NCBI RefSeq assembly: GCF_023347275.1
Contig: NZ_CP094468.1
Location: forward strand, 992,001-1,056,000
Reading direction: 5' to 3'
DNA: 64,000 bases
Source of the DNA: Faecalibacterium sp. I3-3-89
Lineage (GTDB): Bacteria > Bacillota > Clostridia > Oscillospirales > Ruminococcaceae
Shown: positions 1-64,000 of the stretch, piece by piece
Numbering within the stretch: position 1 is the first letter of the stretch
Layout of the letters: each line of letters begins with the position of its first letter
Position numbers and translations under genes: made by a program
The notes under the pieces: model-generated
What the model was told of the DNA's origin: nothing
Databases searched by the model: none
What the model saw: the letters and a program-made list of their open reading frames with translations, nothing else

Positions 1-1
1 C

Positions 2-1465
2 GCCCTCGGTGCCATGGAGAACGGTCAGCGCCGCCGGGAGGACGCGAGAAGGTTTGCCGCTTTCTGCGCCGGTGCGGGCGCGGGGGGCATCTCGGCCCTC
101 GTCCGGGCCATCGACGCGGCCGCGCTGGCCGGTTCCACCGGGCAGGAGACCACCCCCGGCGGGGCAAGGCCCGGCTGCGTCACCATCATGACCATCCATC
201 GCTCCAAGGGCCTGCAGTTCCCGGTGGTCTTCGTGGCCGACACGGCCCGGCAGTTCAACGCCGCCGATACCCGCCAGCCCGTCCTGCTCCACCGGGTCTG
301 CGGGGCGGGACTCCGCCTCCGTCCCGAGGGCGGCGAGGGGTCTTATCGGACGGCGGCCTACACCGCCCTTGCCACTGTCCACGCCGCTGAGCTGCGCAGC
401 GAGCAGATGCGGCTTTTGTATGTGGCGCTCACCCGGGCGCAGGACAAGCTCATCCTCACCGTCCCGCTGGGCATCGGCCGGACGTCCAACCCCTTCGCCA
501 AAGCCGCCGCCTTCCTTGCCGCCGGGGCGGGCCAGACCCTGAACGCCCAGGCGGGCAGCTTTGCCGACTGGCTGCGGGCAGCTCTCCTCGTCCACCCGAA
601 CGGCGGGCCGCTCCGCCGCCTTGCGGGGAACCTTGAACTGCCCTTTGTGGATACCCGGAGCACCCTCACCCTCACAGTGCAGGCAGACCCCCTCCCGCCC
701 GCAGGGCCGCGCACCGGGGAGGAAACGCCGCCTCAGCCCGAGGCCGACCCCGCCCTTGTGGAAACGCTGCGGCAGGGCTTCGGCTGGCAGTATCCGGCGG
801 CGGCGCTGGCAAATATCCCCGCCAAGGTCAGCGTCACCAGCCTTGTCCACGCCGCCGAACGCACCACTCTTGAGCGCCCGGGCTTCCTCTCAAAGGACGG
901 CCTCACCGCTGCCGAGATGGGCACGGCCCTCCACGCCTTCCTCGAGCACGCCGACTTCGCCGCGCTGGCGGCGGTGCAGGGCGGGGAGGATGCCGCTGTG
1001 CTGGATGCAGTCCGCACCGAGCGGGAGCGTCAGGTGGCGGCACAGCTCACGCCCCCCGCCATCGCCGAAAAACTGGATGAAAATAAGATCCTCCGCTTTG
1101 TGCGCAGCGAGGCCTTTGACCGCATCTGCGGTGCAGAGGAGGTGCTGCGGGAGCTGGCCTTCATCACCTCGCTGCCCGCCGCAGAGGTCATGGCCGCGCA
1201 GGGACGTGCCCTGCCGGAGGGGAACAGCGCTGCCGACGCCGGGGTGCTGGTGCAGGGCATCGCGGACATCGTCCTCGTCTACCCCGACCACCTTGAGCTG
1301 CTGGACTACAAGACCGACCGCCGCAAGACACGCGCCGATTTCGTCCGCGCCTACCGCGCCCAGCTGGAGCTGTACGCCAAGGCCATCGACAAGCGCTTCG
1401 CGCCCCGGCGGGTGACGTATAAGGGAATCTACTCGCTGGAGCTGGGGGAATTGATAAAGGTATAG
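2..1465 (+). CDS. addA: AddA helicase-nuclease, C-terminal part (cut by window edge)
   Basis: C-terminal 487 or so residues of the AddA subunit of the AddAB (RecBCD-type) double-strand-break resection enzyme. The reading frame is open from base 2, so the start lies outside the window. Visible UvrD-family motifs are TIHRSKGLQFPVVFV (motif V region) and LLYVALTRAQDKLIL (motif VI). The C-terminal RecB-type nuclease domain has GIADIV...LLDYKTDRR followed by QLELYAKAI, the usual Asp and Asp-x-Lys metal/catalytic pattern. AddA loads at breaks with AddB, normally encoded next to it, presumably upstream here. A family A repeat follows the stop codon. AddA is preferred over PcrA/UvrD because a nuclease domain is fused to the helicase. 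Confidence 0.9.
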   Translation, partial: ALGAMENGQRRREDARRFAAFCAGAGAGGISALVRAIDAAALAGSTGQETTPGGARPGCVTIMTIHRSKGLQFPVVFVADTARQFNAADTRQPVLLHRVCGAGLRLRPEGGEGSYRTAAYTALATVHAAELRSEQMRLLYVALTRAQDKLILTVPLGIGRTSNPFAKAAAFLAAGAGQTLNAQAGSFADWLRAALLVHPNGGPLRRLAGNLELPFVDTRSTLTLTVQADPLPPAGPRTGEETPPQPEADPALVETLRQGFGWQYPAAALANIPAKVSVTSLVHAAERTTLERPGFLSKDGLTAAEMGTALHAFLEHADFAALAAVQGGEDAAVLDAVRTERERQVAAQLTPPAIAEKLDENKILRFVRSEAFDRICGAEEVLRELAFITSLPAAEVMAAQGRALPEGNSAADAGVLVQGIADIVLVYPDHLELLDYKTDRRKTRADFVRAYRAQLELYAKAIDKRFAPRRVTYKGIYSLELGELIKV

Positions 1466-1490
1466 AGAGAGGGCGAAGCGTTGCGGGACG

Positions 1491-1681
1491 CCAAAGCCTC
1501 TCCCTTTGGGAGAGGTGTCACCGAAGGTGACGGAGAGGGCAAGGATGCTGACGGAAAATCGCAGGCACAGCGATAGCATCGCTCTGACGAAGCGCCTGCC
1601 GATCGCTGTAAAGAGGCCCTGTCGCGCCGGGCTTGCCCTCTCAGGCGCTTCGCGCCAGCTCTCCCAAGGGGAGAGCCTTGG
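1491..1681. repeat. Family A palindromic repeat, copy A1
   Basis: About 190 bp intergenic element. The left arm is a CTCTCCC/GGGAGAG hairpin, a GTCACC-GAA-GGTGAC hairpin and GAGAGGGCAAG. The right arm is CTTGCCCTCTC, a GGCGC-TTC-GCGCC hairpin and CTCTCCC/GGGGAGAG. Between them lies a ~85 bp core containing GCGATAGCATCGCTCTGAC. The same parts recur at 16293-16480 and 24541-24731. In this copy the core is inverted relative to the arms. It begins 25 bp after the addA stop and ends before the infC promoter. Confidence 0.85.
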
Positions 1682-1724
1682 GGCGGTCTCAAACATAAAA
1701 TTTCAAAAAAGCGCATAAAAATGC

Positions 1725-1753
1725 TTGACAGCCTCTCCGGGGTGTGGTAGAAT
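1725..1753 (+). promoter_or_regulatory. Promoter of infC-rpmI-rplT
   Basis: TTGACA (1725-1730) and TAGAAT (1748-1753) with 17 bp spacing. It lies about 200 nt upstream of infC and so defines a long leader. Confidence 0.85.
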
Positions 1754-1759
1754 ACTTGA

Positions 1760-1940
1760 GTAAAGAAAGCAGCTACGGCCTGTGCCGCGCTCGCCTTGTG
1801 GAGTCTGGACTCCCGGGCTATACCCTGAACCGGTTCGTCTTAAAGAACGAATCGCGCTTTTGAGTGAATTTCGCGCGGCTGTCCCGAAACTGGGGCGGCC
1901 GCGTTTTCTATGCCAAAAACGCAACACTATGGACTATTGT
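1760..1940 (+). promoter_or_regulatory. infC-rpmI-rplT mRNA leader with terminator-like hairpin
   Basis: About 180 nt transcribed leader. Near its end CGCGGC-tgt-CCC (from 1875) can pair with GGGGCGGCCGCG (about 1891-1902), followed by TTTTCT, which looks like an intrinsic terminator. Firmicute infC-rpmI-rplT operons usually carry an L20- or IF3-responsive leader in this place. That assignment rests on position; I did not match the sequence to a known L20-leader consensus. Shorter inverted repeats upstream (GTTCGTC...GAACGA) suggest an alternative fold. Confidence 0.55.
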
Positions 1941-1954
1941 TTGGAGGTGCATTC

Positions 1955-2488
1955 ATTATCGCTACCGCTGGAAAGTCGAAGGAACTGGAGATCAACGGTC
2001 AGATCCGTGACCGTGAGGTTCGCCTGATCGGTGCTGACGGCGAGCAGAAGGGCGTGGTCAGCATTCAGGTGGCCATGCGCGCTGCTGAGGACGCCGGCCT
2101 TGATCTGGTCAAGATCGCCCCGCAGGCTGTCCCGCCTGTGTGCAAGGTGCTGGATTACGGCAAGTACCGCTTTGAACAGCAGAAGAAGGAGAAGGAAGCC
2201 AAGAAGAACCAGAAGGTGGTCGAAGTCAAAGAGACCCGCCTCTCGCTCAACATTGACACCAACGACTTCAACACCAAGCTGAACCAGACGGCCAAGTTTC
2301 TGGCCGCTGGCCACAAGGTAAAGGCTTCGATCCGTTTCCGCGGCCGTGAGATGGCGCACAGCGCTCTGGGCGCCGACGTGCTGAAGCGCTTCGCTGAGGC
2401 CCTGCCTCAGGCAAGCATGGATAAGCCGCCGGTCCTCGAGGGCCGTACGATGTCCATTCTGCTGATCCCGAAACCCAATAAGGACTAA
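1955..2488 (+). CDS. infC: Translation initiation factor IF-3 (AUU start codon)
   Basis: IF-3 binds the 30S subunit, keeps it apart from 50S and checks the start codon. The protein has the N-domain with INGQIRDREVRLIG, a lysine-rich linker (about residues 75-90) and the C-domain with IRFRGREMAH and a closing LLIPKPNKD. No ATG fits the ribosome binding site: GGAGGT (1943-1948) is followed 6 nt later by ATT (1955) and then ATC (1958). Starting at ATT gives 177 residues, the normal IF-3 length. An ATG at 1910 would add 15 residues upstream of the Shine-Dalgarno and is unlikely. The AUU start is the same device that lets E. coli IF-3 repress its own synthesis. First gene of the infC-rpmI-rplT operon. 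Confidence 0.93.
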   Translation: MIATAGKSKELEINGQIRDREVRLIGADGEQKGVVSIQVAMRAAEDAGLDLVKIAPQAVPPVCKVLDYGKYRFEQQKKEKEAKKNQKVVEVKETRLSLNIDTNDFNTKLNQTAKFLAAGHKVKASIRFRGREMAHSALGADVLKRFAEALPQASMDKPPVLEGRTMSILLIPKPNKD

Positions 2489-2506
2489 TTTTAGGAGGAT
2501 ACTAAA

Positions 2507-2710
2507 ATGGCTAAGATGAAACTGAAGACGCACTCCGGCGCTAAGAAGCGCTTTAAGCTGACCAAGAACGGCAAGATCAAGCGCGGTCATGCATTCCGCA
2601 GCCACATCCTGACCAAGAAGACCACCAAGCTGACCCGTGGCTACCGTCAGCCCAGCTACGTTGACAAGACCAACGCAGCTACCATCAAGAGCATGCTGCC
2701 CTACGCCTAA
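2507..2710 (+). CDS. rpmI: 50S ribosomal protein L35
   Basis: Small, very basic 67-residue protein starting [17 protein letters not shown], the family signature, with later GKIKRGHAF and HILTKKT. L35 binds 23S rRNA. It sits 18 bp after infC behind the Shine-Dalgarno TAGGAGGAT and 53 bp before rplT, in the conserved initiation-factor operon. Full length. Confidence 0.97.
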
Positions 2711-2763
2711 GAGCGAGCCGCAAGCAAACACATTCTACTGAGATACTAAAGGAGATATAAAAA

Positions 2764-3114
2764 ATGGCACGTATTAAGGGCGCAACCATGACTCACAAAC
2801 GTCGCAAGAAGATGCTGAAGCTGGCCAAGGGCTTCTACGGCTGCAAGAGCAAGCACTTTAAGATGGCTAAGCAGCAGGTCATGAAGAGCGGCAACTACGC
2901 TCTGGCTGGCCGCCGCATGAAGAAGCGTCAGTTCCGCAACCTGTGGATATGCCGCATCAACAACGCTGTCCGTCCTCTGGGCATGAACTACTCCAGCTTC
3001 ATGGCTGGCCTGAAGAAGGCTGGCATCGAGCTGAACCGCAAGATGCTCAGCGAGATGGCCATCAACGATCCCAAGAGCTTCGCAGCTCTGGTCGAGACCG
3101 TGAAGAACGCCTAA
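2764..3114 (+). CDS. rplT: 50S ribosomal protein L20
   Basis: 116 residues, typical length. Starts MARIKGA and contains [14 protein letters not shown], then [14 protein letters not shown] and a C-terminal [14 protein letters not shown]20 is an early 23S rRNA binder needed for 50S assembly and in Firmicutes can repress its own operon through the leader. Last gene of the operon; a strong intrinsic terminator follows 15 bp later. Shine-Dalgarno AAAGGAGAT at 2750-2758. Confidence 0.97.
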
Positions 3115-3128
3115 TAGACCTTAAAAAA

Positions 3129-3165
3129 GACGCCCGCGCGTACTGATACGCGGGCGTCCTTTTTG
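3129..3165 (+). terminator. Terminator after rplT
   Basis: GACGCCCGCG (3129-3138) pairs with CGCGGGCGTC (3149-3158), followed by CTTTTT. An A-run precedes it, so it may work in both directions. Confidence 0.9.
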
Positions 3166-3193
3166 TATGTTTTGGCAGTAGGAGGAAAGACGG

Positions 3194-3973
3194 ATGGAGA
3201 AGATCACCAGCCGGGAAAACGCAAAAGTCAAATACGCCTGCCGTCTGGCGTCCAGCGGGGCGTTCCGCCGCGCCGAGGGCCGCTTTCTGGCCGAGGGGCG
3301 GAAGCTCTGCCCCGAGCTTTGCCGGGGCGCAGAGCTGGAGACCCTCTTCTGCACCGAGGCGGCGCTGGAAAAATGCCCGGAGCTTTCCGGCCTGCCGGGG
3401 GAGCACTATCTGGTGGAGGACCATGTGGCCGACAAGCTGGCCGACGTGGGCACCCATCAGGGGGTGTTCGGTGTTTTCCGCACGCCGGTGCATACCTTGG
3501 AAGAGGTGAAGAAGGGCGGACGCTACCTCGCCCTCGAGCGGGTGCAGGACCCCGGCAATGTGGGCACCCTGCTGCGCTCGGCAGCGGCCTTCGGCTTCGA
3601 CGGCGTGCTGCTCAGCGACGGCTGTGCCAGCGTTTTCGCCCCCAAGACTCTCCGGGCCTCCATGGGGGCAGCGGTGCGCATCCCGGTCATCGAGGCCGGA
3701 AAGATGCCCGAGACCATCGCCCGGCTGCGGGCACTGGGCATCACCTGTCTCGCCGCTGCCCTCTACCAGTCCCAGCCCCTGAGCGCGGCGGCGTCCAGCT
3801 GCCCGGACGGCGTCTGCGTCGTCATCGGTAGCGAGGGACAGGGCCTGACGGATGAGACCATCGCCGCCTGCACCGGCACGGTGCGCATCCCCATGACCGA
3901 CCGGGTCGAGAGCCTGAACGCAGGCATTGCGGGCAGCATCCTGCTGTGGCACTTCCGGGAGGAGAGCCTGTGA
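3194..3973 (+). CDS. TrmH/SpoU family RNA 2'-O-methyltransferase
   Basis: 259 residues with an N-terminal substrate-binding region (ITSRENAKVKYACRLAS, EGRKLCPEL) and a C-terminal SPOUT knot domain. The three SpoU motifs are present: motif 1 around ALERVQDPGNVGTLLRSAA, motif 2 VVIGSEGQGLTDE and motif 3 VRIPMTDRVESLNAGIAGSIL. It methylates a ribose in rRNA or tRNA using S-adenosylmethionine; the exact site cannot be told from sequence (RlmB- or TsnR-like). Shine-Dalgarno GGAGGAAAG lies 4-12 bp before the ATG. Its stop overlaps the likely GTG start of dprA (GTGA), so the two are probably translationally coupled. Confidence 0.88.
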   Translation: MEKITSRENAKVKYACRLASSGAFRRAEGRFLAEGRKLCPELCRGAELETLFCTEAALEKCPELSGLPGEHYLVEDHVADKLADVGTHQGVFGVFRTPVHTLEEVKKGGRYLALERVQDPGNVGTLLRSAAAFGFDGVLLSDGCASVFAPKTLRASMGAAVRIPVIEAGKMPETIARLRALGITCLAAALYQSQPLSAAASSCPDGVCVVIGSEGQGLTDETIAACTGTVRIPMTDRVESLNAGIAGSILLWHFREESL

Positions 3974-5115
3974 ACCGGGCCGGGGAGGGGCAGCTGAGCC
4001 TTTTCCCGCCCGAGCCTGTCCCCGACCCGCTCCTGTGCTGGCTCTGGCTGGCGGGGACGCTGGGGGCGGGCAGCCTGCGGGCCGGAGCCGTGCTGGATGC
4101 TTTCGGTGGAGCGCAGGAGGCATGGGAGGCCCGGGACACCGATGCCTTCGCCGCCGCTGTCGGCCCTGCCGCCGCCCAGCGGGCTTGTCTGCCCGACAAC
4201 ACGCCGGTGCACTACAGCGCTTTTGCGCGGCGGTGTGCGGCCCGCCGCATCCGCATCCTGACCTATGACGACCCCGACTACCCGCTGGCCTTCTCCCGCA
4301 TCCCGGATATGCCGCTGGTGCTCTACTGCACCGGCGACCCCCGCTGGCTCAACGAGCCTGCCGCCGTGGGGATGGTGGGGACGAGAAGACCCACCGAATA
4401 CGGCCTGCGGGCCGCTGCTGACATCGGGAAGGGCCTCGCCCGGGCGGGGGCCATCATCGTGAGCGGTCTGGCCGACGGGCTGGACAGTGCCGGACACCGG
4501 GCGGCGGTGGGGGAGAACTGCCCCACCATCGCGGTGATGGGCGTCCCCATCGACCGCACCTATCCCGCCGCCAACCGGGAGCTGCGCCGGGCCATCGAGC
4601 AGAAGGGCTGCGTCATCAGCGAGTACCCGCCCGAGAACGACGCTGTGGGGACGGTGGGCTTTTTGCAGCGCAACCGCCTCATCGCGGCCCTCTCGGGGGC
4701 GCTGGTGGTGCTGGAAGCCAAGGAAAAGAGCGGCACCATGTCCACCGTGGCCCACGCGGAGCGGTACGGCAAGCCGGTGTTCGCGCTGCCGGGAAGCATC
4801 TTTTCGCCTTCCTCGGCGGGGACGAACGCTCTTCTGCGGGATGGCCGCGCAAAAGCGGTCTGTACAGCAGAGGATTTATTTGGTACACTGGGGCTGAGCG
4901 CTGCAAGGCCGGCCCCGCCGCCCAAGGCTGCGCCCCAGCCTCTGAGCGAGAACGAGCGGCTCGTGCTCTCCTGCATGAGCGGCAGAACGCAGGGCATCGA
5001 GGAGCTGGGCGTCAGGAGCGGCCTGCCCACGGCGGCACTGCTGGGCGTCCTGATGCGGCTCGAGCTTTCCGGCAGGGTGACCTGCCTGCCGGGCAAACGG
5101 TATATTCTGCGCTGA
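3970..5115 (+). CDS. dprA: DNA-processing protein DprA
   Basis: DprA (Smf) binds incoming single-stranded DNA during transformation and loads RecA. The central Rossmann-like domain shows VGTRRPTEYG, VSGLADGLD, ISEYPP, RNRLIAALSGALVVLEA and SGTMSTVAHAERYGKPVFALPG. The C-terminal ~55 residues form the winged-helix domain (SENERLVLSCM...). I choose GTG at 3970 (381 aa) because GGAGGAG (3958-3964) sits 5 nt upstream and GTG overlaps the previous stop. An ATG at 3946 would add eight residues without a ribosome binding site. A dprA-topA-trmFO order is common in Firmicutes. Confidence 0.9.
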   Translation: MNRAGEGQLSLFPPEPVPDPLLCWLWLAGTLGAGSLRAGAVLDAFGGAQEAWEARDTDAFAAAVGPAAAQRACLPDNTPVHYSAFARRCAARRIRILTYDDPDYPLAFSRIPDMPLVLYCTGDPRWLNEPAAVGMVGTRRPTEYGLRAAADIGKGLARAGAIIVSGLADGLDSAGHRAAVGENCPTIAVMGVPIDRTYPAANRELRRAIEQKGCVISEYPPENDAVGTVGFLQRNRLIAALSGALVVLEAKEKSGTMSTVAHAERYGKPVFALPGSIFSPSSAGTNALLRDGRAKAVCTAEDLFGTLGLSAARPAPPPKAAPQPLSENERLVLSCMSGRTQGIEELGVRSGLPTAALLGVLMRLELSGRVTCLPGKRYILR

Positions 5116-5222
5116 GGACGCGCAATTTAAAGAGAGCAAACCTCTCAGTCCGCCAAGGCCGGGCTTCGCCTCTGCCCGCGCGGCAGCGGCTGATGAGGAT
5201 CTATATATAGGAGTAAAGTGTA
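5116..5222. other. dprA-topA spacer with family B fragment
   Basis: AACCTCTCAGTC at 5139-5150 is identical to the outer end of family B repeats. The rest (GC-rich, imperfect hairpins around GCCCGCGCGGC) no longer resembles them. GGAG at 5210-5213 is the topA ribosome binding site. Confidence 0.5.
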
Positions 5223-7310
5223 ATGGCAAAACTCGTGATCGTGGAGTCGCCTGCCAAGGCGAAGACCATCGGCAAATATCTGGGCAACGACTATGAGGTT
5301 ACGGCCAGCATGGGCCATATCCGCGACTTGCCCGCCTCCCAGCTGGGCATCGATGTCGAGCATGACTATACGCCGCAGTACATCAGCATCAAGGGCAAGG
5401 AAAAGCTCATCAAGGAGCTGAAGAGCAAGGCCAAACACGCCGACGGCGTGATCCTTGCGACCGACCCGGACCGCGAAGGCGAAGCCATCAGCTGGCATCT
5501 GGCCAACATCCTCGGCCTTGACCCCCACGCCCCCAACCGCGTGACCTTCGATGAGATCACCAAGAAGGGCGTCAAGGAGGGCATGGCCCACCCCCGCGCC
5601 ATCGACGAAGACCTCTTCAACGCCCAGCAGGCCCGCCGTGTGCTGGACCGTCTCGTGGGCTACAAGCTCAGCCCCTTCCTCTGGCGGAAGGTGCGCCGGG
5701 GCCTGTCGGCGGGCCGTGTCCAGAGCGTAGCCGTCCGCCTTATCGACGACCGCGAGAAGGAGATCGAGGCCTTCAAGCCCGAGGAATACTGGAACGTGGA
5801 CGCCACGCTGGGCGTGGGCCACAAGAGTTTCACCGCCCGGCTGGCCTCTGACGCCAAGGGCAAAAAGCTCCTGCCCCGCACCGAGGCTGAGGCCCGCGCC
5901 ATCGAGCAGGGCCTCGAGGGGGCCGAGTACACCGTGACCGAGCTGAAGAAGGGCAAGCGCGCAAAGCAGCCCACTCCGGCCTTCATTACCAGTACGCTGC
6001 AGCAGGAGGCCTCCCGCCGTCTGGGCTTTACGGCCACCCGCACCATGCGGGCCGCCCAGACCCTCTACGAAGGTGTGGACATCGCGGGCCACGGCACCAT
6101 GGGCCTCATCACCTATATGCGTACCGACAGCCTCCGCATCTCGGATGAGGCCGTCGCCGCCGCTAAGGAGTATATCGCCGGGGCCTACGGCGAGAGCTAC
6201 ATCTGCCCCTACAAGCGCACTTGGAAGACCAAGAGCGCCACGGCAGCGCAGGACGCCCATGAGGCCATCCGCCCCTCTGTGCCGGGCCTGACCCCCGATG
6301 AAGTGGACAAGAGCATCAGCGGCGACACCGCCAAGCTCTACCGGATGATCTGGAGCCGCTTCATGGCCAGCCAGATGGCCGACTGCCAGCAGGACACCGT
6401 CTCCGTCACCGTCACCGCCGGGGGCTACCGCTTCAAGGCCAGCGGCTACACCGTCACCTTCGACGGCTTTACCGTTCTCTACGAGGAGGCCACCGACGAG
6501 AAGGAGAAGAAGGAGACCAGCCTGCCCCCTCTCGAGGAGGGTCAGGTGCTCAAGCTGCGGGAGCTGAAGAGCGAGCAGAAGTTCACCCAGCCCCCCGCCC
6601 GCTATACCGAAGCCACCCTCATCAAGGCGCTGGAAGAGAACGGCATCGGCCGCCCCTCTACCTACGCCCCCATCATCACCACCATCATCGACCGCGGCTA
6701 TGTGGAGCGGGAGCAGAAGAAGCTCAAGCCCACCCTGCTGGGCCGTGCCGTGGACGGCCTGATGCTGGAGCAGTTCCCCCACATCGTGGACGTGGACTTC
6801 TCCGCGGAGATGGAAAAGAACCTTGATAAGGTGGAGAGCGGCAAGGCCGACTGGCACAAGACGGTGGACGACTTCTACAAGGGCTTCGCCGCCAGCCTCG
6901 AGCAGGCCGAGAAGAACATGGAAGGCAAGAAGGTCAAGGTGCCCGATGAACCGTCCAGCGAGGTCTGCGACCTCTGCGGACGCCCCATGGTCATCAAGGT
7001 GGGCAAGTTCGGCAAGTTCCTTGCCTGCAGCGGCTTCCCCGAGTGCCGGGGCACCAAGCGTCTCGTGAAGGATACCGGCGGCATCTGCCCCAAGTGCGGC
7101 AAGGGCCGTATGCTGGAGCGCAAGAGCGCCAAGGGCCGCATCTACTACGGCTGCGAGCGCTACCCCGACTGCGACTTCATGACCTGGGATATGCCGGTAC
7201 CCACCAAGTGTGAGAAGTGCGGCTCCACTCTCTTCCGCAAAGGCTCCAAGCTCTACTGCGCAAAGGAGGGCTGCGGCTTCGAGATGCCGGTGCCGAAAAA
7301 AGGCGATTAA
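5223..7310 (+). CDS. topA: DNA topoisomerase I (type IA)
   Basis: Relaxes negative supercoils by single-strand passage. 695 residues: an N-terminal Toprim domain (MAKLVIVESPAKAKTI, ATDPDREGEAI), the type IA core with the catalytic tyrosine in GLITYMRTDSLRIS (about Tyr298) and RYTEATLIKALEENGIGRPSTYA. The C-terminus carries three four-cysteine zinc ribbons (CDLC...CSGFPEC, CPKC...CERYPDC, CEKC...CAKEGC). Length and architecture are normal for Firmicutes. Neighbours are dprA and trmFO, a frequent arrangement. No separate promoter was evident in the 107 bp upstream spacer. Confidence 0.97.
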   Translation: MAKLVIVESPAKAKTIGKYLGNDYEVTASMGHIRDLPASQLGIDVEHDYTPQYISIKGKEKLIKELKSKAKHADGVILATDPDREGEAISWHLANILGLDPHAPNRVTFDEITKKGVKEGMAHPRAIDEDLFNAQQARRVLDRLVGYKLSPFLWRKVRRGLSAGRVQSVAVRLIDDREKEIEAFKPEEYWNVDATLGVGHKSFTARLASDAKGKKLLPRTEAEARAIEQGLEGAEYTVTELKKGKRAKQPTPAFITSTLQQEASRRLGFTATRTMRAAQTLYEGVDIAGHGTMGLITYMRTDSLRISDEAVAAAKEYIAGAYGESYICPYKRTWKTKSATAAQDAHEAIRPSVPGLTPDEVDKSISGDTAKLYRMIWSRFMASQMADCQQDTVSVTVTAGGYRFKASGYTVTFDGFTVLYEEATDEKEKKETSLPPLEEGQVLKLRELKSEQKFTQPPARYTEATLIKALEENGIGRPSTYAPIITTIIDRGYVEREQKKLKPTLLGRAVDGLMLEQFPHIVDVDFSAEMEKNLDKVESGKADWHKTVDDFYKGFAASLEQAEKNMEGKKVKVPDEPSSEVCDLCGRPMVIKVGKFGKFLACSGFPECRGTKRLVKDTGGICPKCGKGRMLERKSAKGRIYYGCERYPDCDFMTWDMPVPTKCEKCGSTLFRKGSKLYCAKEGCGFEMPVPKKGD

Positions 7311-7315
7311 GATTG

Positions 7316-7362
7316 AACCTCTCAGTCTGCTTCGCAGACAGCTCCCCTATCGAGGGGAGCCT
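7316..7362. repeat. Family B half repeat (B4)
   Basis: One arm only: AACCTCTCA, a perfect GTCTGC-TTC-GCAGAC hairpin, then CTCCCCTATCGAGGGGAG. It lies 6 bp after the topA stop. The inner hairpin differs in sequence from other B copies but still pairs. The following 60 bp, to trmFO, show nothing further. Confidence 0.75.
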
Positions 7363-7426
7363 TTGGCAGTGCGGGAAAGTCTTCGCTGACTGCCTTGAGC
7401 TTGAAGTGAGATAAAAGGGATATTAA

Positions 7427-8803
7427 ATGAGCAACTATAAAGTTACCGTATTAGGCGCCGGTCTGGCGGGCTGCGAAGCGGCCCTCTGGCTGGCGGGCCG
7501 GGGCGTGCAGGTGGAGCTTTACGAGCAGAAGCCCACACACTTCTCCCCGGCCCACAAGAGCGAGGGTTTCGCGGAGCTGATCTGCTCCAACAGCCTCAAG
7601 GCCGAGCGGCTGGACTCCGCCTCCGGCCTGCTGAAGGAGGAGATGCGCCGGATGGGCAGCCAGCTCCTGAATGCCGCCGAGACGGCCCGCGTGGCCGCAG
7701 GCGGTGCGCTGGCGGTAGACCGCGACACCTTCAGCGCCGAAGTCACCCGGATGGTGGAGGAATGCCCGGGCATCACCGTCCACCGCGAGCGGGTGGAGCA
7801 CATTGATGAGAGCGCCCCCGTCCTCGTGGCCACCGGCCCGCTGACCGACGGCGCGCTGGCGGACGAGATCGGACGCCTCACCGGAGATGAGCGCCTCCAC
7901 TTCTATGACGCTGTGGCTCCCATCGTGACGGCGGAGAGCCTCGACTACGAGAAGGTCTTTGCCGCCTCCCGGTACGACCGGGGCGAGGCCGACTACCTCA
8001 ACTGCCCCTTCAATAAGGCCGAGTACGAGGCCTTCCACGCCGCGCTGGCCTCTGCCGAGCGCGCTCCCCTCCACGATTTTGATGCAGGGGCAGAGCAGGG
8101 CGCACAGCCCGACCCCGACGCCCACGGCAAGAAGGCCGACACCGTCACGGTCTATGAGGGCTGTATGCCCATCGAGATCATGGCGGCGCGGGGCGCGGAC
8201 ACCATGCGGTTCGGCCCGCTGCGCCCGGTGGGCCTCATCGACCCCCGCACGGGCCACCGCCCGTGGGCCAACGTCCAGCTCCGGGCTGAAAATAAGGAGC
8301 GGACGCTGTATAATATCGTGGGTTTCCAGACCAACCTGAAATGGGGAGAGCAGAAGCGGGTGTTCAGCATGATCCCCGGCCTCGAGAACGCCGAGTTCGT
8401 CCGGTACGGCGTTATGCACCGCAACACCTTCCTCGACGCGCCCCGGGTGCTGAGCACCGGCCTGTACCTCAAGGAGCACCCCAATGTCTTCTTCGCGGGC
8501 CAGATCACCGGCTTTGAGGGCTATATGGAGAGCGCGGCCTGCGGCCTGCTGGCGGCCCGCAGCCTCTACGCCCGTCTGGAGGGGAAAGAGCTGCCCGCGC
8601 CGCCCATCGATACCATGTGCGGCGCGCTCATCCAGTACCTCACCACCGAGAACAAGCATTTCCAGCCGATGGGCGCGAACATGGGCATCCTGCCCCCGCT
8701 GCCCGCCGAGACCCGCCCGCGGGACAAGCGCCTGCGTTACATGGCCGTGGCCGAACGCGCCGTGGCCAGCTTCCAGCAGTGGCTGGAGGAAACTTCTCTG
8801 TAA
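7427..8803 (+). CDS. trmFO: Methylenetetrahydrofolate-tRNA-(uracil-5)-methyltransferase TrmFO
   Basis: Makes m5U54 in the T-loop of tRNA using methylenetetrahydrofolate and FAD. The FAD-binding motif is VTVLGAGLAGCEAALWLA, followed by the family signatures SEGFAELICSNSLKAERLDSASGLLKEEM and YEGCMPIEIMAARG, and a C-terminal FAGQITGFEGYMESAACGLLAA. At 458 residues it is about 20 longer than usual. The extra stretch (about residues 217-243, rich in Ala, Asp, Gly and Gln) lies just before YEGCMPIE. GidA is excluded by the short length and the family motifs. Weak ribosome binding site (AAGGGAT). Confidence 0.95.
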   Translation: MSNYKVTVLGAGLAGCEAALWLAGRGVQVELYEQKPTHFSPAHKSEGFAELICSNSLKAERLDSASGLLKEEMRRMGSQLLNAAETARVAAGGALAVDRDTFSAEVTRMVEECPGITVHRERVEHIDESAPVLVATGPLTDGALADEIGRLTGDERLHFYDAVAPIVTAESLDYEKVFAASRYDRGEADYLNCPFNKAEYEAFHAALASAERAPLHDFDAGAEQGAQPDPDAHGKKADTVTVYEGCMPIEIMAARGADTMRFGPLRPVGLIDPRTGHRPWANVQLRAENKERTLYNIVGFQTNLKWGEQKRVFSMIPGLENAEFVRYGVMHRNTFLDAPRVLSTGLYLKEHPNVFFAGQITGFEGYMESAACGLLAARSLYARLEGKELPAPPIDTMCGALIQYLTTENKHFQPMGANMGILPPLPAETRPRDKRLRYMAVAERAVASFQQWLEETSL

Positions 8804-8810
8804 AATGGAC

Positions 8811-8943
8811 AACCTCTCAGTCTCGCTTCGCTCGACAGCTCCCCTACCGAGGGGAGCCTCTGGCGAAGAGGAAAAGCTTTCCGGAATGCCAAGGCCTCCC
8901 CTCGGTAGGGGAGGTGGCACGCCGCAGGCGTGACGGAGAGGTT
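8811..8943. repeat. Family B palindromic repeat, copy B1
   Basis: 133 bp element with terminal inverted repeats AACCTCTC...GAGAGGTT. Inside are CTCCCCTACCGAGGGGAG, a middle with CTCTGGCGAAGAGG, CTCCCCTCGGTAGGGGAG and CACGCC-GCA-GGCGTG. It starts 7 bp after the trmFO stop and ends 27 bp before plsX. Copies B2 (14256-14388) and B3 (19983-20115) are in the opposite orientation. Confidence 0.85.
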
Positions 8944-8969
8944 ATCCCCCAAGAAGGGAGACAAAACCT

Positions 8970-9977
8970 ATGAAGATCATCGTGGATATGATGGGCGGCG
9001 ACAACGCCCCGCTGGCTGTGCTGGAGGGCGCAGCCGCAGCTGTCAAGGAGTATGGCGTCCAGCTCATCGGCGTGGGCGATGAGGCCCTTGTCCGCAAGAC
9101 TGCTGCGGACAACAACATCCCGCTGGACGGCATCGAGCTGGTCAACTGCACCGAGGTCATCGAGATGTGCGACGAGCCGGCCAGGGCCATCCGCACCAAG
9201 AAGGACTCCTCCATCGTCGTGGGCCTGAACCTGCTGAAGGAGGGCAGGGGCGACGCATTCGTCTCGGCCGGCAGCACCGGCGCGCTCCATGTGGGCGCGA
9301 GCCTTATCGTCCGCACCCTGCGGGGCATCAAGCGCCCGGCGCTGGCCACCATGGTGCCTGCCAAGAATAAGGCCTACCTGCTGCTGGACTGCGGCGCGAA
9401 TGTGGAGTGCCGCCCCGAGATGCTGGCTGCCTTCGCCGTCATGGGCAGCTGCTATGTGAACAAGGTAGAGGGCCGCACCTCCCCCAGCGTGGCGCTGGCC
9501 AACAACGGCGCGGAGGAGAGCAAGGGCACGCCCATGCTTAAGGAGGCCCACCAGCTCCTCAAGACCACCCCGGGCATCCGCTTTGTGGGCAACATCGAGC
9601 CGCGGGACGTGCCGAACGGCGACGTGGACGTCGTCGTCTGCGACGGTTTTACCGGCAACGTCATCCTCAAGCTTACCGAGGGCGTGGCCAAGATGCTGCT
9701 GGGGATGCTGAAGGAGATGTTCCTGAAAAATCTGGGCGGAAAGCTGGCTTTCCTGCTGCTGAAGAACAGCGTGTCCGGCCTCAAGCATCAGATGGACAGC
9801 GAGGAGTACGGCGGCGCACCCTTCCTCGGCGCAAAGCAGCCGGTCATCAAGGCCCACGGCTCCTCCAAGGCCAAGGGCATCAAGAACGCCATCCGGCAGG
9901 CAAAGATCTGCGTGGAAAACGACCTGTGCGGCACCATGCAGACTGCGCTGGATGAGCTGAATACTGCGAAGGAATAA
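8970..9977 (+). CDS. plsX: Phosphate acyltransferase PlsX
   Basis: Converts acyl-ACP to acyl-phosphate, the donor that PlsY (57232-57894 here) uses to start phospholipid synthesis. 335 residues with the family start MKIIVDMMGGDNAP, then FVSAGSTGALHVGA, LLDCGANVECRPEML and VCDGFTGNVILKLTEGVA. Ribosome binding site GAAGGGAGA about 9 bp upstream. In many Firmicutes acpP lies between plsX and rnc; here rnc follows after 24 bp and acpP is absent. Confidence 0.95.
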   Translation: MKIIVDMMGGDNAPLAVLEGAAAAVKEYGVQLIGVGDEALVRKTAADNNIPLDGIELVNCTEVIEMCDEPARAIRTKKDSSIVVGLNLLKEGRGDAFVSAGSTGALHVGASLIVRTLRGIKRPALATMVPAKNKAYLLLDCGANVECRPEMLAAFAVMGSCYVNKVEGRTSPSVALANNGAEESKGTPMLKEAHQLLKTTPGIRFVGNIEPRDVPNGDVDVVVCDGFTGNVILKLTEGVAKMLLGMLKEMFLKNLGGKLAFLLLKNSVSGLKHQMDSEEYGGAPFLGAKQPVIKAHGSSKAKGIKNAIRQAKICVENDLCGTMQTALDELNTAKE

Positions 9978-10001
9978 GGAAATCAAGGGAGTTAAAAAGA
10001 C

Positions 10002-10676
10002 ATGAGCCATCCGTTGGAAACTATCATTGGCTACAAGTTCAAGCACCCGGAGCTGCTGGAAACGGCGCTCACCCACACCAGCTACGCCAACGAGACCCGC
10101 CCGCCGGTCAAGCACAATGAGCGTCTGGAATTTCTGGGCGACAGCGTGCTTCAGATCGTTTCGGCAGACTACCTCTTCCACGCCTACGCCGACCGTCCCG
10201 AGGGCGACCTGACCCGCATCCGTGCCAGCCTCGTCAGCGAGGGGGCGCTGTTCCAGTTTGCGCAGGAGATCCATCTGGGCGACTACCTGCGTCTGGGCCG
10301 CGGCGAGGAGCGCTGCGGCGGACGCACCCGCCCCAGCGTCGTGTCGGACGCCTTCGAGGCTGTCATTGCCGCCCTCTATCTTGACGGCGGCATGGAGGTG
10401 GCCAAGGGCTTCATCCTGCCCTTCATCACCGAGGGCAAGCACGCCGAGGCCGACTACAAGACCCGTCTGCAGGAGATCGTCCAGCAGAACCCCGAAGAGA
10501 AACTGAGCTATGTGGTGGAGCAGGAGACCGGCCCCGACCATGACAAGCACTTCGTGGTGGCGGTCCGGTTCAACTCGGACTGCATCGCCCGGGGCGAGGG
10601 CCGCAGTAAGAAGATGGCAGAGCAGCACGCTGCCCGGGAGGCCCTGAAGCTGCTGGGCGTCATTAAGGAAAAGTAA
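10002..10676 (+). CDS. rnc: Ribonuclease III
   Basis: Double-strand-specific endoribonuclease that processes rRNA precursors and other duplex RNA. The N-terminal catalytic domain holds the signature HNERLEFLGDSVLQ (metal-binding Glu and Asp) and the second acidic cluster SDAFEAVIAALYLDGG. The C-terminal ~70 residues are a dsRNA-binding domain (DYKTRLQEIVQQN ... SKKMAEQHAAREALKLLG). 224 residues is normal. The stop is 1 bp from the smc ATG, so translation is probably coupled. Confidence 0.96.
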   Translation: MSHPLETIIGYKFKHPELLETALTHTSYANETRPPVKHNERLEFLGDSVLQIVSADYLFHAYADRPEGDLTRIRASLVSEGALFQFAQEIHLGDYLRLGRGEERCGGRTRPSVVSDAFEAVIAALYLDGGMEVAKGFILPFITEGKHAEADYKTRLQEIVQQNPEEKLSYVVEQETGPDHDKHFVVAVRFNSDCIARGEGRSKKMAEQHAAREALKLLGVIKEK

Positions 10677-10677
10677 A

Positions 10678-13600
10678 ATGGTGTTCAAGGAACTGGAGAT
10701 CCAAGGCTTCAAGAGCTTTCCGGACAAGGTCCGGATACGGTTCGACGAGGGCGTCACCGGCGTCGTCGGCCCCAACGGCTCGGGCAAGTCGAACCTGTCG
10801 GACGCGGTGCGGTGGGTGCTGGGCGAGACCAGCTCCCGCCAGCTTCGCGCTGCCGGCAAGATGGAGGACGTCATCTTTGGCGGTACCCGCCGCCGGGGGG
10901 CCATGGGCTTTGCCATGGTGCGTCTGACACTGGACAACAGCGCCCACACGCTGGACATCGACGCTGATGAGGCCGTCATCGGCCGCAAATACTACCGCTC
11001 CGGCGAGAGCGAATACACCATCAACGGTCAGGTCTGCCGCCTCAAAGACATCTACGAGCTGCTGCTGGACACCGGCATCGGCCGGGATGGCTACTCCGTC
11101 ATCGGGCAGGGCCGCATCGCGGAGATCGTCGCCGCAAAGAGCAGCGAGCGCCGCGAGATCTTCGAGGAGGCCTGCGGCATCGCAAAGTACCGCTACCGCA
11201 GGAACGAGGCCGAGCGCCGTCTGGCCGCAGCGGCCGAGAACCTCGAGCGTCTGCGGGACATCCTCGGCGAGCTGGAGGCCCGGGTCGGCCCGCTGGAAAA
11301 AGAGAGCGAAAAGGCCCAGCGCTTCCTCGAGCTGAGCGCCCGGCGCAAGACGCTGGAAGTTACCCTCTGGACCGACGGCGTCCACCGCGCCCGGGAGGCC
11401 GTCCGCCGTCAGGTGCGGGACTATGAGACCGCGCAGGCCGACTATGAGCGGTTCGACCGGGAGGCCAAGGCCGCCGAAGCCGAGGCTGAGAAGATCCGTA
11501 TGCAGGCACAGCAGCTGACCATCGCCGTCGAGCGCCTGAATGGGGATATTCGCAGCATCACCGAAGAACTGAACGGCAGCGACAGCCGTATCGCCGTGCT
11601 GGAAAACGACATCGCCCGCAACGAGGAGAGTGCCGCTGCTTTACAGGCGGACATCGCCGCCGGGGAGCAGGACAGCACCGAGGCCGCCGCCGCGCTGGAA
11701 CGCCACCGCGCCGTGGCCCGGTCGATGGCGGCAGCAGGAGAGAAGCTGGCCGCAGAGCTGGCCGAGCTGGATGCAGAGCTTCTGCGGCTGACCAGTGAGA
11801 ACAACGCCAGCGGTGCCCGCCGGGACACCCTGCGGGCAGAGGTGGCCGACCTGACTGCCAAGCGCACTGAGGCACAGGTGGCGAAAGCTGCTGCCGAGGC
11901 TGCCGCTGAGGCGGCGCAGCAGCAGCTGCCCACCCTCGCCGAGAACGCTGAGGCCCTCGAGGCCCAGCGGGATGAAGCAAAGCAGGACCTCGCCGATACC
12001 ATCCAGTACCGGAAGCTGCTGGACGAGAACGAAAAGCAGCTGGCCAACGTCAGGGCGGGCCTCAGCCTCAAGCTCAAGGGCCGGAAAGCCGCCCTCAGCG
12101 AGGCCGATGCCGCCGAGCAGAAGCTGGGCCGGGAGCTGGATGCTGCCCGCCAGCGCCTCGGCGTGCTGAAAGAGCTGGAAAAGAACATGGACGGCTACCA
12201 GAACTCGGTCAAGACCGTCATGCGCGCCGCCTCGGCCCGCCGCCTGCGGGGCATCATCGGGCCGGTGTCGTCCATCCTCAGCGTCGAGCCGGGCCGGGAA
12301 GTGGCCATCGAGACGGCGCTGGGCGGCGCTTTGCAGAACATCGTGGTGGAGAACGAAGCCGCCGCCAAGGCTGGCATCGCCCTCCTCCGCAGCGAGAATG
12401 CGGGCCGCGCCACCTTTCTGCCGCTGGATACCGTCCAGCCCGGCTTTTTCCGGGGAAACCTCTCCGGTTCGGCCCGGCTGGCCTCCACCCTCGTGAAGGC
12501 AGACCCCCGCTACGCCAACATCGTGTCGAACCTGCTGGGCCGCATCGTGGTGGTGGACGACATCAACGAAGCCTCCCGGGTGGCCCGGGAGCTGGGTTAC
12601 CACAACAAGGTGGTGACGCTGGATGGTCAGGTCATCAACGCAGGCGGCAGTTTCACCGGCGGCAGCGTCCAGCGGTCGGCGGGCCTGTTCACCCGCAGGC
12701 AGGAGATGGAAGAGCTGCGGGTCAAGGCCGCCAAGCTCCAGAAGGACTGCCTCGCGGCACAGGAGCGCACCGACGAGCTGAAGACGCAGACCGATGCGCT
12801 GGCCGCAGAGCTGACCGCCGCCGAGAGCGAGATCATCACTGCCGCCAATGACCGCGTCCGCGCCGAGGCCGAGCAGAAACGGCTTGAGGCGGCTGTGACG
12901 CAGTCGGAAGCTGCTCTTGCAGGCCGTCAGGACGAGATGGAGCGGTGGAAGGCCCAGCTGGAAGCCGCCCGCGCCCGGGCCGACGAGGCAGAGAAGCAGG
13001 AAGCGGCCTTCGCCGCCGACATCGCCGCCCGCACGGCAGAGCTGGAACGCATCGCCGAGGGCGACGACGCCTTCCTTGCCCGGCAGCGGAGCCTCGCCGA
13101 GCGGCTGAGTGCCAAGCGGATGGAGCAGCTGGCCCGCCAGAAGGACGCCGAGCTGGCCCGCAGCCAGATCGAGGCGCTGGAAAAGCAGGCCAAGGACGCC
13201 GAGAGCCGCCGCGCTGCGCTGGAAGAGAGCCTCACCGCCCTTGCTGCCCGCAGCGGGGCTTGTCAGGAGGAGATCGAAGCCATCCGGCGGGCCAAGGTGG
13301 ACAGCACCGGACTCATCGCCGAGAAGGAGGCGGAGATCCGTGCTGCCACCGAGAAGCGGCTGCTCTGTCAGAAGAGCGAGACCGAGGCGCTGGCCAAGGG
13401 CCGTGCCGCCTCCGACGAGCGGGAAGAGATGGGCCGGGAGATGGCCCGTCTGGCCGAGCGGAAGGCCGCCGCCGAGAGCGAATACGACCAGATGGCCGCA
13501 AAGCTCTGGGACGAGTACCAGCTGACCCTCTCGCAGGCCGAGGCGCTCTGTGTGGAGTTCGAGAACATCAACGCCCTCCGGGCACAGGTGGCCGACCTGC

Positions 13601-14235
13601 GCGGAAAGATCCGCGCACTGGGCAGCGTCAACGTCAGCGCCATTGAGGAATATCAGGAGGTCAAAGCCCGCTACGATGCCCTCCGGGCACAGGTGGAGGA
13701 CGTTGAGGGCAGCAAAAACGAGCTGACCCGGATGATAAACGGTCTGTCGAACCAGATGAGGGACATCTTCACCGACAGCTTCCGTGCCATCAACGAGAAC
13801 TTCGGGCGGGTCTTTACGGAGCTGTTCGGCGGCGGCGAGGCCAGCCTCGTCCTCGAGGACGAGAGCGATGTGCTCGCCTGCGGCATCGGCATCCGGGTGG
13901 CCCCGCCGGGCAAGGTCATCAAGAATCTGGAGGCGCTGTCCGGCGGCGAACAGGCGCTGGTGGCCATCAGCATCTACTTCGCCATCCTTGCCGTCAACCC
14001 TGCGCCCTTCTGCATCCTCGATGAGATCGAAGCCGCGCTGGACGACGCCAACGTCGTCCGCTTTGCCCAGTATCTCCGCCGGGTGAGCGACAAGACCCAG
14101 TTCATCGTCATCACCCACCGCCGCGGCACGATGGAGGCCGCCAATGTCCTCTACGGCGTCACCATGCAGGAGGACGGCGTCTCCAAGCTGCTCAAGCTCG
14201 ACCTTGAACAGGTTGACGCGGAGATGGTTTCGTAG
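10678..14235 (+). CDS. smc: Chromosome segregation ATPase SMC
   Basis: 1185-residue SMC protein that compacts and segregates the chromosome with ScpA and ScpB, not encoded in this window. The N-terminal head has Walker A GPNGSGKSNLSDAV (about residues 32-45). A long coiled coil follows, split by the hinge (RRLRGIIGPVSSIL ... VTLDGQVINAGGSFTGGS, about 520-665), then a second coil. The C-terminal head has the ABC signature LSGGEQAL and Walker B FCILDEIEAALDDANV. The coils are very rich in Ala, Glu and Arg. The rnc-smc-ftsY order is conserved in Firmicutes. Confidence 0.97.
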   Translation: MVFKELEIQGFKSFPDKVRIRFDEGVTGVVGPNGSGKSNLSDAVRWVLGETSSRQLRAAGKMEDVIFGGTRRRGAMGFAMVRLTLDNSAHTLDIDADEAVIGRKYYRSGESEYTINGQVCRLKDIYELLLDTGIGRDGYSVIGQGRIAEIVAAKSSERREIFEEACGIAKYRYRRNEAERRLAAAAENLERLRDILGELEARVGPLEKESEKAQRFLELSARRKTLEVTLWTDGVHRAREAVRRQVRDYETAQADYERFDREAKAAEAEAEKIRMQAQQLTIAVERLNGDIRSITEELNGSDSRIAVLENDIARNEESAAALQADIAAGEQDSTEAAAALERHRAVARSMAAAGEKLAAELAELDAELLRLTSENNASGARRDTLRAEVADLTAKRTEAQVAKAAAEAAAEAAQQQLPTLAENAEALEAQRDEAKQDLADTIQYRKLLDENEKQLANVRAGLSLKLKGRKAALSEADAAEQKLGRELDAARQRLGVLKELEKNMDGYQNSVKTVMRAASARRLRGIIGPVSSILSVEPGREVAIETALGGALQNIVVENEAAAKAGIALLRSENAGRATFLPLDTVQPGFFRGNLSGSARLASTLVKADPRYANIVSNLLGRIVVVDDINEASRVARELGYHNKVVTLDGQVINAGGSFTGGSVQRSAGLFTRRQEMEELRVKAAKLQKDCLAAQERTDELKTQTDALAAELTAAESEIITAANDRVRAEAEQKRLEAAVTQSEAALAGRQDEMERWKAQLEAARARADEAEKQEAAFAADIAARTAELERIAEGDDAFLARQRSLAERLSAKRMEQLARQKDAELARSQIEALEKQAKDAESRRAALEESLTALAARSGACQEEIEAIRRAKVDSTGLIAEKEAEIRAATEKRLLCQKSETEALAKGRAASDEREEMGREMARLAERKAAAESEYDQMAAKLWDEYQLTLSQAEALCVEFENINALRAQVADLRGKIRALGSVNVSAIEEYQEVKARYDALRAQVEDVEGSKNELTRMINGLSNQMRDIFTDSFRAINENFGRVFTELFGGGEASLVLEDESDVLACGIGIRVAPPGKVIKNLEALSGGEQALVAISIYFAILAVNPAPFCILDEIEAALDDANVVRFAQYLRRVSDKTQFIVITHRRGTMEAANVLYGVTMQEDGVSKLLKLDLEQVDAEMVS

Positions 14236-14255
14236 GTATAATAAGACGTAAATCA

Positions 14256-14388
14256 AACCTCTCCGTCACGGCGGACGCCGTGCCACCTCCCCTCGATAGG
14301 GGAGGCCTTGGCATATCGGAAACTTTCCCTCTTCGCCAGAGGCTCCCCTACTAGGGGAGCTGGCGGGCGCAAGCCCGACTGAGAGGTT
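14256..14388. repeat. Family B palindromic repeat, copy B2
   Basis: Inverted relative to B1. AACCTCTCCG...CTGAGAGGTT ends, CACGGC-GGAC-GCCGTG and GGGC-GCAA-GCCC inner hairpins, and two CTCCCC...GGGGAG hairpins. The inner hairpins have different bases from B1 and B4 but are still paired, so their two arms have changed together. It lies 20 bp after the smc stop. Confidence 0.85.
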
Positions 14389-14441
14389 GTACGAAGGGGT
14401 AAGTTGAAAAAGAGAATAAAACCTGAAAAAGGAGAGAACCA

Positions 14442-15383
14442 ATGGGACTCTTTGGATTTGGCAAAAAAGAAAAGGACAAAATGAAGGATGGCCTCGAAAA
14501 GACCCGCACGGGCTTTTGGGGCAGCATCATGAACACCCTCACCGGTAGCAAGATCGACGACGACCTTTACGATGAACTGGAAGAGCAGCTCATCCTCGCC
14601 GATGTGGGCGGCGATGTGGCCATCAAGCTGGTGGATGCGCTCCGCGACCGGGTGCAGGAAAAGGGCCTCAAGACCGGCGAACAGGCGGCCGACGCTCTGC
14701 GCGGCCTCATCGCCGACGAGATGCGCCCGGAGGCCGAGATGGCGCTGGACGGCCACCCCGCCGTCATCCTCGTCATCGGCGTCAACGGCGTGGGCAAGAC
14801 CACCAGCATCGCCAAGCTGGCCGACTACTACACCCGTCAGGGCAAAAAGGTCATGCTGGCCGCAGGCGACACCTTCCGCGCCGCCGCCAGCGAGCAGCTG
14901 GAGATCTGGGCCGGTCGGGCCGGCGTGCCCATCGTCAAGGCAGGCGAGGGTGCGGACCCTGCCGCTGTCATCTTCGACACCGTGAAGTCCGCCGCCGCCC
15001 GGGGCTATGACATGGTCATCGCCGACACCGCAGGCCGTCTGCACAACAAGTCGAACCTGATGAATGAGCTGTCCAAGATCAGCCGGAGCGTCAAGAAGGC
15101 CGCGCCCGAGGCCAGTCTCGAGACGCTGCTGGTGCTGGACGCCATCACGGGCCAGAACGCCATCAGTCAGGCCAAGGAATTCTGCAAGGCCGCCGACGCC
15201 ACCGGCATCATCCTCACCAAGCTCGACGGCACGGCGAAGGGCGGCTGCGTGGTGGCCGTCAAACAGCGCCTCGGCCTGCCGGTGCGGTTCATCGGCGTGG
15301 GCGAGGGCATCGACGACCTCATCCCCTTCACCCCGGAGGGCTTTGTGGAAGAACTGATCCCCCGCACGGGATGGAAGCATTGA
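14442..15383 (+). CDS. ftsY: Signal recognition particle receptor FtsY
   Basis: SRP GTPase at the membrane that receives ribosome-SRP complexes. NG domain: a helical N part ([15 protein letters not shown]), then the G domain with G1 [27 protein letters not shown]3 DTAGRL, G4 [10 protein letters not shown] and the closing [20 protein letters not shown]. 313 residues, with almost no acidic A domain, typical of Gram-positives. Shine-Dalgarno AAGGAGAG 7 bp before the ATG. It follows smc with repeat B2 between them. Confidence 0.96.
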
Positions 15384-15427
15384 GCCCTCTCCGTCACCTG
15401 CGGTGACACCTCTCCCCAAGAGGGGCA
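15384..15427. repeat. Family A half repeat (A4)
   Basis: A single A arm without core: CCCTCTCC, GTCACC-TGC-GGTGAC, then CTCTCCCC-AAG-AGGGG. It begins directly after the ftsY stop. Confidence 0.7.
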
Positions 15428-15640
15428 ACGACGACGACCGCCGCCAGTGGCGGAAACAGGGAGGAGTTGTTGGGGCAGCGGCCAGCAGGATGCGAGCGAC
15501 AGTGAAGCAGACGCTGGGTGCCGCAACCCGGGTGCGAAGCACCACTGGCGTGCCGGGCAGGCCGACGCTGGACGAGCAAGGCTCGATGCCCCGGAGACAG
15601 TAGTGCCCTGCTGCCGAGGGCAGGGAGCAACAGACATAGA
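15428..15640. repeat. GC-rich chain of short hairpins before rdgB (single copy here)
   Basis: About 210 bp with no convincing gene of its own. It contains a series of short perfect hairpins: CCGCC-AGT-GGCGG, GGTGC-GAA-GCACC, CGAGC-AAG-GCTCG and TGCCCT...AGGGCA. It looks like the A and B elements in style but shares no long sequence with them. It may be a third repeat family or a structured leader of rdgB. Confidence 0.45.
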
Positions 15641-15654
15641 AAGGGAGCAACCCG

Positions 15655-16293
15655 ATGAGAATTTGTGCAGCCACCGGCAATGCCGGAAAGCTCCGCGAGC
15701 TGCGGCGCATCCTCGAGGCACAGGGCCACGAGGTGGTCAGCCAGAAGGAGCTTGGCATCACCATTGAGCCGGACGAGACCGGCACCACCTTTGAGGAGAA
15801 TGCCCTCATCAAGGCCGAGACCATCTGCAAGGCCAGCGGCCTGCCCACCATCGCCGACGACTCCGGCCTCTGCGTGGACGCGCTGGGCGGTGCGCCCGGC
15901 GTCTACAGCGCCCGCTACTGCGGCCATCACGGCGACGACGAGGCCAACAACGACAAGCTCCTCGAGGAGATGAAGGACGTCCCGGCGGAGCAGCGCGGCG
16001 CGAAGTTCGTGGCAGCGGTCTGCTTCATCCTGCCCACCGGCCAGCATCTCACCTGCCGGGGCGAGTGCCCGGGCCGGGTGGCTTTCGAGCGGCTGGCCGG
16101 GGACTACGGCTTCGGCTACGACCCGCTGTTCATCCCGGCCGAGTGCGGCGTGGGCAGGACCGGCAAGCGCCCCAACACAGAGGGCCGCAGCTACGCCCAG
16201 CTCACCCCCGACGAAAAGGACGCCATCAGCCACCGCGGCAACGCGCTGGCCCAGATGGAGAAGCAGCTGCCGGAGTTTTTGAAAAAGGCCTGA
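15655..16293 (+). CDS. rdgB: XTP/dITP diphosphatase (Ham1/RdgB family)
   Basis: House-cleaning enzyme that hydrolyses ITP, dITP and XTP to monophosphates so that deaminated purines stay out of DNA and RNA. 212 residues. Seen: ATGNAGKLRELRRIL (substrate loop, usually TxNxxKxxE), TFEENALIKAETIC, ADDSGLCVDALGGAPGVYSARY and GDYGFGYDPLFIPAE, ending with SYAQLTPDEKDAISHRGNAL. All hallmark motifs are intact. Ribosome binding site AAGGGAG 9 bp upstream. Family A repeat A2 begins at its stop codon. Confidence 0.95.
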   Translation: MRICAATGNAGKLRELRRILEAQGHEVVSQKELGITIEPDETGTTFEENALIKAETICKASGLPTIADDSGLCVDALGGAPGVYSARYCGHHGDDEANNDKLLEEMKDVPAEQRGAKFVAAVCFILPTGQHLTCRGECPGRVAFERLAGDYGFGYDPLFIPAECGVGRTGKRPNTEGRSYAQLTPDEKDAISHRGNALAQMEKQLPEFLKKA

Positions 16294-16480
16294 AGGCTCT
16301 CCCTTTGGGAGAGCTGGCGCGTAAGCGCCTGAGAGGGCAAGGACGCTGACAGAAAAGTGCAAGCATGGCGATAGCATCGCACTGACAAAGAATCTGCCTA
16401 TCGCTGTGCGGCGGCTCTTGAAAAACGGGCTTGCCCTCTCCGTCACCTTCGGTGACACCTCTCCCAAAGGGAGAGGCTTG
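16293..16480. repeat. Family A palindromic repeat, copy A2
   Basis: 188 bp. Left arm GGCTCTCCC/GGGAGAGC, GGCGC-GTAA-GCGCC and GAGAGGGCAAG. The core contains GCGATAGCATCGCACTGAC and CTGCCTATCGCTGTG. Right arm CTTGCCCTCTCC, GTCACC-TTC-GGTGAC and CTCTCCC/GGGAGAG. The arms are swapped relative to A1 while the core has the same direction. Located between rdgB and yhbY. Confidence 0.85.
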
Positions 16481-16542
16481 AGCAAGGCCGTACAAAAATT
16501 TGACTTGAAAATAAAACGAATGATAAAGGAGAAACTACAATT

Positions 16543-16839
16543 ATGCTGACGAGCAAACAGCGCGCGATCCTGCGCGGCAAGGCAAACACCATGGACCCCG
16601 TATTCATCGTGGGTAAGGGCGAGATCGACGAGACCATGATCCAGGGCGTCAAGGACTGCCTCGAGGCCCGCGAACTCATCAAACTGAAGGTGCTGGAGAG
16701 CAGCATGTACAACGCCCGTGAGGCTTCCGTCAAGCTGGCGGAGGCCACCGGCGCCGACTGTGTGCAGGTCATCGGCTCCAAGTTCGTGCTCTACCTCCAG
16801 AAAAAGAAGGACAGCGCCTACGCCGATCTGCTGAAGTAA
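16543..16839 (+). CDS. yhbY: Ribosome assembly RNA-binding protein YhbY
   Basis: 98-residue CRM-domain protein that associates with pre-50S particles. It starts MLTSKQRAILRGKANTMDP and contains VGKGEIDETMIQGV, ELIKLKVLES and a C-terminal VIGSKFVLYL, all typical of YhbY. Shine-Dalgarno AAAGGAGAA. A possible weak promoter (TTGACT at 16500-16505) lies upstream. The stop TAA overlaps the nadD ATG (TAATG), so nadD is coupled. First gene of the conserved yhbY-nadD-yqeK-LCP-rsfS group. Confidence 0.93.
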   Translation: MLTSKQRAILRGKANTMDPVFIVGKGEIDETMIQGVKDCLEARELIKLKVLESSMYNAREASVKLAEATGADCVQVIGSKFVLYLQKKKDSAYADLLK

Positions 16840-17516
16840 TGCGGGTCCTGCTTTACGGCGGCTCCTTCGACCCCCCTCACTACGGCCATATGAACAATCT
16901 CCGCGCCGCCGCCGCCCGGGTAAGGCCCGACCGCGTGGTGGTCATGCCGGCGGGCGTTTCGCCCTTCAAACAGGGCACGACCGCCTCCGGCCCGCTCCGG
17001 GTAGAAATGTGCGGGTGCTTTGCCGCGCTGGCCCGGGAGCTGGGCTTCGGTCTCGAAGTCAGCGGCTGGGAGGTGGAGCAGGCCGCGCTGGGCAGGAAAA
17101 ATTACAGCGTACTCACGCTGGAAAAGCTGGCCCGGGAGAACCCCGGCGATGAGCTGTATCTGGCCATCGGCAGCGATATGCTGCTCAGCTTCGACGGGTG
17201 GTGCCGCTGGGAGGACATCCTGAAGCTGGCCCGTCTGGTGGTCACAAGCCGGAACGTCGGCGACGACCCGGCGCTCCACGCAAAGGCCCACCAGCTGGAC
17301 GAAAGCGGGAGCCGCATCCTGTTCGCGCCGGTGGAAGCTCTGCCCATGGCGTCCAGCGCCCTCCGCGCACGGCTCGCGGCCGGAGAGGAATGCGAAAAAG
17401 AGCTTCCGGCCTCGGTGCGCCGGGTCATCCGGCGCGAGGGGCTTTACACCAAAGGAGAAGAAGTCACAAATGAACCAGAAACAGGCAAAAGAGCTTGTGC
17501 GCAGCCGGTTGAGTGA
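16839..17516 (+). CDS. nadD: Nicotinate-nucleotide adenylyltransferase
   Basis: Adenylates nicotinate mononucleotide to deamido-NAD in NAD synthesis. The nucleotidyltransferase motif GGSFDPPHYGHM is at residues 8-19. Further marks are VMPAGVSPFK, LYLAIGSDMLLSFDGWCRWEDI (family GxDxxxxxxxW region) and the ISSTxxR equivalent PMASSALRARLAAG. 225 residues. It overlaps yhbY by one base and yqeK by 47 bp, suggesting a single translationally coupled operon. The C-terminal tail beyond about residue 205 lies wholly in the overlap. Confidence 0.93.
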   Translation: MRVLLYGGSFDPPHYGHMNNLRAAAARVRPDRVVVMPAGVSPFKQGTTASGPLRVEMCGCFAALARELGFGLEVSGWEVEQAALGRKNYSVLTLEKLARENPGDELYLAIGSDMLLSFDGWCRWEDILKLARLVVTSRNVGDDPALHAKAHQLDESGSRILFAPVEALPMASSALRARLAAGEECEKELPASVRRVIRREGLYTKGEEVTNEPETGKRACAQPVE

Positions 17517-18045
17517 CAAGCGCTACGAGCATACCCTGAATGTGAAAAAGATGGCCGTCAAGCTGGCCAAGCGCCACGGCGTGGATGAGAACAGGGCCGC
17601 GCTGGCTGCGCTGCTCCATGACGCTGCGAAAGAGATCTCCAAAGACGAGATGCGTGCGCTGATGCGTCAGTATCCCCAGTACGCCGAGGGCGGAGAGGCC
17701 CGGCCTACCCCGGTCTGGCACGGCATCTGTGCCGCCATCCTCGCCCGCACCCAGTGGGGCGTGGAGGACGAAGCCATCCTCTCCGCCATCGCCTGCCACA
17801 CGGCGGGCAAGGCGGGGATGTCCAAGCTGGATAAGGTGGTCTATCTGGCCGACATGACCAGCAAGGAGCGGGACTGGCCCGGCGTGGGAAAGCTGCGGAA
17901 GCTGGAGCTGAAGGACCTCGACGCTGCCATGCTGGCGGCCCTCCGGCAGACCAACGATTTCGTCCTCTCGCAGGGCAAGCCGCTGGACCCTGAATCCGCT
18001 GCTGCCTACGAGGACATCCTGAACCATCAGAAAAAAGAATGCTGA
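17470..18045 (+). CDS. yqeK: HD-domain hydrolase YqeK, probable diadenosine tetraphosphatase
   Basis: 191-residue HD-superfamily metalloenzyme. Characterised YqeK proteins split Ap4A symmetrically into two ADP. Metal ligands: His in RYEHTLNVKKMAVKLA, the HD pair in ALLHDAAKEI, a later His in PVWHGICAAIL and Asp in VVYLADMTSKER. The start is inside the nadD gene, with the ribosome binding site AAAGGAGAAG at 17451-17460. Its own promoter was not seen; the next gene has one just after the yqeK stop. Confidence 0.9.
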   Translation: MNQKQAKELVRSRLSDKRYEHTLNVKKMAVKLAKRHGVDENRAALAALLHDAAKEISKDEMRALMRQYPQYAEGGEARPTPVWHGICAAILARTQWGVEDEAILSAIACHTAGKAGMSKLDKVVYLADMTSKERDWPGVGKLRKLELKDLDAAMLAALRQTNDFVLSQGKPLDPESAAAYEDILNHQKKEC

Positions 18046-18074
18046 TTGCGAATCGTGGGGAAGAATGGTATACT
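18046..18074 (+). promoter_or_regulatory. Promoter of the LCP gene
   Basis: TTGCGA (18046-18051) and TATACT (18069-18074), 17 bp apart, starting directly after the yqeK stop. The leader holds GGCCGACGGCCGGCC-type inverted repeats. Confidence 0.75.
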
Positions 18075-18143
18075 AAAAAGAGCACAGGAGCTTTGGCCGA
18101 CGGCCGGCCTGCTCCCTAAAACGCTTGGAAGGAATAAGATGGA

Positions 18144-19562
18144 ATGAGTCAGAATCCGCGTCATATCAAGACAGACCGTTCACTCAACCGCCCGACGGAA
18201 CAGCGGGCCGAAAAAGCCTCCGCGTCCCGGCCTGTGCAGCCTGCCCAGCCGGACTTCTTTGCAGAGGAAGGACCCGCAGAGCCGCTGCGCCGCGCAGGCG
18301 CAGGCGCAGGCGGCGGCGCAAAGCCGCCCCGTGCCCCGTCTCCCGCAGGCAGAAGCGAGCCGCCCCGCCGCCGCAAAAAGAAGAAAAAGACCCCGCTCTG
18401 GCTCCCGCTGGTCGTGACGCTGGCGGTGCTGGCCGTCATCTCAGGCGTGGTGGTGTATGCCGCCAGCATGGTGAACCGGGTGGAGGAGAATATCCGCCCG
18501 GAGGAGGATGCTCCCTCCATCATCGAGGAGATCCAGACCCTCGAGGAATACAAGGGCGATGTGGTGAACATCCTCGTCTGCGGCATCGACTACGAGGAGG
18601 GCCGCAACTACTCCAACGACCCCACCTCCAACGATGGCATGACGGACATGATCCTCTACTGCCAGTTCGACATCAAGGGCGGTGCGCTGCGGATGCTGCA
18701 GATCCCCCGCAACAGCCTCGTGACCGCCAAGAGCCGCAAGGTCGCCCTTTCGAACGGCAAGACCTACGCCGCCACCAACTATCAGATCAACTCCGTGGCC
18801 CTGTCCAACGGCGGCAGCATCGCCGCGCTGGCTGAGGTCATCTATGACCAGTACAAGCTGCCCATCGACTACTATGTGACGGTGGATATGCAGGCGCTGG
18901 TGGAGATGGTGGACAACTTCGGCGGCATCGAGGTCTATATCCCCCACGATATGTCCTTTGCAGGCAGCGCTCTCAAGAAGGGCTACCGCAATCTGGACGG
19001 CACATCGGCGGAGTTCTTCGTCCGCTGCCGCCACGGTCAGGGCTACTCCAACTCGGACATCGACCGCCTGAATATGCAGCGCTACTTCTACGCCGGCCTG
19101 TTCAAGCGGGTGCGCAGCATGGGCATCACTGACGTGCTCAACCAGCTGCCGCTGGTCTTCAACAACTATATCCACACGGATATGGATCTGACCACCATCG
19201 CCAAGATGCTGGTGTCCTTCACCCGCATCGACAGCGCCAACATCATGCTGGCGCAGACCCCTGTTTTCATGGGCGTGCCCAATGTGGGCGCGACCGAGAG
19301 CTTTGACGGCTACTCCTGTGTGGTGCCGGACGCCGGTTCCATCGCAGAGCTGCTCAACACCTATTTCCGCAATTATACCGGCCCGGTGAGTGCCGACGAG
19401 CTGAACCTCGTGACGGACAGCTGGCCCCACGGCACCGCCTCCACCAGCGCCAACGTCCAGTTCGTGGGCCAGCTGGATAAGGAGTCGGACGACGCCATCC
19501 TCAGCGGCGACACCGATGTGGCAGGCGCGACCACCACCGACGGTCAGCCGGTCGGACAATGA
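18144..19562 (+). CDS. LytR-CpsA-Psr (LCP) family cell-wall ligase
   Basis: 472 residues. LCP enzymes attach undecaprenyl-linked polymers such as teichoic acids or capsule to peptidoglycan outside the cell. Residues 1-80 are a disordered cytoplasmic tail rich in Pro, Ala and Arg ending in RRRKKKKK. One membrane helix follows (about 84-108), then the extracellular LCP domain with NILVCGIDYEEG, TDMILYCQFD, LQIPRNSLV, INYxxQ-like ATNYQINS and VDNFGGIEVYIPHDM. The closing region has RCRHGQGYSNSDIDRLNMQRYF (catalytic Arg/Asp pattern). An ATG five bases upstream is followed at once by a stop, so 18144 is the start. It sits between yqeK and rsfS as in other Firmicutes. Confidence 0.9.
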   Translation: MSQNPRHIKTDRSLNRPTEQRAEKASASRPVQPAQPDFFAEEGPAEPLRRAGAGAGGGAKPPRAPSPAGRSEPPRRRKKKKKTPLWLPLVVTLAVLAVISGVVVYAASMVNRVEENIRPEEDAPSIIEEIQTLEEYKGDVVNILVCGIDYEEGRNYSNDPTSNDGMTDMILYCQFDIKGGALRMLQIPRNSLVTAKSRKVALSNGKTYAATNYQINSVALSNGGSIAALAEVIYDQYKLPIDYYVTVDMQALVEMVDNFGGIEVYIPHDMSFAGSALKKGYRNLDGTSAEFFVRCRHGQGYSNSDIDRLNMQRYFYAGLFKRVRSMGITDVLNQLPLVFNNYIHTDMDLTTIAKMLVSFTRIDSANIMLAQTPVFMGVPNVGATESFDGYSCVVPDAGSIAELLNTYFRNYTGPVSADELNLVTDSWPHGTASTSANVQFVGQLDKESDDAILSGDTDVAGATTTDGQPVGQ

Positions 19563-19577
19563 TAAGGAGAAATATCT

Positions 19578-19958
19578 ATGGATAAGAACATCGACAGCAA
19601 GACTCTTGCCATTGAGATCGCAAAGATCCTCGACAAGAAGAAGGCGCAGGACGTGCGGGTGCTCAAGGTGGACAGCCTGACTGTCCTCACCGACTACTTC
19701 GTCATCGCCTCCGGTACGTCCACCACGCAGGTCGGCTCTCTGGCCGATGAGGTGGAGTACGAGCTTTCCCAGAGCGGCATCGAGCCGCACACCACCGAGG
19801 GCTTCGACTCCAAGAACTGGGTGCTGCTGGACTATTCCAGCGTCATCGTCCATGTCTTCGTGCCCAACACCCGCACTTACTACGACCTCGAGCACCTGTG
19901 GGCCGACGGCGAACCCATCGACATCTCGGAGTATCTGACCCCGGATAACAGTCTGTAA
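19578..19958 (+). CDS. rsfS: Ribosomal silencing factor RsfS
   Basis: 126 residues of the Iojap/RsfS family. It binds L14 and blocks joining of the subunits when nutrients are short. Seen: DVRVLKVDSLTVLTDYFVIASGTSTTQV, then the family signature NWVLLDYSSVIVHVFVPNTRTYYDLEHLWAD. Shine-Dalgarno AAGGAGAA, 15 bp after the LCP stop, so it is most likely cotranscribed. Repeat B3 follows. Confidence 0.95.
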   Translation: MDKNIDSKTLAIEIAKILDKKKAQDVRVLKVDSLTVLTDYFVIASGTSTTQVGSLADEVEYELSQSGIEPHTTEGFDSKNWVLLDYSSVIVHVFVPNTRTYYDLEHLWADGEPIDISEYLTPDNSL

Positions 19959-19982
19959 GGCAAACGGCTCGGGTGTGGAGAT

Positions 19983-20115
19983 AACCTCTTCGTCACGCCT
20001 GCGGCGTGCCACCTCCCCTATCGAGGGGAGGCTTTGGCATTTCGTAAAGCTTAATCTCTTCGCCAGAGGCTCCCCTCGGTAGGGGAGCTGTCGAGCGAAG
20101 CGAGACTGAGAGGTT
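19983..20115. repeat. Family B palindromic repeat, copy B3
   Basis: Same orientation as B2. AACCTCTTCG...CTGAGAGGTT ends, CACGCC-TGC-GGCGTG, two CTCCCC/GGGGAG hairpins, and an inner GTCxxGC/GCxxGAC hairpin. Lies between rsfS and leuS. Confidence 0.85.
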
Positions 20116-20187
20116 GTCCGCCGCATCGCTGAGTTTGTCATAAATCATTGGTATTGTTTTAGAAAAAGTCTGGAGCTGATTACAAAA

Positions 20188-22737
20188 ATGAAGTATGATT
20201 ACAAGGCCGTGGAGGCCAAGTGGCAGAAGGTGTGGGAGGACGAAAAGACCTTCCACGTTGAGATCGACCACGCCAAGCCCAAGTTCTATGCACTGGTGGA
20301 GTTCCCGTACCCCTCGGGTGCGGGTCTGCACGTCGGCCATCCCCGCAGCTACACTGCGCTGGATGTCGTGAGCCGCAAGCGCCGCCAGAACGGCTACAAC
20401 GTGCTCTACCCGATGGGCTGGGACGCTTTTGGTCTGCCCACCGAGAACTTCGCCATGAAGAACCACATCCACCCGGCCATCGTCACCAAGAACAATGTGG
20501 ACCACTTCCGCCAGCAGCTGAAGGCTCTGGGCTTCTCCTTCGACTGGGACCGTGAGATCAACACCACCGACCCCGAGTACTACAAGTGGACCCAGTGGAT
20601 CTTCCTGCAGCTGTACAAGAAGGGTCTGGCCTACAAGAAGGAAATGAACGTCAACTGGTGCACCGGCTGCAAGTGCGTGCTGGCGAACGAAGAGGTCGTC
20701 AACGGCGTCTGCGAGCGCTGCGGCAGCGAGGTCGTCCACCGAGTCAAGAGCCAGTGGATGCTGAAGATTACCGCCTATGCCGATAAGCTCATCGACGGTC
20801 TGGATGGTCTGGATTACATCGAGCGCGTCGCCACCCAGCAGAAGAACTGGATCGGCCGCAGCCACGGCGCAGAGGTCAACTTCGGCACCACCGCAGGCGA
20901 CACCCTCACCGTCTACACCACCCGCTGCGATACCCTGTTCGGTGCGACCTACATGGTCGTCTCTCCCGAGCACGCCATCGTCAAGGAGTGGCTGGAAAAG
21001 GGCATCCTCAAGAACGCCGACGCTGTCAAAGCCTATCAGGCCGAGGCGGCCCGCAAGAGCGACTTTGAGCGCAGCGAGCTGAACAAGGAGAAGACCGGCG
21101 TCCGTCTGGACGGCGTTATGGGCATCAACCCCGTCAACGACAAGGAGATCCCTATCTTCATCTCCGACTACGTCCTGTCCACCTACGGCACCGGCGCCAT
21201 CATGGCTGTGCCTGCCCACGACACCCGTGACTGGGAGTTTGCCAAGAAGTTCGGCCTGCCCATCATCGAGGTCGTCAAGGGCAACACCCCCTCCAACCTC
21301 GACGAGGCGGCCTTCACCGATGTAGCCACCGGTACGCTGGTCAACTCCGGCTTCCTCGATGGCCTGTCTGTCACCGACGCCAAGAAAAAGATGATCGAGT
21401 GGCTGGAAGCCAACGGCAAGGGGCAGGATAAGGTCAACTACAAGCTCCGCGACTGGGTCTTCAGCCGTCAGCGCTACTGGGGTGAGCCGATCCCGATGGT
21501 CAAGTGCGAGAAGTGCGGCTGGCAGCCCCTGCCCGAGAGCAGCCTGCCTCTGACCCTGCCCGACATCACCGACTTTGAGCCGGGTCCCGATGGCGAATCT
21601 CCGCTGGCCCGTCATACCGACTGGGTCAAGACCACCTGCCCCTGCTGCGGTGGCCCTGCCACCCGCGAGACCGACACCATGCCGCAGTGGGCCGGTTCCT
21701 CCTGGTATTTCCTGCGCTATATGGATCCCCACTGCAAGGACGCCATCGCCTCCAAGGAGGCGCTGGAATACTGGTCTCCGGTGGACTGGTACAACGGCGG
21801 CATGGAGCACACCACCCTGCATCTGCTCTACAGCCGCTTCTGGCATAAGTTCCTCTACGACATCGGCGTCGTGCCCACTGCAGAGCCTTATCAGAAGCGC
21901 ACGGCCCACGGCATGATCCTCGGTCTGAACCCCCACAGCTTCGTCAACCTGCCCGCTGAGGAGCAGGAGAAGCTGCTGAAGGAGTACGGCAGCCAGAAGG
22001 CCGCCGAGAAGGCTCTGGAGGAGAAGTACGGCGAGATGGCCCGCCACCCCATCGTCAAGATGTCCAAGTCTCTGGGCAACGTCATCAACCCCGATGAGGT
22101 GGTGGATACCTACGGTGCCGACACCATGCGTCTGTATGAGATGTTCATGGGCGACTTCGAGCAGGCTGCACCGTGGCAGACCTCGGCCATCGCAGGCTGC
22201 AACCGCTTCCTCGACCGCGTGTGGGCACTGTCCGACAAGCTGGTGGAGGGCGAGGGCTACCGTCCTCAGATCGAGACCCTGATGCACCAGACCATCAAGA
22301 AGGTGGGCGCGGACATCGAGGGCCTGAAGATGAACACCGCCATCGCCCAGCTGATGACGCTGGTGAACGCCCTGTACGACAACGGCGGCGCGACCAAGGC
22401 TGAGTTCGAGACCGTCGTCCAGCTGCTGAACCCCTTCGCTCCCCATATGACCGAGGAGCTGTGGGAGAAGCTGGGCCACAGCCACGACGAGCAGCTGGCT
22501 TACTATCCTTGGCCCAAGTATGAGGAGGCCAAGTGCGTTGAATCCACCGTGGAGATTGCCGTGCAGGTCAACGGCAAGGTCAAGGCCCGTCTGAAGGTGG
22601 CCGCAGACATCACCTCTGAGGACGCCATCGCTGCCGCAAAGGCTGACCCGGCCGTCGCCGAGGCTCTGGCTGGCAAGACTGTGGTGAAGGAGATCTACGT
22701 CAAGGGCCGTCTGGTCAATCTGGCAGTCAAGGGCTAA
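20188..22737 (+). CDS. leuS: Leucyl-tRNA synthetase
   Basis: Class I synthetase of 849 residues. The HIGH-type motif is in [20 protein letters not shown] (about residues 42-61). The editing (CP1) domain has [19 protein letters not shown] and [20 protein letters not shown]. The KMSKS loop is [16 protein letters not shown] (about 615-630), and the C-terminal anticodon domain ends in the usual [11 protein letters not shown] region. A four-cysteine zinc-binding insert (CTGCKC...CERC) is visible near 155-180. I looked for a T-box in the 70 bp after repeat B3 and saw none. The Shine-Dalgarno is weak (TGGAG about 12 bp upstream). Confidence 0.97.
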
Positions 22738-22757
22738 AGTTTTTTCAAAAAAACTTT
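22736..22757. terminator. A/T-only hairpin after leuS, touching the rpsU promoter region
   Basis: AAAGTTTTTT (22736-22745) pairs with AAAAAACTTT (22748-22757). It overlaps the leuS stop region and lies 10 bp before the rpsU -35 box. Could be a bidirectional terminator. Confidence 0.45.
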
Positions 22758-22767
22758 CTGAAAAAGG

Positions 22768-22796
22768 TTGACGAACGCATGAAAATGCGCTATACT
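22768..22796 (+). promoter_or_regulatory. Promoter of rpsU
   Basis: TTGACG (22768-22773) and TATACT (22791-22796), 17 bp apart. About 55 nt of leader precede rpsU. Confidence 0.85.
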
Positions 22797-22859
22797 GTCT
22801 ACTGTTAGTTACCATGTAACAACGAAATTCCTGCCTCACGGTCCAAGGGAGGGAATAAG

Positions 22860-23036
22860 ATGTCGGAAATTCGTGTTAAAGAGGGCGAGTCGCTGGAGAG
22901 CGCACTGCGTCGCTTCAAGCGTAGCACTGCCCGCAGCGGTGTGCTCGCAGAGGTCCGTAAGCGCGAGGCTTACGAGAAGCCGTCTGTTAAGCGCAAGAAG
23001 AAGTCCGAAGCAGCCCGCAAGCGTAAGTTCAAGTAA
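22860..23036 (+). CDS. rpsU: 30S ribosomal protein S21
   Basis: 58 codons: [20 protein letters not shown] at the N-terminus, a middle [16 protein letters not shown] and a basic KRKFK end. This is the compact S21 of Firmicutes. S21 binds near the anti-Shine-Dalgarno end of 16S rRNA and helps initiation. The ribosome binding site AAGGGAGG ends 6 bp before the ATG. It has its own promoter and terminator, so it is probably monocistronic. Confidence 0.96.
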
Positions 23037-23094
23037 TTAACTGCTTGGAATCGCATTGTTGCTTTAGATTTCAAACGCGTTGCTAACGCCGATG

Positions 23095-23127
23095 TAGAGG
23101 AGCCTGAACTTCAGGCTCCTCTATTTT
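23095..23127 (+). terminator. Terminator after rpsU
   Basis: TAGAGGAGCCTGA (23095-23107) pairs perfectly with TCAGGCTCCTCTA (23111-23123), followed by TTTT. Confidence 0.85.
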
Positions 23128-23163
23128 CATTTACGGCAGAGAGCAGAGAAAGGGAAAGCCGTT

Positions 23164-23667
23164 ATGCTGATCACGCCCGAATATGTGTTTAAGGATGTCA
23201 CCCACATCACCCCGGAGTTTCTGGCAGAAAAGGGAATCCGCGCCCTTGTGCTGGACATCGACAACACCCTCACCGCCGACCGCAGTCAGGAGCTGCCCGA
23301 CGAGGTGGCCGGGTGGCTGACCCGGATGCGGGAGGCCGGCATCGGCCTTACCATCGTCTCCAACGGCGCAGAGAAGCGGGTCCGCCCCTTCGCCCAGAAG
23401 CTGGGGCTGGCCTATCTCTATCGCTCGGCAAAGCCCCTGCCCTTCGCCCTGATGGCGGCCCGCCGCCGGATGGGCGTGAAGCGCCGGGAGATGGCGATGG
23501 TGGGCGACCAGCTCTACGCCGACCGGATGGCGGCGGCCCTCTACGGCATCCCGGGGCTGATGGTCATTCCCCGCGGCCCTGACCTCGGCGCACAGGTGGT
23601 GCTCAAGCGCAAGTGGGAAAAGCGCCACTGGCAGGAGTATTACGACCGGGGAGGGAAGACGCTGTGA
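23164..23667 (+). CDS. yqeG: YqeG family HAD IIIA-type phosphatase
   Basis: 167-residue HAD-superfamily hydrolase. Motif I is LVLDIDNTLT (Asp nucleophile and Asp+2), motif II IVSNGAEKRV, motif III lysine in YRSAKPLPFAL, and motif IV GDQLYADRMAA. The YqeG/PgpP group includes phosphatidylglycerophosphate phosphatases in plants and cyanobacteria; the bacterial substrate is less clear. Ribosome binding site AAAGGGAAAG. The stop TGA overlaps the GTG start of the next gene. Confidence 0.85.
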   Translation: MLITPEYVFKDVTHITPEFLAEKGIRALVLDIDNTLTADRSQELPDEVAGWLTRMREAGIGLTIVSNGAEKRVRPFAQKLGLAYLYRSAKPLPFALMAARRRMGVKRREMAMVGDQLYADRMAAALYGIPGLMVIPRGPDLGAQVVLKRKWEKRHWQEYYDRGGKTL

Positions 23668-24533
23668 GCGAGTGTGATTGGAAAATACGGTTCGGCACCG
23701 CCGGTACCAGCGACAGCTTCGAGGCCAAGGGCTACAAGACCAGCCTCGACATCCCCGCCTACACGGCAGAGATGGGGCTGGACGCTTTTGAGTACCAGTG
23801 CGGCCACGGCGTCCGCCTCGGGGTGGATAAGGCCCGGAGGATGGCCGCAGACGCCGCAGAGCGGGGCATTCTGTTCAGCGTCCACGCACCTTATTATATC
23901 AGTATGTCCAGCCTTGAGGAAGAAAAGCGGCTGAACAGCGTCCGCTACCTCCTCCAGAGCGCCGAGGTCTGCCGGGCGCTGGGCGGCAGGCGGATCATCT
24001 TCCACTCGGGCAGCTGCGGCAGACAGAGCCGGGAAGCTGCCCTCGAAAAGGCGCTGGACACCATGCGCCGGGCTGTGGAAGCGCTGGATGAAGCGGGCTA
24101 CGGCGATATGACCCTCTGCCCCGAGACCATGGGGAAGATCGGCCAGCTGGGCACGCTGGACGAGGTGCTGGCCCTCTGCGGGGTGGATGAGCGCATCACG
24201 CCCTGCATCGACTTCGGCCACCTGAACGCCCGGACGCTGGGCGGCATCCAGTCCAAGGCGGACTACGCCGTCCTCCTCGACCATCTGGGTGAGGCACTGG
24301 GAGATGAGCGTGCCCAGCGCTTCCACGTCCACTTCTCCCGCATCGAGTTCTCCGCCGGGGGCGAGAAACGCCACTGGACCTTTGCGCAGACTCAGTTCGG
24401 CCCTGAGCCGCAGCCCCTGATGGAGCTGCTGGCCGAGCGCAGGCTCGCACCGGTCATCATCTGCGAGAGCGCCGGCACGCAGGCCGAGGATGCGCAGGCG
24501 ATGAAGAGGATGTACGAGGAAGCTGCAAAGTGA
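23664..24533 (+). CDS. Endonuclease-IV-like TIM-barrel protein
   Basis: 289 residues from GTG 23664, which overlaps the yqeG stop (GTGA) and has GGGGAGGGA upstream. The fold is that of AP endonuclease IV / xylose-isomerase-like barrels: HAPYYIS, IIFHSGSCG, LCPETMGKIG, CIDFGHLNART, FHVHFSRIEF and ICESAGTQAEDA correspond to the metal-binding strands of Nfo. The DRH metal motif of Nfo is replaced by EKRHW (Asp to Lys), and HLND by HFSR. It may therefore be a DNA-repair nuclease relative with altered metal binding, or a sugar-metabolism barrel. Coupling to yqeG is seen here; its meaning is unknown. Confidence 0.7.
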   Translation: MSECDWKIRFGTAGTSDSFEAKGYKTSLDIPAYTAEMGLDAFEYQCGHGVRLGVDKARRMAADAAERGILFSVHAPYYISMSSLEEEKRLNSVRYLLQSAEVCRALGGRRIIFHSGSCGRQSREAALEKALDTMRRAVEALDEAGYGDMTLCPETMGKIGQLGTLDEVLALCGVDERITPCIDFGHLNARTLGGIQSKADYAVLLDHLGEALGDERAQRFHVHFSRIEFSAGGEKRHWTFAQTQFGPEPQPLMELLAERRLAPVIICESAGTQAEDAQAMKRMYEEAAK

Positions 24534-24540
24534 CCCTGTA

Positions 24541-24731
24541 TAAAAGCCTCTCCCTTTGGGAGAGGTGGCACCGCAGGTGACGGAGAGGGCAAGCCCGGTG
24601 CGATAGAGCCGCCGCACACCGATGGGCAAAAGCCTTGGTCAGAGCGATGCTGTCGCAGCGTGGATAAGTCCCTGTCAACATCCTTGCCCTCTCAGGCGCT
24701 TCGCGCCAGCTCTCCCAAAGGGAGAGCCTTC
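24541..24731. repeat. Family A palindromic repeat, copy A3
   Basis: Close to a reverse complement of A2. Left arm CTCTCCC/GGGAGAG with CACC-GCA-GGTG. The core is in reverse (GTCAGAGCGATGCTGTCGC). Right arm CTTGCCCTCTC, GGCGC-TTC-GCGCC, CTCTCCC/GGGAGAG. Starts 7 bp after the preceding stop. Confidence 0.85.
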
Positions 24732-24786
24732 AACGGCTTTATCCCACACTTTTTGTCATTTTCATCGTCTTTTTTGCCGAAACCCC

Positions 24787-24815
24787 TTGCCAAACGGCGC
24801 GGGATTGGGTAAAAT
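24787..24815 (+). promoter_or_regulatory. Promoter of efp
   Basis: TTGCCA (24787-24792) and TAAAAT (24810-24815), 17 bp apart, 53 bp before the efp ATG. Confidence 0.8.
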
Positions 24816-24868
24816 AAATAGAGATATGCGTAATGCATCTGAGACATTAAACTAATGGAGGAATTCCT

Positions 24869-25426
24869 ATGATTTCTGCAGGCGAGTTTCGCAATGGCGT
24901 GACCTTTGAGCAGGACGGCCAGGTTCTTCAGGTCGTCGAGTTCCAGCACGTCAAGCCCGGCAAGGGCGCTGCCTTTGTCCGCACCAAGACCAAGAACGTC
25001 ATCACCGGCTCTGTGGTCGAGACCAGCTACAACCCGACCGCTAAGTTCCCGCAGGCTTTCATCGAGCGCAAGGACGTGACCTACAGCTATGAGGATGGTG
25101 ACCTGTACCACTTCATGGACAACGAGACTTACGATGACATCCCCGTCAACGCAAGCGATGTGCCCGATAACTTCAAGTTCTGCAAGGAGAACGAGCTGTG
25201 CAAGCTGCTGAGCTACAAGGGCAAGGTCTTCAGCGTTGAGATCCCCAACTTCATCGAGCTGGAAGTCACCCAGACCGAGCCGGGCGTCAAGGGCAACACT
25301 GCCACCAACACCCTGAAGCCCGCTACCGTCGAGACCGGTGCTGAGATCCGCGTCCCCCTGTTTATCAACGAGGGCGACCACATCCGCATCGATACCCGCA
25401 CGGGCGAGTATATGGAGCGCGTCTGA
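24869..25426 (+). CDS. efp: Elongation factor P
   Basis: 185 residues. EF-P enters the E site of ribosomes stalled at polyproline and stimulates bond formation. The N-terminal KOW-like domain has [18 protein letters not shown] and the exposed loop [12 protein letters not shown], whose tip lysine is the usual modification site. Two OB domains follow, ending with [17 protein letters not shown]. Ribosome binding site ATGGAGGAAT 7 bp upstream. Monocistronic by promoter and terminator. Confidence 0.97.
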
Positions 25427-25441
25427 TACGTTATCGATAAG

Positions 25442-25475
25442 ACCGGGCAGCGGGCGACCGTTTGCCCGGTTTTTT
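25442..25475 (+). terminator. Terminator after efp
   Basis: ACCGGGCA (25442-25449) pairs with TGCCCGGT (25463-25470), followed by T6. Confidence 0.85.
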
Positions 25476-25510
25476 CATAAAATGCTGTTTTGCGATAGGA
25501 GGTATTCCCT

Positions 25511-26095
25511 ATGAAGGAAAAAGCTGCATACCTGAAGGGCCTGATCGATGGCCTTGGCATTGATGAGAGCACCAAAGAGGGCAAGGTCATCAAGGCTATG
25601 AGCGAGCTGCTGAGCGAGATGGCCGAGGCTGTGGACAGCATCGACGAGGATGTCACCCATGCCTACGACCAGATCAACGACCTGAGCGAAGAGCTGGAAG
25701 ACCTTGAAGCAGACCTGTACGAAGAGGACGACGCCGAGGACGAGGAAGAAGAGGATGACGCCGATGACGAGACCGAGGCCGACGACAACGCGGATGTGGC
25801 AGGTGAGCCTTACTACGAAGTGGCCTGCCCGGCCTGCGGCAAGACCGTCTATGTGAGCGAGGATGACCTCGACGTCGGCGAAGCCATCTGCCCCAGCTGC
25901 AAGGTGGCCTTTGAGGTCGCACTGGAAGACCCCGAGGACGACGAAGCAGCCGAGCAGGACGGTCCGGTGCAGTACGAAGTGACCTGCCCCGCCTGCGGCG
26001 CGACCTCCGTTGTGGACGAGGAAGCCCTGCTGGATGGCGAGCCTGTCTGCCCCAACTGCGGCAAGCCGCTGGACTTTGAGGTGACGGAGGAGTAA
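25511..26095 (+). CDS. CD1247-type N-terminal domain protein with two zinc ribbons
   Basis: 194 residues, function unknown. Residues 1-75 form a helical domain (KAAYLKGLIDGLGID, VIKAMSELLSEMAEAVDSIDED) like the N-terminal domain named after Clostridioides CD1247. Residues 76-95 are almost only Asp and Glu. Two zinc ribbons follow: CPAC...CPSC (about 110-137) and CPAC...CPNC (about 158-182). Such proteins are common in Clostridia next to translation genes; here it lies between efp and the argS operon. Ribosome binding site ATAGGAGGT. It might be an RNA-polymerase- or ribosome-associated factor, but nothing in the sequence proves that. Confidence 0.75.
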   Translation: MKEKAAYLKGLIDGLGIDESTKEGKVIKAMSELLSEMAEAVDSIDEDVTHAYDQINDLSEELEDLEADLYEEDDAEDEEEEDDADDETEADDNADVAGEPYYEVACPACGKTVYVSEDDLDVGEAICPSCKVAFEVALEDPEDDEAAEQDGPVQYEVTCPACGATSVVDEEALLDGEPVCPNCGKPLDFEVTEE

Positions 26096-26127
26096 GCTCC
26101 GCCGCCGTTTCGGAAAACACAAGCCAA

Positions 26128-26168
26128 AAAGCGCCCCCGGAACTTTTTCAAGCTCCGGGGGCGCTTTG
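26128..26168. terminator. Bidirectional terminator between converging genes
   Basis: AAAGCGCCCCCGGA pairs with TCCGGGGGCGCTTT around an AACTTTTTCAAGC-type loop. A-run on the left and T-run on the right serve the CD1247 gene (+) and argS (-). Confidence 0.85.
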
Positions 26169-26196
26169 CTTATCTTATAAGGTACGGAGAGGCGGC

Positions 26197-28011
26197 TTAC
26201 ATCTTCTCAGGGACATTGATCTTGAACATGGTCAGTGCGTTGAAGATGACATTCTTGACGCCGATGCAGAGGGCCAGACGGGCCTGCTGGACGGCGGGGT
26301 CTGCGCCCTGAATGCGGCAGCTGCCGTAGAAGCGGTGGAAGGCGCTGGCGAGGTCGATGACGAAGCGGTTGATGCGGCTGGGGTCGTACTTCTCGGCGGC
26401 CATGACGATCTCCTGCGGGTAGGCGGCCAGCATCCGGATGAGGTCCATCTCAGACGGCTCGGTCAGCAGGGTGGCATCGATCTGCTCCGCGCCTGCGAAG
26501 GCCACGCCCTCGCTCTCCATCTTCTTGAGGATGGAGCAGATGCGGGCGTGTGCGTACTGGACGTAGTAGACCGGGTTGTCGTTGTCGGTCTTGACGGCCT
26601 GATCGAGGTCGAAGTCGATGCCGCTGCCGGCGTCGTGCATATTGAACAGGAAGCGGGCGCTGTCGATGGGCACCTCTTCCAGCAGGTCGGTCAGGGTGAT
26701 GGCATTGCCGGTGCGCTTGGACATACGGACGGGCTGGCCGTCCCGCATCAGGTTGACCATCTGCATCAGGACGACGTCGAGGTCCTCGCCGTGGAGGCCG
26801 ATGGCGTCCATAGCGCCCTTCATGCGGGCGACATGGCCGTGGTGGTCTGCACCCCAGACGTCGATGGCCTTGGCAAAGCCGCGGGTGGCCAGCTTGTTGT
26901 AGTGGTAGGCGATGTCGGCGGCAAAGTAGGTGGGGATGCCGTTGGCGCGGACGAGGACCTCGTCCTTGGCCTCCTCCTCGGTGCCGTCGTCGGTCTTCTT
27001 CTTGTTGACGGTGCCGTACTTGGCGGCGTACTGGGCGCTGCGGTACATCACAGCGCCGTCCTCGGCCTTATAGCAGGCCCCCAGCTCCAGCAGCTTGTCC
27101 ACCACGGCCAGCACAGCGCCGGACTCGTGGAGGGTGCTCTCGTGGAACCAGACGTCGTAGTCGATGCGGTACTTGCCGAGGTCGCGCTTGAGGGCAGCGA
27201 TGTTCTTGGGCAGGGCGTAGGCCACGAGGGCGTCCTTGAGGGCGGCGAAGGCCTCGCTCTCAAAGAGGGTCTCCTCGTCCATCCCCTTGCAGGCAGCGAC
27301 GTACTTGTCACCGTTCTGCTCGGCAAACTCACCGGCCAGAACCTTGATGTCACCGCCCTGATAGCACTCGGCGGGCAGGGGATAGGCCTCCTCGCCGCAG
27401 TACTGCTGGAGATAGCGGACGGCGAGGCTCTTGCCGAACTTCTGGATCTGGTTGCCCGCGTCATTGATATAGAACTCGCGGGTCACGTCGTAGCCCGACC
27501 AGTCGAGGACAGCGGCCAGACAGTCGCCCAGAGCGCCGCCGCGGGCGTTGCCCATGTGCATGGGGCCGGTGGGGTTGGCGGAGACGAACTCCACATTGTA
27601 CTTTGCGCCCTTGCCGTGGTCGGTGCGGCCATACTCCTTGTTTGCGCAGGCACCCAGCACGACGCCGGCCCAGAAGGAGGGGGCAAGGAAGAGGTTGATG
27701 AAGCCGGGGCCGGCCACCTCGACCTTGGCAAAGACGCCGCCGGTCAGGTCGGGCAGGTGGGCGATGAGGGCGTCGGCGATCATCTTGGGGGCCTTGCGCC
27801 AGGTGCGTGCACCGGCCATGGCGATGTTGGAAGCGATGTCGCCGTTCTTGACGTCGGCGGGGATCTCCACGATGAAGGCGGGCAGCTCAGCCTCGGGCAG
27901 AGCACCGTCGGCCATTGCAGCCTTGGCGGCGGCAGTCAGCAGGGCACGGGCCTCGTCCAGCGCGGTCTGCCGGGGGTTGTAGTTCTGGTAGGTCTTTTCA
28001 AAGTCGGTCAT
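26197..28011 (-). CDS. argS: Arginyl-tRNA synthetase
   Basis: 604 residues from ATG 28011, chosen because AAAGGA lies 8 nt upstream on this strand; an ATG six codons earlier has no ribosome binding site. Class I synthetase: an N-terminal ArgS-specific domain, then the HIGH-type motif NPTGPMHMGNARG with VEFVSA before it, INDAGNQIQKFGKSL, a KMSKS-like MSKRTGNAITL and an anticodon-binding DALR domain (ARICSILKKM ... FHRFYGSCRI). Last gene of the ddl-murI-DUF1934-argS operon. Confidence 0.96.
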   Translation of the reverse strand: MTDFEKTYQNYNPRQTALDEARALLTAAAKAAMADGALPEAELPAFIVEIPADVKNGDIASNIAMAGARTWRKAPKMIADALIAHLPDLTGGVFAKVEVAGPGFINLFLAPSFWAGVVLGACANKEYGRTDHGKGAKYNVEFVSANPTGPMHMGNARGGALGDCLAAVLDWSGYDVTREFYINDAGNQIQKFGKSLAVRYLQQYCGEEAYPLPAECYQGGDIKVLAGEFAEQNGDKYVAACKGMDEETLFESEAFAALKDALVAYALPKNIAALKRDLGKYRIDYDVWFHESTLHESGAVLAVVDKLLELGACYKAEDGAVMYRSAQYAAKYGTVNKKKTDDGTEEEAKDEVLVRANGIPTYFAADIAYHYNKLATRGFAKAIDVWGADHHGHVARMKGAMDAIGLHGEDLDVVLMQMVNLMRDGQPVRMSKRTGNAITLTDLLEEVPIDSARFLFNMHDAGSGIDFDLDQAVKTDNDNPVYYVQYAHARICSILKKMESEGVAFAGAEQIDATLLTEPSEMDLIRMLAAYPQEIVMAAEKYDPSRINRFVIDLASAFHRFYGSCRIQGADPAVQQARLALCIGVKNVIFNALTMFKINVPEKM

Positions 28012-28044
28012 TGGTATGATTCCTTTCATTTGAGGTGCATATCC

Positions 28045-28512
28045 TTAGTTGACGTGCTGTACCGTCATTTCCAGCGTGTTGCGGCTGACGATGCGGGCAT
28101 CGTCAGCGTCCAGCAGGTAGCTGAAAGAGGCGCTGCCGCCTTTTTCGGTCAGCTGACAGTCGATGCCGTCGCCGGTGACGCCCAGCGTCAGAGAGCCGAC
28201 CTCCGTCTCATAGTGGCAGAGGTTGCGGCGGTCGCGCTCGATGAGGAGCTGGCTGTTGGCCCGCCCGAAGCGGAGAAGAGCCACTCGGCTGCCGTCCTCG
28301 GCGATCTTGATGGTGGTGGTGCAGCCCTCGAAGCCGATGGTCTGTGTCTCCTTGTAGGAGATGTAGTAGCTGCCGTTCTTTTTGGTAAAGCTGCCCCGGG
28401 TCATCAGCTCGATGTGATCGCGGTCCTCCTCGCGGATGACGCCCTCGTTGTCGAACTGGTCGATGGAGCTTTTGATGCGGATGATGTAATTTTCAATGGG
28501 TGATCTGCTCAC
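28045..28512 (-). CDS. DUF1934 beta-barrel protein (YwiB-like)
   Basis: 155 residues. DUF1934/YwiB proteins are calycin-like beta-barrels of unknown function, repeatedly found just upstream of argS in Firmicutes, as here (33 bp before it). Visible marks: GSYYISYKETQTIGFEGCTTTIKI, VALLRFGRANSQLLIERDRRNLCHYETEVGSLTLGV and the alternating hydrophobic pattern of beta strands at the C-terminus. No signal peptide. It lies 15 bp after murI, so it is cotranscribed. Confidence 0.8.
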   Translation of the reverse strand: MSRSPIENYIIRIKSSIDQFDNEGVIREEDRDHIELMTRGSFTKKNGSYYISYKETQTIGFEGCTTTIKIAEDGSRVALLRFGRANSQLLIERDRRNLCHYETEVGSLTLGVTGDGIDCQLTEKGGSASFSYLLDADDARIVSRNTLEMTVQHVN

Positions 28513-28527
28513 AGTTTTGTGTCCTTA

Positions 28528-29352
28528 TCAGTATTTTTCAATGGCGACCTGATCGATGAGTCCACCCTTGTACTCCCCGAGGAAAAGGTCGGCGGTCTGG
28601 GCGAAGCTGTCGGGCACGTCGCTGACGTAGAAATGGGCCTCGCCCTTTTCGTGGTCACCCTTCAGGCCGTGCTCGCTGAGCGTCCGTTCCAGATGATGAG
28701 CGGCAGTCTGGGCCGGGTCCACGAGGGTGACGTTCTTGCCCATGTACCAGCCGATCATCTCCTTGAGCAGGGGATAGTGGGTGCAGCCGAGGATGAGGGT
28801 GTCCACCCCGGCCTCTCGCACCTCGGCCAGATACTGCGCGATGACCAGACGGGTCACCTGCTGCTTGTCGAGGGCACTGTGGTCCACATAACCGGCCTCC
28901 ACGAGGGGGACGAAGAGGGGACAGGGACGGGCGGTGATCTCCACGCCGGGGACAAGCTTCCGCAGCAGGGTCTCATAACTGCGGGAACGGATGGTGGCCG
29001 CCGTGCCGATGACGCCGATGCGGCGGTTGCGGGTGACGAAAGCGGCCTCCCGGGCGGCGGCGTCCACGACGCCCAGATAGGGGACGGGGAGCTTCGCGGC
29101 CTCGGCGGCGGGGTAGATGCTGGACACCGTGCCGCAGGCGGCCATGATGCACTTCACATCCTTCGACAGCAGGAAGGCGATGTCCTGCCGGGCGTACTGC
29201 AAAATAGTCTCAGGGCTGCGGCTGCCGTAGGGGACGCGGCCGGTATCGCCGAAATAGACGATGTTCTCGTGGGGGAGGCGCTTGCGCAGCTCCCGCACGC
29301 CGGTCAGCCCGCCAAGGCCGCTGTCGAATACGCCGATGGGACGGTTATCCAT
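28528..29352 (-). CDS. murI: Glutamate racemase
   Basis: Makes D-glutamate for peptidoglycan. 274 residues with IGVFDSGLGGLTGVREL (Asp10, Ser11), YFGDTGRVPYG, and the two catalytic cysteines in AACGTVSS (Cys73) and LGCTHYPLL (Cys190). The first motif normally reads AxCNTAS; here Asn is replaced by Gly (Cys73-Gly74), next to the catalytic cysteine. Everything else looks intact, so it is probably active. It overlaps the 3' end of ddl by 8 bp; both act on D-amino acids for the cell wall. Confidence 0.92.
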   Translation of the reverse strand: MDNRPIGVFDSGLGGLTGVRELRKRLPHENIVYFGDTGRVPYGSRSPETILQYARQDIAFLLSKDVKCIMAACGTVSSIYPAAEAAKLPVPYLGVVDAAAREAAFVTRNRRIGVIGTAATIRSRSYETLLRKLVPGVEITARPCPLFVPLVEAGYVDHSALDKQQVTRLVIAQYLAEVREAGVDTLILGCTHYPLLKEMIGWYMGKNVTLVDPAQTAAHHLERTLSEHGLKGDHEKGEAHFYVSDVPDSFAQTADLFLGEYKGGLIDQVAIEKY

Positions 29353-30445
29353 GCTGCTTTTCCGTCCTTTCCAGAGCCAGAGCGATGAGGCGGTCGATGA
29401 GGGCGGGCACGGGGATGCCCTCGTGCTCCATCAGCTTGGGATACATACTGATGGGGGTAAAGCCGGGGAGGGTGTTGATCTCGTTGATGAGGACGCGGCC
29501 GGTGTTCTTCTCTACGAAGAAGTCGCAGCGGGCCAGACCCTCGCAGCCCAGTGCGGTGTAGGCCATGGCGGCGTAGGTCTTCACCTCGTCCAGCTTTTCT
29601 TCGGGCAGCTTTGCCGGGATGACCACCTGACTGACGCCGTTCTTGTACTTGTCGTCGTAGGTGTAGAATTCCGCGCCTGCCAGAATTTCGCCCGGGCGGG
29701 TGGAGACGGCGGGGTCAGAGCCGATGACGGCGCACTCCACCTCGTGGCCGTCCACGAAGGCCTCAAAGACCACCTTGCGGTCGTTTGCCAGAGCCAGACG
29801 GATGGCCTCCTTCAGCTCAGTGCGGTCGTGGGCCTTGGTGATGCCCACGCTGGAACCGGCGTTGGCGGGCTTGACGAAGATGGGCCAGCCCAGCTTGGCG
29901 ATGACGCCGTCACAGACGCCCTCGGGGTCGCACTCGATCTCCCAGCGGGTGGCGGAGAGCCACTTGGTGTGGGGGATGCCGGAAGCGTCGAACATAGCGT
30001 TGGCCACTGCCTTGTCCATGCAGACGGCGCTGGCCAGAACGCCGCAGCCGACGTAGGGGATGCCGGCCAGCTCCAGCAGGCCCTGCACGGTGCCGTCCTC
30101 GCCCCACAGGCCGTGGAGGACGGGGATGACCACATCGGCGCGGACCTTCTCCACCTGCCCGGCGGGGGTGAAGAGGATGAGGCCGTGGTCGGCGCGGTCG
30201 GGACTGACCACGCAGGGCATATTGCCCGGCAGCTCTTCCCAGCTGCCGTCGGCCATCTGGGCCGAGGTGGCTTCGGTGTAGAGCCAGCGGCCATCTTTCG
30301 TGATGCCGATGGTCAGTAGCTCGTAGCGCTGGCGGTCGAGCTGGTCCACGAAGGTACCGGCGGACACGCGGCTGACCTCGTGCTCACTGGACATCCCGCC
30401 GAACAGGACGACAACGCACATTTTATGTTCAGAATCGGATAACAT
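29345..30445 (-). CDS. ddl: D-alanine-D-alanine ligase
   Basis: 366-residue ATP-grasp enzyme joining two D-Ala for the peptidoglycan stem. Seen: VVLFGGMSSEHEVSRVSA, PVLHGLWGEDGTVQGLLELAGIPYVG, WPIFVKPANAGSSVGI and LINEINTLPGFTPISMYPKL. The omega-loop reads FYTYDDKYKNG; the tyrosine-lysine pattern is that of D-Ala-D-Ala ligases rather than the D-Ala-D-Lac enzymes of vancomycin resistance. The ATG at 30445 follows AGGAGAG by 8 nt. First gene of the minus-strand operon, with its own promoter. Confidence 0.95.
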   Translation of the reverse strand: MLSDSEHKMCVVVLFGGMSSEHEVSRVSAGTFVDQLDRQRYELLTIGITKDGRWLYTEATSAQMADGSWEELPGNMPCVVSPDRADHGLILFTPAGQVEKVRADVVIPVLHGLWGEDGTVQGLLELAGIPYVGCGVLASAVCMDKAVANAMFDASGIPHTKWLSATRWEIECDPEGVCDGVIAKLGWPIFVKPANAGSSVGITKAHDRTELKEAIRLALANDRKVVFEAFVDGHEVECAVIGSDPAVSTRPGEILAGAEFYTYDDKYKNGVSQVVIPAKLPEEKLDEVKTYAAMAYTALGCEGLARCDFFVEKNTGRVLINEINTLPGFTPISMYPKLMEHEGIPVPALIDRLIALALERTEKQHG

Positions 30446-30523
30446 AATCGATCTCTCCTGATCTCAGGGCCGCTGCACCCGGCAGACAGGCCCAAAATTT
30501 AGTCTATATCCATAGATACACTT

Positions 30524-30552
30524 ATTATATAATATTTATGTCCGGGATGCAA
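30524..30552 (-). promoter_or_regulatory. Promoter of ddl-murI-DUF1934-argS
   Basis: On the minus strand TTGCAT (30552-30547) and TATAAT (30529-30524), 17 bp apart, with about 70 nt leader. The ddl-rpmG intergenic region (305 bp) holds only this promoter, the divergent rpmG promoter and the rpmG leader. Confidence 0.8.
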
Positions 30553-30619
30553 GCGCCGCCGCACAGACAAGCCGGGAGAAAGAAAAAGCAAAAAACCAGA
30601 AAAAACGCAGGATTTCCGC

Positions 30620-30648
30620 TTGACGAATGGAAAAAGACGTGATACAAT
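30620..30648 (+). promoter_or_regulatory. Promoter of rpmG-secE-nusG-rplK-rplA
   Basis: TTGACG (30620-30625) and TACAAT (30643-30648), 17 bp apart, about 100 bp before rpmG. Confidence 0.85.
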
Positions 30649-30654
30649 GATAAC

Positions 30655-30740
30655 ACCTCTTTTGCGGGGTTATTAAGTGCGCCTGTTTAGAGGGCACACC
30701 CGCAAGCCGAGGGAGGTTCAAAACAACCGTTATAATGGAG
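30655..30740 (+). promoter_or_regulatory. Structured leader of rpmG
   Basis: TGCGGG (30663-30668) pairs with CCCGCA (30699-30704) and encloses a second stem GTGC-g-CCT / AGG-GCAC (30677-30697). No U-run follows. Could be an autoregulatory site or simply a stable 5' end; I do not recognise it. Confidence 0.45.
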
Positions 30741-30750
30741 GTGTCAACAA

Positions 30751-30900
30751 ATGACCGTTAAAATCACTCTGGCCTGCACCGAGTGCAAGCAGCGCAACTA
30801 CAACACCACGAAGAACAAGAAGAACAACCCCGATCGTCTCGAGATGAAGAAGTACTGCCGCTTCTGCAAGAAGCACACCGTTCATCGCGAAACCAAGTAA
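30751..30900 (+). CDS. rpmG: 50S ribosomal protein L33
   Basis: 49 codons starting [20 protein letters not shown] and ending [10 protein letters not shown]. The four zinc-binding cysteines are present (C9, C12, C36, C39), so this is the zinc-containing (C+) form. Ribosome binding site TGGAGGTG. It starts the rpmG-secE-nusG block usual in Firmicutes; secE begins 17 bp later. Confidence 0.96.
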
Positions 30901-30917
30901 GAAAGGCGGACAACATC

Positions 30918-31169
30918 ATGGCAGACAAAACCGAGAAAAAGCCGGGCTTTGTGGCCAGAATGAAGGCCGCCGTGAAGGGTTTTGCCGCAAATGCGGCAAA
31001 GTTCTTCCGCGACACGAAGAGCGAGCTGAAAAAGGTCGTGTGGCCGTCTAAGGCGGACATCAAGACCAACACCGTCGTGGTGCTCGTGACTGTGGCGATC
31101 GCAGCCGTCGTGATGATCGCACTGGATGCCGTCTTCGGCGGTATTCTGGGCCTTATCATCGGCGCTTGA
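30918..31169 (+). CDS. secE: Protein translocase subunit SecE
   Basis: 83 residues. SecE clamps the SecY channel. The amphipathic helix signature FFRDTKSELKKVVWPSK (about 28-44) precedes one membrane helix (about 51-80). The N-terminal 25 residues are basic. The start is ATG 30918 with GAAAGGCGG 8 bp upstream; an upstream in-frame ATG within rpmG would give an out-of-family extension. It lies between rpmG and nusG as in most bacteria. Confidence 0.94.
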   Translation: MADKTEKKPGFVARMKAAVKGFAANAAKFFRDTKSELKKVVWPSKADIKTNTVVVLVTVAIAAVVMIALDAVFGGILGLIIGA

Positions 31170-31197
31170 ATCATCTTGAAACGGAGGGTCAACCAGA

Positions 31198-31728
31198 ATG
31201 GAAGAGCAGTCCAATGAGGCTCTTTGGTATGTCGTGCATACCTATTCCGGCTACGAAAACAAAGTGGCAACGGACTTACAGACTATGGTGGAGAACCGCC
31301 GCCTGCAGGATCTGATCTGCGACATCAAGGTCCCGACCGAGATGGTCCCTGAGATCAAGGACGGCAAGGAGCGTATGGTGGAGCACAAGCTGTTCCCCGG
31401 CTACGTTCTGGTCAAGATGGTCATGAACGACGACACTTGGTATGTCGTGCGCAACACGCGCGGCTGCACCGGTTTCGTCGGCCCTGCCTCGAAGCCTGTC
31501 CCCCTGACCGCTGAGGAAGTGGAGAAGATGGGCGTCGAGAAGGCGGCTCCGCTGACCGTCGATTTCAAAGTCGGCGATACCGTGCAGATCACCGCCGGCC
31601 CTCTGGAAGGCTTTATGGGCCTTGTGGAGGGGATCGATACCGAGAGCTTCAAAGTCAAGCTCAAGGTCAATATGTTCGGCCGCGAGACGCCCGCAGAGGT
31701 GGACATCGCGCAGGTCGAGCTGCCGTAA
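31198..31728 (+). CDS. nusG: Transcription termination/antitermination protein NusG
   Basis: 176 residues. The NGN domain has ALWYVVHTYSGYENKVA and FPGYVLVKMVMNDDTWYVVRNTRGCTGFVG. The C-terminal KOW domain has FKVGDTVQITAGPLEGFMGLVEGID. NusG binds the RNA polymerase clamp and couples it to Rho or the ribosome. Ribosome binding site ACGGAGGG. It is followed by a 137 bp structured spacer and rplK. Confidence 0.96.
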   Translation: MEEQSNEALWYVVHTYSGYENKVATDLQTMVENRRLQDLICDIKVPTEMVPEIKDGKERMVEHKLFPGYVLVKMVMNDDTWYVVRNTRGCTGFVGPASKPVPLTAEEVEKMGVEKAAPLTVDFKVGDTVQITAGPLEGFMGLVEGIDTESFKVKLKVNMFGRETPAEVDIAQVELP

Positions 31729-31865
31729 CCAACCGGCACAGACCGTTCTACCAAGGTAAGACCGCAGTGCGGTTCTTATAGAGCGTGCACATCGGGTGCG
31801 CGCTCGTGGGAGGCGCGGAGACACCGCGCCGCAACTCACCACAGATTTTTGGAGGTGCATTTACT
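31729..31865 (+). promoter_or_regulatory. Structured nusG-rplK spacer with three hairpins
   Basis: Three consecutive hairpins: AAGACCGC-AGT-GCGGTTCTT (about 31757-31777), GAGCG-t-GCAC...GTGC-g-CGCTC (about 31781-31805) and GGCGCGG-AGACA-CCGCGCC (about 31812-31830). No U-run follows them, so they are unlikely to terminate. They may be a processing site or an L1/L11 regulatory leader. Ribosome binding site TTGGAGGTG at 31849-31857. Confidence 0.5.
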
Positions 31866-32291
31866 ATGGCACAGAAAGTTACTGGCTACATTAAGCTGCA
31901 GATCGAGGCCGGCAAGGCGACTCCGGCTCCCCCTGTTGGCCCTGCTCTGGGTCAGAAGGGCGTCAACATCATGGCCTTCACCAAGGAGTTCAACGAGCGT
32001 ACTAAGAACCAGATGGGTTATGTCATCCCCGTCGTCATCACCGTCTACGCTGACCGCTCCTTCAGCTTCATCACCAAGACTCCTCCGGCAGCTGTTCTGA
32101 TCAAGAAGGCCGCTGGCATCAACACCGCTTCCGGCAAGCCCAACAAGGAAAAGGTCGCTACTCTGACCGCCGCTCAGGTGGAAGAGATCGCTAAGACCAA
32201 GATGCCCGACCTGAACGCTGCTTCTCTGGAAGCTGCATGCAGCATGGTCCGCGGCACCTGCCGTTCCATGGGCATCACTGTCGAGGGCTGA
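31866..32291 (+). CDS. rplK: 50S ribosomal protein L11
   Basis: 141 residues, typical. [45 protein letters not shown] and the C-terminal rRNA-binding domain with [15 protein letters not shown] and [16 protein letters not shown]11 shapes the GTPase centre of the 50S subunit. The ATG at 31866 directly follows TTGGAGGTG; a longer in-frame start at 31785 lies inside the hairpins and is rejected. Confidence 0.96.
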
Positions 32292-32348
32292 GACATAAAC
32301 AGTGGGAGGGCATAACACTGCCCGCATGACCACACAGGAGGATATACA

Positions 32349-33041
<693 letters not shown>

Positions 33042-33054
33042 TTTTTGGATCAAG

Positions 33055-33086
33055 AGTACTTTTTTGAAAAAATTCAAAAAAGTACT
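33055..33086. terminator. Perfect 14-bp A/T-rich palindrome fused to the rplJ promoter
   Basis: AGTACTTTTTTGAA (33055-33068) and its exact complement TTCAAAAAAGTACT (33073-33086) around AAAA. Its last base is the first base of the rplJ -35 box (TTGACA 33086-33091). It is probably the rplA terminator, but it could also act as an operator. Confidence 0.55.
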
Positions 33087-33114
33087 TGACAACTCCGCAC
33101 GTTTGCGGTAAAAT
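33086..33114 (+). promoter_or_regulatory. Promoter of rplJ-rplL
   Basis: TTGACA (33086-33091) and TAAAAT (33109-33114), 17 bp apart. Confidence 0.88.
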
Positions 33115-33120
33115 AATCAT

Positions 33121-33238
33121 GCTGTTTTTGAGACAGCAGGTGCTGGAGTCCAGCGTAAGGCTATGCCGCCTGCCGAGAAACGTGCGTAAAGTTGCTTTAT
33201 GCCTCTTTCTCGGCCAAGTGCGGGAAAGAGGCTTTTTT
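33121..33238 (+). promoter_or_regulatory. L10 leader of rplJ-rplL with terminator
   Basis: About 120 nt leader with an early GCTGT...ACAGC hairpin, the typical AAACGTGCGTAAA stretch (about 33178-33190) and a final hairpin GCCTCTTTC (33201-33209) / GAAAGAGGC (33224-33232) followed by T6. This is the layout of Firmicute L10 leaders, in which L10(L12)4 binding controls the operon. Confidence 0.8.
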
Positions 33239-33287
33239 CGTTGCTCACCAGCTTTCGATATAAGTTTTTGAAACGAGGTGAAACCGA

Positions 33288-33803
33288 ATGCCCAGTGCAA
33301 AGATTCTTTCTGAGAAGCAGGCTTACGTCGCTGATCTGAAGGCAAAGTTTGAGAGTGCGGTTTCCGGCTGCGTCGTCGCTTACGGCGGCATCAACGTCGA
33401 GAACGACACCAAGCTCCGTAAGGAGCTGCGTGAGGCAGGCGTCGATTACATGGTCGTGAAGAACACCATGCTGCGTCTGGCTGTCAAGGGCACTTCTCTG
33501 GAGGCCCTGGCTGAGCAGTTCAAGGGCGATACCGCTATCGCTTTTGCTCACGAGGAGGACCCCATGTCCGCTGCCCGCATCCTGTGCAAGTATCAGGATG
33601 GCGATAAGTCCAAGAAGTTCGTCGTGAAGGCAGGCTTCATGGAGGGCAAGGTCATGGACGCTGCCGAGACCAACGCCATCGCAAAGCTGCCCAACCGCGA
33701 AGGCATGCTGTCCATGTTTGCAGGCGCCCTCACCAGCACTCTGTCTGGTCTGGCTGTTGCAATGCAGGCTTATGCCGACAAGCAGGAGGAGCCTGCTGCC
33801 TAA
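33288..33803 (+). CDS. rplJ: 50S ribosomal protein L10
   Basis: 171 residues. PSAKILSEKQAYVADLKAKF, then VVAYGGINVENDTKLRKELREAGVDYMVVKNTMLRLAVKG (two adjacent stretches), typical of L10. The C-terminal helix (MLSMFAGALTSTLSGLAVAMQAYAD) binds L7/L12 dimers. Ribosome binding site ACGAGGTGA. The operon has its own promoter and L10 leader; rplL follows after 71 bp. Confidence 0.95.
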   Translation: MPSAKILSEKQAYVADLKAKFESAVSGCVVAYGGINVENDTKLRKELREAGVDYMVVKNTMLRLAVKGTSLEALAEQFKGDTAIAFAHEEDPMSAARILCKYQDGDKSKKFVVKAGFMEGKVMDAAETNAIAKLPNREGMLSMFAGALTSTLSGLAVAMQAYADKQEEPAA

Positions 33804-33874
33804 TGGCTGCATGACCGCTGCTTAAAACACATCTGAAACAAACAACAAACCATTTATATTGGAGGGTTACTACT

Positions 33875-34249
33875 ATGGCTTCTGAGAAGATTACTGCCAT
33901 CATCGACTCCGTCAAGGAGCTGTCCGTTCTGGAGCTGAAAGAGCTGATCGACGCATACTGCGAGGAGTTCGGCGTTTCTGCTGTTGCTGCTGCTGCTCCC
34001 GCTGCTGCTGGCGCTGCTGCTGCCGCTGAGGAAGAGAAGACCGAGTTCGACGTCATCCTGGTCGAGGCTGGCGCTGGCAAGATGGGCGTCATCAAGCTGG
34101 TCAAGGAGATCACCGGTCTGGGCCTGAAGGAGGCTAAGGCTATCGTTGACGGCGCTCCCAAGGCTGTCAAGGAGAAGGCTTCCAAGGCTGAGGCTGACGA
34201 CATCAAGAAGAAGCTGGAGGATGCCGGCGCTAAGGTTGAGGTTAAGTAA
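33875..34249 (+). CDS. rplL: 50S ribosomal protein L7/L12
   Basis: 124 residues. N-terminal dimerisation region [23 protein letters not shown], Ala-rich hinge (about 40-53), and C-terminal domain with [21 protein letters not shown] and [17 protein letters not shown] that recruits translation factors. Ribosome binding site GGAGGG. In most Firmicutes rpoB follows; here a terminator ends the unit and fhs comes next. Confidence 0.97.
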
Positions 34250-34298
34250 TTTAATCTCCCCGAAGTTGGCTTCTTGAATTTCGATTCTTGAACAAAGA

Positions 34299-34332
34299 GA
34301 CGCTCTCGCTGCAAGGCGGGAGCGTCTTTTTT
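34299..34332 (+). terminator. Terminator after rplL
   Basis: GACGCTC (34299-34305) pairs with GAGCGTC (34320-34326), followed by a T-run. Confidence 0.85.
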
Positions 34333-34341
34333 CGTTTGTGC

Positions 34342-34370
34342 TTGACAAACCCTGCGCGGGTGTGTTATCT
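34342..34370 (+). promoter_or_regulatory. Promoter of fhs
   Basis: TTGACA (34342-34347) and TTATCT (34365-34370), 17 bp apart, about 10 bp after the rplL terminator. Confidence 0.75.
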
Positions 34371-34377
34371 TTTAGAT

Positions 34378-34494
34378 GTTAGCTGACCCTTCTGCTGACG
34401 GATCTTGTGGAGCACCACAGTGCGGAAGGGAAGAAAAGCTTTTTGCCGACCGTCTGGGCAGCCTTGCGTAATGGTGCGCAAAGCTGCCTTTTTT
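34378..34494 (+). promoter_or_regulatory. ZTP riboswitch (pfl RNA) with terminator, controlling fhs
   Basis: Aptamer 34378-34460: a first stem around CCCTTC...GAAGGG with an inner TGTGG-AGCA-CCACA hairpin, and the hallmark 3' part GCCGACCGTCTGGGCA (34445-34460). The terminator stem GGCAGCcTTGCG / CGCAAaGCTGCC (34457-34488) plus T6 reuses the GGGCA of the aptamer, so ligand binding and termination exclude each other. ZTP (ZMP) riboswitches sense a shortage of 10-formyl-tetrahydrofolate and turn on purine and one-carbon genes such as fhs. Confidence 0.88.
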
Positions 34495-34516
34495 GTTATC
34501 AAGGAGGATGCTGAAC

Positions 34517-36178
34517 ATGAAGTCTGACATCGAGATCGCACAGGAAGCCAAAATGAAGCCCATCGCAGAGATCGCCGCCGGTCTGGGCCTTGCCGACGAG
34601 GACGTGATCCCCTATGGCCGCTACAAGGCCAAGATCAACCACCGCCTCATCCATAAGGCCTCGAAGCAGGGCAAGCTGATCCTCGTCACGGCCATCAGCC
34701 CCACCCCCGCAGGCGAGGGCAAGACGACCACCAGCGTGGGTCTGGCCGACGCCATGAATGCGCTGGGCAAGAAGACCATGCTCTGCCTCCGCGAGCCTTC
34801 CCTCGGCCCCGTTTTTGGCGTCAAGGGCGGCGCAGCCGGCGGCGGCTATGCGCAGGTGGTGCCGATGGAGGACATCAACCTCCACTTCACCGGTGACCTT
34901 CACGCCATCGGCGCAGCCAACAACCTGCTGGCCGCGATGATCGACAACAGCATCCAGCAGGGCAACCCCCTGAACATCGACCCCCGCCGCATCACTTGGA
35001 AGCGCTGCATGGACATGAACGACCGTCAGCTCCGCTTCATCGTGGACGGTCTGGGCGGCAAGGTCAACGGCACCCCCCGGGAGGACGGCTTCGACATCAC
35101 CGTCGCCAGCGAGGTCATGGCCATCTTCTGCCTCGCCACCAGCATCTCCGACCTGAAAGAGCGCCTCGCCAAGATCGTCTGCGCCTATACCTACGACGGC
35201 AAGCCCGTCACCGCCGGGGAGATCGGCGCGGCCGGTGCCATGACCGCCCTGCTGAAGGATGCGCTCGACCCCAACCTCGTCCAGACCCTCGAGAACAACC
35301 CCGCCATCATCCACGGTGGCCCCTTCGCCAACATTGCCCACGGCTGCAACAGTGTCATGGCCACCAAGCTCAGCCTCTCGCTGGCCGATTACGTCATCAC
35401 CGAGGCCGGCTTCGGTGCAGACCTCGGCGCGGAAAAGTTCCTTGACATCAAGTGCCGCTATGCGGGCATTGCACCCAGCGCCTGCGTGCTGGTGGCGACC
35501 CTCCGCGCCCTCAAGAGCCACGGCGGTGTGGCAAAGGCGGACTTGAACGCTCCCAACCTCGAGGCCGTCAAGAAGGGCGCAGCCAATCTCGTCCGCCACA
35601 TCGACAACATGAAGAACGGCTTCGGTCTGCCCGTGGTGGTGGCAATCAACGCCTTCCCCACTGACACCGCCGAGGAGCAGGCCTACGTCGAGCAGGTCTG
35701 CGCCGAGCAGGGCGTGCCCTGCGTCCTGAGCGAAGTCTTTGCCAAGGGCGGCGAGGGCGGCAAGGCGCTGGCAGAGAAGGTGCTGGACATCATGGAGGAC
35801 TGCTCCGTCCAGTACACCTACCCGCTGGAGATGCCCCTGAAGGATAAGATCAGCGCCATCGCCACGAAGATCTACCGCGCCGACGGCGTGAACTACAGCG
35901 CTGCTGCCGCCAAGACGCTGGCCGAGCTGACGGAGATGGGTTACGGCGATCTGCCCGTCTGCATCGCCAAGACCCAGTACAGCTTCAGCGATAATGCCAA
36001 GCTCACCGGCGCACCCACCGGCTTTACGATGGAGGTGCGTGAGGTGCGTCTGGCTGCGGGTGCCGGTTTCGTGGTGGTCATCTGCGGAAACATCATGACC
36101 ATGCCCGGTCTGCCCAAGAAGCCCGCTGCCGTGGGTATCGATGTGGACGCCGACGGCAAGATCACAGGCCTGTTCTAA
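34517..36178 (+). CDS. fhs: Formate-tetrahydrofolate ligase
   Basis: Makes 10-formyl-THF from formate, THF and ATP. 553 residues from ATG 34517, 9 nt after AAGGAGG. Key stretches: [14 protein letters not shown], the P-loop [53 protein letters not shown] (two adjoining stretches), [13 protein letters not shown] and the C-terminal [10 protein letters not shown]. Full length. Monocistronic between a ZTP riboswitch and a terminator. In fermenting Clostridia it feeds purine and formyl-Met-tRNA synthesis; no acetyl-CoA pathway genes are near. Confidence 0.97.
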
Positions 36179-36199
36179 ACGAAATTTCGTTCCATTCCT

Positions 36200-36235
36200 G
36201 CCCCTGCTGTCCTTCGGGATGGCGGGGGCTTTTTT
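36200..36235 (+). terminator. Terminator after fhs
   Basis: GCCCC-TGC-TG-TCC, TTCG loop, GGA-TGGC-GGGGGC, then T6. Confidence 0.85.
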
Positions 36236-36329
36236 GTGATATAGCCCAAAAAGTTAGCCGATAATTGTGCACCTTGCTCTGAAACTGTGTACAAAGGGTG
36301 TGAAATTTGAGAAAAAAGTCTTCATGTGG

Positions 36330-36358
36330 TTTACAAAAGTGTAACAAACTGTTATACT
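36330..36358 (+). promoter_or_regulatory. Promoter of the C39-like exported protein gene
   Basis: TTTACA (36330-36335) and TATACT (36353-36358), 17 bp apart. The 312 bp intergenic region is AT-rich; apart from this promoter it holds the fhs terminator and the covarying hairpin element at 36371-36472. Confidence 0.8.
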
Positions 36359-36370
36359 TTACAGCAGTGA

Positions 36371-36472
36371 ATATAGCAGTTTGCGTTTTTAATGCACAAG
36401 CAACATCCGCAAACTGCATATCGCAAATATGCTATTTTGATAGGCACTATTTTTGAAAATTGCGATAATAGC
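36371..36472 (+). repeat. Covarying hairpin element, copy 1
   Basis: Stem GCAGTTTGCG (36376-36385) / CGCAAACTGC (36408-36417) around TTTTTAATGCACAAGCAACA. Then ATATCGCAAATATGCT, with its own GCATAT/ATATGC hairpin, and a distal TTGCGATA (36460-36467) complementary to TATCGCAA (36419-36426). Copy 2 at 58597-58697 keeps the loop and the downstream blocks, but its stem is GCAAACCAAC/GTTGGTTTGC. It lies just downstream of a promoter. Confidence 0.8.
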
Positions 36473-36490
36473 TGAAGGGATGAGTCAAAC

Positions 36491-37537
36491 ATGGAATGTG
36501 CGCCGCACCGGATGTGGAAGAAACTGATGGCCCTTGTGCTGTCGCTCGTGATGATGGCTGTGATGCTGCCGGGAGCGCTGGCCGTAGACCTCAATGTGGA
36601 CGCAGGCTTCTACTTCAAACAGAGCCGGGGCGGAACCTGTACGCTGGCTTCTGCCGCCATGATGCTTCGCCGCCGCGCTTTTCTGGACGGCCTGACCGAC
36701 TGGACGGATGTGACCGAGAACAGCGTCCGGGGCAGTGCATGGTCCGGGGGACTGGCCCACAGTTTCAACTATAATGCCATGCAGGTGGGCTACGCCACCC
36801 TGCCCTCCGGCACGGAAGCCAAGAAGCAGACGCTTATCCAGCTGCTGGCCGAGCACCCCGAGGGCATCGTCCTCTATGACCGCAGCCGTCCCCACGCTGT
36901 TCTCCTGACGGATTACACCGACGGCGTCTTCTATTGCTCCGACCCGGCCGGGAGCGTTTCGCTGGGCCGCGTGCCCATCTCGGCGGCAAGCATCTCCATC
37001 GCGGGGGCGTCCTGCTACTGGTACATCACCTCGGATCAGAATAGTGTCACGGCCTCGCCGGACAGCCTCCGTCTGGAAGGGATGCACTATCCGGTCAACA
37101 TCCGCACCGGAAAGGGCATGAGCGTGAGCGGCATCGCCGCCAGCGCCTCGAACGCCGTACTGACGGAGGTCGAGGTGGTCATCCTTGACGCCAACGACCA
37201 GACCGTCCAGAGCGCCGAAGCGGCCCCCAACGTGTCCAGTTGGTCGCTGAAGAACCTCGACAGTCAGATCCGCTTCGGTGAGCTGCCGGAGGGCAGCTAC
37301 ACCTACATGGTCGTCCTGATTGACTCCAATGGGCAGACCCTCTGCTTCATGAGCGATTTCACGGTGTCCGGCAGCGCCAACAGCACCGCTGTCTACTGGT
37401 CGGTGCAGGATCCCTCCGGCTCGAAGGTGAGCCAGATCGTTCAGGAGGTCGAAGCGGCAGCTGTCGAGGCAGTGGAGTCTGGCTCTGAGGCCGTAGGCGA
37501 GACGAAAAAGAACATCTGGAGCTGGCTTCTGGGCTGA
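36491..37537 (+). CDS. Exported protein with C39-like cysteine-peptidase fold
   Basis: 348 residues. Signal peptide at 1-31 (KKLMALVLSLVMMAVMLPGALA, split before VDLN). The next ~150 residues resemble C39-type papain-fold domains: GGTCTLASAAMMLRRR supplies a candidate Cys, RPHAVLLTDYTDGVFYCSDPAG a candidate His and Asp. The C-terminal ~130 residues look like a beta-sandwich (MHYPVNIRTGKGMSVSGIA ... GSYTYMVVLIDSNGQ). A short Ala/Glu helix and WSWLLG end it. Substrate unknown; a wall-associated protease or amidase is possible. Ribosome binding site AAGGGATG. It converges with the SpoIID-like gene. Confidence 0.65.
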   Translation: MECAPHRMWKKLMALVLSLVMMAVMLPGALAVDLNVDAGFYFKQSRGGTCTLASAAMMLRRRAFLDGLTDWTDVTENSVRGSAWSGGLAHSFNYNAMQVGYATLPSGTEAKKQTLIQLLAEHPEGIVLYDRSRPHAVLLTDYTDGVFYCSDPAGSVSLGRVPISAASISIAGASCYWYITSDQNSVTASPDSLRLEGMHYPVNIRTGKGMSVSGIAASASNAVLTEVEVVILDANDQTVQSAEAAPNVSSWSLKNLDSQIRFGELPEGSYTYMVVLIDSNGQTLCFMSDFTVSGSANSTAVYWSVQDPSGSKVSQIVQEVEAAAVEAVESGSEAVGETKKNIWSWLLG

Positions 37538-37551
37538 GTTTCCGAAATAAG

Positions 37552-37587
37552 AACAGGGTGGTCAGCACTTGCCGGCCACCCTGTTTT
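37552..37587. terminator. Bidirectional terminator
   Basis: AACAGGGTGG (37552-37561) pairs with CCACCCTGTT (37576-37585) with T-runs on both strands, between converging genes. Confidence 0.85.
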
Positions 37588-37591
37588 TGCG

Positions 37592-38605
37592 TCACCGGCA
37601 GAGCTGGGTGCCGGGGAAATAGTGGGAGAGGATGTCTGCATAGCCCTGCCCCTGCTCGGCCAGCGCCTTTGCGCCCCACTGGCTCAGGCCGACGCCGTGG
37701 CCGTAGCCCCGCGTCGTGATGCAGAAGCCGCCGTCCTGATACCGGAGGGTGAAGCAGGCGCTCCGCAGACCCAGTGCCCGCCGGAGGGCCGCGCCGGAGA
37801 CGGTCTGGCCGCAGACGGGCAGAGAGGCGACATAGCCGGAGGCCGTCAGGGTCGGTTCGCCGAACCATTGCCCGGGCGCGGCAGGGTCGGCGGCAATGCC
37901 CAGTCCTTCCGAAAGGAGCTGCCCCGTCTGCGCGGCAGAGAGGGTGAGCGTGACCTCGTAGTTGTCGGCGGACAGGTCGGTGCTACTGTCTACCGGGACG
38001 AGATAGGGGAGGGCGCTGCCCCAGACGTTCTCGCTGGCCTCGGTGCGGCCGTTGGAGAGGGCAAAATAGCTCGTCCCTGCCGCCGCGCCGTCATAGCAGA
38101 GGACATCGCCGAGGACGGAATCCACGAGGGAGGAGAGCCGGGCATAATTGGCCTCGTAGTCGGTGCCCCAGTAGCTGTGGAGAACGGCGTCGGTCAGATA
38201 GCCCTGCCGCCGCGCGGGGTCGGCGGAGAGCCAGCTGCCGTTGGCCGCAGAGGCGTGGTCGCGGCAGTAGAGGGCGTAGCTGTGGGCGGCGACGATCTGG
38301 GCTTTGAGGGCCTCGTCCGGCCACGAGAGCGGCATCTCAGCCGCCGCTGCCCCGATGAGATAGTCCCGCTTCGGCACCTGCTGCACTTCGCCGGTGGTAC
38401 TGTCCTCGATGAGAAAGAGGTCTGCGTCGCCCTCGTAAGCGGCAGGAGCGGCTTCCGGGGCGGCCGGGACGGCGCTGGACGCGGGGGAAGGAGCGACATC
38501 CGCCCTGCGGCCCAGCACCGCCCGGGCCAGCCGATAGCCCGCCAGCGGCAGAGCGCTGCCCAGCACGAGGAGCAGGGCACAGAGGAGCAGAAAGGCTTTT
38601 TTCAC
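37592..38605 (-). CDS. SpoIID/LytB-domain protein
   Basis: 337 residues from GTG 38605, which has GGGAGGG 9 nt upstream; the ATG at 38614 touches the Shine-Dalgarno and is unlikely. It starts with a membrane anchor (KKAFLLLCALLLVLGSALPL). The SpoIID domain follows: AAAEMPLSWPDEALKAQIVAAHSYAL with the catalytic Glu, and the C-terminal GYGHGVGLSQWGAKALAEQG...YADILSHYFPGTQL. SpoIID is a lytic transglycosylase that acts on stripped glycan strands during engulfment in spore formers. No other sporulation gene is in the window, so a general wall role is possible. Confidence 0.85.
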   Translation of the reverse strand: MKKAFLLLCALLLVLGSALPLAGYRLARAVLGRRADVAPSPASSAVPAAPEAAPAAYEGDADLFLIEDSTTGEVQQVPKRDYLIGAAAAEMPLSWPDEALKAQIVAAHSYALYCRDHASAANGSWLSADPARRQGYLTDAVLHSYWGTDYEANYARLSSLVDSVLGDVLCYDGAAAGTSYFALSNGRTEASENVWGSALPYLVPVDSSTDLSADNYEVTLTLSAAQTGQLLSEGLGIAADPAAPGQWFGEPTLTASGYVASLPVCGQTVSGAALRRALGLRSACFTLRYQDGGFCITTRGYGHGVGLSQWGAKALAEQGQGYADILSHYFPGTQLCR

Positions 38606-38687
38606 TGAGAACATCCCTCCCGGACAGACATTTTACTCTCAGTCTACCGGCTGACGTCAGCAAAAAAGCGCACAAGAAAGGAATGCC

Positions 38688-38716
38688 TTGCATTTCAGCC
38701 GAAAGCGCGTTATCAT
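38688..38716 (+). promoter_or_regulatory. Promoter of the membrane protein gene
   Basis: TTGCAT (38688-38693) and TATCAT (38711-38716), 17 bp apart, 46 bp before the ATG. Confidence 0.65.
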
Positions 38717-38762
38717 ATTCTATAAGATTCTCCCCAGAGGGGATAAAATTCGAGGATGACAG

Positions 38763-39545
38763 ATGAATTCTTTGATCTTGGTTTCGCTTATCCTGAGTGT
38801 GCTGCTGGGCATTTTCCGGGGCATCGACCTGACGTTCTGGACGGACGCAGAAACGGGCCTCTGCGTGGTCGGTCCGGTCTGGCTGCGGTATGCGGCGCTG
38901 GCTGCGGTGGTCGGCATCGCTGTGGCGGCGGGCCGCAGCAGTCAGCCGAAGCCTGATGCGCTGCGGGGGCGGTGCATCCCCTCCGGCGTCGCGGCACTGG
39001 CGGCAGCGGTCTGCTATGGAGAGACCGCTGTGCTGCGCATCCTCTGGATGCACAGCAGCGTGGTGATGCTCCTGCGCGCAGTGCTGGAGGCGCTGTGCGC
39101 GTTCTGGATGCTCGGGCTGGGGCTGAGCTGGCTGCGGAAGGATTGGAAGGCCCCCACCCGCAGCCTCACGCCCGCCGTGCTGGGCAGCGTCATCTTTTAC
39201 TGGTGCGTGCTGGCCCGCTTCATGGAGAACAGCTCCAGCTGGCACCGCGTCGCCCCCACTGCGATGGTCTGGCAGCTGCTGGCGGGGCTGGTGTTCCTCT
39301 CGGCGCTGGCCCGGGCGCTCTATCTGCCCGGCACCTCCGATGGCCGCACCCTCTGCGCCGGGGCACTGGCGTCCTTCGCGCTCTGCCTGTGCTGGGAGAT
39401 GCCCAGTGTGGTGCAGATGCTGACAGAAAACGGCAGCGCCGCCCTCCTGACACCGGAGCTGCTGTTCCGGCTGGGGCTGTGCTGCGTGGGTGTGCTGGGG
39501 GGCTTGTGCGCCGTGCGGTGCTGCCGTGCTGGACAGGGTGCATAA
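38763..39545 (+). CDS. Integral membrane protein of unknown function
   Basis: 260 residues with about seven hydrophobic segments (near 2-18, 38-56, 73-88, 98-122, 137-150, 168-188, 197-212 and 228-252). It is rich in Leu, Ala, Trp and Cys. No family motif recognised. Start ATG with GAGGATG upstream. It is divergent from the SpoIID-like gene and has its own promoter. It lies 197 bp before gap, so it is probably not part of the glycolytic set. Confidence 0.6.
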   Translation: MNSLILVSLILSVLLGIFRGIDLTFWTDAETGLCVVGPVWLRYAALAAVVGIAVAAGRSSQPKPDALRGRCIPSGVAALAAAVCYGETAVLRILWMHSSVVMLLRAVLEALCAFWMLGLGLSWLRKDWKAPTRSLTPAVLGSVIFYWCVLARFMENSSSWHRVAPTAMVWQLLAGLVFLSALARALYLPGTSDGRTLCAGALASFALCLCWEMPSVVQMLTENGSAALLTPELLFRLGLCCVGVLGGLCAVRCCRAGQGA

Positions 39546-39656
39546 ACCCATCAGCAGCCGGTTGGTTGAATTGCTCAAAACAGCACACCTTTCCCGGATA
39601 AAATAGTACAAAAGCAAAAAAGTGTGAAAACGACTTGTTAATTTTTTGGCAGGCAC

Positions 39657-39685
39657 TTGAAACTTTTGCCGTTTTGGTCTAAAAT
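39657..39685 (+). promoter_or_regulatory. Promoter of gap
   Basis: TTGAAA (39657-39662) and TAAAAT (39680-39685), 17 bp apart. Confidence 0.85.
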
Positions 39686-39742
39686 AAGAGTACCGTGAAT
39701 TATCCGAATCAGGGTAAGAAACATTTAGGAGGTACTATTAAC

Positions 39743-40774
39743 ATGGCTGTTAGAGTTGCTATCAATGGTTTTGGTCGTATTGGCCGTCTGGCTTTCCGTC
39801 AGATGTTTGATGCTGAGGGTTACGAGGTCGTCGCTATCAACGACCTGACCAGCCCCAAGATGCTGGCTCACCTGCTGAAGTACGATACCGCTCAGGGTTC
39901 CTTCTGCGGCAAGATCGGCGAGAACAAGCACACCGTCGAGGCTACCGAGGATTCCATCATTGTCGATGGCAAGGAGATCAAGATCTACGCTGTCAAGGAC
40001 GCTAAGGATGCTCCTTGGGGCGAGCTGAACGTCGATGTCGTTCTGGAGTGCACCGGCTTCTACACCAGCAAGGAGAAGAGCATGGCTCACATTCAGGCTG
40101 GCGCTAAGAAGGTCGTTATCTCTGCTCCCGCAGGCAACGACCTGAAGACCATCGTTTACTCCGTCAACGAGAAGACCCTGACCAAGGAAGATCAGGTCAT
40201 CTCTGCTGCTTCCTGCACCACCAACTGCCTGGCTCCTATGGCCGACACCCTGAACAAGACCTACCCCATCGTCTCCGGCATCATGACCACCGTTCATGCT
40301 TACACCGGCGATCAGATGATCCTGGATGGTCCTCAGCGCAAGGGCGACCTGCGCCGTGCTCGCGCTGGCGCACAGAACATCGTCCCCAACAGCACCGGTG
40401 CTGCTAAGGCCATCGGTCTGGTCATTCCCGAGCTGAACGGCAAGCTGATCGGCTCTGCTCAGCGTGTGCCTGTCCCCACCGGCTCCACCACCATTCTGGT
40501 CGCAGTCGTCAAGGGCAAGGACGTCACCAAGGAGTCCATCAACGCTGCTATGAAGGCTGCTACTTCTGAGTCCTTCGGCTACAACGAGGATCAGATCGTT
40601 TCCTCCGATGTCATCGGTATGCGTTACGGCTCTCTGTTCGATTCCACCCAGACCATGGTCGCTAAGATCGACGACGACACCTATCAGGTTCAGGTCGTGT
40701 CTTGGTACGACAACGAGAACTCCTACACCTCTCAGATGGTCCGTACCATTAAGTACTTCGCTGAGAACTGCTAA
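39743..40774 (+). CDS. gap: Glyceraldehyde-3-phosphate dehydrogenase
   Basis: 343 residues from ATG 39743 (TTAGGAGGT upstream). NAD-binding [18 protein letters not shown], the catalytic centre [14 protein letters not shown] with the active Cys and the His in [11 protein letters not shown], and [15 protein letters not shown] at the C-terminus. Asp in [11 protein letters not shown] suggests an NAD-dependent glycolytic enzyme. Codon use is noticeably different from neighbours (more GCT, GTT and CGT), as expected for very high expression. Own promoter and terminator; no cggR-type repressor gene nearby. Confidence 0.97.
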
Positions 40775-40843
40775 TCACAGCTCTACGCTCAAAAGTGCTT
40801 GAGGTGTCGTGCTGAAAAGCACGGATGCCAATAAGTGAGTCCG

Positions 40844-40888
40844 ACACCCTTTCTTCTGCGGGTCTCCGCAGAGGGAAGGGTGTTTTTT
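40844..40888 (+). terminator. Terminator after gap
   Basis: ACACCCTTTC-TTCTGCGG / CCGCAGA-GGGAAGGGTGT with TTTTTT. Confidence 0.9.
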
Positions 40889-40900
40889 GTTTATCCTTGC

Positions 40901-40929
40901 TTGCTGTTCGGCCTGCTTCATGATACAAT
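40901..40929 (+). promoter_or_regulatory. Promoter of ugd
   Basis: TTGCTG (40901-40906) and TACAAT (40924-40929), 17 bp apart. Confidence 0.75.
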
Positions 40930-40979
40930 AAAACAGAAGCCGTCGAACATTTTATAGTTGTGTCGTAGGAGCGAAAGCC

Positions 40980-42236
40980 ATGAGAGCATTCGAAAAACTG
41001 AACATTGCCGTTGCGGGCACAGGCTATGTCGGCCTGTCCATCGCCACCCTGCTGAGCCAGCACCACCATGTCACCGCTGTGGACATCGTGCCGGAGAAGG
41101 TGGAGCAGATCAACCACAAAAAGTCTCCCATTCAGGATGACTACATTGAACGATACCTTGCGGAAAAGGATCTCGACCTGACCGCTACGCTGGACGGGAA
41201 AGCGGCCTACCGGGATGCGGACTTCGTGGTCATTGCCGCCCCGACCAACTACGACAGCCGGAAGAACTTCTTCGATACCTCTGCGGTGGAGGCGGTCATC
41301 CAGCTGGTGATGAAGGTGAACCCCGAGGCCATCATGGTCATCAAGTCCACCATCCCGGTGGGCTTCACGGCTTCGGTTCGGGAAAAATATCAGTGCAGGA
41401 ACATCATCTTCAGCCCGGAGTTTCTGCGGGAGTCCAAAGCGCTGTATGACAATCTCTACCCCAGCCGCATCATCGTGGGTACGGATATGCAGGACGACCG
41501 CCTTGTGGAGGCGGCCCACACCTTCGCCCATCTGCTGCAGGAGGGGGCCATCAAGAAAGATGTCGAGACCCTCTTCATGGGCTTCACAGAGGCAGAGGCC
41601 GTCAAACTGTTTGCAAACACATATCTGGCGCTCCGCGTCTCCTTCTTCAACGAGCTGGACACCTATGCCGAGATGAAGGGCCTTGACACCCAGAAGATCA
41701 TCGAGGGCGTCTGCCTCGACCCCCGCATCGGCACACATTATAATAACCCCAGCTTCGGCTACGGCGGCTACTGCCTGCCCAAGGACACAAAGCAGCTTCT
41801 CGCCAACTACGCCGACGTGCCCGAGAACCTCATCGAGGCCATTGTGGAGTCCAACCGCACCCGCAAGGACTTTATCGCCGACCGGGTGCTTCAGATGGCG
41901 GGCTACTACAGCTATGGGGAGGAGAACGAGTACGACGCAAGGGAAGAGAAACCCTGCGTCATCGGCGTCTACCGCCTGACCATGAAGGCGAACTCCGACA
42001 ACTTCCGGCAGTCCTCCATTCAGGGCGTCATGAAGCGGATCAAGGCCAAGGGCGCGACCGTCATCATCTACGAGCCGACGCTGGAGAACGGCACGACCTT
42101 CTTTGGCAGCGAGGTGGTAAACGACCTTGAGGCGTTCAAAAAGCGGAGTCAGGCCATCATTGCCAACCGCTATGACAGCTGCCTTGATGATGTACAGGAG
42201 AAGGTCTACACCCGCGACCTGTTCCGGAGAGACTGA
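40980..42236 (+). CDS. ugd: UDP-glucose 6-dehydrogenase family protein
   Basis: 418 residues. Oxidises a UDP-sugar (probably UDP-glucose) to the uronic acid in two NAD-dependent steps for capsule or wall polymers. NAD fold [19 protein letters not shown], then [28 protein letters not shown] and the catalytic cysteine in [15 protein letters not shown]. The C-terminal UDP-binding domain has [21 protein letters not shown]. Own promoter; Shine-Dalgarno TAGGAGCG. It sits between gap and pgk, an unusual place for a nucleotide-sugar enzyme; no glycosyltransferases are near. Confidence 0.88.
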
Positions 42237-42366
42237 GCCTCGCAGCCCGGCCTTGCCGGGCGGACGCGGGATGGAAAGGCTGCTCTTTGTCAAGCCACTG
42301 TCAAAATAGACACAATTCCAGAATATCCCGGGAAAAGTTTGTTAATAAATTATCCATCCGCCGTCC

Positions 42367-42395
42367 TTGCAATACACACACATTTTGTTTATAAT
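42367..42395 (+). promoter_or_regulatory. Promoter of pgk
   Basis: TTGCAA (42367-42372) and TATAAT (42390-42395), 17 bp apart. The preceding 130 bp hold only a short CCCGGC-CTT-GCCGGG hairpin after ugd (about 42247-42261). Confidence 0.85.
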
Positions 42396-42471
42396 AGTGT
42401 CATAGGGGTCAAGGCCCCGAGAGTGAGCGAAATTCGATTCCGAAGAATGAATTGAGAGGAGAATAATCACT

Positions 42472-43680
42472 ATGGGTTTAGGTAAAAAGACGATCGACGA
42501 TCAGAACTACTGCGGCAAGAAGGTCCTTGTCCGCTGCGATTTCAACGTCCCCATGAAGGACGGCGTCATCACCAACGAGAACCGTATCAATGCGGCTCTG
42601 CCCACCATCCAGAAGCTGGTCAATGACGGCGCAAAGGTCATCCTGTGCAGCCATCTGGGCAAGCCGAAGAACGGCCCCGAGGCAAAGTTCAGCCTCGCAC
42701 CCGTTGCTGTGGCTCTGAGCGCAAAGCTGGGCAAGACCGTCGTGTTTGCTGACGACGACAACGTCGTGGGCGAGAATGCAAAGGCTGCTGTCGCTGCCAT
42801 GAACAACGGCGACGTCGTCCTGCTGCAGAACACCCGTTTCCGCAAGGAAGAGACCAAGAACATCCCCGAGTTCTCTCAGGAGCTGGCTTCTCTGGCCGAC
42901 GCTTATGTTGACGATGCATTCGGCAGCTGCCACCGTGCACACTGCTCCACCGCAGGCGTCACCGACTACATCAAGGACACCGCTGTCGGCTACCTGATGG
43001 AGAAGGAGATCAAGTACCTCGGCAACGCCGTGAACGATCCCGTCCGTCCCTTCACCGCCATTCTGGGCGGCGCAAAGGTCGCTGACAAGCTGAATGTCAT
43101 CTCCAACCTGCTGGAGAAGGTCGATACCCTCATCATCGGCGGCGGCATGGCCTATACCTTCATCAAGGCACAGGGCTATGAGGTCGGCAAGAGCCTGTGC
43201 GACGACTCCAAGCTGGACTACTGCAAGGAGATGATGGCAAAGGCTCAGGAGAAGGGCGTCAAGCTGCTCCTGCCCGTCGATACTGCCTGTGTCGAGAACT
43301 TCCCTGACCCCATCGACGCTCCCGTCGAGACCACCGTTGTCCCTGTCACCGCCATCCCGGCTGACATGGAGGGCTGCGACATCGGCCCCGAGACCATGAA
43401 GCTGTTCGCCGATGCGGTCAAGGCTTCCAAGACCGTCGTCTGGAACGGCCCCATGGGCGTCTTCGAGAACCCGACTCTGGCAGCCGGCACTCTGGCTGTG
43501 GCCAAGGCAATGGCTGAGAGCGACGCTACCACCGTCATCGGCGGCGGCGACAGCGCAGCAGCTGTCCAGCAGATGGGTCTGGGCGACAAGATGACCCACA
43601 TCTCCACCGGCGGCGGCGCTTCTCTGGAGTATCTGGAGGGCAAGGAGCTGCCCGGCATCGCAGTCATCCAGAACGCATAA
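42472..43680 (+). CDS. pgk: Phosphoglycerate kinase
   Basis: 402 residues. N-terminal [16 protein letters not shown] (substrate), [23 protein letters not shown] and [12 protein letters not shown]. The nucleotide-binding half has [46 protein letters not shown] and [16 protein letters not shown]-forming step of glycolysis. Ribosome binding site GAGAGGAG. It is followed by a hairpin and then tpiA. Confidence 0.98.
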
Positions 43681-43697
43681 TTCCGGCATCATAAACG

Positions 43698-43737
43698 GGT
43701 GCGGCGGCTGTTTCGCCGCCGCACCTTTCTGTTTTTA
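43698..43737 (+). terminator. Hairpin between pgk and tpiA
   Basis: GGTGCGGCGG pairs with CCGCCGCACC, then TTTCTGTTTTT. Could give partial termination or mRNA stability between pgk and tpiA. Confidence 0.7.
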
Positions 43738-43764
43738 TCAATAAGAAGGTAAGGAGAACATATC

Positions 43765-44535
43765 ATGGATAAGGCAAAGCGCAAGGCTATCATTGCTGGC
43801 AACTGGAAGATGAACAAGACCGCCTCCGAGGCTGCTGTTCTGGTGGACGAGCTGATCCCCGCCGTCAAGGACGCATCCTGCGAGGTCGTCATCTGCACTC
43901 CCTACACCGATCTGGTCACGGCTGTGGCAAAGACCAAGGGCACCAACATCCATGTTGGCGCTGAAAACGTCCACTTCGAGAAGTCCGGTGCCTTCACCGG
44001 CGAGATCAGCGCAGATATGCTGGTGGATCTGGGCGTCGAGTACGTCATCGTCGGCCACTCCGAGCGCCGCCAGTACTTCGCCGAGACCGACCAGACCGTC
44101 AACAAGCGCGCTCTGGCCGCTCTGAACGCCGGCCTGAAGGTCATCATCTGCGTGGGCGAGAGCCTGCAGCAGCGCGAGGAGGGCGTCACCGAGGAGCTGG
44201 TCCGGATGCAGACCAAAATCGCCCTGCGTGATGTCACTGCCGAGCAAATGGCAAATGTCGTCATCGCCTATGAGCCGATCTGGGCCATCGGCACCGGCAA
44301 GACCGCCACCGCCGAGCAGGCCGAGGAGGTCTGCGCTCAGATCCGCAAGGTCATCGGCGAGGTCTACGGCGAGGCTGTGGCCGAGGCTACCACGGTCCAG
44401 TACGGCGGCAGCATGAACGCCAAGAACTGCGAGGAGCTGCTGAGCAAGAAGGACGTGGACGGCGGCCTCATCGGCGGCGCATCCCTGAAGGCTCCCGACT
44501 TTGCTGTCATCGTTAACGCCGCCTCCAAGGGCTGA
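43765..44535 (+). CDS. tpiA: Triosephosphate isomerase
   Basis: 256 residues. [15 protein letters not shown] (Asn, Lys), [14 protein letters not shown] (His), the catalytic Glu in [19 protein letters not shown] and [28 protein letters not shown] (adjoining stretches). Interconverts the triose phosphates. Ribosome binding site TAAGGAGAA. Probably read through from pgk, since no promoter was seen in the 84 bp between. Confidence 0.98.
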
Positions 44536-44567
44536 GCGTAAGCGCTGACGGAAAAAACACTTTCTCT

Positions 44568-44612
44568 GCGCCCGGCTGCGCCGCATTTCCGGCATCGAGC
44601 CGGGCGCTGTTT
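44568..44612 (+). terminator. Hairpin between tpiA and gpmI
   Basis: GCGCCCGGCT (44568-44577) pairs with AGCCGGGCGC (44598-44607), followed by TGTTTGTT. A weak terminator or mRNA-stabilising stem. Confidence 0.55.
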
Positions 44613-44640
44613 GTTGAACTTTCAAAGGAGACTCATTTTT

Positions 44641-46167
44641 ATGTCCAAGAAACCTGTTCTGCTCTGTATCATGGATGGCTTTGGCTGGACCCCCAACGAG
44701 ACCTACGGCAACGCCGTGGCCGCAGCCAACAAGCCCTTCATCGATTCCCTGATGGCAAAATACCCCATGACCACCATTGACGCCTCCGGCATGGCAGTCG
44801 GTCTGCCCGACGGTCAGATGGGCAACTCTGAGGTGGGCCATACCAACATGGGCGCTGGCCGCATCGTCTACCAGCAGCTGACCCTTATCACCAAGTCCAT
44901 CCGCGACGGCGAGATGCTCAAGAACCCCGTCCTCGTCAAGAACATGAAGGCCGCCATCGACGCGGGCAAGGCCATCCACCTGATGGGTCTGGTGGGCACC
45001 GGCGGCGTCCACAGCCACGCAGACCACTGGTTCGGCGTACTGGAGATGGCAAAGCATATGGGAGCGAAGGAGGTCTACCTCCACTGCATCACCGATGGCC
45101 GTGACACCGACCCCCACTCCGGCAAGGGCTTCCTCGCCGATCTGCAGGCCAAGCTGGACGAGCTGGGCATCGGCAAGATCGCCAGCGTCTCCGGCCGCTA
45201 CTACGCAATGGACCGCGACAACAACTGGGACCGCGAGGAGAAGGCCTACGCGGCCTTCGTCTACGGCGAGGGCAACCACGCCGCCAACGCGCAGGAGGCC
45301 ATTGAGGCATCCTACGCCGACGATAAGACCGACGAGTTCGTTCTGCCCTGCGTCACCTGTGAGGGTGGCCGCGTGCAGGACGGCGACACCGTCATCTTCA
45401 TGAACTTCCGCCCCGACCGTGCCCGTCAGATGACCCGTATCTTCTGCGACGACGCCTTCACCGGCTTCGAGCGCCGCGGCGGCCGCAAGCAGGTCAATTA
45501 CGTCTGCATGGCAGAGTATGACGCCACCATGCCCAACTGTGAGGTCGCATATCCTCCCGTCGAGCTGAAGAATGTTCTGGGCCAGTACCTGTCCGAGAAC
45601 GGCAAGACCCAGCTGCGCATCGCCGAGACCGAGAAGTACGCTCACGTCACCTTCTTCTTCAACGGCGGCGTTGAGGCTCCCTACGAGGGCGAGGACCGCT
45701 GCGTCATCCCCAGCCCGAAGGTGGCCACCTATGACCTGAAGCCTGAGATGAGCGCCCCCGAGGTGGCCGACGAGTGCGTCAAGCGCATCGAGAGCGGCAA
45801 GTATGACGTGGTCATCCTGAACTTCGCCAACTGCGATATGGTCGGCCACACCGGCGTCTTTGAAGCAGCAGTCAAGGCCGTCGAGGCTGTGGACGCTGCC
45901 GTTGAGAAGGTCGTCACCGCTGTGCTGAACGCTGGCGGCTGCGCCTTCCTGACCGCTGACCACGGCAACGCCGAAAAGATGAAGAACCCGGATGGCACCC
46001 CCTTCACCGCCCACACCACCAATGTCGTGCCCTTCGTGGCCATCGGCTGCGGCGACGTGAAGCTGCGCGAGGGCGGCTGTCTGGCCGACATCGCTCCCAC
46101 CATGCTGCCCTACATCGGCCTGCCCGTCCCGGCCGAGATGACCGGCAAGAGCATCATCGCCGAGTAA
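44641..46167 (+). CDS. gpmI: 2,3-bisphosphoglycerate-independent phosphoglycerate mutase
   Basis: 508 residues from ATG 44641 (AAAGGAGA upstream). Alkaline-phosphatase fold with two Mn ions: LLCIMDGFGW (Asp), the catalytic Ser in PDGQMGNSEVGHTNMGAGR, HCITDGRDTDPHSG, FRPDRARQMTR, NFANCDMVGHTG and LTADHGNAEKM. Converts 3- to 2-phosphoglycerate. It completes the gap/pgk/tpiA/gpmI set; only enolase is missing from lower glycolysis in this window. Confidence 0.98.
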   Translation: MSKKPVLLCIMDGFGWTPNETYGNAVAAANKPFIDSLMAKYPMTTIDASGMAVGLPDGQMGNSEVGHTNMGAGRIVYQQLTLITKSIRDGEMLKNPVLVKNMKAAIDAGKAIHLMGLVGTGGVHSHADHWFGVLEMAKHMGAKEVYLHCITDGRDTDPHSGKGFLADLQAKLDELGIGKIASVSGRYYAMDRDNNWDREEKAYAAFVYGEGNHAANAQEAIEASYADDKTDEFVLPCVTCEGGRVQDGDTVIFMNFRPDRARQMTRIFCDDAFTGFERRGGRKQVNYVCMAEYDATMPNCEVAYPPVELKNVLGQYLSENGKTQLRIAETEKYAHVTFFFNGGVEAPYEGEDRCVIPSPKVATYDLKPEMSAPEVADECVKRIESGKYDVVILNFANCDMVGHTGVFEAAVKAVEAVDAAVEKVVTAVLNAGGCAFLTADHGNAEKMKNPDGTPFTAHTTNVVPFVAIGCGDVKLREGGCLADIAPTMLPYIGLPVPAEMTGKSIIAE

Positions 46168-46189
46168 GCACTACCTGAAACAAAGCAAG

Positions 46190-46227
46190 CGCCCCGCAGT
46201 TCTGTTGCGAACTGCGGGGCGTTTTTT
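46190..46227. terminator. Terminator after gpmI
   Basis: CGCCCCGCAGTTC (46190-46202) pairs with GAACTGCGGGGCG (46209-46221) with T6. It may also serve the converging minus-strand gene. Confidence 0.9.
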
Positions 46228-46238
46228 GTACCGTGTGT

Positions 46239-46730
46239 TCAGCGCTCGACCCAGATGGACATCCGCGCGCTGGTGGTGATGTCACCGAGGAGGACGGTAT
46301 CCATCTTGATGCTGCAGGTGACGGCCAGCGCCTGATTGGAGTCGCTGCCAGTGAGCACCGAGGCAGGCAGGTTTTTGAGGGTCAGCACGGCAGTGCCGTT
46401 GGACAGCTCGCCGCTCAGGGTACCCTCATAGTTCACCTCGCCGATGCGGATGCCGGTGAGGGAACCGGTCACGTTCATGGAAGAGATCTGCTTGACTGGA
46501 AGCTCGAGGGTGAAGGTGCCGTTGGGCTGGCGGGTGAGAGTGGCTTCGCGGGCGGTGTCCACGGCGCTGTCGGCCATCGACTCCTTATCTCCGATTTCCC
46601 GCCAGAACCGGACGCCGACACTCATCTTGACGGCGGCGGCACTGGCGCTGACCGCCAGCGTCAGGAGGAGCAGCAGCGAGACAAGGACCGCCCCGGCGCG
46701 TCTGTTCAGATGCTTTAAAGAAATCATCAT
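46239..46730 (-). CDS. Small exported protein of unknown function
   Basis: 163 residues. Signal peptide at about 1-32 (RRAGAVLVSLLLLLTLAVSASA, then AAV). The mature part is beta-rich and Thr/Ser-rich (TFTLELPVKQISSMNVTGSLTGIRIGEV, LSGELSNGTAVLTLKNL). No cysteine-based motif, no sortase signal, no lipobox. It may be a small surface beta-sandwich (the pattern is loosely NEAT-like, but I cannot support that). Its own promoter and a 110 nt leader lie upstream on this strand. Confidence 0.6.
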   Translation of the reverse strand: MMISLKHLNRRAGAVLVSLLLLLTLAVSASAAAVKMSVGVRFWREIGDKESMADSAVDTAREATLTRQPNGTFTLELPVKQISSMNVTGSLTGIRIGEVNYEGTLSGELSNGTAVLTLKNLPASVLTGSDSNQALAVTCSIKMDTVLLGDITTSARMSIWVER

Positions 46731-46747
46731 AGCAAAGATCGACCTTT

Positions 46748-46767
46748 CCAGCCGCAGGTGCGGCTCT
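46748..46767 (-). other. Hairpin in the leader of the exported protein gene
   Basis: AGCCGCA-gg/cc-TGCGGCT, a perfect 7-bp stem about 20 nt before the start codon, next to the GGAAAGG ribosome binding site, which it could partly hide. Confidence 0.4.
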
Positions 46768-46844
46768 ATTCGTGCGTTCTGTGCAGAGCGGGCATTTGCT
46801 TCCTGCTGCGCAGCCAGAACGAACGAGAAGGATTTATCACCGCA

Positions 46845-46873
46845 AAAATAACATATTCAGAAGAAAAAGTCAA
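46845..46873 (-). promoter_or_regulatory. Promoter of the small exported protein gene
   Basis: On the minus strand TTGACT (46873-46868) and TATTTT (46850-46845), 17 bp apart. Confidence 0.7.
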
Positions 46874-46955
46874 TCTGCCTTGTCATAGTTTCACAAAACC
46901 GTTTCACATTGGACATATTTTATGTAGCAAAAACCGCAGATGCGGCCGAAGGCGC

Positions 46956-46988
46956 AAAAAAGCCGCCTCCCGGCGTGCGGGAGGCGGC
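46956..46988 (-). terminator. Terminator after the hydrogenase gene
   Basis: On the minus strand GCCGCCTCCC...GGGAGGCGGC followed by T6 (46961-46956). Confidence 0.88.
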
Positions 46989-47003
46989 AGAGGTCAGGGA
47001 AGA

Positions 47004-48557
47004 TCAGACCTCAAAGTCGGGGTCGTCCTTCAGCACATGGATGCTGGTCATAAAGGCGCTCTGCTCAGGATCCTGGAACGGAGCCTCCTTGACATACTTG
47101 TTCAGTGCGATGGCAGTGCGGGCGGGGTCGGCGATGGTGCCTGCGCCGCCGATGCAGCCGCCGGGACAGCCCATGCCCTCCAGCAGGTAGCCGTTGTACT
47201 TGCCGGCCTTAGCCAGCATCAGCAGCTTCTTGCACTCGGCGAGGCCCTGTGCAGACGCGATCTTGACGTCCATATCGGGGTTCCACTCCTTGATCTTATC
47301 GGCGACAGCCTTGGCGACGCCGCCGGACTGTGCGAAGCCGCGGCCTGCGCCGGAAGCATGCACCAGATCGATCTCATCGGGATCGACCTCGAGATTGGCC
47401 ACATCGATGTCCTTGGCCTCGATGATGCCGGCCAGCTCCTCGAAGGTCAGCACGAAGTCCACATCAGAGCGGACGGTGCGGCGGGAAGCCTCCAGCTTCT
47501 TGGCAGCGCAGGGTCCGATGAAGCACATACGGGCCTCGGGGTCGGCCTGCTTCATCATGCGGGCAGTGAAGACCATGGGGGTCATGGTCATGGAGATGTT
47601 CTTGGCCAGATCCGGGAAAGCGGTCTTAGCCATCATGCTCCATGCCGGGCAGCAGGAGGTAGCCATGAAGTTCAGCTTGCCGGGCACCTCTTCGAGGAAG
47701 TCGTGGGCCTCGTCCACGGTGCACAGGTCAGCGCCGATGGCGACCTCGACGACGTCACAGAAGCCCAGAGCCTTCAGCGCAGCCTTGAGCTTGCCGGTAG
47801 AGGCCAGCGTCGGGAACTGGTTGATGAAGGCAGGGGCGACGAGGGCGTAGATGCGGTCGCCGCGGTTAAAGCCCTGAATGAGCTGGTAGATCTGGCCCTT
47901 GTCGGCGATGGCACCGAAGGGGCAGTTGACCAGACACTGGCCGCAGGACACGCACTTGCTGTAGTCGATCTCAGCGCGGCCCAGCTCGTCGGAGTGGATG
48001 GCACCCATGCCGCAGGCAGCGGCGCAGGGGCGCTCGGTCTTGACGATGGCGTTGTAGGGGCAGACAGTCACGCAGCGGCCGCACTTGATGCACTTGTCCT
48101 GATCGATGGTGGAGCGGCCGCTCTCCCAAGTGATGGCCTTCTTGGGGCAGACTTCCATACAGGGGTGAGCGAGGCAGCCCTGACACAGGTCGGAGACCTT
48201 GACCAGCTTCTCAGGGCAGCGGTTGCAGGCGAACTTGATGACATTCACCAGCGGGGGGTCGTAATACTTATCGGCGATGGAAGCGTCCTCCAGACCGGAG
48301 ACGACGCTGTTGTGCTCGTCCATACGGCGGGTGGGCAGGCCCATGGCCAGACGCACGCGCTCCTCAACGATGGCGCGCTCAAGGAAGATGTCCTTGCGGA
48401 GCTTGCCTTCCTCACCGGGGATGATGGTGTAAGGGATCTTGCGCATCAGGTGGTTTGCCTGCTCGCCCTTGACGTTGGCATAGGCCATCCGTGCGACCTC
48501 GGTGAACACCTGGCGGCGGATCTGGATGACCGTCGTATTGATTCCTCTGAAACTCAT
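47004..48557 (-). CDS. [FeFe] hydrogenase, group-B-like
   Basis: 517 residues. An N-terminal ~100 residue region comes first. Iron-sulfur ligands follow: CNRC/CQGC/C...CP (about 111-137), CIKCGRCVTVCP (156-167) and CVSCGQCLVNCP (202-212). The H-cluster domain has L1 TSCCPAW (300-306), L2 IGPCAAKKLE (347-356) and L3 EGMGCPGGCIGG (460-471). In well-studied group A enzymes L1 is TSCCPGW and L2 MPCxxK; the forms here match the less studied group B. It probably makes or uses H2 with ferredoxin. No maturation genes (hydEFG) or NADH subunits nearby. Ribosome binding site AAGGAGAG; a structured leader lies upstream. Confidence 0.88.
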   Translation of the reverse strand: MSFRGINTTVIQIRRQVFTEVARMAYANVKGEQANHLMRKIPYTIIPGEEGKLRKDIFLERAIVEERVRLAMGLPTRRMDEHNSVVSGLEDASIADKYYDPPLVNVIKFACNRCPEKLVKVSDLCQGCLAHPCMEVCPKKAITWESGRSTIDQDKCIKCGRCVTVCPYNAIVKTERPCAAACGMGAIHSDELGRAEIDYSKCVSCGQCLVNCPFGAIADKGQIYQLIQGFNRGDRIYALVAPAFINQFPTLASTGKLKAALKALGFCDVVEVAIGADLCTVDEAHDFLEEVPGKLNFMATSCCPAWSMMAKTAFPDLAKNISMTMTPMVFTARMMKQADPEARMCFIGPCAAKKLEASRRTVRSDVDFVLTFEELAGIIEAKDIDVANLEVDPDEIDLVHASGAGRGFAQSGGVAKAVADKIKEWNPDMDVKIASAQGLAECKKLLMLAKAGKYNGYLLEGMGCPGGCIGGAGTIADPARTAIALNKYVKEAPFQDPEQSAFMTSIHVLKDDPDFEV

Positions 48558-48670
48558 TCCAATCTCTCCTTGCTTTGAAACAACAGAACAAAAGGCCGCT
48601 GGTACGCGGCTTTATCCGGGACGGGTCGGTACTGGGCTGCTGCAAACAGCCCGATGCCCCGAATGATCCA
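48558..48670 (-). promoter_or_regulatory. Structured leader with attenuator-like terminator before the hydrogenase gene
   Basis: On the minus strand the ~110 nt leader has GGGCTG...CAGCCC (48652-48634) inside longer TCGG/CCGA and CGGG/CCCG pairings. A last hairpin GCCGC-GTACCA-GCGGC (48610-48595) is followed by CTTTTGTTCTGTT. The order (complex fold, then terminator, then ribosome binding site) is that of a riboswitch or protein-controlled attenuator. I do not recognise the class. Confidence 0.5.
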
Positions 48671-48675
48671 CTTTT

Positions 48676-48704
48676 ATTGTAGCATAAACCTTTCGGGATG
48701 AAAA
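48676..48704 (-). promoter_or_regulatory. Promoter of the hydrogenase gene
   Basis: On the minus strand TTTTCA (48704-48699), a weak -35, and TACAAT (48681-48676), 17 bp apart. About 100 bp of AT-rich DNA with no visible gene separates it from mtaB. Confidence 0.6.
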
Positions 48705-48803
48705 GGGGAAAGTCCAAAATTCGTTATGAAATTCACAACTGGTATATCTTGCACAAACGCGAATATTTGGATTTGTACAAAATAGCAAAGAAACGGCTAA
48801 GAC

Positions 48804-50099
48804 TCAGGCCAGCTCTGCCCGGACGCGCTCGCCATCGTAACGGCCCAGCCGGACATGGACGATCTCGCCGCTCTTGCGGCCCGGGGCCGACACCACGACG
48901 GGGATGTACAGCCGGGTGTAGCCGGTGAAGAGGGTGCCGGACAGGGGCGTTTCCAGCAGCACGTCGTCCTCGCTGCCCTCGTAGGCGGCCAGCACCTCGC
49001 GGCGGATATCCTCAGCGATGGCGTTCATCTCCCGGCTGCGGGCCTGCTTCTCCCGCTCGTGCACCTGATCGGGGAAGTCGTAGGCGGGGGTGCCGCTGCG
49101 GCGGGAGTAGGGGAAGACATGGACCTTCAAAAAGCCGATCTGCTTCAGGAAATCGCAGCTCTCCCGGAAGTCTGCCTCCGTCTCGCCGGGGAAGCCGCAG
49201 ATGCAGTCGGTGGTGAAGCTGACCGGACGCCCGCCATAGGCGGCACGGAGCTGGCTGACCACCTCGGCATACTGCTCAGCGGTGTAGACGCGGCGCATCC
49301 GGCGCAGCGTGGCACTGCAGCCGCTCTGCAGGCTCAGATGGTACTGGGGGCAGAGCTTGTCCACCGCAGCCAGCCGGGTGATGGACTCGGGCGTCAGCAT
49401 ATCGGGGTCGAGGCTGCCCAGACGGATCCGCTCGATGCCCTCCACCTCGGCGCACTTCTCCACCAGCTCTACGAGGTCGGTGCCGGTGTCGAGGCCGTAA
49501 CTGGGCAGGGAAATGGCGCTGAGCACCACCTCCCGGTAGCCGGAGGCGGCCAGCTGGCGCAGCTCGGCGAGGATGCTCTCCTCCGAGCGGCTGCGCACCG
49601 GGCCGCGGGCACGGGGGATGACGCAGTAGGCGCACTGGCGGTTGCAGCCGTCCTCAACCTTAATGAAGGCGCGGGTGTGGGTCTCGAACCGCTCCACCGG
49701 CAGCTCCTCGAACTGCTCGCCCTTGGCGTGGGGGGCGATGGCGACGATGCGCTCGTGGCCGTCCAGCAGCTTGAGCACATTGTCGAGGATGGCTTTCCGG
49801 TCGCCGTTGCCGCAGACGAGGTCAGCCTCCATGAACTGTGCCGCCTCCTCCGGGAAGGCCTGCGGATAGCAGCCGGTGAGGACCGTCACAGCGCCGGGGT
49901 TCTCGCGCTTGGCCCGGCGGAGCCACTTGCGGCTCTTCTGGTCGCCGAAGTTGGTGACGGTGCAGCTGTTGACGACGAAGACGTCGGCCTCTTCGCCCTC
50001 CGGCACGATGGTAAAACCGGCGGAGCGGAACATCTGCTCCAGTGCGCCGGTCTCGTTCAGATTGACCTTGCAGCCAAGGGTATAAAAACAAACTCGCAT
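48804..50099 (-). CDS. mtaB: tRNA (N6-threonylcarbamoyladenosine-C2) methylthiotransferase
   Basis: Radical-SAM enzyme turning t6A37 into ms2t6A. 431 residues from ATG 50099 (GGAAAGGA upstream); longer in-frame starts run into the divergent dacF region and are rejected. The N-terminal UPF0004 domain has cysteines in FYTLGCKVNLNE, VVNSCTVT and LTGCYPQ. The radical-SAM site is CNRQCAYCVIPRARG. A TRAM domain closes the protein (LFTGYTRLYIPVVV ... GEIVHVRLGRYDG). MtaB rather than MiaB or RimO, from GCKVN(L)NE and the motif CVIPxxRGxxRSR. Confidence 0.92.
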   Translation of the reverse strand: MRVCFYTLGCKVNLNETGALEQMFRSAGFTIVPEGEEADVFVVNSCTVTNFGDQKSRKWLRRAKRENPGAVTVLTGCYPQAFPEEAAQFMEADLVCGNGDRKAILDNVLKLLDGHERIVAIAPHAKGEQFEELPVERFETHTRAFIKVEDGCNRQCAYCVIPRARGPVRSRSEESILAELRQLAASGYREVVLSAISLPSYGLDTGTDLVELVEKCAEVEGIERIRLGSLDPDMLTPESITRLAAVDKLCPQYHLSLQSGCSATLRRMRRVYTAEQYAEVVSQLRAAYGGRPVSFTTDCICGFPGETEADFRESCDFLKQIGFLKVHVFPYSRRSGTPAYDFPDQVHEREKQARSREMNAIAEDIRREVLAAYEGSEDDVLLETPLSGTLFTGYTRLYIPVVVSAPGRKSGEIVHVRLGRYDGERVRAELA

Positions 50100-50115
50100 G
50101 GGGTGTCCTTTCCAG

Positions 50116-50157
50116 AACCTCTCCGGCATGGTCGGGCAGATGCGGGGCGGAGAGGCT
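50116..50157. repeat. Possible miniature family-B-like remnant
   Basis: AACCTCTCCG...CGGAGAGGCT, 42 bp, matching the outer ends of family B elements but without their inner hairpins. It lies in the mtaB leader. Confidence 0.3.
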
Positions 50158-50180
50158 ATTACCTTATAACAAACCATCCT

Positions 50181-50209
50181 ATTATAGCAGATTTTTCCCG
50201 GAGAGAAAA
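50181..50209 (-). promoter_or_regulatory. Promoter of mtaB
   Basis: On the minus strand TTTTCT (50209-50204), weak, and TATAAT (50186-50181), 17 bp apart. Confidence 0.65.
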
Positions 50210-50274
50210 GGGCATTCCGCCTTCTTTTTTTGCATAGAATGCAATCAGACAGACATTGCGGGGAGGGACAAGGG

Positions 50275-51531
50275 ATGGAACGAAAGAATTTTGCGGCGCT
50301 CTGTGCCGCCGTGCTCTGCTTCTGGCTGTTTGCACTGGCCCTTGGCACAGCGGAGGGGGTGGGCCTGCGGGCCGTCATGCACCCGGAGGAGAGGGCCGTC
50401 AGCGCCGATGCAGGGGAGGCGGCAGAGGGGACGGCTCTCCCGGCGGCGGCTGCCGCGCCCCAGCTCTCGCTCAACTGCCGCGCCGCCATCCTCATCGAGC
50501 AGGGCAGCGGCCGAGTGCTCTACGAGAAGAACGCCGACGAGCGGGTGCCCATCGCCTCCATCACCAAGGTCATGACCCTGCTCCTCACCTTCGAGGCCGT
50601 CCACGACGGGCGGCTGACGATGGAGACGCCGGTGCCGGTCAGTGAGCACGCCTACCATATGGGCGGCAGTCAAATCTGGCTCGAGCCGGGGGAGCATTTT
50701 ACGCTGGACGAGATGATAAAGGCCATCTGCGTCTCCTCCGCCAACGACGCGGCCGTGGCTGTGGCCGAGCTGGTGGGCGGCAGTGAACCGGCCTTCGTGG
50801 AGCAGATGAACGCCCGCGCCGCTGCGCTGGGGATGGAGCAGACCACCTTCCGCAATGCCTGCGGACTGGACGCCGAGGGCCATCTTTCCACCGCCCGGGA
50901 CGTGGCCGTCATGAGCCGCACCATCCTGAACACCTGCCCCGAGGTGCTGCATTATACCGGTATCTGGACGGATACCCTCCGGGGCGGGCAGACCCAGCTC
51001 GTCAACACCAACAAGCTCCTCCGCCGGTACGAGGGCATCACCGGCCTCAAGACCGGCACCACCGGCGGAGCGGGCATCTGCATCTCAGCCAGTGCCACCC
51101 GGAACGGACTTTCCCTCATCGCGGTCATCTTGGGAGCACCGTCCAGTGCCGACCGCTTCGACGCCGCCACGACACTGCTGGACTACGGTTTCGGGGCCTA
51201 TGAGGCCGCACCCCTGCCGAAGCTCGAGGTTCAGCCGCTCCAAATCGCGGTCAAGGGAAGCGCAGCGGGCAGCGTCCCGCTGGATTACACGGCCCTGCCC
51301 GGGACGGTGCTGGTGGAGAAGGGGACGGCCTCCGCCCTCCACACCGAGCTGACCCTGCCGCAGGAGCTGGAAGCCCCGGTGGAGCAAGGGCAGACGGTGG
51401 GCAAAGCTGCTGTTTATCAGGGCGAAAGCCTTTTGGAGGAGTATGAGGTGCGTGCTGCCGCCGATGCACCCAGAATGACCGTCCGGGATGCCATCGGGCT
51501 GCTGTGGCAGAGCCTCGTCGGCGCGTCCTGA
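50275..51531 (+). CDS. D-alanyl-D-alanine carboxypeptidase (DacF/PBP5 type, family S11)
   Basis: 418 residues from ATG 50275 (GGGGAGGGA 6 nt upstream). Signal or anchor segment about 5-27. Trims the terminal D-Ala from peptidoglycan stems outside the membrane. All three catalytic motifs are seen: SITK (SxxK), SAN (SxN) in VSSANDAAVAVAE, and KTGTTGGAG. The C-terminal ~100 residues form the PBP5_C beta domain. A C-terminal amphipathic end (VRDAIGLLWQSLVGAS) may bind the membrane. Confidence 0.93.
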   Translation: MERKNFAALCAAVLCFWLFALALGTAEGVGLRAVMHPEERAVSADAGEAAEGTALPAAAAAPQLSLNCRAAILIEQGSGRVLYEKNADERVPIASITKVMTLLLTFEAVHDGRLTMETPVPVSEHAYHMGGSQIWLEPGEHFTLDEMIKAICVSSANDAAVAVAELVGGSEPAFVEQMNARAAALGMEQTTFRNACGLDAEGHLSTARDVAVMSRTILNTCPEVLHYTGIWTDTLRGGQTQLVNTNKLLRRYEGITGLKTGTTGGAGICISASATRNGLSLIAVILGAPSSADRFDAATTLLDYGFGAYEAAPLPKLEVQPLQIAVKGSAAGSVPLDYTALPGTVLVEKGTASALHTELTLPQELEAPVEQGQTVGKAAVYQGESLLEEYEVRAAADAPRMTVRDAIGLLWQSLVGAS

Positions 51532-51660
51532 CCGAAAACGGCGCACTACCGGCCAAAAACGGTTAGCGCAGGCAAAGAACGGCTTGGACGTTTGTATAAA
51601 AGATGTAAGAGCTGACAAAACAACACTATTAAAATTGTATGAAAAGCGAGGATTTTGGCC

Positions 51661-51689
51661 TTGACTTTGCCCGGCGGGAACGGTACACT
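51661..51689 (+). promoter_or_regulatory. Promoter of pgi
   Basis: TTGACT (51661-51666) and TACACT (51684-51689), 17 bp apart. The 130 bp before it hold nothing else that I can see. Confidence 0.8.
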
Positions 51690-51751
51690 TATACCAAGAC
51701 AAACCCTCGCCGGGCAGAGTGCCCGTAAAATGTTTTGGAGGTTTTGATAGA

Positions 51752-53083
51752 ATGAGTCTCGCTCTGAATACGAAGCACCTCTCCAGCTTTATCAAGGAAG
51801 AGGAATACAAGGCCATCTACCCGCAGGTGGAGGCCGCACACAAGACGCTGGAAGCCAAGAACGGCCCCGGCAGCGACTTTTTGGGCTGGATGTATCTGCC
51901 CCGCGATTACGATAAGGAAGAGTTCGCCCGCATCAAGGCCGCAGCAGCCAAGATCCGCGAGGACTCCGACGTTCTGGTGGTGGCCGGCATCGGCGGCAGC
52001 TATCTGGGCGCACGCGCCGTCATCGAGGCTGTCAAGGGTATGTACCACAACGAGCTGGACAACGGCCTGAAGATCTACTTCTGCGGCAACAGCATCAGCC
52101 CCACCTATCTGAATGACATCATCGCGCTGTGCAAGGGCAAGCGCTTCTCCATCAACGTTATCTCCAAGTCCGGCACCACCACCGAGACCTCTCTGGCCTT
52201 CCGCGTGCTGCGCAAGCTGCTGGAAGACGAGATGGGCGTGGAAGAGGCCAACAAGCGCATCTATGCCACCACCGACCGCGCTAAGGGCACCCTCAAGCAG
52301 CTGGCTGACGCACAGGGCTGGCCCACCTTCGTCGTCCCCGACGATGTCGGCGGCCGCTACTCCGTCCTTTCCGCTGTGGGCCTGCTGCCCATCGCCGCCG
52401 CTGGCATCAGCATCGACGAGGTGATGCAGGGCGCAGCCGACGCCATGGAGCGCTTCTCCGTCCTCAGCCCCGACAACGACGCTTACAAGTATGCTGCCAT
52501 CCGCAACATCCTGTACCGCAAGGGCAAGAGCATCGAGATCCTCGAGTGCTATGAGCCGAACTTCACCCTCATGAACGAGTGGTACAAGCAGCTGTTCGGT
52601 GAGAGCGAGGGCAAGGACAACAAGGGCCTGTTCCCCGCAAGCTGCATCTTCTCCACCGACCTGCACTCCATGGGCCAGTTCATTCAGGAAGGCGCCCGCA
52701 CCATGTTCGAGACCATCGTGGACGTCAGAAAGCCCGCACAGGATCTCTTCATCGAGAAGCTCGAGGGCAACTTCGACGGCCTGAACTTCCTCGCCGACCA
52801 GAACATGAGCGTGGTCAACCGCAAGGCCATGGAGGGCACCATCCTCGCCCACACCGACGGCGGCGTGCCCGAGGTGGTCATCGAGGTGGACGACCTGTCT
52901 GCTTATAATGTGGGCTACCTCATCTACTTCTTCTGGCGTGCCTGCGCCTGCAGCGGCTATCTGCTGAGCGTCAACCCCTTCAACCAGCCGGGCGTCGAGA
53001 GCTATAAGAAAAATATGTTCGCACTGCTGGGCAAGCCGGGCTACGAGAACCTGACCGCTGAGCTGGAAGCAAAGCTGAAGTAA
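51752..53083 (+). CDS. pgi: Glucose-6-phosphate isomerase
   Basis: 443 residues from ATG 51752 (TTGGAGGT upstream). The compact Firmicute type. SIS-fold motifs: [36 protein letters not shown] (phosphate loop), [16 protein letters not shown] (usually [16 protein letters not shown]), [14 protein letters not shown] and the catalytic Lys region [21 protein letters not shown] (adjoining stretches). Links glucose 6-phosphate and fructose 6-phosphate. Separated by 5.6 kb from the gap-gpmI set. Confidence 0.96.
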
Positions 53084-53146
53084 CATCTGGCGGAACAAAA
53101 AATGATCTCCCGCCGCGAGGCGTGGAAAATACAGGAGGACAGAACT

Positions 53147-53551
53147 ATGATTAAACTGATTGTTGGCACCAAAGGCTCCGGTAAGACCAAGGCTATGATC
53201 GACATGATCAATGATTCGGTCAAGACCTCCAAGGGCAACGTCGTTGTCGTCGAGAAGGGCATGAAGCTGACCTATGAGATCCACAATGCAGCCCGTCTCA
53301 TCGATCTGGACGAGTACAAGATCGCTGGCGGCGAGATGCTGTACGGCTTCGTGGCCGGCCTGCTGGCAAGCAATTATGACATCACCGACCTGTACATCGA
53401 CGGCATCCTGAAGGTGCTGGATCACGACATCAACCGTCTGGGCGTCGTTCTGGACGAGGTGGCTGCTGCCGCCGGCGACTCCGTCAAGGTCACGGTCACG
53501 GTCAGCGCCGACGAGTCTGCTCTGCCCCACGATGTGAAGAAGTACCTGTAA
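53147..53551 (+). CDS. Small P-loop NTPase-like protein of unknown function
   Basis: 134 residues from ATG 53147 (AGGAGGA upstream). Walker A is at residues 7-14 (GTKGSGKT) right after the first beta strand MIKLIV. A possible Walker B-like strand is LYIDGIL. The C-terminal half has SVKVTVTVSADESALPHDVKKYL. No family recognised; far shorter than kinases or AAA proteins. It lies 63 bp after pgi, probably cotranscribed with it, and ends at a strong terminator. It might be a one-domain nucleotide-binding sensor or a remnant. Confidence 0.6.
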   Translation: MIKLIVGTKGSGKTKAMIDMINDSVKTSKGNVVVVEKGMKLTYEIHNAARLIDLDEYKIAGGEMLYGFVAGLLASNYDITDLYIDGILKVLDHDINRLGVVLDEVAAAAGDSVKVTVTVSADESALPHDVKKYL

Positions 53552-53583
53552 AACGCTGAAATTTCTGATTTGAACCATCCCAG

Positions 53584-53634
53584 ACAGGCAGGAAACCGGA
53601 GAATTTGAAATTTTTTCGGTTTTCTGCCTGTTTT
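53584..53634 (+). terminator. Terminator after the P-loop gene
   Basis: ACAGGCAGGAAACCG (53584-53598 region) pairs with CGGTTTTCTGCCTGT (53617-53631) with one G-T pair, then TTTT. It ends only 5 bp before the next -35 box. Confidence 0.8.
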
Positions 53635-53638
53635 GGTG

Positions 53639-53667
53639 TTGACAAAGGGCTGTGTTGGCGCTATACT
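53639..53667 (+). promoter_or_regulatory. Promoter of yceD-rpmF
   Basis: TTGACA (53639-53644) and TATACT (53662-53667), 17 bp apart, leaving about 20 nt to the ATG. Confidence 0.85.
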
Positions 53668-53695
53668 AACAAAGCAGCCTTTTATGAGGTGTACT

Positions 53696-54196
53696 ATGCA
53701 ATTTGACCTGAGAAAGTTTATCGTATCCGGCACGAAACCTTATGTTGCAGAGTTTCAGTGTGATTTGTCTGCCAAGGATTTTGCCGGTGCAAGGATCGAG
53801 CAGCCGGTGTCGGCCCGCTTTGAGGCGGTGCCGGATGGCGACGAGATCCGGATGACGCTGCGGGCAAACGCATTGGTGCACGGAGAGTGCGCCCGCTGTC
53901 TCGACCCGGTCGAACGGGAAGAGACGGTGCAAGCAGAGTGGACGGTCAGGGAGCGCGATCTGGATGACCCGGATTTCGACCTGCCCCTCGACGAAAAAGG
54001 ACATCTGGATGTAGACGAATGGCTCTGTCAGGAGTTTATGTTCCAGATCCCCACGGTGCTGCTTTGCAGCGCTGACTGCCCGGGCTTGTGTCCCCGGTGC
54101 GGGAAGAAGATGGCCGAATGTACCTGCCCTCCGGCAGAAGCTGAGGCCGAACCCGCAGACGCAAGGCTAGCGATACTCAAATCACTGCTGAACTGA
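53696..54196 (+). CDS. yceD: YceD/DUF177 family protein
   Basis: 166 residues from ATG 53696. DUF177 proteins are found next to rpmF across bacteria and, in plants, take part in 23S rRNA accumulation. Marks: HGECARCLDPVEREETVQAEW, EWLCQEFMFQIPTVLLCSADCPGLCPRCGKKMAECTC with several CxxC pairs likely to bind zinc. Weak ribosome binding site (TGAGGTG). rpmF follows after 26 bp, as expected. Confidence 0.88.
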   Translation: MQFDLRKFIVSGTKPYVAEFQCDLSAKDFAGARIEQPVSARFEAVPDGDEIRMTLRANALVHGECARCLDPVEREETVQAEWTVRERDLDDPDFDLPLDEKGHLDVDEWLCQEFMFQIPTVLLCSADCPGLCPRCGKKMAECTCPPAEAEAEPADARLAILKSLLN

Positions 54197-54222
54197 CAAA
54201 CCCATCAAGGAGGTGCAAAAAT

Positions 54223-54402
54223 ATGGCAGTACCTAAGAGACATCTTTCCAAGGCCCGCCGCGACAAGCGTCGCAGCAATGTTTGGAAGCTGGAGGCCCCC
54301 GCACTGGTGAAGTGCAGCAACTGCGGCTCTCTGAAGCTCCCCCACCAGGCATGTGGCAACTGCGGTTACTACAAGGGCGAGGAAGTCATCAAGAAGGGCT
54401 AA
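54223..54402 (+). CDS. rpmF: 50S ribosomal protein L32
   Basis: 59 codons. MAVPKRHLSKARRDKRRSNV is the L32 signature. Zinc ligands are CSNC (31, 34) and CGNC (44, 47). Shine-Dalgarno AAGGAGGTG 6 bp upstream. In many genomes plsX follows; here plsX is 45 kb away at 8970. The ~100 bp to the next gene contain a short GAAGGGGAGGGCG...CCTTCCCCTTC hairpin (54440-54469), which may terminate or attenuate. Confidence 0.96.
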   Translation: MAVPKRHLSKARRDKRRSNVWKLEAPALVKCSNCGSLKLPHQACGNCGYYKGEEVIKKG

Positions 54403-54504
54403 TTTGCGCAGAATTGGTGGCACATTGGTGTTATGTACAGAAGGGGAGGGCGCAATGCCTTCCCCTTCTTGCTTTGTCTGGGAATGAAACTGTGAGGTGA
54501 AAGC

Positions 54505-55836
54505 ATGGCCATCCGGATCGAGCGTGTGGAAGAGGGCAGCGAGGCCGCTGTCCTCGGCCTCGCTGGCGGCGACGAGCTGCTGAGCGTGGACGGCAACGAG
54601 CTGAACGACACGCTGGACTACGATTTTTATACCGACAGCAAGAGCTTCCACCTCAAGGCGAGGGTGGCAGACGGCATCCGGGAATGGGATGTCCGGCGGG
54701 AGGAGCGCGGCCCCTTTGGCTGCGACTTCTCCACCTATCTGGGCGACCAGAAGCACTCCTGCTCCAACCACTGCATGTTCTGCTTCATCGACCAGCTCCC
54801 GCCGGGGATGCGGGAGAGCCTCTACTTCAAGGACGACGACGAGCGGCTGTCCTTCCTGTTCGGCAACTATATCACCATGACCAATATGCAGGACCACGAG
54901 ATCGACCGCATCATCAAGATGCACATCTCGCCCATCAACATCTCCGTCCATACGACGAACCCCCAGCTCCGGGTCCGGATGCTGGCCAACAAGCGGGCGG
55001 GCGAGGTGCTCCAATACCTGCCCCGTCTGGTGGAGGGCGGCATCGCCGTCAACTGCCAGCTGGTGCTCTGCCGGGGCATCAACGACGGCGACGAGCTGCG
55101 CCGCACCCTCACCGACCTGCTGGAGCTGACCCCGATGGTGCAGAGCGTGGCAGCGGTGCCCTGCGGCGTGACGGATTACCGGCAGAACCTGTTCAAGCAG
55201 ACGCCCTACGACGCCGAGACCAGCGCCGCCGTCATCGACATCATGGAGGAGTTTGGGGATGAGTGCAAGCGCCGCCACGGCAAGCGCATCATCTACCCCA
55301 GCGACGAGTGGTACCTCAAGGCGGGCCGGCCCATCCCGGCCCCGGAGTTCTATGAGGACTACGACCAGCTGGAAAACGGCGTGGGAATGATGAGCCTCTT
55401 CCGGCAGGAATTTCTGGCCGAGCTGGAAAAGCCCCACCGTGTCTATGGCTCCAAGAAGCTGGACGTCGTCACCGGCACGATGGCGTCCCCCCTCATCACC
55501 GAGATGATGGACGAGCTGCACCGTCAGTACCCCATGATCGAGGTGACAGTGCATACCATCAAAAACAACTTCTTCGGCGGCAACGTCGGCGTGGCGGGCC
55601 TCGTCACGGCGACGGACATCATCGCCCAGTGCGAGGGCAGGCTGACCAGCGGCACGCTGGGGGTGCCTGCCGTGATGCTGCGGGAGGAGAAGGACACCTT
55701 CCTCGACGATGTCACCATCGAGCAGCTGGGCCAGCGGCTCGGCGTGAAGGTGGAAGTCCTGCCCGTCAGCGGCGGCGACGAGGCCAAGGCCCTGCTGCGC
55801 AGCGGCCTCCACATCGCCCGCCGGAGAAGACCGTAA
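54505..55836 (+). CDS. DUF512 radical-SAM-like protein with PDZ domain
   Basis: 443 residues. An N-terminal PDZ-like domain (VEEGSEAAVLGLAGGDELLSVDG, about 7-30) leads to a radical-SAM-like core with cysteines C86, C90 and C93 in SCSNHCMFCFIDQLP. The DUF512 part follows (RYGSKKLDVVTGTMASPLI-like VYGSKKLDVVTGTMASPLI, FFGGNVGVAGLVTATDI, SGTLGVPAVMLREEKDTFLDDV). The family is nearly always next to der in Firmicutes, as here (33 bp), which suggests a role in ribosome assembly or RNA modification; the reaction is unknown. Ribosome binding site GTGAGGTGAA. Confidence 0.85.
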   Translation: MAIRIERVEEGSEAAVLGLAGGDELLSVDGNELNDTLDYDFYTDSKSFHLKARVADGIREWDVRREERGPFGCDFSTYLGDQKHSCSNHCMFCFIDQLPPGMRESLYFKDDDERLSFLFGNYITMTNMQDHEIDRIIKMHISPINISVHTTNPQLRVRMLANKRAGEVLQYLPRLVEGGIAVNCQLVLCRGINDGDELRRTLTDLLELTPMVQSVAAVPCGVTDYRQNLFKQTPYDAETSAAVIDIMEEFGDECKRRHGKRIIYPSDEWYLKAGRPIPAPEFYEDYDQLENGVGMMSLFRQEFLAELEKPHRVYGSKKLDVVTGTMASPLITEMMDELHRQYPMIEVTVHTIKNNFFGGNVGVAGLVTATDIIAQCEGRLTSGTLGVPAVMLREEKDTFLDDVTIEQLGQRLGVKVEVLPVSGGDEAKALLRSGLHIARRRRP

Positions 55837-55869
55837 TCGTTACCCCTTTTGTGAAAGGAGGAACCCCCT

Positions 55870-57213
55870 ATGAGCAAACCGATCGTAGCTGTGGTGGGCC
55901 GTCCCAACGTGGGCAAGTCCACCCTGTTCAATAAGCTCTGCGGCCAGCGTCTGGCCATCGTGGAGGATACCCCCGGCATCACCCGCGACCGCATCTTCGC
56001 CAACTGCGAGTGGAGCGGCCACGAGTTCCTGCTGGTGGACACCGGCGGCATCGAGCCGAAGGCCACCGAGGGCATTCTGGCCCATATGCGCGAGCAGGCC
56101 CAGATCGCCATCGACACCGCCGACTGCATCATCATGGTGGTGGATGTCCGCAATGGCCTGACCGCTTCCGACGAGGACGTGGCTCATATGCTGCGCCGCA
56201 GCCATAAGCCCATCATTCTTGCCGTCAACAAGTGTGATAATGTGGGCCAGACCCCCATGGAGCTCTATGAGTTCTACAACCTCGGCTTCGACGAGGTCAT
56301 GCCCATCTCGTCCGTCCACGGCCACGGCACCGGCGACCTGCTGGACGCCGTCTGTGCCCACCTCGATTTCAGTGAGACCGTCGTGGAGGAGGACCGCATC
56401 CCCGTCGCCATCATCGGCCGCCCCAATGTGGGCAAGTCCAGCCTGACCAACCGCATCCTCGGAGAGAACCGGATGATCGTGGCCAACGAGGCCGGCACCA
56501 CCCGCGATGCCATCGACACCCCGGTGGACAACGCCTACGGCAAGTTCATCTTCACCGATACCGCTGGTCTGCGCAAGCGCAGCAACATCACCGACGGCCT
56601 CGAGCGCTACATGGTCGTCCGGGCACTGGCCGCTGTGGAGCGCAGCCGCGTAGCCCTCATCCTCGTGGATGCCACCGTCGGCTTCACCGAGCAGGACAGC
56701 AAGGTGGCCGGTTATGCCCACGATCAGGGCAAGGCCTGCATCATCGTCGTCAACAAGTGGGACGCCGTGGAGGGCAAGGAGACCAACACGATGGAGCTGC
56801 AGCGCCGCGGCTATGCCGAGTGCTTCAGCTTTATGGGCTATGCTCCCATCATCTTCATCTCGGCCCAGACCGGCTACAACGTCAACAAGCTGATGCAGCT
56901 CATCCGGGATGTGGACAGCCAGAACGGTGCCCGCGTGCCCACCGGCGTCCTCAACGAGATGCTGGCCCGTGCGACCGCCCGGATGCAGCCGCCCAGCGAC
57001 AAGGGCCGCCGCCTGAAGATCTTCTACCTGACGCAGGCCTCCACCCGTCCGCCGACGTTCGTGGCCTTCGTCAACGCAAAGCACTTGTTCCACTTCAGCT
57101 ATCAGCGGTATATCATCAACCAGATCCGCGAGAACTTCGGTCTGGAGCACACCCCCATCCGCCTTGTCGTGCGGGAGCGCGGCTCCGGCGAGGTGGGCGC
57201 AAAGGACGTATAA
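55870..57213 (+). CDS. der: Ribosome biogenesis GTPase Der (EngA)
   Basis: 447 residues with two tandem GTPase domains: first P-loop GRPNVGKSTLFNKL (about 8-21) with DTGGIE and NKCDN, second GRPNVGKSSLTNRI (about 182-195) with DTAGLRKR and NKWDAVEG. A C-terminal KH-like domain follows (RLKIFYLTQASTRPPTFVAFVN). Der matures the 50S subunit. Ribosome binding site AAAGGAGGAA. plsY follows after 18 bp, the conserved order. Confidence 0.97.
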   Translation: MSKPIVAVVGRPNVGKSTLFNKLCGQRLAIVEDTPGITRDRIFANCEWSGHEFLLVDTGGIEPKATEGILAHMREQAQIAIDTADCIIMVVDVRNGLTASDEDVAHMLRRSHKPIILAVNKCDNVGQTPMELYEFYNLGFDEVMPISSVHGHGTGDLLDAVCAHLDFSETVVEEDRIPVAIIGRPNVGKSSLTNRILGENRMIVANEAGTTRDAIDTPVDNAYGKFIFTDTAGLRKRSNITDGLERYMVVRALAAVERSRVALILVDATVGFTEQDSKVAGYAHDQGKACIIVVNKWDAVEGKETNTMELQRRGYAECFSFMGYAPIIFISAQTGYNVNKLMQLIRDVDSQNGARVPTGVLNEMLARATARMQPPSDKGRRLKIFYLTQASTRPPTFVAFVNAKHLFHFSYQRYIINQIRENFGLEHTPIRLVVRERGSGEVGAKDV

Positions 57214-57231
57214 GGGAAGGAGCCTTGCTGC

Positions 57232-57894
57232 ATGACTGCATTTCTCATCGTGCTGGCTGTCGCTGCCGAAGCCTACCTGCTGGGCAGCGTGGACACCGGC
57301 ATCCTCGTCAGCAAATACCTTTATCATGACGACGTCCGCACCCACGGCTCGGGCGCTGCCGGAATGACCAATATGCTGCGCACCTTCGGCAAAAAGGCCG
57401 CTGCCCTCACGGCGGTGGGCGATGTGCTCAAGGGCGTCGTGGCTGTCTGCCTCGGCCGGTGGCTGTTCAGCCATCTGCCCGCCGATGCGGCCATCTCGCC
57501 CTATCTGGGCGTCTACCTCGCCGCCATCCTCGCCGTGGTGGGCCACTCCAAGCCCATCTACTTCGGCTTCAAGGGCGGCAAGGGCGTGCTGGTGGCCGCT
57601 GGTGCCATCCTCGCCGTCCAGCCGGTGCTGCTGCCGGTGCTGGCGCTTATCTTCCTCGCCTGCCTGCTGCCCACCGGTATGGTGTCGCTGGGCAGCATCA
57701 CGATGGCTGCAGCCTATCCGGTGCTGACGCTGGTGTACAGCCTCCTGCGCGGCCTGCCGACGCAGGACGTCGTGGTCTGCACCGTGGGCGCTGCCATCGT
57801 GGGCGGCATGGTCATCTGGATGCACCGCACCAATATCCAGCGCATCCGGGACGGCAAGGAGTACCGTTTCGGCCAGAAGCACAAGAGCAAGTAA
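57232..57894 (+). CDS. plsY: Glycerol-3-phosphate acyltransferase PlsY
   Basis: 220 residues, five or six membrane helices. Uses acyl-phosphate made by PlsX to acylate glycerol 3-phosphate. The conserved loops are GSAVDTGI-like GSVDTGILVSKY, HGSGAAGMTNMLRTFGKKAA and FGFKGGKGVLVAAG. The C-terminus is basic. Cotranscribed with der. Ribosome binding site AAGGAG 9 bp upstream. Confidence 0.93.
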   Translation: MTAFLIVLAVAAEAYLLGSVDTGILVSKYLYHDDVRTHGSGAAGMTNMLRTFGKKAAALTAVGDVLKGVVAVCLGRWLFSHLPADAAISPYLGVYLAAILAVVGHSKPIYFGFKGGKGVLVAAGAILAVQPVLLPVLALIFLACLLPTGMVSLGSITMAAAYPVLTLVYSLLRGLPTQDVVVCTVGAAIVGGMVIWMHRTNIQRIRDGKEYRFGQKHKSK

Positions 57895-57897
57895 CCG

Positions 57898-57957
57898 CAA
57901 AAAGCAACGCCCCGCAGGGCGCTCGTTCCATCGAGCTGCCTGCGGGGCGTTTTGCTG
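57898..57957. terminator. Bidirectional terminator between plsY and the PsiE-like gene
   Basis: AAAGCAACGCCCCGCAGG pairs with CCTGCGGGGCGTTTTGCT; A- and T-runs on the two sides. Confidence 0.85.
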
Positions 57958-57967
57958 TTTGGCAGAG

Positions 57968-58558
57968 TTATTCCGCGTCGGCTTCCTGAAGGGTCTCGGT
58001 GTTGTCCTCGTACTCGGGGTCTTCGATGGCGATGGTCTCTTCCCGTTCAGCAGACTTGCTGCTGAGGTGCTTGCGCAGCCGGGCGGCAAATTCGTCTTCC
58101 GGGATGCCGCTCTGGGAGGGGGTGAGGTCGGGTGCGGGGTGGCCGTCGGGCAGGTGAGCGCCGAAGGCCGGGACGAAGAAGAATTTCCGCACGACGAAGA
58201 TGAGGGCGATGGCCCCCACGCTCAGCAGATTCTCCAGTGCAGATTCGTGGCCCACCACCATGTGGCGTGCGATGGCGTAGAGCAGCACTTCGAGGCTGGA
58301 GCCGGGGCTGTGCTTGGCCAGCATCTTGATGAACTCGATGCCGATGACGATGTCCAGCGCGCGCTGTAAGAAGATGCTCACCTCGACGTCGTTGCCGTCG
58401 AACAGCAGGCCGGGCATCCATTGCAGCAGGGGGATCATCGACAGCAGCAGGCCGATGAGGACGAGGCCGGACAGCAGGATCTCGAGCAGCGTGGCGGCGC
58501 TGATGATCCGGTTGCGCAGCTCGGCGCGGTTGTGGCTTTCGACACGGGAATTGGACAT
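57968..58558 (-). CDS. PsiE-like membrane protein
   Basis: 196 residues from ATG 58558 (GAGAGG upstream); a longer frame runs through the leader hairpins and is rejected. Four hydrophobic helices (about 19-42, 56-78, 86-103, 108-130). The PsiE-like signature is DIVIGIEFIKMLAKHSPGSSLEVLLYAIARHMVVG. PsiE is a phosphate-starvation-induced membrane protein of unknown function. The C-terminal ~60 residues are acidic and cytoplasmic-looking. Its promoter is followed by copy 2 of the covarying hairpin element. Confidence 0.7.
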   Translation of the reverse strand: MSNSRVESHNRAELRNRIISAATLLEILLSGLVLIGLLLSMIPLLQWMPGLLFDGNDVEVSIFLQRALDIVIGIEFIKMLAKHSPGSSLEVLLYAIARHMVVGHESALENLLSVGAIALIFVVRKFFFVPAFGAHLPDGHPAPDLTPSQSGIPEDEFAARLRKHLSSKSAEREETIAIEDPEYEDNTETLQEADAE

Positions 58559-58596
58559 GGCGGGGACCTCTCTTTCGAATCTGACCGGAAATATTT

Positions 58597-58697
58597 TATA
58601 GCAAACCAACTTTTTAATGCAACAGCAACAATGTTGGTTTGCATATCGCAGATATGCTGCTTCAGTTGTGCTAATTTCTAGTCTTGCGATACAATAG
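58597..58697 (+). repeat. Covarying hairpin element, copy 2
   Basis: Stem GCAAACCAAC (58601-58610) / GTTGGTTTGC (58633-58642) around TTTTTAATGCAACAGCAACA. Then ATATCGCAGATATGCT, and TTGCGATA (58684-58691) pairing with TATCGCA (58644-58650). It aligns on the + strand with copy 1 (36371-36472), although the gene it precedes is on the - strand. Confidence 0.8.
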
Positions 58698-58711
58698 TTT
58701 GATTCTATTGT
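58691..58711. promoter_or_regulatory. Inverted repeat over the -10 of the PsiE-like gene
   Basis: ACAATAG (58691-58697) and CTATTGT (58705-58711), a perfect 7-bp inverted repeat covering the -10 box and start site. Operator-like. Confidence 0.45.
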
Positions 58712-58735
58712 AACAAAAGTGAAAAGTGAAGTCAA
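58707..58735 (-). promoter_or_regulatory. Promoter of the PsiE-like gene
   Basis: On the minus strand TTGACT (58735-58730) and TACAAT (58712-58707), 17 bp apart; about 140 nt leader. Confidence 0.82.
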
Positions 58736-58788
58736 TTCTCCGGAAAAGAAAGTAAGCCGACATGAAAAACTGGAATCGATGGCAGCAC

Positions 58789-58832
58789 AAAAAGGCCGTC
58801 CGCGCCCCGGAGAGGGTGCAGACGGCCTTTTT
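58789..58832. terminator. Terminator of ridA, also facing the PsiE-like promoter
   Basis: AAAAAGGCCGTC (58789-58800) pairs with GACGGCCTTTTT (58821-58832); works on either strand, mainly for ridA. Confidence 0.85.
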
Positions 58833-58848
58833 GCAGACTGGGAAAAAC

Positions 58849-59217
58849 TTATGCCTCAGCGATGGCCTCGATCTCGCAGAGCACGCCCTTGGGCAGATCC
58901 TTCACCGCCACGCAGCTGCGGGCAGGCTTGGAGGTGAAGTACTTGGCGTACACCTCGTTGAAGGCGGCAAAGTCGGCAATGTCGGCGAGGAAGCAGGTGG
59001 TCTTGACCACCTTGTCGAAGCCCACGCCCGCAGCCTCAAGGATGGCACCTACATTGCGGCAGCTCTGGTCTGCCTGTGCAGCGATGCCCTCAGCGACCGC
59101 GCCGGTGGCGGGGTCTACCGGGATCTGGCCGGAGGTGAAGACGAGGCCGCCCACGGTGTAGCCCTGAGAGTAGGGGCCGATGGCGCCGGGGGCTTTTTCG
59201 GTGCTGATGATGTTCAT
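58849..59217 (-). CDS. ridA: RidA family enamine/imine deaminase
   Basis: 122 residues from ATG 59217 (GAGGTAATCG upstream). RidA removes the reactive 2-aminoacrylate formed by serine/threonine dehydratases. Marks: APGAIGPYSQGYTVGGLVFTSGQIPVDPATG (two adjoining stretches), the conserved Arg in KPARSCVAVKDLPKG and the C-terminal Glu of VLCEIEAIA. An upstream in-frame extension has no ribosome binding site. Monocistronic. Confidence 0.94.
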   Translation of the reverse strand: MNIISTEKAPGAIGPYSQGYTVGGLVFTSGQIPVDPATGAVAEGIAAQADQSCRNVGAILEAAGVGFDKVVKTTCFLADIADFAAFNEVYAKYFTSKPARSCVAVKDLPKGVLCEIEAIAEA

Positions 59218-59278
59218 ATCGATTACCTCACTTGTCCTGAATAGGGATGTCTCCCGCAAAAGGGGAGCGGATGCCAAG

Positions 59279-59307
59279 AGTCTACCACCAACGGCCTCTG
59301 CCGTCAA
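59279..59307 (-). promoter_or_regulatory. Promoter of ridA
   Basis: On the minus strand TTGACG (59307-59302) and TAGACT (59284-59279), 17 bp apart. The 308 bp between ridA and the next gene holds this promoter, the divergent one at 59363 and an attenuator-like hairpin. Confidence 0.75.
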
Positions 59308-59362
59308 CTGTTGCCGGGGAGAAGATTTTTCAGGAGATTTTAGAGATATTTGCAAAATTGCC

Positions 59363-59390
59363 TTGACAAGAAATAAACTTTTATGATAAT
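59363..59390 (+). promoter_or_regulatory. Promoter of the HA-repeat gene
   Basis: TTGACA (59363-59368) and GATAAT (59385-59390), 16 bp apart; about 130 nt leader. Confidence 0.75.
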
Positions 59391-59431
59391 AATAGGATAC
59401 GAAACTAACATTTTAACGAAAAAGAACGCAG

Positions 59432-59480
59432 GCGCAGCGCAGGCAGGGCAGTCCGCTTTGCGCAGGCGCATTTCTTTTTT
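59432..59480 (+). terminator. Attenuator-like hairpin in the leader of the HA-repeat gene
   Basis: GCGCAGCGCA (59432-59441) pairs with TGCGCAGGCGC (59459-59469) with a small internal mismatch, followed by ATTTCTTTTTT. It lies between the promoter and the ribosome binding site, so it can switch the gene off prematurely. Confidence 0.55.
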
Positions 59481-59525
59481 GCAGAAAAAACGATTTCTGA
59501 ACCACCGGGAGGGGCAGAAAAGGAT

Positions 59526-62225
59526 ATGTCGATTTTAGTGCATGATTCAAACAAAGCGGCCTGCCGTGCGGCGGCAGCCGCCTTGCAGCAGGGCTGCCGG
59601 GCCGCGCTGGTGCGTCCGGCGGGCACCGGCAAGGGCCGCATCGTGTGGGAGATGCTGGCAGAACAGCCTGACACCCGCGTCCTCTGGGTGGCCTCCTGCG
59701 CCGCGCGGCTCGAACTGCGCCGCGGACTGGCGAAGGAGCTGGGCAAAACGCTGGACGGCAGCGTCCGGCTGATGGACTGTGAGCAGCTGGCTGCACAGAG
59801 CGCGCTGGGCTGGGTGGCGCTGGCAGAGTTCCGGCCCGGTCTGTTGGTGCTGGACGGCTGGCGGGAGATGAGCGCACGGGATTGGACGGACTGCGTCCAG
59901 CTCCTGTTCCGCCTCTGTCCGGAGGCCAAGGTGCTGGCGCTGGCCGAGCCGGACGCCCCGGGCGAGAGCTGCCGCGCTGCCGAAGAGCTGCTGGGCGATG
60001 CTGTGGTGGAGCCGCTGACGCTGGGCGGGGCATTGGCCGATGGGCTGCTGCCCATGCCGACCTCCTACACGGCGCTGCTCTGGCCGCAGGAGGCCGCAAT
60101 GGCCCGACTCCGCGCCGAGGTGAAGAACCTCCGCGTGCCCGGCACGCCCGACCCCAACGCCGAAAAATATCAGGCACTGAGCCTTGCTGTGGAGCAGCTG
60201 CCCTCCGTGGAAGTGCTGCTGGCGCGGTGGCTCCCCGATGCCGCCGGGCGGTATCTCGTCCTCTGCGAGGATGCCCAGACGGCGGCGCAGATGGCCCAGC
60301 AGGCCGAAGCGCTGTTTGGTGCGGGGGTGCATACCTGCTGCGCCGATGCGCTTTCCAGCGATGCAGAGCCCTTCCTGACCGACGAGGCCGAAGCGCTGCG
60401 GCTGCTGGTCTGCGTCAACAGTCCTGCTGTCGAGACGCCGCTGACCGGCATTTCAGGCGTTGTCCTCGTCCGCCGCACCGCTGAGGCACCCGCCTATCGG
60501 CAGATGCTGGCCCGCGCCCTCGCGGCCTGCGGCAGTGTGCCGGTGGCAGAGCTGAGCGCTACCTTCGAAGGACTGACCTGCGTGCCGCAGCTCCGGAAGG
60601 AGTGCGGCGAGAAGCCATTCCCGCTGTCTGAGCCGCTGTCCGCCTGCCGCCGGGCCTACCGGCAGCTTCGCCGGGCACTGGACGCCGAATGGGAGCGCTA
60701 TTTTGCCGCCGCGAAACAGATGGCCGCAAAAAAGCTGCCGCTGGATGTGCCCCGTGCCTACACCTTTGAGGGAGTGGCCGTGGGCCGCTGGCTGGAAAAC
60801 CAGCGCCTCGTGCGGGCCGGAAAGAAGAATGGCCGCCTCACTGCCGAGCAGGTCGCCCGGCTGGACAAGATCGGCATGAACTGGAAAAAGCGCCTTGAGC
60901 TGGCGTGGGAGAACGGCTGGGCCTCGGCCCGGCGGTACCGCGACAGCCACGCCGACCTTCTGGTGCCGGTCCACTATAAAGATAAGAACGGCTTCGCGCT
61001 GGGCGAGTGGATCGTCTACAACCGCCAGCGCTATCAGGGCGGCAGCCTTTCGGATGACCGCATCGAGCGGCTGGAATCGCTGGGCATGGTGTGGGACACC
61101 GGCAGCATCCTCTGGGAAAAGAACTATGCCGCTGCCGTCCAGTACCATCTCGAGCACGATGACCTCGAGATCCCCGTCAAGTACGTCACGCCGGACGGCA
61201 TGGCGCTGGGCGTCTGGCTGGGCAGCCAGCGGGCCGCCTATAAGGAAGGAACCCTGACCGCCGCCCAGATCGAAAAGCTGGAAGCCCTCGGCGTGGACTG
61301 GGCGAACCGGAACGACCGAAAGTGGCAGACTGCCTACGAGGCCGCCGTGAAATATTACAGCGCCCATGGCAACATCGACGTGCCCACCGAGTACATCGAT
61401 GAGGACGGCATCCTGCTGGGCAAGTGGGTGTCCCGCCAGCGGTATGCATGGCAGAACCCCGAGCGCAGCAGTGCCCGGGTCACGCCGGAGCGGAAAGCCC
61501 TGCTGGATGAGCTGGGCATGATCTGGGAAAAGACCGACTCGTGGCAGCACCGCTACGAGCTGGCGGCGGCATACAAAAAAGAGCACGGCAGTCTGGCCGT
61601 CCCGGCGCAGTACCGGACGGAGGACGGCATCTGGCTGGGCAGCTGGCTCTCCCGCCAGAAGCTGATGCTGCGGGAGGGCAAAAAGCTCTCCGCGGAGCGC
61701 TGCGCCGCCCTCAGGGAGCTGTTTCAGGGCGAGAACACCCGCCGCCTTACGGCCACTGTGCCGCCTGCGTGCAGCGTGCGGGAGCAGAACTGGCTGGACA
61801 ACTATCAAAGCGCCAAGCGCTATGCCGAAAAGAAGGGCACCCTTCTCGTGCCCGCCGGATATGTGGACGAGAGCGGCTTCCGGCTGGGCGTCTGGATCTC
61901 GAACCTCCGCGCTGCCCGCAAGGCCCGGCCTGAGTCCTTTCAGGTCACGCCGGAGCACATCGCCATGCTGGACGCCATCGGGATGCAGTGGGACGCCCGG
62001 GAGGCCAAATGGGACGGGGCGTTCCGTCGCGCCGAGGAATACCGCGCCGCCCACGGCGACCTTCTGGTGCCGGTGAACTACAAGACCGGCGACGGCTTCT
62101 GCCTCGGCGACTGGATCCGCCGGATGCGGGAGAGCTATGCTGCCGCCGATGACCGGCTGACAGCCGCCCACGTCCAGAAGCTTGAGGCGCTGGGGATGGT
62201 CTGGACGATGCCGCAGGAGAGCTGA
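59526..62225 (+). CDS. Degenerate helicase fused to seven helicase-associated (HA) repeats
   Basis: 899 residues. Residues 1-390 resemble an SF2 helicase core that has decayed: Walker-A-like VRPAGTGKGR (29-38) keeps GxGK but has Gly where Ser/Thr is needed, and the DEAD-box position reads LVLDGWRE (107-114). The C-terminal ~500 residues are seven tandem ~68-residue repeats of the HA type, each with W/Y...A..Y...H..L.VP..Y....G..LG.W...QR, then a LE.LGM.W end. Helicase-associated domains often bind nucleic acid. It is probably a DNA- or RNA-binding protein without helicase activity. The ATG follows GGGAGGGGCAG. Ala-, Leu- and Arg-rich composition as in the neighbours. No restriction or phage genes nearby. 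Confidence 0.75.
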   Translation: MSILVHDSNKAACRAAAAALQQGCRAALVRPAGTGKGRIVWEMLAEQPDTRVLWVASCAARLELRRGLAKELGKTLDGSVRLMDCEQLAAQSALGWVALAEFRPGLLVLDGWREMSARDWTDCVQLLFRLCPEAKVLALAEPDAPGESCRAAEELLGDAVVEPLTLGGALADGLLPMPTSYTALLWPQEAAMARLRAEVKNLRVPGTPDPNAEKYQALSLAVEQLPSVEVLLARWLPDAAGRYLVLCEDAQTAAQMAQQAEALFGAGVHTCCADALSSDAEPFLTDEAEALRLLVCVNSPAVETPLTGISGVVLVRRTAEAPAYRQMLARALAACGSVPVAELSATFEGLTCVPQLRKECGEKPFPLSEPLSACRRAYRQLRRALDAEWERYFAAAKQMAAKKLPLDVPRAYTFEGVAVGRWLENQRLVRAGKKNGRLTAEQVARLDKIGMNWKKRLELAWENGWASARRYRDSHADLLVPVHYKDKNGFALGEWIVYNRQRYQGGSLSDDRIERLESLGMVWDTGSILWEKNYAAAVQYHLEHDDLEIPVKYVTPDGMALGVWLGSQRAAYKEGTLTAAQIEKLEALGVDWANRNDRKWQTAYEAAVKYYSAHGNIDVPTEYIDEDGILLGKWVSRQRYAWQNPERSSARVTPERKALLDELGMIWEKTDSWQHRYELAAAYKKEHGSLAVPAQYRTEDGIWLGSWLSRQKLMLREGKKLSAERCAALRELFQGENTRRLTATVPPACSVREQNWLDNYQSAKRYAEKKGTLLVPAGYVDESGFRLGVWISNLRAARKARPESFQVTPEHIAMLDAIGMQWDAREAKWDGAFRRAEEYRAAHGDLLVPVNYKTGDGFCLGDWIRRMRESYAAADDRLTAAHVQKLEALGMVWTMPQES

Positions 62226-62229
62226 GATA

Positions 62230-62258
62230 TTGCTTTTTGAGGTGAGGTGTGCTATACT
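62230..62258 (+). promoter_or_regulatory. Promoter of the cobalamin-riboswitch transcript
   Basis: TTGCTT (62230-62235) and TATACT (62253-62258), 17 bp apart, directly after the HA-repeat gene. Confidence 0.78.
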
Positions 62259-62279
62259 TCCTCTCGTCTGAATAGAAAA

Positions 62280-62475
62280 CAGCAGGTGCCTGCCGCCAAG
62301 GGCTTGTCCTTTGGCCGGGAGGGTAAAAGGGAAGCGGGTGAGAGTCCCGCGCGATCTCGTCACTGTGATAAGGGAGTCCGCTGCTTTGGCGCATGTCGCC
62401 GGTCACTGGGAGCTTTGCTTCTGGGAAGGCGGCAGCGGATGATGAGCTTTCAGTCAGGAAACCTGCCCGCTGTTG
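62280..62475 (+). promoter_or_regulatory. Cobalamin (B12) riboswitch
   Basis: Starts CAGCAGGTGCC, then GGGTAAAAGGGAAGCGGGTG, GAGTCCCGC, the core CTCGTCACTGTGATAAGGGAG, the second CACTGGGAGC...CTGGGAAGGC, and the closing GTCAGGAAACCTGCCCG. These are the standard conserved boxes of the class, in order. It precedes a cbiK-type gene. High cobalamin should shut the gene off. Confidence 0.92.
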
Positions 62476-62519
62476 GTACAGGAGCGCCAAGCTCCGGATC
62501 ACGAGGAATTGGTCGTACC

Positions 62520-62585
62520 AAAAAGCCCGAATCGTTCAAAGGGTCTTTTTGCTGTGCCTTCCGCGCGGCAGAAAGGCTCTTTTTC
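62520..62585 (+). terminator. Expression platform of the cobalamin riboswitch
   Basis: AAAAAGCCC (62520-62528) pairs with GGG-t-CTTTTT (62541-62550). Next comes a second small stem GCCTT (62556-62560) / AAGGC (62573-62577) followed by TCTTTTTCG. One of them probably terminates. The 435 bp between the HA gene and cbiK hold only promoter, riboswitch and platform. Confidence 0.5.
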
Positions 62586-62660
62586 GTTTGAGCTGGCCCC
62601 CGTTTCGTACCCTTTCTATCGGAAGTACCGATCCCACCCAAACAGAAAGGACTCAAAACA

Positions 62661-63905
62661 ATGCGTAAAGCAACCAACAAGAACTGGCAGCGCGTCACCG
62701 CCGCTGCCGCCGCACTGGCCCTGTGTGCCGGTGTGCTCACCGGCTGCGGTGCATCTTCTTCTACTGCTGCCAGCAGCGCCGCAGCAAGCTCTGCTGCCGC
62801 CAGCGAGGTGAGCAGCGAGGAGGCCGATGAAATGGCAGCAAAGAACGTGGCAGATCTCATCGACGCCATCTATGTGCAGGAGCGCAACGAGAACACCGAC
62901 GCCCAGTGCGAGGCCGCCAAGGCCGCATGGGACGCCTTGACCGATGCCCAGAAGGAGCTGGTCGAGGGTGAAGAGGCTGACCCCGATTACTTTGGCCGCG
63001 ACACCGGCGATGCCTCCAAGGACGACCCCCGCAATGAGGACAACATCGGCGACAACGAGATCCTCGTCGTCAGCTTCGGCACCTCCTTCAACGACAGCCG
63101 CGCAGCGGACATCAAGGGCATCGAGGATGCCATTCAGGCCGCTTACCCCGACTGGTCTGTCCGCCGTGCCTTCACTGCACAGATCATCATCAACCATGTG
63201 CAGGCCCGTGACGGCGAGAAGATCGACAACATGGAGCAGGCTATGGAGCGCGCTGTCGCCAACGGCGTGAAGAATCTGGTCGTCCAGCCCACCCACCTGA
63301 TGCACGGCGCGGAGTACGACGAGATGATGGAGCTGGTGGACAGCTACCGCGACAAGTTCGAGTCTGTCGCTGTCGCCGAGCCTCTGCTGGGCGAGGTGGG
63401 CAGCGATGCCACCGTCATCAACGCCGACAAGGAGGCTGTCGCCAAGGCAATCACCGCTGAGGCCGTCAAGACCGCTGGCTTCGACAGCGTGGACGCCGCT
63501 GCTGCGGATGGCACCGCCTTCGTTTTCATGGGCCACGGCACCTCTCACACCGCAAAGGTGAGCTACAGCCAGATGCAGGCTCAGATGAACGCTCTGGGCT
63601 ACAAGAATGTCTTCATCGGCACCGTCGAGGGTGAGCCGGAGGAGACTGACTGTGAGAATGTCATCGAGGCGGTCAAGGCCGCCGGCTACACCAAGGTCGT
63701 CCTGCGTCCCCTGATGGTCGTTGCAGGCGACCATGCCAACAATGATATGGCGGGCGATGACGATGATTCCTGGAAGAGCCAGTTCGAGGCCTCTGCTGCA
63801 TTCGATTCCGTCGAGTGCCAGATCGCAGGTCTGGGCGAGATCGCTGACATCCAGCAGCTCTACATCGCACACACCAAGGCCGCTGTCGATTCCCTGAACG
63901 GCTGA
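62661..63905 (+). CDS. cbiK: Lipoprotein with CbiK-type cobaltochelatase domain
   Basis: 414 residues. N-terminal signal peptide with lipobox LTGC (Cys29), so it should be anchored on the outer face of the membrane. An Ala/Ser linker (30-50) and an extra ~80 residue helical part follow. The CbiK (sirohydrochlorin cobaltochelatase) domain starts at ILVVSFGTSFNDSRAADI and has the metal-site histidines in QPTHLMHGAEYD and FVFMGHGTSHTAK. A cytosolic CbiK inserts Co2+ in anaerobic B12 synthesis; an exported form could instead bind cobalt, tetrapyrroles or cobalamin. The riboswitch links it to B12. Ribosome binding site AGAAAGGA. No other cob/cbi genes are in the window. Confidence 0.85.
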   Translation: MRKATNKNWQRVTAAAAALALCAGVLTGCGASSSTAASSAAASSAAASEVSSEEADEMAAKNVADLIDAIYVQERNENTDAQCEAAKAAWDALTDAQKELVEGEEADPDYFGRDTGDASKDDPRNEDNIGDNEILVVSFGTSFNDSRAADIKGIEDAIQAAYPDWSVRRAFTAQIIINHVQARDGEKIDNMEQAMERAVANGVKNLVVQPTHLMHGAEYDEMMELVDSYRDKFESVAVAEPLLGEVGSDATVINADKEAVAKAITAEAVKTAGFDSVDAAAADGTAFVFMGHGTSHTAKVSYSQMQAQMNALGYKNVFIGTVEGEPEETDCENVIEAVKAAGYTKVVLRPLMVVAGDHANNDMAGDDDDSWKSQFEASAAFDSVECQIAGLGEIADIQQLYIAHTKAAVDSLNG

Positions 63906-63918
63906 TTCTGACCCTATG

Positions 63919-63958
63919 ATTGCCCGGAAAGGAGTGCCTTTTCGGGCAATTTCTTTTT
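63919..63958 (+). terminator. Terminator after the CbiK lipoprotein gene
   Basis: ATTGCCCGGAAAGG pairs with CCTTTTCGGGCAAT (63919-63950), then TTCTTTTT. Confidence 0.88.
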
Positions 63959-63967
63959 CGGCCTGCT

Positions 63968-63995
63968 TTGAAATCAGGCCATTGCGTGTTATAAT
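63968..63995 (+). promoter_or_regulatory. Promoter at the right edge
   Basis: TTGAAA (63968-63973) and TATAAT (63990-63995), 16 bp apart; the gene it drives lies outside the window. Confidence 0.6.
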
Positions 63996-64000
63996 CTTTT

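Follow-up and report, generated by a model that had tools for sequence, protein, structure and literature searches.

A dispersed ~95-bp repeat of Faecalibacterium with two hairpins and, in one subfamily, an IS630-like right end is probably a new MITE family

The window, that is, the whole stretch of 64,000 nucleotides of Faecalibacterium sp. I3-3-89 that was analysed, carries two copies of a ~95-bp element, both on the + strand, at 36372-36467 (96 bp) and 58597-58691 (95 bp), in a host genome that consists of a single contig of 2.816 Mb. Copy 1 is flanked by the gene for formate--tetrahydrofolate ligase (PF01268) and by an ORF at 36491 with no Pfam match, while copy 2 is located upstream of a minus-strand ORF, likewise with no Pfam match, and has a PF01042 gene on its other side. 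A promoter-like site precedes each copy, at 36330-36358 (+) for copy 1 and at 58735-58707 (-) for copy 2, and in both cases the element lies between the site and the start codon; these sites, which are consensus matches only, number 2 per stretch versus 0.3 and 0.7 in shuffled sequences. One 9-of-12 promoter-like match overlaps the right end of copy 1, and a search for a terminator inside the element found none. The sequence-only reading had described two similar copies of about 100 bp that share loop and end blocks, and this description holds, with the element proper slightly shorter than the ranges first given and with the loop and ends conserved. The parts of the two copies, named by the subfamilies introduced below, are the following (sites and sequence stretches carry labels beginning with L).

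36372..36467, + strand: copy 1, complete element of subfamily A; the corresponding site in a relative, L111, is element-free
36376..36385, + strand: copy 1, 5' arm of hairpin 1, GCAGTTTGCG
36386..36407, + strand: copy 1, conserved loop, TTTTTAATGCACAAGCAACATC
36408..36417, + strand: copy 1, 3' arm of hairpin 1, CGCAAACTGC
36419..36425, + strand: copy 1, 5' arm of hairpin 2, TATCGCA
36443..36467, + strand: copy 1, right end of 25 bp, similar to IS630-family terminal inverted repeats
58597..58691, + strand: copy 2, complete element of subfamily C; the corresponding site in a relative, L118, is element-free
58601..58610, + strand: copy 2, 5' arm of hairpin 1, GCAAACCAAC
58633..58642, + strand: copy 2, 3' arm of hairpin 1, GTTGGTTTGC
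58644..58650, + strand: copy 2, 5' arm of hairpin 2, TATCGCA
58685..58691, + strand: copy 2, right end TGCGATA, which is the 3' arm of hairpin 2

The element is thus composed of two palindromic modules joined at a TA. In both copies, hairpin 1 has a 10-bp stem and a 22-base loop with a 3-bp inner stem, and its arms, which had been claimed to differ completely between the copies and yet to pair perfectly, do so (GCAGTTTGCG with CGCAAACTGC in copy 1, GCAAACCAAC with GTTGGTTTGC in copy 2). Hairpin 2 is closed in both copies by the long-range pairing TATCGCA/TGCGATA that had also been proposed, its closing arm being the final 7 bases of the right end in copy 1. The first TA of copy 1 is either shared with the target or duplicated from it, and the TA within the conserved loop is the site that takes nested insertions in other copies. 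The folding energies are only moderately low (z of -2.43 and -1.38 for copies 1 and 2 on the + strand, and of -3.14 and -2.73 on the - strand) and are weaker evidence for structure than the repetition and covariation of the element.

The element is repeated well beyond the window. The loop pattern occurs 28 times in the host genome versus 0 for a reversed control pattern, a recurrence beyond chance, and a covariance model built from 27 copies, without the truncated copy L035, gives 37 matches there (E up to 0.001), some of them decayed or nested. The covariance-model search of related genomes that had been suggested as a check detected additional copies whose stems pair: 14 of the 31 Faecalibacterium genomes, all of them among the 22 good genomes, have 2-37 matches each, and the host genome holds the most. 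At the family level, under stricter filters, 3 of 247 genomes gave matches, two of them Faecalibacterium and the third another genus with a truncated copy. The genome-contig stretches, 62 in number, comprise 47 from Faecalibacterium and one, with a copy of the element, from an uncultured Clostridia MAG (L169); a further 14 were set aside as another conserved, probably coding, sequence that does not contain the element. Viral contigs were likewise discarded as a source: the 21-base loop pattern is present in 11 stretches (12 matches) with no stem recognisable by eye, and a hairpin-1 pattern gave 0 matches in them.

The full copies measure 95-97 bp (n=27) and are short, non-coding and dispersed, as is expected of a MITE. 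They are divided into subfamilies, named here A (CAGTTTGCG), B (CAATTCAAC) and C (CAAACCAAC), which have the loop core and the ends in common; more divergent copies have other stems and a loop such as TTTTGATTCGTTGGCAACA, and often end in TTGCGATT. A rough codon-usage gene caller places 70 of 71 scored copies in intergenic DNA. For the 58 copies with both neighbours called, orientation relative to the neighbouring genes is random (same/opposite 16, same/same 15, opposite/opposite 15, opposite/same 12); these orientation and intergenic counts leave out L035, L174, L178, L184, L186 and the coding hits, and the pattern missed L029. As copies are found close to where genes start and end, they may cause differences in expression among strains.

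Insertion is precise at many of the sites that could be compared. The joined flanks of 14 host-genome copies were used as queries against relatives, and element-free counterparts were found for nine of them (L012, L019, L021, L023, L024, L025, L029, L030, L031): six join with no change of length and three are off by 1-4 bases. Specifically, for the two window copies (L023 and L024) and for L030 the flanks of the empty site match closely and join with unchanged length, with three substitutions next to the junction at copy 1 and two at copy 2. At L019 and L021 both flanks align with no net length change, although the right flanks have diverged and failed the seed test, and the empty site of L025 joins exactly, though only ~12 bases of its right flank align. 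The imprecise sites are off by 4 (L012), 2 (L029) and 1 (L031) bases. A second query with eight copies gave counterparts for L175 and L191, imprecise ones for L160 and L020, and no usable empty site for L014, L164 and L171. Inspection by eye also shows nesting, with one copy inserted in the loop TA of another copy or remnant at L016, L022 and L033, and in L081 the loop TA is occupied by a truncated IS630 element.

TA is found at both sides of 55 of 73 copies by script and of four more by eye, which fits a duplicated TA; as printed, this count includes mis-anchored left ends (L015, L144, L173, L190) and right ends (L166, L178), and it skipped 18 stretches (14 coding hits, one strand of L016, L181, L184 and L186). 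Around the dinucleotide, a pyrimidine stands on one side in 55 of the 73 copies and a purine on the other in 68, and the right flank has A at +1, +2 and +3 in 58, 52 and 49 copies, respectively. Two sites depart from TA. At L019 and L175 the left flank is CA, the element-free relatives (one for L019; three for L175, two of which have small indels further to the right) have CA as well, and the element still closes with GATA on the right, so that nothing was duplicated. A third case, read by eye against the frame of L087, is a divergent copy that lies within a gene resembling a recombinase (L104, L106, L108) and appears to have been inserted at CA, again with no duplication. The genes beside L104 and L087, which we take to be serine recombinases, were considered as movers of the element and dropped, as the element interrupts the gene at L104.

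IS200/IS605-like Y1 enzymes recognise single-stranded hairpins and have PATE-like derivatives. The CA sites raise the possibility, which we consider unlikely, that the element is moved by such a hairpin reader, or by an enzyme using a 2-bp TA core, with no target duplication. The two CA sites with no duplication agree with this, as do the asymmetric target with AAA in the right flank, the two hairpins placed one at each end, the folded shape kept while the arm sequence changes, and the single Y1_Tnp gene of the host genome (L040). Against it stand the right end of subfamily A, whose similarity to IS630 ends extends over 25 bp, and a target core that, with Y in 55 and R in 68 of 73, has approximate symmetry, as for TA-specific enzymes. 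Moreover, the right-end motifs TTGCGATA and TATCGCAA are absent around L040 on both strands, and the left-end motif of 7 bases is present there a single time, on the minus strand, ~0.5 kb beyond the Y1 gene; this comparison covered L040 alone and motifs of 7-8 bases. A related proposal, to which we give little credence, is that the mobilising enzyme recognises a hairpin by its shape and its conserved loop, whether as single-stranded DNA or as an extruded cruciform, and that joining at a YA core then leaves the target unduplicated. Were it true, hairpin 1 would be a transposon end recognised by shape, its stem free to change and its loop fixed, and the other end of the mobile unit would be borrowed from IS630.

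The similarity to IS630 concerns the ends of the element. PF13358 (DDE_3) has matches in 7 of the 31 genomes, and the element is present in five of these seven and also in 9 of the 24 that have no such match; the host genome has no DDE_3 match, although it is the richest in copies. Among the seven DDE_3 loci, both ends of a ~1 kb element are found at L128, L129 and L130 and one end at L132 and L134, while at L131 and L133 the patterns tried detected IS ends on neither side. All the IS ends found start with TATAGC, and most continue with (A/G)(A/G)TTTTCA, L128 being different. Of the two ORFs of L130, the one with DDE_3 passes the cut-off of NF033545 (IS630 family transposase), and the one with an HTH matches the same model below the cut-off.

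Over the 25 terminal bases, the right end of subfamily A shares 20-21 with five IS630 ends, belonging to four elements of other Faecalibacterium genomes, 19 with the left end of L130 (L130L) and 15 with that of L128 (L128L); the L128R end was not used. Of 245 control sites anchored at TAT(A/C)GCA, 237 score 15 or less against the same subfamily A end and eight score 16-19, and the four controls that reach 18 or more with any IS end comprise three indel variants of the element and one unrelated site. The left ends score 16-18 of 25 (for subfamily A, 16-17 with the five IS ends and 18 with L130L), no higher than the top controls (17-18). For the right ends of B and C the best scores are 18 and 17, both with L128L, again no higher than the best controls. 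By these alignments, the match to IS630 ends applies to the right end of subfamily A only, and, as the B and C ends do not beat the controls, the IS630 link of copy 2 rests on its kinship with subfamily A. The element's own two ends, TATAGCA and TATCGCA, are alike at 6 of 7 bases and have little in common beyond TAT(A/C)GCA.

The stems covary, as had been claimed from the two window copies. In the 25 distinct sequences among the 27 copies, all 500 structure cells pair. In a 64-copy alignment (62 distinct), which is biased towards the model structure by having been fitted to it, although the arms can be read plainly, 93.9% of the cells pair versus 83.9% in shuffles; pairing in stem 1 of the 62 distinct copies reaches 96.5%, 8 of the 10 base pairs of this stem show double changes, and the covariation score is 0.314 versus a shuffled-column mean of 0.136 and at most 0.093 for slid pairings. 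The joint change of the arms is clear, and the compensatory changes separate subfamilies of a mobile repeat.

A structured RNA, either a cis-regulatory leader or a small RNA, whose fold is under selection and which has spread as a repeat, would account for the conservation of the loop and for stem 1 covarying so strongly, and it might be transcribed, given the promoter-like sites beside both window copies. We nevertheless hold it to be very improbable. The two window copies would be transcribed in opposite senses, the orientation of the 58 copies relative to their neighbours is random, and position is not conserved at the sites tested: only the L147 site is common to, and filled in, two genomes, and both window sites are element-free in a relative, contrary to what a conserved RNA locus would have shown. 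The element has no Rfam match at the gathering score, in keeping with the earlier remark that it belongs to no recognised RNA class, and the three Rfam matches in the window are all elsewhere and are ordinary features (an L10 leader at 33109-33247, a ZMP/ZTP riboswitch at 34381-34466 and a Cobalamin riboswitch at 62267-62484). Furthermore, among departures from pairing, G-U and A-C cells number 17 and 11 in stem 1 (p 0.34, two-sided) and 3 and 11 in stem 2 (p 0.06), the latter leaning the opposite way; the cells are not independent, since related copies are counted more than once. With no excess of G-U over A-C, the mismatches do not point to selection on an RNA fold of the + strand. With the empty sites and the random orientation, this leaves the earlier claim that selection acts on the folded shape unsupported as far as an RNA is concerned, and it indicates that stem covariation between two dispersed copies is insufficient to call an RNA.

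Co-evolution of the two DNA arms, or correction of one arm from the other by template switching in a palindrome, could yield the same covariation. Template switching in a DNA palindrome can copy a change from one arm into the other. It is conceivable, if rather unlikely, that the covariation is wholly mutational in this way, in which case selection on shape would be needless; such an origin is compatible with a MITE. Single-copy mismatches are of both kinds, as in decay, and most differences are fixed between subfamilies, both of which suit this explanation, but template switching alone does not explain the conserved loop.

The reading that we favour, to which we assign a probability of about three in four, is that the element represents a new MITE family of Faecalibacterium, ~95 bp long, with no gene of its own, of IS630 type and similar to RUP. 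From the end similarity we infer mobilisation by an IS630 transposase, which would be supplied in trans and would recognise the ends 5' TATAGCA... and 3' ...TTGCGATA. Insertion would take place in intergenic DNA at YTAR-like sites, often followed by AAA, and hairpin 1 would retain its loop as both arms change together between subfamilies, perhaps through one of the processes named above. Insertion of the IS630 type should duplicate TA, and the CA sites L019 and L175 therefore count against it, as do the host genome's lack of any DDE_3 match and the scores of the left ends and of the B and C right ends. MITEs usually keep their ends and vary inside; here, contrary to that pattern, it is the loop that is conserved. 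For IS630-type transposition this is an oddity, and so is the absence of a duplication where the target is CA. Faecalibacterium is a major human gut commensal, and the element would be a small mobile repeat in it, with subfamilies, a target and a candidate driver.

The RUP of pneumococcus is described in PMC2229807 as a 107-bp intergenic repeat of 108 copies with ends like those of an IS630-family element and insertion at TA, and the element most likely works in the same manner, as a small passenger of an IS630-type transposase acting in trans. The likeness is one of description, in another organism, and the Faecalibacterium element differs in that its ends diverge beyond 7 bases, the loop of hairpin 1 is conserved while stem 1 covaries, and TA is not duplicated at two CA sites. 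Nesting among S. pneumoniae repeats has also been reported (PMC10969869). By the account in PMC2229807, the Correia/NEMIS repeats of Neisseria are comparable in size range (~107-155 bp), in having TA at the ends and in the stem-loops that their transcripts form; 24-bp terminal repeats are listed for them, and repeats of this sort form one stem-loop from paired ends, whereas the Faecalibacterium element has two separate hairpins. The CIR of Caulobacter and Brucella (PMC2229807) resembles the element in that its two stem-loop arms are independent of each other and one loop holds a conserved motif; this motif, however, is GANTC, and the section seen describes no IS630 link. With the IS630 family itself, the element shares the 20-21 of 25 bases between the subfamily A right end and five IS ends, and TA-bounded ends; it differs in having no transposase and in an internal hairpin absent from the IS ends examined. 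Within the open-licence full texts, titles and abstract openings consulted, including PMC7283042, no such Faecalibacterium repeat is mentioned, which is weak evidence of novelty.

Several individual copies are unusual. L089, L094 and L105 end after hairpin 1, adjoin other sequence and break at or within a few bases of the inter-module TA; they were initially taken as a smaller mobile unit, and look like truncated copies. The joined reading frame of L094 is uninformative, two relatives differing directly after the join, and the truncated copies L035 and L083 break elsewhere. By eye, the copy in L103 (2001-2068) has an internal deletion from the loop TA to the inter-module TA. In a Faecalibacterium longum contig (L164, ~1584-1680), a chimaera-like copy joins a subfamily B hairpin 1 to a subfamily A right half, and subfamilies may therefore recombine. 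The decayed copy of L166 (7067-7163) has CCAGACAT on both sides, the left one sharing its T with the element. Lastly, in L090, L095, L097, L099 and L107 (~1960-2140) a divergent copy is embedded in a common core of at least ~140 bp with partly different surroundings; this core has a perfect hairpin (GGGTGCGTCC.../GGACGCACCC in L099) and may represent a composite repeat of larger size or a terminator that travels with the copy.
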